From Actinomycetota bacterium (lineage in GTDB: Bacteria > Actinomycetota > Thermoleophilia > Gaiellales > Gaiellaceae): a stretch of DNA of 36,467 nucleotides. This document shows, piece after piece, positions 1-36,467 of this stretch (positions within the stretch are counted from its first letter, which is position 1; every line of letters begins with the position of its first letter). The notes under the pieces were generated by a model that was given only the letters and a program-made list of their open reading frames with translations, was not told the origin of the DNA and ran no database searches. The position numbers and the translations under genes were made by a program. The stretch is taken from the NCBI GenBank assembly GCA_013696805.1, contig JACCXX010000019.1, positions 1-36,467 on the forward strand, given 5' to 3'.

Positions 1-9
1 GGGGAGACG

Positions 10-281
10 CTAGGCGTCGTACTGGCCGCCGAGCTCCGCCGCCTGGGGCCTACCTTTGTGCCCGGCTTCTTGAAGGATCGCCGGGACCTCGGGGTCGGAG
101 ACGAAGTTCTGCCAGCCCTCCTCATCCCAGTCGAAGAGCACCCAGACCCGGTCGTCCTCATTGGGATCGCGAAAGACGGTCGAACCCTTGGACCCGTGCT
201 GCCTTCGCTTCCAGCGCCTTTGGTTGAGAAGATTTTCACGAAGCGGTCGAAATCCCCGACCTTCGTCGTTGCCAGGATCAA
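10..281 (-). pseudogene. frameshifted small conserved protein (dimeric alpha/beta-barrel-like)
   Basis: A minus-strand gene begins at a TTG at 281 behind a strong Shine-Dalgarno (gaggagga) and reads LILATTKVGDFDRFVKIFSTKGA. It then loses frame. The rest of the protein (KRRQHGSKGSTVFRDPNEDDRVWVLFDWDEEGW and onward to GGQYDA, stop at 10-12) continues in another frame. The junction fits loss of one A in ggcgct-gaagcg. I recognise the joined sequence as a small (~90 aa) conserved actinobacterial protein resembling the antibiotic-biosynthesis-monooxygenase/dimeric alpha-beta barrel type, but this is from memory. It is either a recent pseudogene or an assembly error. The ORF-track entry 10..603 merges the second half with unrelated upstream DNA and is not a real protein. 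Confidence 0.65.
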
Positions 282-540
282 CTCTCTCCTCCTCTGTAGT
301 CCTCAGCGCCGCCGCTCGACGCTGATGGTGAAGCGAGTATGAACCCCGAACGCCCACGCCGCATCGGGCGAATGCCCTATCCGCTGCGAACGAGGTCCCA
401 AGCCGTGCCCAATCCGTGCCCAAACGTCTCGAAACCGGCTCATGGAGGTAGCGCTGATTCGGTACTGAAATAGATTGCAGACCGCGTAGCCGAGCCACTT
501 CGCGGCACCTCTCGGGACATCCCGCCGTTTCCTCTGAGGG
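282..540. other. non-coding stretch upstream of the tRNA remnant
   Basis: There is no convincing gene here. On the minus strand the stretch carries repeated 'gggcacggattgggcacgg'-like text, seen in the plus strand as cccaagccgtgcccaatccgtgccc. Such sequence can lie near integrase genes beside tRNA sites, but no integrase motif (R..HxxR..Y) can be read. I see no credible start codon with a ribosome binding site. It is probably junk left by an old insertion. Confidence 0.3.
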
Positions 541-578
541 GACAAGAGGTCCCCGGTTCAAATCCGGGCGCCCCGACT
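541..578 (+). other. 3'-end remnant of a tRNA gene (tRNA-Pro-like), copy 1
   Basis: The sequence contains a complete T arm (CCCGG-TTCAAAT-CCGGG) followed by a 3' acceptor strand CGCCCCG and discriminator A. A CGCCCCG 3' strand needs a CGGGGCG 5' strand, as in bacterial tRNA-Pro. No such 5' strand, D arm or acceptable anticodon arm is found in the preceding 80 nt, so only the 3' part is present. The antisense reading 'GRPDLNRGPLVPS' in the ORF track is the well-known spurious peptide of tRNA 3' ends. A second, more decayed copy lies at 3448-3474. Confidence 0.6.
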
Positions 579-744
579 GAAATCCGTTCGGCTGCGGGCC
601 CAATAGGGGCCTAAACCGTCGGCGAGGACAAGAGCAAGTCGCAGGAAACGAGCGCCACGTCTGCGCCCGCGGCGACGAGCCGGGGACACGCCCCTAGCGA
701 GAAGCGGATTAAAGGCTTGACGCCGCACATTCGCGCCTAGAACT

Positions 745-770
745 GCGAGGGGGCCTTTCAGCCCCCTCGC
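745..770 (-). terminator. hairpin terminator downstream of the S8 protease
   Basis: A perfect 10-bp inverted repeat (GCGAGGGGGC / GCCCCCTCGC, 6-nt loop) lies 24 nt beyond the stop of the minus-strand protease. There is only a weak U run after it. By position it is most likely the intrinsic terminator of that gene. Confidence 0.65.
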
Positions 771-794
771 GAGCGACGTCTGGAGTCAGACGTT

Positions 795-2480
795 TCAGTC
801 CTGGACGGCGGCGAGTGCGTCGACGATGCCGTGCCCGTAGAAACCGTTGAAAGCGGGCGTTCCGTCGCAGTAAGCGTCGTACGCCGGCGACCGACCCTTG
901 TCCGCGTAGCTGTGCAAGCGCGGCTCCGGGCAGGCGTGGTCGGTTGCCGTGTCCTGGAGAATCTGCTGCACGGCGTCGGGATCCATTCGGTTTCCGTGAC
1001 CGTGGGCGCTGACGATGAGGGCCGCGACACCGGTTGCGTGCGGCGAGGCCATCGATGTGCCCTGCAGGTACTGGTAGTAGGCGCACTTGCGTCGTCGACA
1101 GTCACGGAGCACGAAGGGCGTGTTCGGCGTTCCGTCGGGGTTGATCTCGCCGAACTCCCGGGCGACGTTCTCGGGGTACGCCGCGAGGATCAGGTTCGGG
1201 ATCCCGACCTCGACCGGGTCGCCGGGATCCCACGGGTCGTCGCGGAAGAAGCCGCCGGGTGCGGCGACGGTCGTCTGCTCGACGCCGTAGTTGGAGTAGT
1301 CAGCCTTCCTCGTGGTCGGCCCGATCGACGAGATGCTGAGGACGTTGTTACCCTCGGTCGGCAGGTCGAGGCAGCTGTTGTCCACGATCCTCGTGTATTC
1401 CTGCCCTGGCGGGAAGTTCGGACTCTGGGTATCGACCTTGGTGGCCGCGCCCAGGTCCTCGTGGCTATTGCCCGCCGCTGCGATCAGCGTGACGCCGCGT
1501 GCGTGCGCATAGTCGAGCGCCCGCTGCGTCGCCTCGATAATCGTCCGCTGCTGCTGCTGCGCCTCTGGCGAATCGAGCGGGTGGTTCGTGCAGTTGTAGA
1601 GCCACGGGTCGATGAAGTAGCTCATGTTGACGACGTCGATCCCGCGGTCGCCCGCATAGGTCAGCGCGTCGACGCTCGCCTGCAGGAAGAAGTAACCCGA
1701 GTCCTGTCCCGCGCGCAGGTTCACAAGCGAGACGTGGGGCGCGACGCCGGCGACGCCGAGCTTGTTGATCGGCGAGCCGACGATGCTTGCGACATGCGTC
1801 CCATGCGAGTTCTCGTCGACGTCGGCCGCGTCGGAGCACGATTGATCGGGCTCGTCCTCACAGGGTCCGTCGACGAGCGGAATGTCGGTCGTGAAGTTCC
1901 GGCTCAGGTTACGGTTGAAGTTGGGAGCGATGTCCGGATGCGCACCGTCGATACCCGTGTCGATGATGCCGATCTTGATTCCGTGGTTTCCCCGCTCCTC
2001 ACGGTACGACCCGTCGGCGGTTGCATGGATCATCTGCATGCCCCACTGCAGCGGGGCGAACGGCTCGGCGCCGCGGGTGTTCGCGCTGTTTACATGGAGC
2101 GAGCCGGAGCTCTGCCCGCGGGATGCGCGGCGAAGCGAAGTGAGCCGCTCGATGTCCTGCTTGCGGCGCAGCTCCGGAAAGGCACGGCCGATCGGCCGGT
2201 TGCGAGCCGCGCCGTAGAGCGACTGTTGACGCGCCACCGCGGCCAGGAAACGCGGGTTGGACGAGCGAACCGTTGCGACGCCGATGCGGCGGTTCTCCCG
2301 GACGATCGTCCCTCCGGCGGCCTTGATCGCCGCACGGGCAGCCGCCCGCGTGACCTGCTTGTCGTACACGACGACATACCTGCCCGCCCGACTCGACGAG
2401 GCCGATGGAACCGCCGCCGCCAGCGTGGCGAGCCCGAGAGCAACCAAGACCGCAGCGGTCAGAGACAGTGTTTTACGCAA
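795..2480 (-). CDS. secreted subtilisin-type serine protease (S8) with I9-like propeptide
   Basis: The 561-aa protein starts at a TTG preceded by a strong ribosome binding site (ggaggagg). Residues 1-27 form a signal peptide (MRKTLSLTAAVLVALGLATLAAA). Residues ~33-90 look like an inhibitor-I9 propeptide (RYVVVYDKQVTRAAARAAIKAAGG). The catalytic domain has all triad motifs: Asp174 in IIDTGIDG, His226 in NSHGTHVAS and Ser476 in GTSMASP, with oxyanion Asn338 in AAAGNS. It should be exported and autoprocessed, then act as an extracellular or cell-surface endoprotease; its substrate is unknown. Paired cysteines (207/215, 461/466) suggest disulfides. It stands alone between two tRNA remnants with its own terminator and looks like cargo of a former insertion or an accessory gene. 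It lacks the WSDV tail of the second S8 protease at 21.6 kb. Confidence 0.93.
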   Translation of the reverse strand: MRKTLSLTAAVLVALGLATLAAAVPSASSSRAGRYVVVYDKQVTRAAARAAIKAAGGTIVRENRRIGVATVRSSNPRFLAAVARQQSLYGAARNRPIGRAFPELRRKQDIERLTSLRRASRGQSSGSLHVNSANTRGAEPFAPLQWGMQMIHATADGSYREERGNHGIKIGIIDTGIDGAHPDIAPNFNRNLSRNFTTDIPLVDGPCEDEPDQSCSDAADVDENSHGTHVASIVGSPINKLGVAGVAPHVSLVNLRAGQDSGYFFLQASVDALTYAGDRGIDVVNMSYFIDPWLYNCTNHPLDSPEAQQQQRTIIEATQRALDYAHARGVTLIAAAGNSHEDLGAATKVDTQSPNFPPGQEYTRIVDNSCLDLPTEGNNVLSISSIGPTTRKADYSNYGVEQTTVAAPGGFFRDDPWDPGDPVEVGIPNLILAAYPENVAREFGEINPDGTPNTPFVLRDCRRRKCAYYQYLQGTSMASPHATGVAALIVSAHGHGNRMDPDAVQQILQDTATDHACPEPRLHSYADKGRSPAYDAYCDGTPAFNGFYGHGIVDALAAVQD

Positions 2481-3036
2481 GATCTCCTCCTCCCCTTGGG
2501 GGCGCGCGGACCGCGCCCACTCACAGATCGCCTAATTCTTTCAGGTTTTCGTGAAACAAACCGCGCACAGGCGAAAGAACTAAGCCAAACCAGGAGCCAC
2601 ACGCGACCTACAGGTGGCGCGAATAGGGCCGGAGCGGCGCCGCGCCGGGGCGGCGCCGCACACCGCCCCAACTCCCCCAACCCGGCGCCGCAAACCGCCC
2701 CGACCCGTATCTGTAATACGGTTCAGCCTGCCGTCGGCCTTACAAAGCTGCACCGCGATTAGGCCGCAAATTGCGCAAGGCGCGTCTGCTCGCACCCTTG
2801 CTCGTACACCGCAACGCTGTCATGGTGCCTGCCTTCCCGCCCCTCTTTGGGCGCCGGAAGTGGGTCCCCGGCCCGGCCGCAGGGTCGGGGGGCCCACTTT
2901 CGTAGCCGGCACGGACGTCCGTCAGTGTCCACTTCGCTAGCAGTCCACCGCTTGAGGATCACTCCAGGTAGTGACGAAAGTGAACGACGGGTGAAAAGGC
3001 CGGCGAGGACGGAGCCTTCCGCGCTCGGCGGAAAGC
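2481..3036. other. 556-nt intergenic region, GC-rich with hairpins
   Basis: The protease ribosome binding site is at 2485-2495. Upstream of it are very GC-rich short repeats (gcgccgcgccggggcggcgccgc, 2636-2660) and a small hairpin CCGTAT-ctgta-ATACGG near 2704. No ORF here has a plausible start or composition. The region probably holds the protease promoter and leader plus the hairpin listed separately. Confidence 0.4.
2858..2899. terminator. long imperfect hairpin, possible bidirectional terminator
   Basis: AAGTGGG(T)CCCCGGCCC pairs with GGGTCGGGGGGCCCACTT around an 8-nt loop, with one wobble and one bulge. It sits between the end of the small membrane gene (3037, minus strand) and the protease promoter region, where a terminator for the small gene would be expected. 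No T tract is present on either side. Confidence 0.45.
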
Positions 3037-3267
3037 TCATTTAGACCCGAAGGCGACGACGAACGCCATCGCTAGCCAGGCACCGCCAACAATGGCGAGC
3101 GTCTGGTACTGGCCGGTGAACAACAGGCCAAACATGAACAACAGGCCAAACATGAACAGGGCGAGCACGATCGTCCAGACGTCTGACAGGATGCGCCTGA
3201 GGGTGATGGCGAGCGCGGAGAAGACCCCGCCGCCGTGCGCCCTAGTCAGCCTCTTTTCTTGCCCCAC
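3037..3267 (-). CDS. small two-helix membrane protein with internal duplication
   Basis: A 76-aa ORF, MGQEKRLTRAHGGGVFSALAITLRRILSDVWTIVLALFMFGLLFMFGLLFTG..., has a basic N-terminus, one strongly hydrophobic helix (~31-50) and a second (~57-73). The repeat FMFGLLFMFGLL comes from two perfect 18-bp direct repeats in the DNA, so the first helix has been lengthened by one 6-residue unit. The family is not recognised. A real gene is suggested by clean hydrophobic segmentation and a positive-inside N-terminus; there is no neighbour to support it. It could be a fortuitous ORF. Confidence 0.45.
   Translation of the reverse strand: MGQEKRLTRAHGGGVFSALAITLRRILSDVWTIVLALFMFGLLFMFGLLFTGQYQTLAIVGGAWLAMAFVVAFGSK
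3122..3157. repeat. two tandem 18-bp direct repeats
   Basis: The unit aacaggccaaacatgaac occurs twice without interruption (3122-3139 and 3140-3157). The length is a multiple of three, so the duplication preserves the frame of the small membrane protein on the minus strand and inserts six residues into its first helix. It is typical of replication slippage. Confidence 0.9.
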
Positions 3268-3447
3268 CTGGCTAGGCAGAGCTTATCTAGGGTAAGGGAC
3301 CGAGGATCATCCAATCCTGCGAATGTGCTTACGGAGGAAGGCGGTCGCGCTAGTCTGCGAGTGGCGCGAATGCGCGCAACGAAGCTACTTGAAGCCCCGC
3401 GCCGGACCGGTCGCCAGCCCCTAGAACAGTCTGTGGGATCAGAGCTA

Positions 3448-3474
3448 CCCGAATCAAATCCGGGTGCCCCGACT
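3448..3474 (+). other. 3'-end remnant of a tRNA gene, copy 2 (decayed)
   Basis: This 27-nt stretch (CCCGAATCAAATCCGGGTGCCCCGACT) matches copy 1 at 552-578 at 24 of 27 positions. The T-loop TTC has become ATC, so it is no longer a functional T arm. It ends 6 nt before the ATG of the next gene. The two copies are in direct orientation 2.9 kb apart, as expected for attachment-site duplications flanking an old insertion, although scattered tRNA fragments are an alternative. Confidence 0.55.
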
Positions 3475-3480
3475 CAGTAG

Positions 3481-4188
3481 ATGCCGGCGAAGCGCGATGT
3501 CGACGGGCTCTACGGCCTGCCTCGGGAGGAGTTCACGAGTGCGCGCAACGCTCTCGTCCGCGAGCTGCGGCAGGCCGGGCGCAAGGACGACGCGGAGGAG
3601 GTGCGCGCGCTCAAGAAACCGTCCATCTCGGCCTGGGCGGTGAACCAGCTTGCGCGCAGCCACCCTGAGGAGGTGGCGCGACTCGTGAAAGCCGGACACG
3701 CCCTGCGAAAGAGCCAGCGAGACATGCTCGCCGGCAAGAAAGGGGCGGATGTACGAGCGTTCAGCCGGGCCCAGCACGAGCTCACCGACGAGCTCGTCGG
3801 CGCCGCGCGCGAGATTCTGGAGGACTCGGGGACCCGCGCATCGTCTTCCGTCGTCCAGCGCATCTCGGGGACGCTGCGTGCAGCCTCGACAGATCCCGCC
3901 GCCTCCGAGGCGCTACGCAACGGCCGCCTCGCGGACGACGTCGAGTCGGTGGGCTTCGGCCCGCTCTTGCACGTCGCACCGCAGCGGAAAGCCCCTTCGA
4001 AACCGACGCGCGACCGCACACGGAAACGGGCCGCGGCAGAGAGAATGCGAAAGCGGGAGGCCCTGTCCCGAGCGCGGAAAGAGGCCGCTACGGCTCGCCA
4101 GGTGGCCGACGCGGCCGAGCGGCAGGCAAGACGCGCCCGGGAGGAGGCGGAAGCCGCGGAGAAGCGAGTGGCCTCGCTGGAGCGCTGA
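3481..4188 (+). CDS. conserved hypothetical protein with C-terminal coiled coil
   Basis: The 235-aa product has an N-terminal domain (VDGLYGLPREEFTSARNALVRELRQAG...KKPSISAWAVNQLAR) that I recognise as a recurrent uncharacterised actinobacterial family. It ends in a long Lys/Arg/Ala/Glu-rich helix (~175-235), probably a coiled coil. There is no signal peptide or membrane segment, so it is likely cytoplasmic. The start sits directly behind a tRNA remnant with an in-frame TAG immediately before it and no Shine-Dalgarno. Its native promoter may have been replaced by the insertion, or translation may be leaderless. Function is unknown. Confidence 0.75.
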   Translation: MPAKRDVDGLYGLPREEFTSARNALVRELRQAGRKDDAEEVRALKKPSISAWAVNQLARSHPEEVARLVKAGHALRKSQRDMLAGKKGADVRAFSRAQHELTDELVGAAREILEDSGTRASSSVVQRISGTLRAASTDPAASEALRNGRLADDVESVGFGPLLHVAPQRKAPSKPTRDRTRKRAAAERMRKREALSRARKEAATARQVADAAERQARRAREEAEAAEKRVASLER

Positions 4189-4202
4189 GCTAGGCTGAAG
4201 GA

Positions 4203-4523
4203 GTGCGGAGCTGGGATCGGGCCTCGTTCGCGCTGAACACGCGGTCGCCGAAAGTGCGGCGGCGGGTACGACAGCGAGACCTCCTTCTTCCGGCCCACCA
4301 CAACCCCCTGAGGTTGCTTGGGGCCTGCGTGGTCTGCGGCATCTGTGCGTCGATCCTCTACGTCTGGATGCCCTTGTTGTTCGTGACCATCGCCTTGAGT
4401 CGGCCGATCGGGCCGCGTATCTGGCTGATCGTCCTCGGTGCAGCCTTCGTGATCAGCCTTGTGCTCTACGCATTCGCTTCCAGGCAGATGGAGAGGTACC
4501 GTGAATACGCAGCCGAGATCTAG
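4203..4523 (+). CDS. small membrane protein of unknown function
   Basis: A 106-aa ORF starting with GTG lies 14 nt after the preceding gene. A basic N-terminal ~35 residues is followed by two hydrophobic segments (LLGACVVCGICASILYVWMPLLFVTIAL, ~37-65; IWLIVLGAAFVISLVLYAF, ~72-91) and a charged tail (RQMERYREYAAEI). The positive-inside pattern and a 'gaagga' just before GTG support translation. The family is not recognised. It may be co-transcribed with the coiled-coil gene. Confidence 0.55.
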   Translation: MRSWDRASFALNTRSPKVRRRVRQRDLLLPAHHNPLRLLGACVVCGICASILYVWMPLLFVTIALSRPIGPRIWLIVLGAAFVISLVLYAFASRQMERYREYAAEI

Positions 4524-4561
4524 GGCCGTCCTTTTTTGTTTTCGACCCTATCCTCCGGAGC

Positions 4562-5458
4562 ATGCCGCAGCGCGTAGCCATCCTAGGAGCCCCACTCGAC
4601 CTCGGCGCCGGCCGGCGCGGGGTCGACATGGGGCCGTCGGCGATCCGCTACGCGGGGCTTCGTGAGCGCCTGGCCCGCGCAGGCATCGAGGTCGAGGATC
4701 GGGGAAACGTGCGGGCCGAGCTGGCCGAGACTCGTGGGGGCGGCTCCGAGCGGGCTCGTTTTCTCGCCGAGATCCTCGAGACCTGCGCACGCGTAGCCGA
4801 GAAGGTCGCGCAGGCCCGAGCAGATGGGCTCCTGCCGCTCGTCCTCGGGGGCGATCACTCGATTGCCCTTGGGACACTGAGCGGGCTGGCCGCCACTTCG
4901 GGGCCCGGCGGCGTCCTTTGGTTCGATGCGCATGGCGACATGAACACTCCCCAAACGACGCCGAGCGGCAACGTCCACGGGATGCCGCTCGCGGCGGCCC
5001 TCGGGCTTTGCGGCGCGGAGTTCACACGCGACGGGCTCCACCTGCCTGCGCTCGATCCGCGGCACGTCGCGCTGATCGGCGTCCGGTCCCTCGATGCGGG
5101 CGAGCAGGCTGCGGTCCGCCAGCTCGGGGTGGCGGTCTACACGATCAGCGATCTCGATCGGCGTGGAATGGAGCCCATCGTGGGCGAAGCCCTCGAACGT
5201 GCGAGCGGCGCCGGATTTCTCCACGTGTCGCTCGATGTCGACGTCGTCGATCCCGAGTACGCGCCGGGCGTCGGCAATCCGGTTCGGGGCGGGCTCTCGT
5301 ATCGCGAGGCTCACCTGGCGATGGAGCTCGTTGCAGAGCAGGCAGAGATCGACTCGCTCGAAATCGTGGAGGTCAACCCGATCCGCGACAACGAGAACAC
5401 GACCGCCGCCCTCGCAGTCGAGCTCGCAGCGAGCGCGCTCGGCGCGCGCATCATCTAG
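4562..5458 (+). CDS. rocF: arginase
   Basis: This 298-aa cytoplasmic enzyme of the ureohydrolase superfamily hydrolyses L-arginine to ornithine and urea. All manganese ligands are visible: His99 in GGDHSIAL, Asp122/His124/Asp126 in DAHGDMN, and Asp225/Asp227 in SLDVDVVDP. Glu270 lies in EIVEVNP. The arginase-specific substrate loop SGNVHGMPLAAALG separates it from agmatinase and from formiminoglutamase (HutG). Length is normal. The start ATG follows a TATCCT box by 7 nt, and the GGAG is too close to serve as a classical ribosome binding site, so a near-leaderless transcript is likely. It converges on the HutF-like gene and the two stop codons share one CTAG. With no urease or proline genes nearby, its pathway partner is not visible. 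Confidence 0.93.
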   Translation: MPQRVAILGAPLDLGAGRRGVDMGPSAIRYAGLRERLARAGIEVEDRGNVRAELAETRGGGSERARFLAEILETCARVAEKVAQARADGLLPLVLGGDHSIALGTLSGLAATSGPGGVLWFDAHGDMNTPQTTPSGNVHGMPLAAALGLCGAEFTRDGLHLPALDPRHVALIGVRSLDAGEQAAVRQLGVAVYTISDLDRRGMEPIVGEALERASGAGFLHVSLDVDVVDPEYAPGVGNPVRGGLSYREAHLAMELVAEQAEIDSLEIVEVNPIRDNENTTAALAVELAASALGARII

Positions 5459-6459
5459 CTGAGCACGTCGGCCGAGCAGCTCATGACGAGAGCGGCGAAG
5501 ACGTCGCCCTCGATGCCGGCGAGGGTTGGATGGCCGGTGTCGATGTGCACCTCTTCCCAAGTGTCCAGACCGAGCGCGGCGGCCCCTTCGTCCGACCCGA
5601 AGCACAGGAGCGTGCCCGCCGAGATGACACCGCGCGCAAGCGTCCTGCGCCGAGCAATGCCTTCAAGCTCACGCAGCTCTTCGAGAGGGTCGACGCGGAC
5701 GTTTGAGTCCGAGCCGATGCACAGTCCGATACCGCGTTCGCGCACCGCCTCGACCCGGAGGAAGCCGTCGCCGAGGTTCGCCTCGGTGGTCGGGCACACA
5801 CAGATTCGGGCGCCACTCTCGGTGAGGAGATCAAGCTCGGCGTCGTCCGCGTGCGTGGCATGCACAATCGTCGTGCGCGTTCCGAGGCACCCGGTTCGGG
5901 CCAGGAGCTCGATGGGACGGACTCCGTGCTCGGCGAGGCACTCCTCGATCTCACGCGGCTGTTCGTCGGCGTGGACATGCAACACGAGCTGCTCGCGCTC
6001 GGCGTGACTGGCGATCGCCTCGAGCCAGTCCGGTGGGCAGGTGCGGACGGAGTGGGGGGCAACCCCGACCGTCAGACCGCGCGCGCGCAGGTCTTCCACC
6101 TGTCGGAGGTATTCCTCGACCGAGGCTTGGCGGAAGCGATCGGTGCCTCCTCGAGCGTAGGCGCCGTAGAGAAGCACGAAGCCGATCCCCGCGGCCTCGG
6201 CCGCTTCGGAGGCAGCGAGTGCCTCGTCGAAGCCGAGATAGTGGAACTCGCCCACGGCGGTGTACCCCGCGGCTCGCATCTCCCGGTAGGCGGCCTCGTA
6301 CTCATGGCGGACGGTTTCCCGCGTCTGCCGTTCCGCGTGCGCGATCATGCGGTCTCGCCAGCCCCAGAAATCCGGGCCATTCTCGTACCCGCGAAGCGCA
6401 CGCTGGAAAGCGTGGCTGTGGGCATTGACGAAGCCGGGAATCGTCAGAAGCTCCGCCAC
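5455..6459 (-). CDS. hutF: HutF-like formimidoylglutamate deiminase (amidohydrolase), short form
   Basis: The 334-aa protein belongs to the amidohydrolase superfamily. It has HSHAFQRALRGYE (His14, His16), HVHADEQ (His163, Glu166), VHATH (His200), the HutF-like CPTTEANLGDGF and GSDSNV (Asp251). HutF converts N-formimino-L-glutamate to N-formyl-L-glutamate and ammonia in histidine degradation. Characterised HutF enzymes are about 450 aa. This one starts directly at the first metal motif and ends early, so the small beta-sandwich built from both termini is missing. An in-frame TAA just upstream of the GTG start excludes a longer N-terminus. It may be a clade-specific short form or a deaminase of another substrate. 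No other hut gene is in view. A TATTTA box lies 10 nt before the start. Confidence 0.75.
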   Translation of the reverse strand: MAELLTIPGFVNAHSHAFQRALRGYENGPDFWGWRDRMIAHAERQTRETVRHEYEAAYREMRAAGYTAVGEFHYLGFDEALAASEAAEAAGIGFVLLYGAYARGGTDRFRQASVEEYLRQVEDLRARGLTVGVAPHSVRTCPPDWLEAIASHAEREQLVLHVHADEQPREIEECLAEHGVRPIELLARTGCLGTRTTIVHATHADDAELDLLTESGARICVCPTTEANLGDGFLRVEAVRERGIGLCIGSDSNVRVDPLEELRELEGIARRRTLARGVISAGTLLCFGSDEGAAALGLDTWEEVHIDTGHPTLAGIEGDVFAALVMSCSADVLS

Positions 6460-6591
6460 AGCACCCCATTAAATAGGTTGCCCCGGCCTCCTCCCGTTGA
6501 CAATCGTATCGGCGAAAAGCGCACCCGCCTGTCGCGAAAGACGAGCAAATCACGCGCACCAGCGCTCTCTTGCGCGCTCTATCCTTGAGCT

Positions 6592-7146
6592 ATGTCCGCC
6601 TCCGCGGCGCCTGCGCCGCTCGCAGCTCTTCCAAACGCGCTCACCCTGCTGCGGCTACTCCTCATTCCACTGTTCGTCCTGCTGCTCGTACCGGCCGATG
6701 ACGGGCACAGCGTGGCAGCAGCGCTGGTCTTTGCCGTCGCTGGGGTCAGCGACTACCTCGACGGGTGGCTCGCGCGACGCTTGAACGTCCAGTCCGAGTT
6801 CGGCCGCGTGGCCGACCCGCTCGCCGACCGCCTGATGATCGACGCAGCAGTTGTGCTGCTCGTCCTCGTCCATGACCGGCTCCCATGGGCCGCTCTCGCG
6901 ATTATCTTCGCCCGGGACATTTTGCTCATCGCCGGGTACAGGTTGCTCATGCCTCGCGGTTACGAGCTCAACGTGAACTTCCTCGGGAAGTCAGCGACGT
7001 GGGTCCTCTACTGCGCGCTCTTCCTGATCCTTCTCACCGAGTCGAGCGCGGACTGGCCACTCTGGATCTTCTGGTTCGGCGTCGGCCTTGCGCTCGCGGC
7101 CGGCGGCCAGTACCTCCTGACCGCGTTGCGCGGAAGCCGCGCGTGA
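6592..7146 (+). CDS. pgsA: CDP-alcohol phosphatidyltransferase (phosphatidylglycerophosphate synthase-like)
   Basis: The 184-aa membrane enzyme carries the family signature [28 protein letters not shown] (residues ~47-74), i.e. DG-x2-AR-x8-G-x3-D-x3-D. Several hydrophobic helices surround it. It transfers a phosphatidyl group from CDP-diacylglycerol to an alcohol, most likely glycerol-3-phosphate for phosphatidylglycerol synthesis; related actinobacterial paralogues use inositol phosphate. It opens the cluster leading to garA and ftsR, paralleling the pgsA2-garA-Rv1828 neighbourhood in mycobacteria. A TATCCT box ends 6 nt before the ATG with no ribosome binding site. The stop overlaps the next start (GTGA). 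Confidence 0.88.
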
Positions 7147-9668
7147 AAGCCGTCGTCATGGCCGGCGGCGAGGGCACGCGCCTCCGCCCGCTGACCTCGA
7201 ACCAGCCGAAGCCGATGGTCACCATCGTCGGCAAGCCCTGCATGGAGCACATCGTCGAGCTCCTCCGAGAGCATGGCTTCGAGGACGTGATCGTGACGGT
7301 CGCGTTTCTCCCGCAGGCCATCCGCTCGTACTTTGGAGACGGATCGACCCTGGGGCTCAACATGGAGTACTCCGTCGAGGAGACGCCTCTCGGCACGGCC
7401 GGCTCCGTCGGCCTGGCCGCGGACAAGCTCGACGACACCTTCCTGGTCATCTCGGGCGACGCGCTCTGCGACTTCGACCTGACGAAGCTCGTCGAATTCC
7501 ACCAGGAGCGTGGCGCGGCGGTGACCATCGGCCTGAAGTCGGTCGAGAACCCGCTCGAGTTCGGAATCGTCGTCACCGATGAGGACGGACGGGTCGAGCG
7601 TTTCCTGGAGAAGCCCTCGTGGAGCCAGGTCTTTTCGGACACGATCAATACCGGCGTCTACGTCGTCGAGCCCGAGGTGTTGCGCCACATCCCGACCAAC
7701 CAGCCGTACGATTTCTCCAAGGAGCTCTTTCCCCTCCTGCTCGAGATGGGCCGGCCGCTTTACGGGCTGCCGATGGAGGGCTACTGGCAGGACATCGGCA
7801 ACCTCGACCAGTACCGGCAGGCCAACTTCGATGCGCTCGAGGAAAGGGTCCGCCTGAATGTCCCCGGCGTTCGTCTGCGGGGCAACATCTGGGTAGGGGA
7901 GAGCGTCGACGTCGACGACATCGACCGACTCGAGGGCCCGGCGTTCCTCGGGAACTACTGTCGCGTCGCGCGCGAGGCGACCGTCGGCCCGTATGCCGTC
8001 CTCGGCACGAACGTCACGCTTCGAGAACGCGCCCGGACTTCGCGATCCGTGATCGAGGCCTCCACGCACATCGGCCGCGGCGCGCTCGTCGAGGGCGCCA
8101 TCGTCGGGCGCTCCTGTGACATCCGGGCCCACGCGCGCCTGCATGAGGGCGTAGCGCTCGGAGACGAAGTCACGATCGGTGCGGAGAGCGTCCTCATGCC
8201 CGGTGTGCGCGTCTACCCGCACAAGGAGGTGGACACCGGCACGCAGATCTTCGAGAGCCTGATCTGGGAGTCTCGCGCCTCCTCCAGCCTCTTCGACAAG
8301 GACGGCGTCTCCGGGCTGGTGAACGTCGATCTCACGCCGGAGGTCGTCACCCGGCTCGCGGTCGCGTTCGGCACTGCCCTGCCGCGCGGGGCGCACGTCG
8401 TCGCCAGCCGGGAAGCCGCCGCTGCATGCCGGCTCGTGGAGCGGGCCATGATCGCCGGCCTCAACTCGACGGGGGTGAACGTGGCCGACCTGCGCGTGCT
8501 GCCGAGCGCCGTGGGGCGCCATCTGCTGAAGAAGCACGACTACGACGCGGGCTTCCACGTCGGCCTCAGCTCGCACGACCAGGAGATCGTGATCATCCGC
8601 TTCTTCGAGCAACCCGGGATCCAGCTGACGCCGGCGATGCAGAAGGAGGTCGAAAAGCATTTCTCCCGTCAGGAGCTGCGACGTGCAGCGGCCGCTGACG
8701 TCGGGACGGTCGACTACCCGGTGCGGGCTCGCGAGAGCTACGCCGAGGACCTCTTGGCCACCCTCGACGTCGAGGCCATTCGCCGGCGCGGGCATCGCAT
8801 CGTCGTCGACTACGGCTACTCGGCGGCCTCGCTCGTGCTCCCACTCGTGCTCGGTCCGTTGGGGGTCGAGGCCGTCTCCGCGCATGCGTTCTCCCCTGCT
8901 CAGGCTGGCAACGGCGACGCGACCCTGCGCAGCCTGATCGGCCAGACGAAGAAGCTCGTCGCCGCGGTCGGCGCGGACTTCGGCGCCGTCGTCGACCGCT
9001 CGGCGGAGCGGCTCTACCTGATCGACGAGAAGGGCCGCGAGATCCCCGTCGAGCAGACGCTCCTCCTTTTTTTGCGCCTTCTCGGCTCGGACGGCCGGCG
9101 CGGAAAGCTCGCTTTCCCGGTCACCGTGACCAGCGAGGTTGACCGCATCGTGAAGGCGAGCGGCCTGGAGATCATCCGAACTCCGGCCTCGCATAGCGAG
9201 CTCACCAAAGCTGCCGCCGCCGACGGCGTGATCTTCGCTGCGGCGGTCGGCGGCGGGTATGTGTTTCCCGATTTCCTGCCGGCCTACGACGCGACGGCAA
9301 GCCTGTGCAAGCTTCTCGAGCTCCTGGCGCCGGTCAACGATCCGCTCTCGTCTCTGGTCGCCGACCTTCCGGTGTCGACCCTCGTGCACCGGCAGCTGCC
9401 GTGCCCGTGGTCGCAGAAGGGGCTGGTGATGCGCGTGCTGACAGAGCGTCTCAAAGACCGAGACCTGGATCTCCTCGACGGCATCAAGGTCAACGACCGT
9501 CGCGGGTGGGCGCAGCTTTTGCCCGACCCCGACGAGCCCCTGATCCACATCTACGCAGAAGGCTCGAGCGACGAGGCGTCGAACGAACTGGAGGACGAGC
9601 TCCGTGCCCTCGTCGAGGACGTCCTACAGCGCGAGGTGGGGGAGACTGAGGCTCCAATCTCAAGCTGA
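7143..9668 (+). CDS. sugar-nucleotidyltransferase / degenerate phosphomannomutase fusion
   Basis: The real start is the GTG at 7143, overlapping the pgsA stop, not the upstream ORF start. The 841-aa protein has three parts. Residues 1-~235 are a nucleotidyltransferase ([20 protein letters not shown]), as in mannose-1-phosphate guanylyltransferases. Residues ~245-375 are left-handed beta-helix hexapeptide repeats. Residues ~380-830 are laid out like phosphohexomutase domains I-IV. In the mutase part TASHNP reads LSSHDQ (Ser477 kept), the metal loop DGDADR reads DRSAER (618-623), and GEQSGH is absent. The nucleotidyltransferase should supply GDP-mannose or a related donor for glycans, while the mutase half is probably inactive or regulatory. 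This fusion recurs in actinobacteria. It is co-transcribed with pgsA. Confidence 0.88.
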
Positions 9669-9735
9669 GGTTGAACCTTGTAGCTGCTGCTGCTTTACTG
9701 GCACCGGCCAACAACGACAGAAAGGCGCCGCTTCC

Positions 9736-9984
9736 GTGGAACCGTTCCCCGATCTCGCTGCAATGGACGACTCCGACCTCAAGAAGCTCATCGACGAGCT
9801 GACGCACGACGAGCAGGAGATCTCGTACCGGCGGCGCCTTCTGCACGGGCGGATCGACATGCTGCGCACCGAGCTCGTTGCCAGGCTCCAGAAGTCGGAG
9901 GGGCGAAGCGTGCTCGAAGAGGTTGACGTCGACCGCCTGGCGGACATCCTCGCCGGCAAGGCCGCGCCACCGTCTGAGGCTTGA
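9736..9984 (+). CDS. RsiG-like small helical protein with c-di-GMP-binding motif
   Basis: I choose the GTG at 9736 (AAAGG about 10 nt upstream), giving 82 aa; ATG 9763 is the alternative. The longer ORF start at 9604 overlaps the previous gene and adds Cys-rich nonsense. Residues 12-52 form one amphipathic helix, DSDLKKLIDELTHDEQEISYRRRLLHGRIDMLRTELVARL. It contains E26-x3-S30-x2-R33-x3-H37-x3-D41, which matches the c-di-GMP motif E(X)3S(X)2R(X)3Q(X)3D of the anti-sigma factor RsiG with His replacing Gln. A second short helix follows (DVDRLADILAGK). In Streptomyces RsiG uses c-di-GMP to hold the sigma factor WhiG; Rubrobacter has a one-motif homodimeric form. Function as an anti-sigma here is inference. 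It sits immediately before the GarA-like gene. Confidence 0.72.
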   Translation: MEPFPDLAAMDDSDLKKLIDELTHDEQEISYRRRLLHGRIDMLRTELVARLQKSEGRSVLEEVDVDRLADILAGKAAPPSEA

Positions 9985-9985
9985 T

Positions 9986-10453
9986 TTGAGCCACGTGTAC
10001 TGCCCCGAGTGTGGGTTTCAGAACCCGGAGGCCGCCAATTACTGCACGAAGTGCGGAGCCTTGCTCGTTCGTGACGAGTCGGGCTCGGACACGACGATGA
10101 GCTTTACGCCGGAGGAGGGCGATGAGGAGGGCGCAGAGATCCTGGATGAGCTGAAGGCCGAAGGGCCTGCCCTCGTCGTCCGCTCCGGAGGGGGGCGCGC
10201 GGGGGAACACTTCCTCCTCGAGCAAGAGAGCACGACGGTTGGCCGCTCGCCCGATTGCGAGATCTTCCTCGACGACGTCACCGTGTCCCGACGCCACGCC
10301 CTCGTCAAGCGCACGGACAACCAATTCTTCATTGAGGACCAGGGCAGCTTGAACGGCACGTTCCTGAACCGGCGGCGAATCGAGTCCGGGGCGCTGGAAG
10401 ACGGCGACGAGGTGCAGATTGGCAAGTACAAGCTCACCTTTCTGACCCCGTGA
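9986..10453 (+). CDS. garA: GarA/OdhI-like FHA-domain regulator with N-terminal zinc ribbon
   Basis: The TTG at 9986 (CTGAGG 7 nt upstream), one base after the RsiG-like stop, gives 155 aa. Residues 5-23 form a zinc ribbon (CPECGFQNPEAANYCTKCG). A linker holds DTTMSF (Thr36/Thr37), equivalent to the ETTSVF phosphorylation motif of mycobacterial GarA and corynebacterial OdhI. The C-terminal ~90 residues are an FHA domain (TTVGRSPDCEIFLDDVTVSRRHA, DQGSLNGTFLNRR, GDEVQIGKYKLTFL) closely like GarA. GarA binds and inhibits 2-oxoglutarate dehydrogenase and glutamate dehydrogenase and activates glutamate synthase, and is switched off when a PknB/PknG-type kinase phosphorylates the Thr pair. The zinc ribbon is absent from GarA and OdhI. 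Followed by the FtsR-like MerR gene, as in mycobacteria. Confidence 0.87.
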   Translation: MSHVYCPECGFQNPEAANYCTKCGALLVRDESGSDTTMSFTPEEGDEEGAEILDELKAEGPALVVRSGGGRAGEHFLLEQESTTVGRSPDCEIFLDDVTVSRRHALVKRTDNQFFIEDQGSLNGTFLNRRRIESGALEDGDEVQIGKYKLTFLTP

Positions 10454-11148
10454 GCGCGCTCCGCGAAGCCGAGCCCGCCGCGCGCCTACTTCACATCGGC
10501 GCGGTCTGCCGAGCGCTACAGGACGAGTTTGCGGACGTCTCGATCTCGAAGATCCGCTACCTGGAGGATCAGGGGCTGCTCAAGCCAAAGCGGACGAAAG
10601 GCCGTTACCGGCTCTTCGACGAGGACGACGTCGAGCGTCTCCGCACGATCCTCCGACTCCAGCGAGACGAATTCCTCCCGCTCCGCGTGATCCGGCAGGA
10701 ACTCGCCGATCCGGGCGCGGCGAAGGGAAAGCGCAAGCGGCGTTCCGCCGGCCTGGTGGGCCCGGAAGAGGAGATCGATGCTCGCGAGCTGTCCGAGCGC
10801 TCGGGAGCGACCCCGGCTCTGGTGCGGGAGCTAGAGGAGTTCGGGCTGCTCTCGCCGCGGACGGATGGTCGGGACAAGCGCTATGGCGCCGCCGACGCTG
10901 ACGTCGCGGCAGCCTGCGTCAAGCTCTCGGCCTACGGGATCGACCCCCGGCACCTGCGCGCCTTCCGCACGGCAGCCGACCGCGAGGCGAGCCTCCTCGA
11001 ACAGTTGCTCGCGCCGGGCCTGCGCTCGCGCAATGCGGAGCGACGCGAGGCTGCTCTCGACGATCTGCAGGGACTCTCGGAGATCGCCCAGGAGCTGGGG
11101 CAGGTCCTGTTCGCCCGTGCGCTCCGTAGAGTTGCCGCGCACTCATGA
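10450..11148 (+). CDS. ftsR: MerR-family regulator, FtsR (Rv1828)-like
   Basis: The 232-aa DNA-binding protein starts at a GTG overlapping the garA stop (GTGA). Residues ~14-85 are a MerR winged helix-turn-helix (LHIGAVCRALQDEFADVSISKIRYLEDQGLLKPKRTKGRYRLFDEDDVERL). A basic linker follows (KGKRKRRSAG), then a second helix-turn-helix-like domain (~115-185, ELSERSGATPALVRELEEFGLLSPRTDGRDKRYGAADADV). This two-domain layout and the garA linkage match Rv1828/FtsR, which activates ftsZ expression in corynebacteria. There are no effector cysteines. Control of a division gene is inferred from the family. Confidence 0.85.
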   Translation: MSALREAEPAARLLHIGAVCRALQDEFADVSISKIRYLEDQGLLKPKRTKGRYRLFDEDDVERLRTILRLQRDEFLPLRVIRQELADPGAAKGKRKRRSAGLVGPEEEIDARELSERSGATPALVRELEEFGLLSPRTDGRDKRYGAADADVAAACVKLSAYGIDPRHLRAFRTAADREASLLEQLLAPGLRSRNAERREAALDDLQGLSEIAQELGQVLFARALRRVAAHS

Positions 11149-11666
11149 GCGCCGACGAGCTGAAAGCCAAGATCAGGGACGTTCCCGACTGGCCCGAGAA
11201 AGGCGTGATCTTCCGAGACATCATGCCCCTGCTGGCCGACCACGAGGCGCTGAATGAGACGATTGATCACATCGCCGCCTGGGCAAAGCCGAAGAAGCCC
11301 GACATCGTCGTGGGTGGCGAAGCCCGCGGGTTCTTCATCGGCTCGGCTGTGGCCTACAGCCTGGGTTGCGGCTTCGTGCCCGCGCGCCGGCCCGGGAAGC
11401 TGCCCTTGGCGACGATCGGCGCCGAATACGCGCTCGAGTACGGGACAAATGCGCTCGAATTACAGGCCGATGCCTTCGAGGGCGGCTCGCGCGTCCTCAT
11501 TCACGACGACGTCCTGGCCACCGGAGGAACGTCCAAGGCGATGGCAGGCCTCGTGGAGCAGCTCGGCGGCGACGTCGTCGGGATGGCCTTCATCATTGAG
11601 CTGGACTTCCTGAACGGCCGAGAACAGATCTCCGACTACGACGTCTTTTCCCTGATTCACTACTAA
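11145..11666 (+). CDS. apt: adenine phosphoribosyltransferase
   Basis: The 173-aa protein has the type-I phosphoribosyltransferase PRPP loop VLIHDDVLATGGTSKAM (~116-132) and the Apt N-terminal pattern IRDVPDWPEKGVIFRDIMPLL. It salvages adenine with PRPP to give AMP and pyrophosphate. The ATG overlaps the ftsR stop (ATGA), so it is translationally coupled as the last gene of the pgsA-to-apt cluster. Length is standard for the family. A small hairpin (GCGAAG-agcg-CTTCGC, ~11686) lies 20 nt after the stop and may end the transcript. Confidence 0.93.
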   Translation: MSADELKAKIRDVPDWPEKGVIFRDIMPLLADHEALNETIDHIAAWAKPKKPDIVVGGEARGFFIGSAVAYSLGCGFVPARRPGKLPLATIGAEYALEYGTNALELQADAFEGGSRVLIHDDVLATGGTSKAMAGLVEQLGGDVVGMAFIIELDFLNGREQISDYDVFSLIHY

Positions 11667-11846
11667 TGATTTCCTGCCAGGGCTCGCGAAGAGCGCTTCG
11701 CAGTTCAACTTGAGTCGCACCCGGACGCGGACCGCTTTGCCGGGGCTTTTCCCTAGCCAAGCGCGCGGAACATCCGCCGCAGAGTTCACTATTGAGAAGG
11801 TCTCGGGCCTAGCGAATGAGGCCGATGAACGGCGTAAGAGCCTCAG

Positions 11847-12446
11847 ATGTACGACGCACTCACGACTCACTACAGCTTTCCGTGCCCCTCGCGGGGGGAA
11901 GCCAACGTGCGCCTGTCCTCGTTCCGGACGATCGAGCGGCTTCCCGGCGCTACTCACCCCGCCGTGTATTGCGTGCTCTTCGAATGCCGGTGCGGGGAAG
12001 AGCACCTGGGTCTGGTGTCGGACGACGAGCTCGACTGGGCACCTCTCGGCCTGGGGGAGGGACAGTTCATCAACCTGATGACCGCTCGACTCGAGCCCGC
12101 AGCCGTGGAACTGGGCGACCTGGCAGCGCGCCAGATCCAAGCCGGTGGATGGCCGTGGAGCTTCTTCTGCTACCCGGAAGGCAGGCCGCGCCCGGTGTTT
12201 CCGTCGTCGTTCTTCGTGCTCACGCCCGGGGACGCCTCGCTCGGCCTGGCGGTGCGCTGTCCCGTCTGTACCAAGATCTCGGTCAACCTCGTCTCACCGG
12301 AGCACGTGGACCTGCCGTTCCACAACGACGCTGAGGTCGGTGTGGTGCCGTTTCTCTTTCCCGAGGACGCCGAGGCGATCGTCTCGGAGTTCCGCTCCGA
12401 GCTCGATTCGGCCAGCTTCGACGCACGTCGACTGTTCTTGGACTAG
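11847..12446 (+). CDS. conserved hypothetical protein with two cysteine pairs
   Basis: The 199-aa soluble-looking protein has FECRCGEEHLG near residue 50 and VRCPVCTKISVNL near residue 138. The two CxC/CxxC pairs could bind one zinc ion. The N-terminus MYDALTTHYSFPCPSRGEANVRLSSFR and the W/F-rich middle (GGWPWSFFCYPEGRPRPVF) do not match a family I can name. There is no signal peptide or transmembrane helix. The ribosome binding site is weak. It is preceded by 180 nt without a gene and followed by a membrane-protein gene on the same strand. Confidence 0.7.
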   Translation: MYDALTTHYSFPCPSRGEANVRLSSFRTIERLPGATHPAVYCVLFECRCGEEHLGLVSDDELDWAPLGLGEGQFINLMTARLEPAAVELGDLAARQIQAGGWPWSFFCYPEGRPRPVFPSSFFVLTPGDASLGLAVRCPVCTKISVNLVSPEHVDLPFHNDAEVGVVPFLFPEDAEAIVSEFRSELDSASFDARRLFLD

Positions 12447-12487
12447 GAAGTGCCTGAGCGGGCAGGACCCGCGTGGAGGTGGTGCGT

Positions 12488-13087
12488 ATGTACGGCTTGA
12501 CCAGGGCGACAACGACACTCATCAGTGTCGCCGTCGCCGGCTTCCTCATGTGGCTCGGAAGCCGGATCTACATCGATCGACTCGACTTCTCTGGCGGAGG
12601 CTCGGAGGCCTGGCGGTTCTGGACGTTCATGGGGCTTCTCGCCCTAGCTGGTTTCACGATGGCGCTCGCGCAACTGCTCGGCGGCTGGACGAAGTGGGGG
12701 TGGCCCCGCGTTTCCGGGGCCGTGTTCCTGATCGGGTTCCTGCCCGCGTTGCTCCTAGGAGGCTGGGTCCTGAGTACGGTGCAGCCGGGGGAGAACTGGG
12801 TCGCCAGGCACACGCGTCAATGGACCGATGACGTGGGGCTCGACTCCGTCGTTGGGCACCTCGGGTTCTCGACTGCGGCGATTGCGTTTGCCATCGGGCT
12901 CCTGTTCGGCTTCTCGTTCGACACCACCGGACCTCGAGCGCGTCGCGCCGAGCCAATCGTCGACGAGCCGCGAGCAGATGCTCCGCCGCACGACGAAGAC
13001 GACCGGCGGGTGCGTATCCACGGGGGCGGCGCGCCGGTGTCCCCGCAACCGGAGCCACCGCCTCGCGAAAGCGAGCCCGACCGCTAG
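12488..13087 (+). CDS. four-helix membrane protein of unknown function
   Basis: I choose ATG 12488 because GGAGGT lies 7 nt upstream; the ORF-track GTG at 12473 would place that site inside the gene. The 199-aa product has four hydrophobic segments (~TLISVAVAGFLMWLG; FWTFMGLLALAGFTMALAQLLGG; VSGAVFLIGFLPALLLGGWVL; GFSTAAIAFAIGLLFGFSF) and a ~55-residue acidic/Pro-rich cytoplasmic tail ending PEPPPRESEPDR. The family is not recognised. It is likely co-transcribed with the preceding hypothetical gene. Confidence 0.75.
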   Translation: MYGLTRATTTLISVAVAGFLMWLGSRIYIDRLDFSGGGSEAWRFWTFMGLLALAGFTMALAQLLGGWTKWGWPRVSGAVFLIGFLPALLLGGWVLSTVQPGENWVARHTRQWTDDVGLDSVVGHLGFSTAAIAFAIGLLFGFSFDTTGPRARRAEPIVDEPRADAPPHDEDDRRVRIHGGGAPVSPQPEPPPRESEPDR

Positions 13088-13168
13088 TCGACAACAAACG
13101 GGCGTCCGCTCACTCCCGTCAGGGATCGAGCGGACGCCTGCTTGCGGCCGATACCGAAGGCCAGAAAG

Positions 13169-13351
13169 ATGGACGACGCAACGTCACATCCCAGCCGCGG
13201 GCTCAACCTGATCCTGGAGCATTGCGCCCGCCTCGGCGAAGGCCGGCCCCCGATTGCCTCACGCCTCGAGCAACGCGCCGGCCGAGAGCTTTCCCGCCTG
13301 CTGCTGAAAGCGCTCGCAGGCGACCACCGCGCCCGCGCGCGCCTCGTCTAG
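13169..13351 (+). CDS. small conserved-looking protein, 60 aa
   Basis: ATG 13169 (GAAAG just upstream) gives MDDATSHPSRGLNLILEHCARLGEGRPPIASRLEQRAGRELSRLLLKALAGDHRARARLV. It reads as two helices with a composition like a folded small protein, and I have a vague memory of similar ~60-70 aa proteins in Thermoleophilia. The ORF-track start at 13142 is nine codons too long. Its stop codon is shared through CTAG with the minus-strand small gene. Function is unknown. Confidence 0.5.
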   Translation: MDDATSHPSRGLNLILEHCARLGEGRPPIASRLEQRAGRELSRLLLKALAGDHRARARLV

Positions 13352-13527
13352 GCCCCCTGCGTACGGACGAAAAGAAAGATCGCGCAGGCGCCCAGGACGG
13401 CGAGGATGAACGCCACGCCGGCGGAGACGCCGACCGACACCATCCCGAGCCAGAGAAAGAGCCCTAGCCCGATTCCCCAGGCCCCGGCAATGGTTCCCTT
13501 GTCGATGCTAGGCGGCCGTAGATGCAT
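13348..13527 (-). CDS. small two-helix membrane protein, 59 aa (not in ORF track)
   Basis: Reading the minus strand gives MHLRPPSIDKGTIAGAWGIGLGLFLWLGMVSVGVSAGVAFILAVLGACAIFLFVRTQGA, ending in TAG. After a short soluble N-terminus there are two hydrophobic helices (~11-32 and ~35-54). The segmentation is typical of real small actinobacterial membrane proteins. It is below the ORF track's length limit. It overlaps the plus-strand 60-aa gene tail to tail by 4 nt (CTAG). No clear ribosome binding site is seen. Confidence 0.6.
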   Translation of the reverse strand: MHLRPPSIDKGTIAGAWGIGLGLFLWLGMVSVGVSAGVAFILAVLGACAIFLFVRTQGA

Positions 13528-13784
13528 GCCAGAGAAATGCTACTGCCACACGAGGGGTCGACTCGTCGCGGATCTCGAGTTCCCGTCAGGGACCATAAAA
13601 ATTCGCCGAGCCGGTTTCGCTTTCGTCTGCGACTCCCGCCAACTTTCGGCTTCCGCCTACGGTCGCCGGGTGTCGCTTCGACCTACTTGCGTTCCGTGCT
13701 CGGCGCAATGGGGACACTAGGGGCCCGTCGAGATCGTTTCAAGAGCGCCAAAACCACTTCTGCCGCAATTTGCAGAAAGTTCAT

Positions 13785-13836
13785 TTATGCACATTATCCA
13801 CAGCACTTCGTGCTTTTTGTTCACATCTGTGGGGAA
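13785..13836. promoter_or_regulatory. DnaA-box cluster
   Basis: TTATGCACA (13785-13793) and TTATCCACA (13794-13802) abut exactly, and both match the bacterial DnaA consensus TTATNCACA in full. A one-mismatch box TTGTTCACA follows at 13817-13825, and a two-mismatch inverted copy (TGTGGGGAA, 13828-13836) after that. The first two are separated from the others by a small hairpin. Binding by DnaA is inferred from the motif only. Confidence 0.6.
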
Positions 13837-13992
13837 GTGACAGACAATCCCTGCAATGTCGGCAGAAGCGTCTCGGGCCGACCTGTTGAGACTGGTTGTG
13901 CGGAAACCCTAACCCAGCTCGGCGATCGTCGCCCCGGGACCAGCCGCTACCTGAGACGGGGGGCTGAAGGAGCCCCGGTTCCAGATGCCAAC

Positions 13993-14011
13993 TTGACATA
14001 ACACGCGTTAT
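13993..14011 (+). promoter_or_regulatory. TTGACA box overlapping an inverted repeat before the sigma gene
   Basis: TTGACA (13993-13998) is a perfect -35 hexamer, but no good -10 lies 16-18 nt downstream. It overlaps ATAAC-acgc-GTTAT (13998-14011), an inverted repeat that could be an operator. Another -10 candidate is TATGGT at 14060. The true start of transcription cannot be decided from sequence. Confidence 0.35.
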
Positions 14012-14104
14012 CGTGCAGCAACATTCCAGCCCGAACTGGATTGATGCGCGCCATCCGGGTATGGTGTTTGGTCTGCCGAGTGTCCAGGGAAAAACACTAC
14101 GGCG

Positions 14105-15154
14105 ATGACTGTCGAGATTGATCACGTTCTAGCTGCCGAGGACGTCCGCCAGTTCATCGACACTGCCGAGCAACACGGATCGGTGCGCGTCAGCGAGCTC
14201 ACAGACCTGTTCGAGACGCACGAGCTGGCACCGCTCGAGGCCGAGGCCCTCCAGCGGGAGCTCGAGCAGCGCGGAATCGAGATCGTCGAAGGAGAGAAGG
14301 AGCCGCAGCCTCCCGCTCCGCAGCCTCAGGTTTACGAGACGACGACCGATGCGCTGCAGCTCTTCCTGCGCGAGGCCGGCCGGCATGCTCTGCTGACCGC
14401 AGCCCAGGAGGTCGAGCTCGCGAAGAAGATCGAACGCGGGGACATGCAGGCCAAGCAACGGATGATCCAGTCGAACCTCCGCCTCGTCGTTTCGATCGCC
14501 AAGAACTATCGCAACCAGGGCCTCCCGTTCCTCGACCTCATCCAAGAAGGGACTCTTGGGCTCATCCGCGCCGTCGAGAAGTTCGACTGGCGCCGCGGCT
14601 TCAAGTTCTCGACCTACGCCACCTGGTGGATCCGCCAGGCCGTTGCCCGTGCGCTGGCCGACAAGGCGCGCACGATCCGGATGCCTGTCCACATCGTCGA
14701 GCGCCTGCAAAAGATGAACAAGGCCGAGCGGATTCTGTGGACTCAGCTTGGCCGCGAGCCGACGCTCGCAGAGATCGCCGAAGAGGCCAGCCTTCCGGTC
14801 GACCAGGCGCGCGAGGTGCGCGCGGCAGCCCGTGCTTCGACCAGCCTCGACCAGCCGGTCGGCGAGCAGGAGGACGCGGTCTTCGGCGACTTCGTGGCCG
14901 GCGACGGACCGTCACCCGAGGACGAGGTCGAGACCTCGCTTCGAAGCCAGGCGCTGATTCGCGGGCTGGCCGCTCTCTCCGAGCGCGAGCGCAAGGTGCT
15001 CGCCCTTCGCTATGGGCTGGGCGAGGCTGAGCCGAAGACCCTGGAGGAAATCGGTCGGCGCCTCGGGCTGACGCGAGAGCGCGTCCGCCAGATCGAGGTT
15101 CACGCCCTTAGACGCCTGTCAAAGCTGCGCGAGATGGAGTCTGTTGCCGGCTGA
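14105..15154 (+). CDS. RNA polymerase sigma factor RpoD-like, with region 1.1
   Basis: The 349-aa sigma-70 family protein has an N-terminal ~60 residues ([48 protein letters not shown]) resembling sigma region 1.1, the DNA mimic of primary sigma factors. Region 1.2 ([34 protein letters not shown]) follows, then regions 2.1-2.4 ([58 protein letters not shown]), region 3, and 4.2 ([31 protein letters not shown]). It directs RNA polymerase to -10/-35 promoters. Region 1.1 argues that it is the primary or a primary-like sigma. A DnaA-box region precedes it. Its last 47 nt overlap the 3' end of the opposite PHP gene. Confidence 0.92.
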
Positions 15155-15845
15155 GGCCGAGCGCGGACCCGTCGAAGAAGCCTGGCGCCCTCTCCCCTAG
15201 CCTTTCGCGAACCCGGTCGTAGGCGGCGTCGAGATACGGCGGCCGTGTCGTGCGGTGCCCGTCGGAGGCCACGAGAGAGGCCTGTCGAGTCTCGAGGAAC
15301 CGCCAGGCGAGCTCCTCCGGGCCCGGCCCGTGAAGGCCGAGGACGCTCGTAGCGTTCACCTGCAGCAGCCAGCCACGCGCGGACAGCTCTTCGGCGATCG
15401 CAGGGTCGTCCAGCACTGTCTCGGTGCGCTCTGGGTGAGCAATGACGGGCCGGAGGCCGGAGGCCTCGATGTGCTCTCCCATTCGCAGGAGGACGTTGAT
15501 GCCACCTGTGAACGGCACCTCGACGAGAACACAGCCAGTTCCTTCGAGCTCGTACCGGGAGATGTCCTCACGAAGCAGGCGCGAGGTAGGCGTTAGCTCG
15601 AAGCCGAGCCGCAGCTCGAGGCCAGCGTGTGGCTGCATCTCGTCGTAGGCCCGGCGGACGGCCACCTCACGCTCGGCAGTGAGCGGCAGGTGAGGCCAAA
15701 CGTGCGGAGTGGCGAAAAGAATCGCCGTCCCGCGCTTGGCAGCCTCCCGGCAGAGCTCGATCCCCTGCCGCAATGACTTAGCGCCATCGTCACCGGACGG
15801 GATGACGTGCGAATGGCAGTCGACGAAAAAGGCGGAATTCCTCAC
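15108..15845 (-). CDS. CpsB/YwqE-type PHP-domain tyrosine phosphatase
   Basis: The GTG at 15845 gives 245 aa starting [25 protein letters not shown]; the ORF-track start at 15989 lies inside the neighbouring sigma gene. PHP metal motifs are visible: [37 protein letters not shown] and ASDGH. The family (CpsB, Wzb-like in Gram-positives) dephosphorylates tyrosine kinases that control capsule or exopolysaccharide export. A manganese-dependent phosphatase role is inferred; no BY-kinase gene is nearby. It lies 34 nt downstream of the second sigma gene on the same strand and may be co-transcribed with it. It overlaps the first sigma gene tail to tail by 47 nt. Confidence 0.82.
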
Positions 15846-15879
15846 TAGTCCAGCGTAGCGACAGGTGCTCGCAGAGGAC

Positions 15880-16842
15880 CTACCCCTCGTCCAGGTACAG
15901 CTGCAAGCCGGGCGCGACGTTGCGCAGCTCGCGCAGAGCGCGGGCCTCCAGCTGGCGAACGCGCTCGCGGGTGATGCCGAGGCCGACACCGACCTGCTCG
16001 AGTGTGTGGGGCGTATGCCCGTCGAGACCGAAGCGCAGGGCGAGCACCCGGCGCATGCGCGGGTTGAGCCCCTCGAGCGCGCCGGCGAGCTCCTTCGAGC
16101 GCAGACCCTTGGCGGTCACGGCGTCCGGGCGATCGGACTTCGTGTCCTCGATCAGGTCGCCGTAGAGGCTCTCGCCGTCACCGACCGGGGTCTCGAGACT
16201 GACCGGGTCCTCGACGAGGTCGAGGAGCTCCTGAACACGCTCTGGCGTAAAGCCGCTCTCCTTCGCGATCTCCGTGACGAGCGGATCGCGATTCAACTTC
16301 TGGGTCAGGATGCGCCGCGCACGCAAGACTTTTCGCGCCGCGTCGGCGACGTGGACGGGCAGCCTGATCGTGCGACCCTGGTCGGCGAGAGCACGGGTCA
16401 CCGCCTGGCGAATCCACCAGGTGGCGTAGGTCGAAAGCTTGAAGCCGAGCTTGTAGTCGAACTTCTCGACCGCTCGGATGAGACCGAGGTTTCCCTCCTG
16501 GATCAGGTCGAGGAGAGGAACGCCCGCTCTTGTGTAGTTCCGCGTGATCGACATCACGAGGCGCAGATTCGATTCGATCAGCTTCCGCTTCGCTGCCTCG
16601 TCGCCTTCGTCCTTGCGTCTGGCGAGCTCACGCTCCTCCACTGGGGTGAGCAGGCGGCCGTCACCGATCTGGCGCACGTAGAGCTTGAGTGGATCCTGGG
16701 TCACCGCGGCGACGGCCTTGTCAGGCGCGTCTTCTTTCTCCTCCACCTCCTCGGTGGGGTCGCCGAGCGCGCCGGAAATGACCTCGAGCTTGGGCTCGAA
16801 GTGATCGGGCTCGGGAGGTGGCTGGTGGAGCGGCCGCGCCAT
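15880..16842 (-). CDS. second RpoD-like sigma factor (group 1/2)
   Basis: The 320-aa protein lacks region 1.1 but has an acidic N-terminal ~50 residues. Region 1.2 ([33 protein letters not shown]), region 2 ([58 protein letters not shown]), region 3, and 4.2 ([28 protein letters not shown]) follow. Regions 2.4 and 4.2 nearly match those of the sigma at 14105, so promoter specificity should overlap. It is probably a group-2 (HrdB/SigB-like) alternative or second principal sigma. Three consecutive inverted repeats lie 24-75 nt upstream of the ATG. The PHP phosphatase gene follows. Confidence 0.92.
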
Positions 16843-16865
16843 CGAGCCTGTGTATCGGCGTGCCT

Positions 16866-16917
16866 TTCCCGATTCGGGAACCCTCGAACGAGGGAGGGAT
16901 GGAGTCCTGCGAGGACT
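16866..16917 (-). repeat. three consecutive perfect inverted repeats in the sigma gene leader
   Basis: TTCCCGA-T-TCGGGAA (16866-16880), CCCTCG-AA-CGAGGG (16881-16894, directly abutting) and AGTCCT-GCG-AGGACT (16903-16917) are each perfect. On the minus strand they lie 24-75 nt upstream of the sigma ATG. They could form three stacked RNA hairpins in the 5' leader, or be operators. No known riboswitch signature is seen. Confidence 0.75.
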
Positions 16918-17043
16918 TGGGCAAAGTGCTGCTCCACTCTCCGCGGCTTAGCGCACAACCCGCGTGAGGCAGGCACCCCAGACCCTCGAACGGAGGCCGC
17001 CGCCGCATCGTTCTCGGCCGACCCAAGTAAGGATGCTGTAAGG

Positions 17044-17119
17044 GCGCCTAACTAGGCGCACACCCGCGCGTCGATACCTAGTAGGAGCCTTCCACGCTGT
17101 CTGGAAGAGCACTTAGCAT
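17044..17119 (+). promoter_or_regulatory. inverted repeats and -10-like box upstream of the glutaminase gene
   Basis: GCGCCTA-ac-TAGGCGC (17044-17059) and CTTCCA-cgctgtc-TGGAAG (17089-17107) are perfect inverted repeats. A TAGCAT box (17114-17119) ends 8 nt before the ATG at 17128, and no Shine-Dalgarno is present. The second repeat would cover the -35 to -10 spacer, a typical repressor position. Confidence 0.4.
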
Positions 17120-17127
17120 CACCTGAT

Positions 17128-17922
17128 ATGTGTGGAATCGCCGGATATAGCCTGGATCGCTCGAGCCGCGTCTCGCGGACTCTGGCTGCTCAGGCGCTCC
17201 TGGCGGCGATCGCCGAGCGTGGCGCCGATGCTGTCGGCTATGCGCACCGGGGAATTGACGGAGCCGTTGTCGTCCACAAGCAGCGCACCGGGGCGAGCGC
17301 CTTTCTCGACCGCATCTCAATGCCGTGGGAGACCACGCAGGCGCTCATCCACGTGCGCGACTACACCAAAGGCCATCCGACGATCGGGGCGAACAACCAT
17401 CCCGTTCGCCACGGAAGCGTCGTGGGAGTCCACAACGGCATCATCCTGAACGACGAGGAGATCTTCGCGCGGCACAGGTTCGAACGAGCCGCCCCTCGCA
17501 TGACCGTGGACACCGAGGCGATCTTGGCGGTTGCGGAGGAGTCGGACTCGAGCGCCGAGGCGCTCGAGGAGCTTTGTGGCTCCATGGCAACGGCCTGGCT
17601 CGATGAGCGCCGACCCGACACGCTCTTCGTAGCGCGCGGCGTCGGCCGGCCCATCTGGGTTGGAACCGGCTCACGTGAGACCTTCTTCGCGTCGACGAAG
17701 CACGCGCTCGAGGTGCTGGAGAAGTACCTGGGCCTTCGACTTCGGAAGCGCGAGGTCGGAGAGGGCACGTTGCTTGCCCTCGAGCACGGGAAGCTTGTTC
17801 GCACCGACCGGTTCCAGCCTAATCGCGAGTTCGAGGAGACCGCTCTCCCCGCTGTGCGCGCCCCGCAGGAGCGCGTCGCGTGCCTGCGCCGTCTAGCCGC
17901 GATTGCGGCTGCGCTTGGCTAG
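17128..17922 (+). CDS. stand-alone class II glutamine amidotransferase domain
   Basis: The 264-aa protein begins MCGIAGYSL, giving an N-terminal nucleophile Cys2 after Met removal. Other Ntn-glutaminase elements are present: Arg77 in HVRDYTKG, GANNHPV, Asn103-Gly104 in VHNGIILN and Asp128 in TVDTEAI. This is the PurF/GlmS-type glutaminase fold, releasing ammonia from glutamine. The synthetase or isomerase half normally fused to it is absent, and the protein ends ~20 residues after the domain. It must either act with a separate partner or be a plain glutaminase. Its 3' end overlaps the convergent repeat-protein gene by 30 nt. Function is unassigned. Confidence 0.82.
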   Translation: MCGIAGYSLDRSSRVSRTLAAQALLAAIAERGADAVGYAHRGIDGAVVVHKQRTGASAFLDRISMPWETTQALIHVRDYTKGHPTIGANNHPVRHGSVVGVHNGIILNDEEIFARHRFERAAPRMTVDTEAILAVAEESDSSAEALEELCGSMATAWLDERRPDTLFVARGVGRPIWVGTGSRETFFASTKHALEVLEKYLGLRLRKREVGEGTLLALEHGKLVRTDRFQPNREFEETALPAVRAPQERVACLRRLAAIAAALG

Positions 17923-18600
17923 CCGCCCTTCAGGTGACACCTTCACACCCTGCTCGCCCAGCCGCTCCGACACCAGGTACTGAAACGTCGACCATGCCCC
18001 GGGACCGGGCTCGAGCATCCGGTAGACCTGCCACTCGGTAAGCATGGTCCCGTCTCCCCCACGCCGGGCCTCCCCCCAGTCGGCGAACTTCGGCAGCCGG
18101 CCAAGCCTCTTTGCCAACCCGGCGCCCTGTTCGATCGCGCGCTCGAGGCGCTCTTCGCCGACCGGCACGTCGAAGCCGGCCTCACGTAGGGCCGCCGTCA
18201 ACGATCCGAACGTGTGCCAGTAGAGAGACTTGGAAGGCATCGAAGCGCGGTGCTCGTCGAGGTCGCGGGCCGTCGGCGTTCGTTTGAGCTCCTCGCCGAG
18301 CTCCCGTAGGAGCCGTACGAGGTCCTCCCGCGTAGCGAACCGGCGAGGGACGAGCCCTGCCTGGCGCTTGGCCTTGTTCCAGCTCCCGAAGTGCTGGATG
18401 ACGGTCTGCGGGTGCACCGTGGTCTGCGCGTCAGCCTCGAACTCGCGCATCGTCGGCGAACGGCCGAGCCGCTCGGCGCATTCCGCGAGCTGCTCGAGGA
18501 TCTGCTCGTCCGAGTAGCGGCGTCGAATTCCTGACTGGAACTCGGCTAAGCGCTCACGATCGATCTTTGCGAGGGCACGGTAGGCCCCCTTCCGGGGCAT
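17893..18600 (-). CDS. homing-endonuclease-associated-repeat DNA-binding protein
   Basis: The 235-aa protein has two clear copies of a ~55-residue helical repeat: ~29-83 (YSDEQILEQLAECAERLGRSPTMREFEADAQTTVHPQTVIQHFGSWNKAKRQAG) and ~88-143 (FATREDLVRLLRELGEELKRTPTARDLDEHRASMPSKSLYWHTFGSLTAALREAG). A third, divergent copy lies from ~148. This is the HNH/homing-endonuclease-associated repeat (a winged-helix-like DNA reader, often beside HNH nucleases). No HNH or other nuclease motif is present here, so it is probably a DNA-binding regulator or a domesticated relic. It is basic at both ends. A promoter with a 16-nt spacer lies directly upstream, leaving virtually no leader. Confidence 0.78.
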   Translation of the reverse strand: MPRKGAYRALAKIDRERLAEFQSGIRRRYSDEQILEQLAECAERLGRSPTMREFEADAQTTVHPQTVIQHFGSWNKAKRQAGLVPRRFATREDLVRLLRELGEELKRTPTARDLDEHRASMPSKSLYWHTFGSLTAALREAGFDVPVGEERLERAIEQGAGLAKRLGRLPKFADWGEARRGGDGTMLTEWQVYRMLEPGPGAWSTFQYLVSERLGEQGVKVSPEGRLAKRSRNRG

Positions 18601-18607
18601 GGCAAAT

Positions 18608-18635
18608 AGAATAGAGCAGAGTACGCCGTTTGCAA
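18608..18635 (-). promoter_or_regulatory. candidate promoter of the repeat-protein gene
   Basis: On the minus strand TTGCAA (18630-18635), a 16-nt spacer and TATTCT (18608-18613) precede the ATG at 18600 by 7 nt. Four of six bases match in each box. Transcription would begin at about the start codon, implying a leaderless mRNA. The gene also has no Shine-Dalgarno. Confidence 0.45.
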
Positions 18636-18657
18636 AGGGGTCGTAAGAAAGTGTCTT

Positions 18658-21408
18658 CTATGAGGCTGCTGCGGCCAAGTCGAGCCGTGCCTGCTCGTCC
18701 GCCAGGATCTCCGGCGGCAGCACGCCCTCCAGAGCGTCCACGCAACGCGGGCAGAACTGTGTTCCCGCGGCCTTCTTGAGCTCGTCCATCGCCTCCAGCG
18801 CGGGTCGGGCCGCGCGGTAGATGCGGGTTGTCAGCATGGAGTCGAGCGCATCAGCGACGTGGATGATCCGTGCGCCGAGCGGGATCTCCTCCCCCTTCAG
18901 CGCATCTGGATAGCCGGTGCCGTCGAAGCGCTCGTGGTGATGGCGAATCGCAGGCACGGCGTCGTTCAAGAACCCGAGGCGGTCGATGATGCGTGCGCCC
19001 TCGTCCGAGTGGCGCTGCATGAGCGTCCATTCCTCTTCCGTCAACACGGCCGGCTTCAGCAGGATCGCGTCTGGAACGGCGAGCTTGCCGATGTCGTGGA
19101 ACAGAGCCGCGTGACCGAGGAGGTCGAGCTCGCCCCGCGAAAGCCCTAGCTTGCTGCCGATGGCCAGAGCGAGCTGCTGCACGCGGCGTGAATGGCCGGC
19201 AGTGTAGGCATCGCGCGCGTCGACCGTGGCCGAGAGGCTCTCCATGGCAGCCGTCGAGCGTTCCTTCAAGAGCTTGTTGGCGCGCTCGAGAGAGACATTC
19301 TGCGTCTGAATGGTTTCCGCTGCTTCTCGAAGCTTCTGGGCGCTCTTCTGCGTGTGCCGCAGGTATGTCTCCTGTGTCCTGCGCATCAGCAGGAGAGGCA
19401 CTGCGAAGACGGCGAGGGCGTAGAGACCCGCTGCGTGGTAGGCGATCGCCATGACGCCGCCGACGAAGCCGTAGACGACCCAGTGCGGCGCCAGCCAGGC
19501 AAAGCGTTCGTGCCAGGCGGCCCACCAGCGCTGGTGACCCTCCATGGCCATCGCCAGGCTCGTGAGACCCGTATTGACGGCGAAGTAGGTGAGGCCGGCT
19601 GCGAGGCCCGCAGCGGCGGTCACGAACTCACCGAGGGGCCCCTCGAAGCCCAGGGCAAAAACTCCTGCGGCCGCGAGCGAGGCTAGACAGAGCGAGCCGA
19701 TATTGAAGAGCACGTAGTGACCCGGGTAGCGTCGCGCGCTCCAGTGCACCGCTGCCGTAGTCACAGCCAGCGGTAGCGCAGCCCGAGGTCCGAAGAGGGC
19801 TGCTCCCGCTAGCGCGCCCACGGCGCTGACCGAGATCGAGCCGTCATCAACCTCGAGGGCCAGCGCCTCTCCAAGGCCGACGAGCACGACGAGCGCGACC
19901 AGGGCGAAAAAATGCTGGTTGCTTCCGAAAGCGAGCCCGAAGGCTCCCGCGCCGATGCCGACCGCCGTCACGAGTGAGACGACGGCTGCCAGTGGACGTG
20001 ATTGCAGGAAGCTCGGCCCGTGCACGACGTGCGCCCGCGGATGACGCCGCTCCTCGGGCGGAATCGCCTCGACGGCCGGGGGCAACGGAGTGGTGTGGTT
20101 ACCTGCCTGAGGTACCGCTACGAGCCGTGGCTTGCGGTCGACCGGGACCGCGAGGGGCTCCGAGCTCGCGTCGAGCACGCGGTTTCGGCCCTGGAGCTTG
20201 GCCCGGTAGACGGCAAGGTCTGCCTGGTGGATGAGCTCGTTGGCGTCTCCCCCGTCTCGCGGGAAAGTGGCGACGCCGAGCGAAATGGTCACGCGAATCG
20301 GCTGGCTTGACGTTTCGACGTCGATGGCGCGCGCGGCAACTGCCGCACGGATGCGCTCTGCGATCTCGAGCGCCTCCTCCGTGTCCGTCTCGGGAAGCAG
20401 GATGCTGAACTCCTCGCCACCGAACCGCGCCGGCACGTCGTAATGGCGCAGTTCCAGGCGGAAGGTCTCGGCGATCCCCTTGAGCACGGCGTCGCCGGCG
20501 AGGTGTCCATAGGAGTTGTTGATGTCACGGAGCAGGTCGAGGTCGGCCATGAGCAACGCGAAGGGTCGGTCGAAGCGACTCGCTCGCGCTATTTCCTCCG
20601 CCAGCGCGACGCCGAAGTGGCGCGCGTTGAAGAGCCCTGTCTTGGGATCGACCCGCGCCTCGGCTTTGAGTTGAGGCACGCTCAGCGACCGGTGGATGAG
20701 GAGCACCGGGGCGATCGCGAAGGGGATCAGCCACGGGTTGAGGTTCCAGAACGTCGCGAGGACGACACCGAGGGCGGCCAGCACGAGCTCCGTCGAGAGG
20801 CTGTGGAACGAGAAGAGCCCCGAGTCCTTGATCGAGTGCCCACGGGCCAGCATGAGCATCGGAGCGAGTAGCGCGTGGTTCAGTCCGACGAGCACGAGCG
20901 ACGCGGCGCAGCCGGCAAGGGCGAAGCGCAGCTCGCCGTTCGCGACCAGCTCGTCGCCGCGCAAAACGAGTCGCGCACTTCCCCACGCTGCAAGCGTCGC
21001 GAGGATGTAGTTCGAGATGTTGAAGGACTCGATATACCAAGCCGTTCGGTTCTTCAACCAGGCCGGGATGTGTTGAACGATCGCGACCAGCGCGACCAGC
21101 TCCGGCGGAAGCAGGAGGACGGCGGGGACGAGGAACACATTCGTCGCGTGGTACGACTGGTTCCTCGGCGTCTTGACGAGGAGCACCTGAGCCAGCGCCG
21201 TCGCCGTGGCGAGCAAGAGGAACGTCGCCCACAGACGCACGGGCTGCTGCTCGTGCTGGAGTCGACTCAGCACCGGGATAGCCACGGCAGCAGCCGCCAG
21301 GGCGATCGCGATCAGGTACGCGCGAGCAGGCGTCGAGAGGCGGGTTTTTCTCCCGTCGCGCGACCTAGGCCCACGGCCGAGCGCAAGCTCACTCGGAATC
21401 GCGCTCAA
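18658..21408 (-). CDS. membrane-bound GGDEF / HD-GYP c-di-GMP enzyme with duplicated membrane module
   Basis: The 916-aa protein starts at a TTG with GAGG upstream. Its order is as follows. Seven hydrophobic helices span ~28-242. A GGDEF domain spans ~250-415, with DLDLLRDINNSYGHLAGD, the active-site loop GGEEF (330-334) and an intact inhibitory site R321HYD324 five residues before it. A linker and a second set of about seven helices (~470-677) follow, then a coiled coil (~680-720) and an HD-GYP domain (~722-900) with HDIGK (771-775) and HHERFDGTGYP (824-834). It should both make c-di-GMP from GTP and hydrolyse it. The two membrane blocks are similar in length and helix spacing, suggesting fusion of two related receptors. 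Signals and regulation are unknown. It ends 58 nt before the repeat-protein start. Confidence 0.93.
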   Translation of the reverse strand: MSAIPSELALGRGPRSRDGRKTRLSTPARAYLIAIALAAAAVAIPVLSRLQHEQQPVRLWATFLLLATATALAQVLLVKTPRNQSYHATNVFLVPAVLLLPPELVALVAIVQHIPAWLKNRTAWYIESFNISNYILATLAAWGSARLVLRGDELVANGELRFALAGCAASLVLVGLNHALLAPMLMLARGHSIKDSGLFSFHSLSTELVLAALGVVLATFWNLNPWLIPFAIAPVLLIHRSLSVPQLKAEARVDPKTGLFNARHFGVALAEEIARASRFDRPFALLMADLDLLRDINNSYGHLAGDAVLKGIAETFRLELRHYDVPARFGGEEFSILLPETDTEEALEIAERIRAAVAARAIDVETSSQPIRVTISLGVATFPRDGGDANELIHQADLAVYRAKLQGRNRVLDASSEPLAVPVDRKPRLVAVPQAGNHTTPLPPAVEAIPPEERRHPRAHVVHGPSFLQSRPLAAVVSLVTAVGIGAGAFGLAFGSNQHFFALVALVVLVGLGEALALEVDDGSISVSAVGALAGAALFGPRAALPLAVTTAAVHWSARRYPGHYVLFNIGSLCLASLAAAGVFALGFEGPLGEFVTAAAGLAAGLTYFAVNTGLTSLAMAMEGHQRWWAAWHERFAWLAPHWVVYGFVGGVMAIAYHAAGLYALAVFAVPLLLMRRTQETYLRHTQKSAQKLREAAETIQTQNVSLERANKLLKERSTAAMESLSATVDARDAYTAGHSRRVQQLALAIGSKLGLSRGELDLLGHAALFHDIGKLAVPDAILLKPAVLTEEEWTLMQRHSDEGARIIDRLGFLNDAVPAIRHHHERFDGTGYPDALKGEEIPLGARIIHVADALDSMLTTRIYRAARPALEAMDELKKAAGTQFCPRCVDALEGVLPPEILADEQARLDLAAAAS

Positions 21409-21587
21409 CGAAGCCTCACAGTCGCTCGCTCACACCGCATGTGTCCGATATCTCCTTGTCCCTCTTTGAAGGGGCCGCAGAAGTAAGACCTGATCTCAAG
21501 GTAGGCAGACGGCATGTGACTGCCATCCCCCATCCGAGTGAGACCCGGGGCCGGCCACAAGGGCAGACCCCGAATCACATGGTCGGA
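21409..21587. other. spacer between the GGDEF/HD-GYP gene and the second S8 protease
   Basis: Both flanking genes are on the minus strand. The 179 nt hold an imperfect GC-rich hairpin (GGGG-tctGCC...GGCcggCCCC, ~21548-21574) that may terminate the protease transcript, and a small hairpin GGCA-tgtgac-TGCC (~21512). No coding pattern or riboswitch signature is seen. Confidence 0.35.
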
Positions 21588-23429
21588 TTAAGGGAGTGCG
21601 GGTGGTGCCGGCGGTTCCAACAGGGCCGGGATGTCGAGGTCTGGGTCGGCGGCCGCAGCCGCCTCTCCTTCCGGAGTCAGGACGTAATCACCCGTCGGAG
21701 CTGCGACTTCGCCTTCGGCGTTGTCCTCGAAGCTGACATCAGCAGCCGCCAGGGCGTCGCTCCAGGTGACGTCGTGCCAGGTGACGTCACTCCAGGTCAC
21801 GTCACTCCAGGTCACGGACGACCAGGATGCGTCGCTCCAGGTGACGTCCGACCAGGAAGCCGAGTCCCAGGAAGCGTTCGCCTTGGCCACGTCCGACCAG
21901 CTCGCCGCGTCGAACACAGGCGCCTTGACGCCGGTCGCATCGGGCACGACGAACCGGTTCAGCGCCAGGTTCGGGTTGCCGGGCATGGTGACCACAGCGG
22001 ACCGAGAGGCGTTGACCTCGCCCACGCCGGCCGCGCCGGTCAGGCCTTCTTCGCGCACGAAGCGAGCACGCTGCATGAGAGCACCCTTCACCTGGTCAGG
22101 AGTCCAGTTCGGCTTCCTGGCCAGGATCTGAGCAGCCGCGCCCGCGACGATCGGAGCCGCGAACGACGTCCCCGAGAGCCGCATGTAGGTGGGAGCGACG
22201 ACGTTGTCGGGCTTCGCCAGCTTCAGCGTTCCATTCGCCGGCACCGGGCCGATCATGTAGCGGCCAGCCGCCGAGATCTCCGGCTTGCGGAAACCGTCGA
22301 GAGTGGAGCCGTAGGCCGACCAAGACGGAGCCTCGTGCTTCCTCGGGTTCGTTGAGCCCTCGAGGTCGATGGCGCCGACCGTGATCACGAAGGGGTCGTT
22401 GCCGGGTGCGTACGGAACGCCGCTCGGCCCATCGGTCCTGCCGTAGTTACCGGCAGCCACGACGACGACCACGTTGCTGAACCAAAGTTTCTCGACCGCC
22501 TTGTCCAGCGGATCCTTGGTGAAGTTGCTCGGCGTCGTCGAATGGAGCGAGAAGTTGACTACGCGGATGTTGTATTCCGTGCGGTTGTCAGAGATCCACT
22601 CGGCAGCCGCGATCACGTCGCTCGTCCGTGCCATTCCGCTGTCATCCATGACGTCGAGCGAGATGACATTCGCCTGAGGAGCGGAGCCGGCGTAATCGGG
22701 CGCGCTACCCGCTGCGATGCCAGCCACAAACGTTCCGTGCCCGCGGCCATCGCCCGCCGAGTTGTTCGGCAAGCTCGTCAGGGTCACGTCCCTGATGACG
22801 CGGGCACCCATGTCGAAGTCGGCCCGGTTCTTGTCGATGCCGGAGTCGACGATCGCAATCGTCGGCGTGTTCGCCGTCGTGATCTGTTCCTCCGACCAGA
22901 ACGGACGGACGCCCGACGCGGTCGGCCACAGCTGCTTCGAGCTCAGCACGGAGCCGGACAGCTCGACCTTCGAGTCGTGCGTGATCGTCAAGCCCGGAGT
23001 CTTCGCCATCGTCGAGATCTTCTTCGCCTTGACGGTCACGGCAACCGAGTTGATGAACTTGTACGAACCCGTGAGGCCTTCTCGATCGAGGCTGCTGTCC
23101 ATTCGGTCGGCGTGCCCGAACGCATTTTGAGCGTCGTTCACGCCCTCCGAGCTCTGAATAATCGCCTTGACCAGCTTATTCGGCTCGGTAATCGCCATGC
23201 CCTCGAGGTACGGATCAATGTAGCTCGCCGCCGGCGGCGGTTTCCCCTGGTTCTCCCCGGCACCTGCGAGCGGCACAGCGGTCGCAACCAGAACGAGCAT
23301 GAACGCAGCGAAGCCCCGTCCGCCCTTGCCCCAGAGGGCATTGGCGCGCGAGTCCCCGCCGCGGTTCCCCGTTCCCCACAAGGCACTCGACCGGCCCTGC
23401 CCGCCAGTGCCGCCAGTTTCTCTAGACAT
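21588..23429 (-). CDS. secreted S8 protease with N-terminal ALWG motifs and C-terminal WSDV pentad repeats
   Basis: I choose ATG 23429 because GAGGAG lies 5 nt upstream; the ORF-track start at 23522 would read through the leader. The 613-aa protein opens MSRETGGTGGQGRSSALWGTGNRGGDSRANALWGKGGRG, with the ALWGxGxRG motif twice. A hydrophobic signal (~40-57) follows, then a propeptide-like region and the subtilase domain: Asp195 (IVDSGID), His231 (GRGHGTFVAG), Asn328 (VAAGNYG) and Ser422 (LSGTSFAAP). Residues ~510-559 are ten five-residue units of the type (S/T)W(S/H)D(V/A). An acidic Pro-rich tail ends LLEPPAPPALP. It should act outside the cell. The pentads could bind the wall, be a processing substrate or form a beta structure. 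The role is unknown. It diverges from murT. Confidence 0.92.
   Translation of the reverse strand: MSRETGGTGGQGRSSALWGTGNRGGDSRANALWGKGGRGFAAFMLVLVATAVPLAGAGENQGKPPPAASYIDPYLEGMAITEPNKLVKAIIQSSEGVNDAQNAFGHADRMDSSLDREGLTGSYKFINSVAVTVKAKKISTMAKTPGLTITHDSKVELSGSVLSSKQLWPTASGVRPFWSEEQITTANTPTIAIVDSGIDKNRADFDMGARVIRDVTLTSLPNNSAGDGRGHGTFVAGIAAGSAPDYAGSAPQANVISLDVMDDSGMARTSDVIAAAEWISDNRTEYNIRVVNFSLHSTTPSNFTKDPLDKAVEKLWFSNVVVVVAAGNYGRTDGPSGVPYAPGNDPFVITVGAIDLEGSTNPRKHEAPSWSAYGSTLDGFRKPEISAAGRYMIGPVPANGTLKLAKPDNVVAPTYMRLSGTSFAAPIVAGAAAQILARKPNWTPDQVKGALMQRARFVREEGLTGAAGVGEVNASRSAVVTMPGNPNLALNRFVVPDATGVKAPVFDAASWSDVAKANASWDSASWSDVTWSDASWSSVTWSDVTWSDVTWHDVTWSDALAAADVSFEDNAEGEVAAPTGDYVLTPEGEAAAAADPDLDIPALLEPPAPPALP
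21753..21902 (-). repeat. ten tandem 15-nt units coding W-containing pentapeptides
   Basis: The units read SWSDV AKANA SWDSA SWSDV TWSDA SWSSV TWSDV TWSDV TWHDV TWSDA. Three to four units near 21775-21815 are almost identical in DNA (cactccaggtcacgt), showing recent duplication or conversion. The outer units have diverged. Confidence 0.9.
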
Positions 23430-23469
23430 GCCACTCCTCATCCGCGCCGCAACGCGCAAATCCGCAGTA

Positions 23470-23487
23470 CCCAAATCAGAATTTGGG
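23470..23487 (-). promoter_or_regulatory. hairpin in the protease 5' leader
   Basis: CCCAAAT-caga-ATTTGGG is a perfect 7-bp stem about 41 nt upstream of the protease ATG, in the 184-nt gap to the divergent murT. It lies between CCCCTGAAAGGG-like and GCGCG-rich pairing segments. The c-di-GMP riboswitch signatures (GCAAACC, GACGCAAAGCC) are absent. It may be a structured leader or an operator. Confidence 0.4.
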
Positions 23488-23613
23488 CTGACCGTAGGTT
23501 CGCGGGAGTAGCGCACCATCACCCTTTCAGGGGAGAGCCGACCTGAAAACGAGCAAAGATCACTCGACAGAGGGATCTGGCGCTCTCCCTCAATTTCGGG
23601 ATACGCTCAGGCC

Positions 23614-24990
23614 GTGCGTCCGCACGTCCCCCTGGTAGCGGGAATTGCCGCTGCGCGCGCCGCTGCGGGACTGTCCAGGCTCGTGGGTGCGGGCGGCGGA
23701 ACGACGGTGCCCGGGAAGCTGCTCGCCCTGATCGATCCGAGCGCGGTTGACCGGCTCGCGGCTCGGCTCCCACTAGGGACGGCGCTCATCTCGGCCACGA
23801 ACGGTAAGACGACCACGGCGGCGATGACAGCGAAAATCCTCGCGCCTCGCGCGCGGCTCGCCTACAACCGCTCTGGTGCCAACCTCGTGTCAGGGGTGGC
23901 CTCTACGCTGCTCGCCGAGAGCGGCGCCGAGCTCGGGCTCTTCGAGGTGGACGAAGGTGCCTTTCCCGAGGTCGCGCAACGTGTCCGGCCGCGCGCGGTT
24001 TGTCTCGGGAACTTGTTTCGGGATCAGCTCGATCGTTACGGCGAGCTGGAGCTGATCGCGGAGCGCTGGCGGGCGGCGGTGCGCGATCTCCCCGAGACCA
24101 CCGCTCTCGTGGCGAACGGCGACGACCCTCAGGTGGGCGATCTCGCTCGCGAGCGCTCCGGCGCGGTCCTTTTCGGCCTCGACGATCCCAGACACGGCGC
24201 CACTGGCCTCTCGCACGCCGCCGACTCCAAATGGTGCCTCGTGTGCGGCCGGCCGTACCGCTACACCGCTGCGTATGTCGGCCACCTCGGCGATTACCAC
24301 TGCGAGAGCTGCGGACATCAGCGACCAGGGCTCGACGTGGCGGCCCGCTCGATCGAGCTCGACGGCCTGGAGAGCGTGGCGTTCGATCTAGTCACCCGCG
24401 AGGCGACTCGGCGAATTCGCCTGCGTCTGCCCGGTCTCTACAACGTCTATAACGCCGTCGCGGCCGCCACCCTCTCGATCACGCTCGGAGCGACCCTGGA
24501 CGAGGTTGAAGTAGGCCTCGAGAGCTTCAGCGCGGCTTTCGGACGCTTCGAACGCATCGAAATCGGCGACAGGCGGCTCCTCGTCCTCCTGATCAAGAAC
24601 CCGGCGGGCGCCAACGAGGCCGTACGCACGCTGGTCACCGGCGGGCCGCCCCGGCTGGCCGTCATCGCCCTGAACGACGCGATCGCGGACGGCCGCGATG
24701 TGTCCTGGATCTGGGATGTGGACTTCGAGCCGCTCTTCGACGGCCTCGATCGGCTCGTAGCGAGCGGTGACCGGGCCGCCGAGCTAGCTCTACGAGCCAA
24801 GTACGGCGGGGTCCCGGCCGATGTTGTGGAGCTGGAGACGGACTTGGGACGTGCTCTCGACCGGGGGCTCGCACTGACTGAGCCAGGCGGAGAGCTCGTC
24901 GTTCTGCCCACGTACACGGCGATGCTGGCCCTGCGAAAGATCGTCACCGAGCGCGGCTTCGTCCGCCCCTACTGGAAGCAGGCCGCGTGA
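23614..24990 (+). CDS. murT: lipid II isoglutaminyl synthase subunit MurT
   Basis: The 458-aa Mur-ligase family protein starts at GTG. The ATP loop SATNGKTTTAAM (~64-75) is followed by the central Mur ligase domain, interrupted by a zinc ribbon (CLVCGRPYRYTAAYVGHLGDYHCESCG, ~209-235) that marks MurT. The C-terminal domain carries SWIWDVDFE, whose Asp completes the amidotransferase triad with GatD. MurT activates the alpha-carboxylate of D-Glu in the lipid II stem peptide and amidates it with ammonia from GatD, giving D-isoglutamine. The start lies 6 nt after a TACGCT box without a ribosome binding site. The stop overlaps gatD (GTGA). Confidence 0.93.
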   Translation: MRPHVPLVAGIAAARAAAGLSRLVGAGGGTTVPGKLLALIDPSAVDRLAARLPLGTALISATNGKTTTAAMTAKILAPRARLAYNRSGANLVSGVASTLLAESGAELGLFEVDEGAFPEVAQRVRPRAVCLGNLFRDQLDRYGELELIAERWRAAVRDLPETTALVANGDDPQVGDLARERSGAVLFGLDDPRHGATGLSHAADSKWCLVCGRPYRYTAAYVGHLGDYHCESCGHQRPGLDVAARSIELDGLESVAFDLVTREATRRIRLRLPGLYNVYNAVAAATLSITLGATLDEVEVGLESFSAAFGRFERIEIGDRRLLVLLIKNPAGANEAVRTLVTGGPPRLAVIALNDAIADGRDVSWIWDVDFEPLFDGLDRLVASGDRAAELALRAKYGGVPADVVELETDLGRALDRGLALTEPGGELVVLPTYTAMLALRKIVTERGFVRPYWKQAA

Positions 24991-25736
24991 AGGTCGTCAT
25001 CGGGCACCTCTATCCGGACTACCTGAACATCTACGCCGACCGGGGCAACATCGCCGTCTTCGAGCGGCGTGCCGCCTGGCGTGGGATCGAGCTCGAGGTG
25101 GACGAGGTCGGGCCCGGAGACGAGGTGCGCCCTGGCGCTCACGATCTGCTCTACATCGGCGGCGGCCAGGACCGGGAGCAGGCGCTGATCGCACCGGATC
25201 TCGCCGCCAAGGGCGAGAGCGTGATGGCGGCCGTGCAGCGAGGAGCAGCCCTCCTTGCGGTCTGCGGCGGGTATCAGCTGCTCGGGCGGTTTTACCGCGA
25301 CCGTTCCGGAGCCGAGCTGCCGGGCGTCGGCCTCTTTCCCCTGTACACGGTGGCCGGCGAGCGGCGCATGATCGGAGACGTCCTGCTCGAGTGCGAGCTG
25401 GAGCCCGGGGCTCGGCGCACGCTTGCCGGTTTTGAGAATCACGCAGGCCGCACGTACCTCGACGAGGGAGCAGAACCGTTGGGGCGCGTGGTCGCGGGCT
25501 TCGGGAACGACGGCGAGAGCGGCCTCGAGGGCTGTCGTGTCGGGAGGGCGCTCGGGACGTATCTCCACGGCCCGCTGCTCCCGCGCAATCCGTGGCTCGC
25601 GGACTGGCTGCTCGCACAAGCTCTCCGGCACCGCCTGGGCGAGGCGCTCGCTCTTGAGGAACTGGAGGATTCGCTCGAGGCGGAGGCGCACGCAGTCTCG
25701 TCAGCCCGCGCGCACGAGCGCGGCGGCCGCTATTGA
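24987..25736 (+). CDS. gatD: lipid II isoglutaminyl synthase glutaminase subunit GatD
   Basis: The 249-aa class I-like (CobB/CobQ-type) glutaminase has YIGGGQDREQ, the nucleophile Cys93 in LAVCGGYQLLG and His194 in TYLHGPLLPRNP. It lacks the usual Glu of the triad, as known for GatD, which borrows an Asp from MurT. It feeds ammonia to MurT. The GTG start overlaps the murT stop, so production is coupled. A C-terminal ~30-residue Ala/Glu-rich extension follows the domain. Confidence 0.93.
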   Translation: MKVVIGHLYPDYLNIYADRGNIAVFERRAAWRGIELEVDEVGPGDEVRPGAHDLLYIGGGQDREQALIAPDLAAKGESVMAAVQRGAALLAVCGGYQLLGRFYRDRSGAELPGVGLFPLYTVAGERRMIGDVLLECELEPGARRTLAGFENHAGRTYLDEGAEPLGRVVAGFGNDGESGLEGCRVGRALGTYLHGPLLPRNPWLADWLLAQALRHRLGEALALEELEDSLEAEAHAVSSARAHERGGRY

Positions 25737-25787
25737 CACCGAGGGTCAGGAGAGCTCGTCTATGACGTGGAGTGCATTTGGTCGCGG

Positions 25788-25832
25788 AAAGTGCGAAGCA
25801 CTTTGCGCGAGTCCCGGCCCGTGGGCCGGGAC
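25788..25832. terminator. two hairpins between convergent gatD and the Nudix gene
   Basis: AAAGTGC-gaa-GCACTTT (25788-25804) and GTCCCGGCCC-gt-GGGCCGGGAC (25811-25832) are both perfect. The second abuts the Nudix stop codon. Their place between two converging genes suggests bidirectional termination, although T tracts are lacking. Confidence 0.7.
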
Positions 25833-26291
25833 CTATGGCGCCCAAAGAGGACCGAGGTAGACCACAGGATCCCCCGGTCGCCATCGCGTCAAGAAGCGCT
25901 GAATCGGCGGATGGAGCACAACGTCGTCGAGCTCGCCGACCTCGAAGAGCCGGTGACCTCGTACGGCTGCGTCCTTCGAGGTCACTCGCTCCAGCGATCG
26001 CCCCTCGAGGTCGCCCGAGAAGATGATGTGCACGACGTGCTTCTGCGCGAAGCTCCGCTGCGGCGCGATTGAGTCGACGATCGCCACCGGGCCTTCGACG
26101 GGGATGCCATTCGAGATGCCGATCTCCTCGGCCAACTCGCGATGGAGCGCGCTCACCAGGCTCTCGCCCGAGTTCACGCCTCCGCCGGGCAGGAGCCAGT
26201 ACTGGCGCTCGCCCTTCTCGTGCCGGCAGAGCAGAATGCGACCGCCCCACCGAAGGATGGCGGAAACTCGGATGCGGGGCTCGGTCGCCAT
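25833..26291 (-). CDS. Nudix hydrolase
   Basis: The 152-aa protein carries a complete Nudix box GGGVNSGESLVSALHRELAEEIGI (GX5EX7REUXEEXGU) at ~36-59. It hydrolyses a nucleoside diphosphate linked to another group; the substrate cannot be told. It is the last gene of the miaB-to-nudix operon and starts exactly where dut ends (26292), so it could act with dUTPase in nucleotide-pool cleaning. Length is normal. Confidence 0.9.
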   Translation of the reverse strand: MATEPRIRVSAILRWGGRILLCRHEKGERQYWLLPGGGVNSGESLVSALHRELAEEIGISNGIPVEGPVAIVDSIAPQRSFAQKHVVHIIFSGDLEGRSLERVTSKDAAVRGHRLFEVGELDDVVLHPPIQRFLTRWRPGDPVVYLGPLWAP

Positions 26292-26726
26292 CTAGGCTCG
26301 TGAAGAGCCAAAGCCCCGCGCGCCTCGCTCACTCTCTTCGAGCTCTCTCAGCTCCTCGGGCTCGACCGTCTCGACCGCCTGGACGACGAGTTGCGCGATT
26401 CGCATGCCAGGCTCGACGACGAACGTTTCCGCCCGGTCCGTGTTCAGCAGGATTACGCGGACCTCCCCTCGATAACCGGAGTCGACCAGACCGGGGCTGT
26501 TCAAGATCGTGATCCCGTGCTTGGCGGCGAGCCCAGATCGCGGTTGGACGAAGCCCGCGTATCCCGGGGGAATCTCCACGGCCAACCCGGTTCCGACGAC
26601 GGCTCGCTCCCCCGGCCCCAGCTCGTGCCGCTCGTAGGCGGCGAGGTCTAGGCCCGCATCTCCCTCGTATGCCCGATCCGGCACCACGGCGTCCTCACGC
26701 AGCCGCCGGATCCCGAGGCGCGTCAC
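26292..26726 (-). CDS. dut: dUTP diphosphatase
   Basis: The 144-aa trimeric-type dUTPase shows all five motifs: AGLDLAA, PRSGLA, LNSPGLVDSGYRGE, a motif-4 region (PGMRIAQLVV) and the C-terminal Gly-rich RGARGFGSS. It cleaves dUTP to dUMP and pyrophosphate, keeping uracil out of DNA and supplying thymidylate synthesis. It overlaps hflX by 4 nt (ATGA) and abuts the Nudix gene, so it is coupled within the operon. Confidence 0.95.
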   Translation of the reverse strand: MTRLGIRRLREDAVVPDRAYEGDAGLDLAAYERHELGPGERAVVGTGLAVEIPPGYAGFVQPRSGLAAKHGITILNSPGLVDSGYRGEVRVILLNTDRAETFVVEPGMRIAQLVVQAVETVEPEELRELEESERGARGFGSSRA

Positions 26727-28030
26727 CCTGCTGCCCTATCCGGCGTGTGCTTCGCCTCTGCGACGAGGTAGGCGGCGAAACGGCGAAGGTCGCGCCTGGG
26801 GAGCCGCGCGAGCACCAGGACCCCGTCGGGGCCATCCTCTCGCTCGTCAATCGGCGCGCCGAGCGAGTACAGCTCTGCCAGCTTGCCGCCCTCCTCGTAG
26901 GGCAGGAGCAGCCGGACGGCCTCGAAGCGCTCCGCGAAACGTTCGGCGATCTCGACACGCAGCTCGTCTATGCCTTCTCCGGTGTGTGCTGAGACCTGCG
27001 GCGCGTCGGGAAAGCGGTTGGCCAGCCGGCGCCGGGCGGGCTGGGCGACTCGGTCGATCTTGTTCAGGACCGGCACGATCGGCAGTTCGTCGGCGCCGAT
27101 CTCGGCGAGAACGGCGCCGACGGCTTCAGCCATCGCTTCCCGCTGCTCGTCAGGCGCCGATGCGTCGATCACGTGCAGGACGAGATCGGCGGCCAGCGTC
27201 TCCTCGAGCGTAGCGGCGAAGCCTTCGACCAGCTCGTGAGGAAGCCGCCTGATGAAGCCCACCGTGTCGGTTACTAGGTACTTGCGGCCGTCGTGCTCGA
27301 ACCCTCGAGTAGTCGGGTCGAGCGTCTCGAACAGGCGGTCGTTGACAGGCACGCCCGCATCGGTCAGGCGATTCAGCAGAGTCGACTTGCCCACGTTCGT
27401 GTACCCGGCGAGGGCAACTGTCGGAGTCTCGGAGCGTGCGCGCGATTTGCGCCTCGTCGCCCGCTGCTTGCTCAACTCTCGGAGCCGGCGTCGCAGGAGC
27501 GTGACGCGTCGGCCGGCAAGACGACGGTCGGTCTCCAGCTGCGACTCACCCGGCCCGCGCGTGCCGACGCCCCCCCCGAGGCGCTCGAGGTGCTGCCACA
27601 TGCCGCGCATGCGTGGGAGGTTGTACTGGAGTTGCGCCAGCTCGACCTGGAGCTTTCCTTCCGCGCTCCGTGCATGCTGGGCGAAGATGTCCAGGATCAG
27701 TTGGGTGCGATCGATCACGCGTGTCGAGAGAGCATCCTCGAGGCGGCGTTGCTGGGAGGGGCTGAGCTCGTCGTCGACGAGCAACGACTCGGCTCGGACG
27801 TCCGCGTACTGCGCCTGGAGCTCCGTGAGCTTCCCCTTGCCCACGTAGGTGCGCTCGTCAGGCCGGGGGCGGCGCTGGACGAGCTCGCCCACCGGCTCGA
27901 CTCCAGCTGCGCGGGAGAGCTCGCGGAGCTCGCCGAGCTCGTCCGCTTCGTCGACCCCAGGAGCCAGCACGGCGACGATGAATCCCCGCTCAGGCTCCGC
28001 GCCCGGGGCGGGATCCGGCTGGCGTGTCAC
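26723..28030 (-). CDS. hflX: GTPase HflX
   Basis: The 435-aa GTPase starts at GTG. The HflX N-terminal domain (DERTYVGKGKLTELQ, VDDELSPSQQRRLEDAL, VIDRTQLILDIFAQHARSAEGKLQVELAQLQYNLPRM) and its GGGVGTRGPGESQLETDRR linker are followed by a G domain: G1 GYTNVGKST, G3 DTVGF and G4 NKID. HflX splits stalled or idle 70S ribosomes under stress. It lies 39 nt after the aminotransferase gene in the same operon. Confidence 0.95.
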   Translation of the reverse strand: MTRQPDPAPGAEPERGFIVAVLAPGVDEADELGELRELSRAAGVEPVGELVQRRPRPDERTYVGKGKLTELQAQYADVRAESLLVDDELSPSQQRRLEDALSTRVIDRTQLILDIFAQHARSAEGKLQVELAQLQYNLPRMRGMWQHLERLGGGVGTRGPGESQLETDRRLAGRRVTLLRRRLRELSKQRATRRKSRARSETPTVALAGYTNVGKSTLLNRLTDAGVPVNDRLFETLDPTTRGFEHDGRKYLVTDTVGFIRRLPHELVEGFAATLEETLAADLVLHVIDASAPDEQREAMAEAVGAVLAEIGADELPIVPVLNKIDRVAQPARRRLANRFPDAPQVSAHTGEGIDELRVEIAERFAERFEAVRLLLPYEEGGKLAELYSLGAPIDEREDGPDGVLVLARLPRRDLRRFAAYLVAEAKHTPDRAAG

Positions 28031-28069
28031 GACTGGATTATGGCCGAGGCACCGCTTGCGGTGCCGGTC

Positions 28070-29290
28070 TCAGGACGTGCGCGCTCCGCCCGCGCGTCCG
28101 TCGGAAATGACCGGTCGACCCAATCGACCCGTTTCGCCCTGAGCGACTGATCTGAGCGCAGCGATGCGGTCGACCGCCTCTTCGAGGCGGTCGTCGCCCA
28201 CGGTCAGGGAGATACGGACGAATCCTTCGCCGTGTGGGCCGTAAGCGCCACCCGGTGAGATCACCACGTTCGCGCGCTCGAGCACGAGCTCTGCGAACGA
28301 AGCCGACGTGTGTCCTTCGGGCACACGTGCCCAGAAATACGGAGTCGCTCGCGGCGGCTCGACCTCGAGCCCGATTGCCCGCAGTCCCTCGGCGACGAGG
28401 TCGCGGCGCCGCTGATAGATCTGCGACATCTCCCGTGGAAAGCCGCGCGCCTCGGTGAGCGCTGCGATCGCGGCGCGCTGCACGGCGTCGAACATGCCCG
28501 AGTCGAGGTTCGTCTTCAGGTGACGGTAGCGCTCGACGATCTCGGCGTTCCCGGCTATCCACCCGGCGCGCCAGCCGGTCATGTTCCAACCCTTCGACAG
28601 CGAGAAGATCTCCACGCCCACGTCCTTCGCGCCTTCGGCCTGGAGGAAGCTCGGCGCCGTGTAGCCGTCGAACGTGATCTCCGAGTACGCGTTGTCGTGC
28701 ACGACGATCAGACCGCGGTCGCGCCCGAATGCGACCACGTGCTCGAAGAAGTCGACCTCGACAGTCGCCCCGGTCGGGTTGTTTGGGTAGTTGACGAACA
28801 GGAGCCTGCCCTCGGGCGCGCTCTCGAGATCGGGCAGGAACCCGTTCTCTTCTGCGAGCGGAAGGTAGTGGACTTTCGCTCCGGAAAACAGCGGCCCGGA
28901 TGTGTAGGGCGGATAGCCCGGATCCGGCGCCAGCGCCGTGTCGCCGGGATCGAGGGTCGCCAGCGCCACGTGGGCGACGCCCTCCTTGCCCCCGAGCACG
29001 GGGATGACTTCGGTCTCGGGATCGATCGCCACTCCGAAACGCTCGGCGTAGAACCCGGCTACAGCCTCTCGGAAAGCCGCCGTCCCGCGATTCGAGGGGT
29101 ACTGGTGCGTCGCCGGGTCGCGGATCGCTTCCGCCATGGCCTCGATCACCGCCGTCGGTGTGGGGAGATCCGGATCGCCGATCCCCAGGCTGATGACGTC
29201 GATGCCGGCCAGCTCGCGCTCTTCGATCTTGCGCTCGAGCTCGGCGAAGAGGTATGGCGGGACCGCGTCCAGGCGGCGCGCGAACTTCAC
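28070..29290 (-). CDS. dapL: LL-diaminopimelate aminotransferase (class I/II PLP enzyme)
   Basis: The true start is the GTG at 29290, which overlaps the dapF stop and gives 406 aa beginning VKFARRLDAVPPYLF; the ORF-track start lies inside dapF. Fold-type I motifs are present: GIGDPDLPTP, GGKEGVAH, NYPNNPTGATV, HDNAYSEITFDGY and the PLP lysine in SLSKGWNMTGWR. Adjacency to dapF supports DapL, which makes LL-diaminopimelate from tetrahydrodipicolinate and glutamate, skipping the acylated intermediates. An alanine/aspartate-type transaminase role is not excluded. The C-terminal ~15 residues (GRPVISDGRAGGARTS) appear extra. Confidence 0.85.
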   Translation of the reverse strand: MKFARRLDAVPPYLFAELERKIEERELAGIDVISLGIGDPDLPTPTAVIEAMAEAIRDPATHQYPSNRGTAAFREAVAGFYAERFGVAIDPETEVIPVLGGKEGVAHVALATLDPGDTALAPDPGYPPYTSGPLFSGAKVHYLPLAEENGFLPDLESAPEGRLLFVNYPNNPTGATVEVDFFEHVVAFGRDRGLIVVHDNAYSEITFDGYTAPSFLQAEGAKDVGVEIFSLSKGWNMTGWRAGWIAGNAEIVERYRHLKTNLDSGMFDAVQRAAIAALTEARGFPREMSQIYQRRRDLVAEGLRAIGLEVEPPRATPYFWARVPEGHTSASFAELVLERANVVISPGGAYGPHGEGFVRISLTVGDDRLEEAVDRIAALRSVAQGETGRLGRPVISDGRAGGARTS

Positions 29291-30069
29291 AGCTCGAGCT
29301 CCTCCGAGAGCTGGACGCTGCAAATCTCTTCGGCGGGTCCGATCAGACGGGCGTTCATTTCGTCGTCGAGGGCGACCTCGAGGTCGCCGCCGGCCAGGTG
29401 GACGGTGACCGGGCTCTGGCACCAACCGTGACGCACGGCGGCGCTGGCGACGGCTACGGCGCTCGTGCCGGAGGAGAGCGTCTCCCCCGCTCCACGCTCC
29501 CAGACGCCGACGCTCACGTCATGCGAACCGTCGACGCGAACCAGCTGGACGTTCGTGCGCTCGGGGAACCGCTCGTGGTTCTCGACCAGCGGCCCCAGGC
29601 GCAAGAGCTCGTTCCGCCCGGGCTCGCGTCGGATGACGGCATGCGGGTTGCCGACCGACACAGGCACGAGCTCGACGGCCTCGCCGCCGATGTCGATCGT
29701 CTCTGGCTCCCCCACCTCGGCCCTGCCGACGTCCATCTCGACCTGCTTGCCCTCGCGCATGGTCGCGACCACCTCGCGTGACCCGACGGAAATCCGAACC
29801 TCGCCGGAGCCGCTGCGACGCGCGAGCCAGCGGGCTGCGATCCGCGTCCCGTTGCCGGAGAGCTCGGCCGTGGAGCCGTCGGGGTTCCAGATCACGACCT
29901 CGGCGCGATCGCCGTTGGCAGACGTCACCTCGACGATTCCGTCGGAGCCCACGCCGAAGTGGTAATCGCAAAGCTTCCGGACCCGCTCCGGCGTCAGCGG
30001 AAAGGCAAGCTCAGCCCGCTCGACCAGCAGGTAATCGTTGCCGAGCCCGTGCCACTTCAAGAATTTCAT
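29287..30069 (-). CDS. dapF: diaminopimelate epimerase family protein, both catalytic Cys replaced by Ser
   Basis: ATG 30069 gives 260 aa starting MKFLKWHGLGNDYLLVERAE, the normal DapF N-terminus; the longer ORF start adds nonsense from the miaA end. DapF interconverts LL- and meso-diaminopimelate using two cysteines, one in (M)CGNG and one in the SCGTG-type motif. Here they read ELSGNGTRIAARWL and GETLSSGTSAVAVA. I checked both codons on the DNA (tcc and tcc), and both are serine. The rest of the family pattern (NPHAVI, ERTNVQLV) is intact. It could be a clade-specific variant or a protein with altered chemistry. It overlaps miaA by 59 nt and dapL by 4 nt. Confidence 0.87.
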   Translation of the reverse strand: MKFLKWHGLGNDYLLVERAELAFPLTPERVRKLCDYHFGVGSDGIVEVTSANGDRAEVVIWNPDGSTAELSGNGTRIAARWLARRSGSGEVRISVGSREVVATMREGKQVEMDVGRAEVGEPETIDIGGEAVELVPVSVGNPHAVIRREPGRNELLRLGPLVENHERFPERTNVQLVRVDGSHDVSVGVWERGAGETLSSGTSAVAVASAAVRHGWCQSPVTVHLAGGDLEVALDDEMNARLIGPAEEICSVQLSEELEL

Positions 30070-30922
30070 CGGCGGTCTCGCCCGGAGGGCGATTCGCAGG
30101 CAGGCTAACAAGGTCCGGAATCCGTCGCATCCATTTGCGCTGGTAGGAGGCGTAGCGCCTGGTGCGGCGGATCAGGGCCTCGACCGCCGGCTCGTCGTCG
30201 GAGTGCTCTGCGAGCTCGGCGAGGCCGAGTGCATGCCGAGCCGTGTCCGACATCGGAGCGGAAAGCGCTCGCTCGACCTCGGCGCGAACGCCTTTCGCGA
30301 ACATCTCGCGAGCGCGGGCCTCGATCCGCTGGTCGAGCTCCTCCTTTGCGAGGTCGAGCCCGAATACGACGGTCGGGTGCCGTGTCGCGTCCGTCCAGAG
30401 GCGGCTCTGACCAGCGCGCAACGAGACACCCGACTCGGCCAGCTCGAGCGCACGGACGACTCGCCGCCTGTCGTTCGGATGAACGGTCGCCGCCGTTTCC
30501 GGATCGCTCTCGGAAAGCAGCCCGTGCGCGCGTACGCCGCCCTGTTCGTCGTAGATGGACTCCCACCGCTCCCGTGCACCCGGGGTCGGCGCCGGAGGCA
30601 GATCGAGGTCGGCCAGAGCCGCTCGAAAGTAGAGCCCGGTCCCACCGACCACGATCGGAGCCTTGCCTGCGGCGAGGATCTCGTCGATCGCCTGCTGGGC
30701 CAGGTGCTGGTACTCCCCCACCGACGCGTCGTGATCGAGCTCCCAGACCGCTACGAGACGGGTCGGCCGCTCGGGCTGGGCGGTGAGGATCGGCAAGCCG
30801 CGGTAAACCTGCATCGAGTCGGCGGAGACGATCTCGGCCGGGATTCGCTCGGCGACCGCCTCGGCCACGGCGGTTTTTCCCGACGCCGTCGGGCCGAAGA
30901 GGGCCAGAACCGGTTCAGTCAC
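30011..30922 (-). CDS. miaA: tRNA dimethylallyltransferase MiaA
   Basis: The P-loop LFGPTASGKTAVAEAVA, SADSMQVYRGL, VVGGTGLYFRA and the C-terminal tRNA-binding RRTRRYASYQRKWMRR identify MiaA. It adds a dimethylallyl group to A37 of tRNAs reading UNN codons. GTG 30922 puts the P-loop at the usual distance from the start (303 aa); ATG 30955 is an alternative adding eleven residues. MiaB, the next enzyme acting on the same base, is encoded two genes upstream in the operon. It overlaps the phosphatase gene by 8 nt. Confidence 0.94.
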   Translation of the reverse strand: MTEPVLALFGPTASGKTAVAEAVAERIPAEIVSADSMQVYRGLPILTAQPERPTRLVAVWELDHDASVGEYQHLAQQAIDEILAAGKAPIVVGGTGLYFRAALADLDLPPAPTPGARERWESIYDEQGGVRAHGLLSESDPETAATVHPNDRRRVVRALELAESGVSLRAGQSRLWTDATRHPTVVFGLDLAKEELDQRIEARAREMFAKGVRAEVERALSAPMSDTARHALGLAELAEHSDDEPAVEALIRRTRRYASYQRKWMRRIPDLVSLPANRPPGETADEILEVARARQRLPAGRAG

Positions 30923-31676
30923 GGAGCCGCGCGCGTGCGCGCGCGAGGTCGTCATCGCTCACGCCTGCGGAGCGGAGGTACTCCTCGACGCTTCCGTAGC
31001 GCTGCTCGAGCTCCTCGAACACCCCGGCGATCGACTCGGGGGGCGTCTGCGCGATCCGGTGGAGCCGCTCCAGCTCCGCCTCCGTCTCGGCCTGCGCGAA
31101 CCACTCCTCGTGCCGCGGTCGCAACCGCTCTTCGCTGAGCGCGTAGTCGGCGGCGATCTGCTCAACGTCGACGCCCGCCAGATAGAGCAGGAACGCCGTG
31201 AGCAGGCCGGTGCGGTCCTTGCCGCCCACGCAGTGGACGACGACACCTCCCGCGGACGCGTCGGCGACGGCCCGCACTCCGTTGCCGACGTTCTGCTTGA
31301 AGCGCTCCAGGAAAATCAGGTACACGTCGCGGGTCGCGGTGGCCACATCCGGCGCGGAGGCCGCAGCTGCCTCGACCTCCTCGGTCACCTGCTGGCGGTC
31401 GAAAGGATCCCTCTCCATGAATGGAACGTGGACGACGTCAACGGGAACCTCCGCAGGCGGGTCGTCGGCGAGCTCGTCCTCACTTCGGAGGTCGATGACG
31501 GTCTTCACCCCGTAGTCGACGAGCGCCTGCCAGCCCGTGTCGGTCAGCCGGCGGATGCTGTCAGCCCGAACGATGCTGCCGTACCGAGTCTCGTCACCAT
31601 CTTCGGTGCGGTGTCCACCGAGATCCCTGGCGTTCAGGACGCCGTCCCAGGCAAGTTCGCGCTGATGGAGAGCCAT
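30915..31676 (-). CDS. tyrosine/serine protein phosphatase (Y_phosphatase3 type)
   Basis: The 253-aa protein has the N-terminal NARDLGGHRTEDG signature and the P-loop HCVGGKDRTG (~147-156), i.e. HCxxGKDRT, of the bacterial dual-specificity/PtpB-like family; Asp/Arg in GKDRT favours this group. It dephosphorylates phosphoprotein or phosphoinositide-type substrates; the target is unknown. Its ATG shares one base with the miaB stop (TGATG). Placement between miaB and miaA is probably operon economy rather than shared function. The C-terminal ~60 residues form a helical extension. Confidence 0.88.
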   Translation of the reverse strand: MALHQRELAWDGVLNARDLGGHRTEDGDETRYGSIVRADSIRRLTDTGWQALVDYGVKTVIDLRSEDELADDPPAEVPVDVVHVPFMERDPFDRQQVTEEVEAAAASAPDVATATRDVYLIFLERFKQNVGNGVRAVADASAGGVVVHCVGGKDRTGLLTAFLLYLAGVDVEQIAADYALSEERLRPRHEEWFAQAETEAELERLHRIAQTPPESIAGVFEELEQRYGSVEEYLRSAGVSDDDLARARARLRD

Positions 31677-32998
31677 CAGGCGGCGACAGCCGCTCGGAGC
31701 GCGCCACGAAGGGTCAGCGACGTGGCGCCGTCGATCTGGACGTCGACCAGTTCGCCCGGAACAGCCGAGCCGGTGAAGTTCACGGTCGTATTACGCCGAG
31801 TGCGTCCGCGCTGGAGCAAGGCGTCTGTGCGGCTGCTGCCTTCGACGAGCACCTGCTCCACACCACCTACGCGCTCCTGGTTCCGCTCGTGTGCGATTCG
31901 CTGCACGAGGTCGACGAGCCGCTCGATCCGCTCACGCTTGACTTCTTCGGGAACCTGGTTCGGCATCGTGGCCGCCTCGGTGCCGCTTCGGGGGGAGTAG
32001 ACGAATGTGAAGGCACCGTCGTAGCCGACCTCCTCCACGACCTCGAGGGTCTCTGCGAAGTCGCGCTCGGTCTCGCCCGGAAAGCCGACGATGATGTCCG
32101 TCGTCAGGGCGAGGTCGGAGATCCCCGTGCGCAGCTCATCGACGAGTCGCAGGTACCGCTCACGGGAGTAGGTACGCTTCATCGCCTTCAGGATGCGTGT
32201 CGAGCCGGACTGAACCGGCAGATGCGCGTGCTCGCAGACCGACTCGGATTCGGCCATCGCGGCGATCACGTCGGGGCGGAAGTCCTTGGGGTGCGGGCTC
32301 GTGAAGCGGATGCGCTCGATCCCGGGAACGGCGTCGCAGGCCCGCAGTAGCTCGGCGAAGCCCGTCTCGAGGTCGGGTCGCAGGTCGCGGCCCCAGGAGT
32401 TGACGTTCTGCCCGAGGAGCGTCAGCTCGCGGACGCCCTGCCCCGCGAGGCGGGTCACCTCGGCCATGATCTCAGCGGGCCGCCGGCTGACCTCCCGGCC
32501 ACGCACCTTCGGGACGATGCAGTACGAGCACACGGAGTTGCAGCCCATCGAGACCTGCACCCACGCCTGGAAGCGCCGTTCCCGATGCGGGGCGAGGTCG
32601 GCGGCGAACGACCGCTCTTGGCCGATACCGAAGCTCGAGCGCGGCGCCTCTCCCCCGGCCCCCAGCCATTCGCCGAGGTGCGCGATCGAGCCGGGCCCGA
32701 ATGCGACGTCAACGAACGGATAGAGGTCGAAGAGCCGCTCGCGCTGCGCCTCGGCGTAACAACCGCCGACGGCGATCACCTTCCCATCTCGTTCCTTGAG
32801 CGCGCGGGCCTGCGCAATGTGGGCAGCGAAGCGCTGATCGGGCTTCTCCCGGATCGTGCACGTGTTGAAGACCAGCACATCGGCCTCGTCCTGCGAGGCC
32901 GCCTCGCCGAGCCCCAGCTCCTCGAGCATGCCCTTGATGCGCTCGGAGTCGTGGGCGTTCATCTGGCAGCCGAACGTCGTGACGTGGTAGCGCTTCAA
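31676..32998 (-). CDS. miaB: tRNA-2-methylthio-N6-dimethylallyladenosine synthase MiaB
   Basis: The 440-aa radical-SAM methylthiotransferase starts at TTG. The UPF0004 domain binds one iron-sulfur cluster through Cys residues in TFGCQMN, FNTCTIRE and GGCYAEAQ. The radical-SAM motif is MGCNSVCSYCIVP (CxxxCxxC). A TRAM domain closes the protein (VLVEGSSR...GRTRRNTTVNF). It methylthiolates isopentenyl-A37 in tRNA, directly after MiaA. A promoter candidate with a 17-nt spacer lies immediately upstream, making this the first gene of the eight-gene operon. Confidence 0.96.
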   Translation of the reverse strand: MKRYHVTTFGCQMNAHDSERIKGMLEELGLGEAASQDEADVLVFNTCTIREKPDQRFAAHIAQARALKERDGKVIAVGGCYAEAQRERLFDLYPFVDVAFGPGSIAHLGEWLGAGGEAPRSSFGIGQERSFAADLAPHRERRFQAWVQVSMGCNSVCSYCIVPKVRGREVSRRPAEIMAEVTRLAGQGVRELTLLGQNVNSWGRDLRPDLETGFAELLRACDAVPGIERIRFTSPHPKDFRPDVIAAMAESESVCEHAHLPVQSGSTRILKAMKRTYSRERYLRLVDELRTGISDLALTTDIIVGFPGETERDFAETLEVVEEVGYDGAFTFVYSPRSGTEAATMPNQVPEEVKRERIERLVDLVQRIAHERNQERVGGVEQVLVEGSSRTDALLQRGRTRRNTTVNFTGSAVPGELVDVQIDGATSLTLRGALRAAVAA

Positions 32999-33007
32999 AG
33001 TCCGAGA

Positions 33008-33036
33008 ATCGTATCCGCGGGACTAGCAACTGCGAA
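33008..33036 (-). promoter_or_regulatory. candidate promoter of the miaB operon
   Basis: On the minus strand TTCGCA (33031-33036), a 17-nt spacer and TACGAT (33008-33013) precede the miaB TTG by 9 nt. Four of six bases match in each hexamer. There is no Shine-Dalgarno, so the transcript would be leaderless or nearly so. Confidence 0.45.
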
Positions 33037-33047
33037 TTGCCGCCGGA

Positions 33048-33189
33048 GCCGGGCCTTGCCCGGCGGGAGGCTCACTGTGGAGAGGAAGACAATCGCGCCA
33101 GACCCACCCCTGCCGGCTCCTGATACGTCAGAAGGGCGCTTCTGCCCGAGAGGAGGGAGTCACGAGGGAACCAGGGGTTCCCTCGTGAC
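33048..33189 (-). terminator. hairpin array downstream of rny, including a perfect 14-bp stem
   Basis: GTCACGAGGGAACC-agg-GGTTCCCTCGTGAC (33159-33189) is a perfect 14-bp stem with a 3-nt loop, 11 nt beyond the rny stop. It is followed by AGAAG-ggcg-CTTCT (33130-33143) and GCCGGGC-ctt-GCCCGGC (33048-33064). The first is a strong terminator or 3' stabilising stem, although no U run follows. It separates rny from the miaB operon. Confidence 0.8.
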
Positions 33190-33200
33190 GAAGAGCGAAG

Positions 33201-34733
33201 CTACTTCGCGAATTCGACAGAGCGGGACTCCCTGATCACGGTCACCTTGATCTGGCCCGGATACTCGAGCTCCGCCTCGATGTCGCGGGCGATCTCGTGT
33301 GACAGGAGCGCTGCTTGGTCGTCGTCGATCTCCGTCGGCTTGACGATCACACGGATCTCACGGCCCGCCTGCAGCGCGTAGGCCTTCTCCACGCCCTCTC
33401 GCTTGGTTGCGAGGTCCTCGAGCGCTGAGAGGCGCTTGATGTAGTTCTCGAGACTGTCGCCCCGCGCACCGGGCCTCGCTCCTGAGGCCGCGTCTGCGGC
33501 GATCAGCAGCACCGCCTCGACGGTCTGGGGCTGCACGTCGTAGTGATGAGCCTCGACGGCGTGGATGACGCCGGGAGACTCGGCATAACGCCGCGCGTAC
33601 TGGGTCGAGATCGCTGCATGCGAGCTCTCGACCTCGTGCGTCAACGCCTTGCCGACATCGTGTAGCACGGCGGCTCGCTTTGCAGTCTTCACGTTCGCCT
33701 GCAGCTCCATCGCCATCAAGCCGGCGAGGTGAACGACCTCCAGCGTGTGCTTGAGCACGTTCTGACCGTAGCTCGTCCGGAAGTTCAGCCGGCCGAGAAG
33801 CTTGACAACCTCATCGTGGAACTCGCCGCAGTTCGCCTCGAAAACAGCCTGCTCACCGGCATGGCGTATGTGATCGTCGATCTCCGCCTTGGAGAGGTAG
33901 TACATCTCCTCGATTCGAGCCGGGTGAATGCGGCCGTCCTCGACGAGCTTCAGGAGCGTCATCTTGGCAATCTCGCGGCGGATCGGGTCGAAAGAGGACA
34001 GCACGACGGCCTGGGGCGTGTCGTCCACGATCACGTCGACCCCGGTCAAGTGTTCCAGCGCCCGGATGTTCCGGCCCTCGCGACCGATGATCCGGCCCTT
34101 CATGTCGTCAGAAGGAAGCTCGATGAGCGATGACGTCGTCTCCGCGGCGTGGCTGGCCGCCACGCGCTGGAGCGCATCCGCGACGAGGTTTCGAGCCCGC
34201 CGCTTCGCTTCTGTCTGGGCCTCTTCCTCGAGCTGACGCACCCGGCGGCCAAGTTCGTGCTTGACCTGCTCCTCCGAGCGCTCGAGGAGGGCCGCCTTCG
34301 CCTCGCTCAGCGTCATGCGGGCGATCCGCTCGAGGCCGGCGAGCTGATCGTCCTTCGAGGTCTTCAGCTCCTCCTGAAGCTCCCTGATGTGCTTCTCACG
34401 GTCGCTCAGCCCCTGCTCGCGACGCTCGAGCTCCTTGAGCCGCGTTCCGACCTCATCCTCCCGGGCCAGTGCGCGCTCTTCGATGCTCGTGATGCGGGCG
34501 CGTTGCTCTTTGATCTCCTGCTGAAGGTCGGAGCGCTGGCGCATGACCTCCTCGCGCGCCTCGATTCCGGCCTCGCGCTTGATCGTCTCGGCCTCATGGT
34601 TGGCCTCGGTGAGCAGGACCGCGCGTTCCCTATGCGCGGCACCCAGGCGTGAGGCGCCGAGGAAGCGTAGGGCGAGGACGGCGGCTGCGGCGGCAACGAT
34701 AAGTCCGATGAGAAGTGCCGCGACCATGAGCAT
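33201..34733 (-). CDS. rny: ribonuclease Y
   Basis: ATG 34733 with GGAG five to six nt upstream gives 510 aa; the ORF-track start at 34811 is too long. An N-terminal membrane helix (MLMVAALLIGLIVAAAAAVLAL) is followed by a long coiled coil (~30-190), a KH domain (KGRIIGREGRNIRALE) and an HD domain with LHDVGKALTHE. The C-terminal part has the family's GDSLENYIKRL and the final PGQIKVTVIRESRSVEFAK. RNase Y is the membrane-anchored endonuclease that starts mRNA decay where RNase E is lacking. It stands alone between its terminator and a ~270-nt spacer to recX. Confidence 0.96.
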   Translation of the reverse strand: MLMVAALLIGLIVAAAAAVLALRFLGASRLGAAHRERAVLLTEANHEAETIKREAGIEAREEVMRQRSDLQQEIKEQRARITSIEERALAREDEVGTRLKELERREQGLSDREKHIRELQEELKTSKDDQLAGLERIARMTLSEAKAALLERSEEQVKHELGRRVRQLEEEAQTEAKRRARNLVADALQRVAASHAAETTSSLIELPSDDMKGRIIGREGRNIRALEHLTGVDVIVDDTPQAVVLSSFDPIRREIAKMTLLKLVEDGRIHPARIEEMYYLSKAEIDDHIRHAGEQAVFEANCGEFHDEVVKLLGRLNFRTSYGQNVLKHTLEVVHLAGLMAMELQANVKTAKRAAVLHDVGKALTHEVESSHAAISTQYARRYAESPGVIHAVEAHHYDVQPQTVEAVLLIAADAASGARPGARGDSLENYIKRLSALEDLATKREGVEKAYALQAGREIRVIVKPTEIDDDQAALLSHEIARDIEAELEYPGQIKVTVIRESRSVEFAK

Positions 34734-35002
34734 GCGCGCTCCAAGTTGGGATCGGTTGACCCGCCCGAAACCGAGCGGGGCTCCCCGCCACCCTTGCGAG
34801 CGCGGCGTCATTTCCGAATCGGCGGACGGCGACAGAGCCCGCCGTGAGCACGGCTACTTACCTCGCCGTCAGCGCTGCTGTCGAGCTCCTCTTTCGTCTG
34901 CCATGTGTGGTCGCAAGTCGGTTTGTACGCTCAGTTGGATTCGGAAAAAACGCTTAGTGCAGGCAAAAAGTTTCGGATGAAGCTCACGCAGTCTAGCTCG
35001 CG
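34734..35002. other. spacer between recX and rny
   Basis: The 269 nt carry the rny ribosome binding site and an A/T-richer segment (cggaaaaaacgcttagtgcaggcaaaaagtttcggatg, ~34946-34982). In the minus direction this offers TACAAA-type boxes but no convincing pair. It is most likely the rny promoter region. No gene is seen. Confidence 0.35.
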
Positions 35003-35548
35003 TCAACCACCCTCGCCAACGTAACCGTCGACCGCGGTCTCGATAGCGTCTCGGTCGAAGCCTTTTCGGGCGAGATAGCGTGCCGTTGCCGGGCCCTCCC
35101 CCCGGGCAGTGACGATCTTGCGGGCGCGCTCGTCCTCGTGGTCGAGCCCCTCGAGTGCTCGGCCGACAAGACGCGGATCGAGGCCGCGCGACTCGAGGTC
35201 GGCTCGAATCAACGCGTCACCCGCGCCTCGAGCTGCCAGCAGTTCGGCGCGCCGAGTCGCCAGGCGCTCGTCGTTGACCGCGCCCGCTGCAAGCAGCCGC
35301 GAGATTGCCTCACGTCGTGCGGCGGGCGGGACCCGGCGCTGCTCCAGCTCAGCACCCAGGCCCTGTTCCGAAAGGTCGCCCCTGGCAAGGAGTCGCGCTG
35401 CTTTCGAGAGAGCCTCCCGGGAACGAAGCTCTCGTCGTAGGATTCGCAACCGTTCGCGGTCCAGCGTCAAGCCGACGTGGAGCCCCGCAGCCAGGACGAC
35501 GTCGACGGGGACGGTCCGCCAAGGCGCACCGTCGAGCTCAACCTTCAC
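35003..35548 (-). CDS. recX: regulatory protein RecX
   Basis: The sequence from VKVELDGAPWRTVPVDVVLAAGL to DRDAIETAVDGYVGEGG has the three-helix tandem repeats of RecX (LLARGDLSEQGLGAELEQRRVPPAARREAISRLLAAGAVNDERLATRRAELLAARGAGDALIRADLESRGLDPRLVGRAL). RecX binds and caps RecA filaments, limiting recombination. GTG 35548 gives 181 aa, but it has no ribosome binding site. The reading frame is open further and looks family-like (EVTALRAAPRGR), so a non-standard start nearer recA is possible. It follows recA by about 50 nt, the classic recA-recX pair. Confidence 0.85.
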   Translation of the reverse strand: MKVELDGAPWRTVPVDVVLAAGLHVGLTLDRERLRILRRELRSREALSKAARLLARGDLSEQGLGAELEQRRVPPAARREAISRLLAAGAVNDERLATRRAELLAARGAGDALIRADLESRGLDPRLVGRALEGLDHEDERARKIVTARGEGPATARYLARKGFDRDAIETAVDGYVGEGG

Positions 35549-35597
35549 TCGCCCGCGGGGCGCAGCCCGTAGCGCGGTGACCTCGGGCCGGCTGCCG

Positions 35598-36467
35598 TTA
35601 GGCCTTGGCAGCGACCTCTGCGACGACAGCTTCCTTCTCCTTCTTCTCAGCCACGTCGGGCTTGGATACCGGCAACAGCCGTGCCGAGGCAATGTTCTCC
35701 GGCCCGAGCTGCGTCTGGATGTCGCGCACGATGTTGTCCGAGACGTCGGGATGCTCACGCAGGAACGCTGCCGCGTTCTGGCGCCCTTGCCCGAGGCGTT
35801 CGTCGCCGAAGCTGAAGTACGAGCCCGACTTCTGGACGATCTTGCGCTCGAGCGCGGCCTCGAGGACCGTGCCTTCCCAAGAGATCCCGGAGCCGTAGAT
35901 GATGTCGAACTCGGCCTGCTTGAAAGGCGGTGCCACCTTGTTCTTCACGACCTTCACGCGGACGCGATTGCCGTACGCCTCGACACCGTCCTTCAGCGTC
36001 TCGATGCGGCGGATGTCGAGCCGGACCGAAGAGTAGAACTTCAGCGCGCGGCCGCCGGGCGTGGTCTCAGGGGAGCCGAACATGACCCCGATCTTCTCGC
36101 GGAGCTGGTTCGTGAACAGGCAGATCGTGTCGGTGCGGTTGAGGGTTCCGGCCAACTTGCGCAGGGCCTGGCTCATCAGGCGGGCCTGGAGACCGACGTG
36201 GCTGTCCCCCATCTCGCCCTCGATCTCGGCCTTCGGCGTGAGCGCTGCTACCGAGTCGACCGCGACGACGTCGAGCGCGCCGGAGCGGATCAGGAGCTCC
36301 GCAATCTCGAGCGCCTGCTCGCCGTGATCGGGCTGGGAGACCAGGAGCTCGTCGATGTTGACACCGATGCGGCGCGCGTACTGCGGGTCCATCGCATGCT
36401 CGGCGTCGATGAAAGCGCAGATGCCGCCTCGCCGCTGCGCCTCGGCGATGACGTGGTAGACGAGCGT
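35598..36467 (-). CDS. recA: recombinase RecA (N-terminal part outside the window)
   Basis: The frame is open from the right edge ([42 protein letters not shown]) to the stop at 35598; the ORF-track ATG at 36392 is internal. Visible are Walker-[23 protein letters not shown], loop L1/L2 segments ([35 protein letters not shown]) and the C-terminal domain ([28 protein letters not shown]). The Walker-A loop lies beyond the edge. The tail after ~LLPVSKP is Lys/Glu/Ala-rich. RecA performs homologous strand exchange and triggers LexA self-cleavage. Confidence 0.97.

Follow-up and report, generated by a model that had tools for sequence, protein, structure and literature searches.

A predicted c-di-GMP turnover enzyme with a homologous MASE9-like membrane block before each of its GGDEF and HD-GYP domains, conserved in Thermoleophilia and Anaerolineae

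A gene in the stretch of DNA analyzed here (the window, 36,467 nucleotides from a metagenome-assembled actinobacterium) encodes a GGDEF domain and an HD-GYP domain, each preceded by its own membrane block, and sequence comparison shows that the two blocks are homologous. This architecture is conserved in Thermoleophilia, being widespread among those of Gaiellales type, and in Anaerolineae, and it is not peculiar to the genome of the window. The protein is probably bifunctional in c-di-GMP turnover, with a separate copy of a MASE9-like receptor driving each of the two catalytic domains. Coordinates are given in Table 1.

The start codon of the fusion gene has the sequence GAGG five bases to its 5' side. 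About 45 genomes of the window's family share the gene as a single open reading frame, which is therefore not a product of chance; the full-length gene in relatives is likewise open and 51%–77% identical. No hydrophobic segment was detected by hydropathy in the linker between the GGDEF domain and the second membrane block. The named near relatives are Thermoleophilia/Gaiellaceae bins, and the isolate names of many point to soil or peat, a habitat read from the names. Elsewhere, the window holds a 927-aa open reading frame with nucleotidyl transferase and phosphoglucomutase/phosphomannomutase parts (6885–9668, + strand) and two convergent sigma-70 family genes within 3 kb (14105–15154, + strand; 15880–16842, − strand), with a CpsB/CapC-like gene between them (15108–15989, − strand).

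Table 1. Features of the fusion gene and its neighbors in the window (aa, amino acids)
Feature	Position	Strand	Remarks
Fusion gene: MASE9-like block, GGDEF, MASE9-like block, HD-GYP	18658–21408	−	916 aa, TTG start
N-terminal membrane block, residues 24–245	20674–21339	−	Seven helices, helix 3 broken at PP101–102; MASE9 match in some orthologues
GGDEF diguanylate cyclase domain, residues 246–415	20164–20673	−	PF00990 at 252–410, E 3e-44
GGEEF active-site loop, residues 330–334	20407–20421	−	
RxxD inhibitory (I-) site RHYD, residues 321–324	20437–20448	−	Five residues before GGEEF
Cytoplasmic linker, disordered, residues 416–470	19999–20163	−	pLDDT <50 over 419–465; hydropathy
Second membrane block, residues 466–680	19369–20013	−	Homologous to first; MASE9 match in orthologues
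Continuous helix 663–732, last membrane helix into HD-GYP	19213–19422	−	AlphaFold2; likely signalling helix
HD-GYP c-di-GMP phosphodiesterase domain, residues 720–900	18709–19251	−	Pfam HD_5/HD 726–885, E 2.3e-35
HDIGK metal-binding motif, residues 771–775	19084–19098	−	
HHERFDGTGYP motif, residues 824–834	18907–18939	−	
S8 subtilase, probably secreted, Trp pentapeptide tail	21588–23522	−	Upstream of fusion, same strand; conserved partner in two phyla
Subtilase tail, tryptophan every five residues, W552 to W587, WSDVT-type repeats	21762–21899	−	
HNH_repeat (homing-endonuclease-associated repeat) gene	17893–18600	−	Directly downstream of fusion

Profiles of the first (N) and second (M) membrane blocks were built from 30 orthologues of Gaiellales alone and compared over residues 24–245 and 466–680. 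The hhalign probability was 98.0 (global) and 96.7 (local) with a score of 70.1, and a repeat gave 96.8. With Anaerolineae sequences added, the probability was 99.5% (E 2.7e-22, score 151, 221 columns). When an HMM of either block was searched against the genome, the other block was the only second match (E about 1.5e-4 to 1.9e-4). The motif pairs that had suggested a shared layout in an earlier, sequence-only reading of this DNA (AIVQHIPAW/TTAAVHW, FNIS/FNIG, VGLNH/AVNTG, and VLLIHR/LLLMRR) are all aligned with each other in the profile comparison. Aligned identity between the blocks is only about 20%, as might be expected of two seven-helix domains without common ancestry that resemble each other by chance through hydrophobicity. 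The controls make that extremely improbable: the maximum score against 70.1 was 18.5 in 40 column shuffles and 22.9 in 40 shuffles that were confined to windows of ten columns and so preserved the hydropathy layout, and the reversed profile scored 14.1. Other HD-GYP proteins of these bacteria gave scores of 11–18 for their membrane blocks; this control set consists of the proteins labeled x, which carry the HD-GYP domains closest to those of the Gaiellales fusions and have membrane blocks unrelated to MASE9. Circular rotations of the M profile are no real control because collinear pieces still match.

The family closest to both blocks is MASE9 (PF20972, curated cut-off 24.3 bits), which agrees with them in region and length. 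It matches the second block in 25 of 26 orthologues (best E 7.3e-9), with several above the cut-off at up to 34 bits, and the first block in four of 26 (best E 4.2e-5), one of which reaches 26.3 bits. For the window protein itself, the match to the second block is weak and below the cut-off (19.4 bits, E 0.017), and the first block has no MASE9 match. Homology to MASE9 is thus well supported at the sequence level and both blocks are treated as divergent MASE9-like sensors; formal membership is not claimed for the blocks of the window, which lie below the curated cut-off. As a further difference, the fusion has two copies per protein, the second of them internal. The name MASE9 was not found in the literature searched.

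Both catalytic domains appear to be intact. The window protein has the GGDEF domain match with GG[DE]EF and the metal/GTP residues, and the HD-GYP domain has the metal and catalytic residues of HD..K and HHExxDGxGYP. Across an alignment of 56 fusions from two phyla, D289, D291, N297, D306, G330, G331, E333, and K404 of GGDEF and H771, D772, K775, H800, H824, H825, E826, G832, and Y833 of HD-GYP are invariant. The RxxD site keeps its arginine in 48 and its aspartate in 51 of the 56. The sequence-only reading had called both active sites and the RxxD feedback site intact, and had named unrelated membrane blocks or inactive catalytic domains as results that would overturn it. The blocks proved homologous, and the call of intact sites holds at the level of sequence, with catalytic residues essentially invariant and the feedback site present in the window protein and kept in most of the others. 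The usual lysine of the FK motif in GGDEF, which we take to correspond to K332 of PleD, is replaced by arginine in all 56 fusions. That the residues are conserved together in two phyla speaks for selection on both domains, and c-di-GMP synthesis and hydrolysis are both predicted for the fusion.

AlphaFold2 gives seven helices in each block, in keeping with the earlier estimate of about seven, the third helix of the first block being broken at PP. The separate model of the second block (pLDDT 92, pTM 0.88) has helices at residues 471–494, 500–517, 527–559, 563–585, 593–624, 637–660, and 662–691, in agreement with the full-length model, which has a pTM of 0.50 and is not informative on domain arrangement. 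In the models, continuous helices run from both blocks into the catalytic domains (225–252 into GGDEF and 663–732 into HD-GYP). The second block must cross the membrane an even number of times, because the enzymes on either side of it, GGDEF and HD-GYP, are both cytoplasmic. A topology with seven strict crossings was rejected, as it would place the two enzymes on opposite sides of the membrane. We infer that the second helix of this block does not cross; the charge pattern fits, with a positive N-terminus and first two loops that are both negative in most sequences.

Foldseek ranked ECF S-components, which have a six-helix core, highest by probability (FolT, 5d0y, 0.98 with TM 0.65 by target; TmRibU, 0.77), with E-values that are not significant (best 0.17). 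PF07155 matches four of 63 M blocks (best 5.5e-6), a weak profile support confined to the M family, and sequence profile comparison of the N block gave no direct S-component match. A fold shared between MASE9 and S-components is therefore a lead from modeling, and the resemblance, though faint, suggests that the blocks may be small-molecule receptors. By structure prediction, 5TMR receptor domains share the S-component fold (Partipilo and Slotboom, PMC11109136). The 5TMR-LYT receptors described there resemble the blocks in having seven helices and a fold like ECF S-components, some of them with GGDEF or EAL, but they are another sequence family, and MASE and HD-GYP are both absent from that paper. 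In addition, 5TMR domains start extracellularly, but the second block of the fusion has to start in the cytoplasm.

Fusions were found in 26 of 298 Anaerolineae genomes (about 9%, counting partial and contig-broken cases), the first to be spotted being on an Anaerolineales chromosome (L144). One genome of another Thermoleophilia family has the fusion (L179). In another actinobacterial family (L244), the second block and both enzymes were matched and the first block was not. The fusion is rare in Actinomycetota outside Thermoleophilia. Several loci carry fusions interrupted by a frame or stop, through sequencing error or decay (L064/L139, L094/L140, and L142).

The sequence-only reading had proposed a search for separately encoded halves, and these exist as stand-alone MASE9-GGDEF (for example L053, L055, L178, L180, L181, and L200) and MASE9-HD-GYP proteins (L075, L076, L078, L182, L183, and L197–L199). 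L195/L196 (G487) and L065 (G018) were rejected as stand-alone halves because they end at contig edges; they are treated as broken fusions, and the block, GGDEF, and HD-GYP trees still label them stand-alone. At L051 (G031:C31, 2273–6696), a subtilase, a MASE9-HD-GYP, and a MASE9-GGDEF are three adjacent genes, in this order. Both sensor blocks of that locus are of N type, so its HD-GYP gene has a cyclase-type sensor. In G002 (L085), the second half of the fusion is absent and the HNH_repeat gene directly follows GGDEF. In G044 (L052) and G289 (L187), the first half stands alone next to the same subtilase type. Weak GGDEF matches beside MASE9-HD-GYP genes at L056, L060, and L062 have no visible membrane block.

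Two known arrangements are close to the fusion. The window's genome also encodes a single-sensor MASE9-GGDEF-HD-GYP tandem of 596 aa (L084, G000:C153) with the same three domain families. This tandem has one sensor N-terminal to both enzymes and forms a clade separate from the fusions in all three trees, whereas in the fusion a membrane block lies between the catalytic domains. Streptomyces HdgA and HdgB (6TM-HD-GYP) are, like the fusion, membrane-sensor HD-GYP proteins in Actinomycetota, but they have no GGDEF half (PMC6205966).

The block in each half of the fusion is most similar to that of stand-alone proteins carrying the same enzyme, at scores of 422 and 327 versus 125 and 133. In the block tree, N-type blocks, comprising those of fusions, stand-alone GGDEF proteins, and the L051 HD-GYP sensor, form one clade (SH-aLRT 100) to the exclusion of M-type blocks. 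The separation of N from M blocks is thus older than the split between actinobacterial and Anaerolineae fusions. Monophyly of the fusions themselves is rejected by AU tests for M blocks (p 1e-6; 0.024 once L179 is left out) and for HD-GYP (p 1e-9; 0.001 once L179 is left out). The trees come from rapid searches and contain long branches, and the p-values presuppose that the groups were specified in advance. Non-monophyly implies repeated joining, or repeated splitting with domain exchange. Resolution in the GGDEF tree is too low for dating the fusion. The HD-GYP domain of the Gaiellales fusions groups with HD-GYP proteins that carry an unrelated membrane sensor. Five loci (L054, L067, L087, L189, and L190) have an HD-GYP sister to that of the Gaiellales fusions and a sensor unrelated to MASE9, a sensor swap.

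The sequence-only reading had the fusion arise from a membrane cyclase and a membrane phosphodiesterase descended from one receptor. Its common descent stands, given homologous blocks and the existence of separate halves; the joining does not follow from the trees, which do not separate it from duplication and splitting. Internal duplication of one MASE9 block within a single gene, with separate halves as later splits, would account for the stand-alone MASE9-GGDEF proteins that nest among fusion N blocks and for the solitary first half that G002 keeps in the same gene neighborhood. However, the blocks of some stand-alone MASE9-HD-GYP proteins fall outside the M blocks of fusions, and the fusions fail to form one clade, although later splitting could give the same result. 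We regard duplication as a serious but somewhat unlikely explanation.

The subtilase gene upstream adjoins the fusion in 15 of 27 Gaiellales loci with enough flank (among L001–L030) and, for Anaerolineae, in 13 of 20, the usual distance being 0–230 bp; duplicate loci were removed from these counts by hand, and the subtilase is not adjacent in every fusion locus. It was beside none of 20 other HD-GYP genes and none of five single-sensor tandems. Partner subtilases are 32%–45% identical across phyla and have tails with tryptophan about every five residues, in Anaerolineae too. The window's second subtilase (795–2480) is not recognizably close to them. Among the 298 Anaerolineae genomes, this subtilase type, defined by >420 bits at a natural gap in scores, is present in 22 of 26 with the fusion versus 2 of 272 without it. 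Leaving out nine genomes used to build the profile, the count is 13 of 17 versus 2 of 272, with shared ancestry ignored. A stand-alone MASE9-HD-GYP gene (L078, G052:C236, 1625–3307) has the same subtilase type 4 bp upstream. In Anaerolineae, the partner subtilase is often multicopy. Eight Anaerolineae genomes (G429, G312, G351, G396, G442, G383, G525, and G559) have several Trp-tailed subtilases close together per contig, some of them away from the fusion. The HNH_repeat gene is next to the fusion in most Gaiellales loci (56%–75% identity) and not in Anaerolineae.

As an enzyme with one receptor per activity, the protein would work as follows. The state of the first block would pass through helix 225–252 to a dimeric GGDEF domain, which would make c-di-GMP under RxxD feedback, and the state of the second block would pass through the long helix to HD-GYP, which would hydrolyze it. 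One polypeptide with two related inputs could thus act as a local push-pull c-di-GMP switch. The suggestion of the sequence-only reading that the opposing activities could respond to two ligands or positions is a conjecture. Given the S-component-like blocks, the likely inputs would be small molecules with binding sites inside the membrane domain, and the fusion may be functionally tied to the subtilase encoded just upstream. Counting against this reading, the halves are separable, the second half being absent from L085 and HD-GYP from L203.

Other mechanisms need to be weighed against it. Only one activity may matter, with GGDEF binding GTP or c-di-GMP to regulate the HD-GYP phosphodiesterase, or the reverse. 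The invariant lysine-to-arginine change in the GGDEF motif would fit, as would the precedent of tandem GGDEF/PDE proteins, both GGDEF-EAL and GGDEF-HD-GYP, in which one domain is typically inactive (PMC6205966). We consider this unlikely because all other catalytic positions in the two domains show little or no variation among the 56 proteins from two phyla and because the N half persists alone as MASE9-GGDEF, which suggests a cyclase activity of its own. The blocks might instead be anchors or dimerization modules that bring the two enzymes together at one site on the membrane. We know of no ligand for MASE9, and the case for receptors comes from homology together with a weak match in fold. 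However, the blocks keep conserved polar motifs (FN, N-H, and W-x3-R) over large distances, and the modeled helices lead without a break into the catalytic domains, so a purely structural role seems rather improbable. A more specific scheme would join the two genes into a two-phylum module of a Trp-tailed secreted subtilase and a two-receptor c-di-GMP switch, in which MASE9 receptors of S-component fold read a product or the tail of the protease and so set synthesis versus hydrolysis. This last scheme is speculative and, in our estimation, quite doubtful.

The components are known, and the one-receptor-per-enzyme arrangement and the subtilase partner are apparently undescribed; no link between the subtilase and the fusion was found in the literature searched, with most subscription journals outside it. 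It has long been asked how proteins with opposing c-di-GMP activities choose between them. A receptor copy of its own for each activity would make the question directly testable with chimeras, single-half genes, and natural half-losses at the same locus. The fusion also offers leads to the signal, in a partner gene conserved in Actinomycetota and Chloroflexota and in a possible tie of MASE9 to vitamin-binding S-components.
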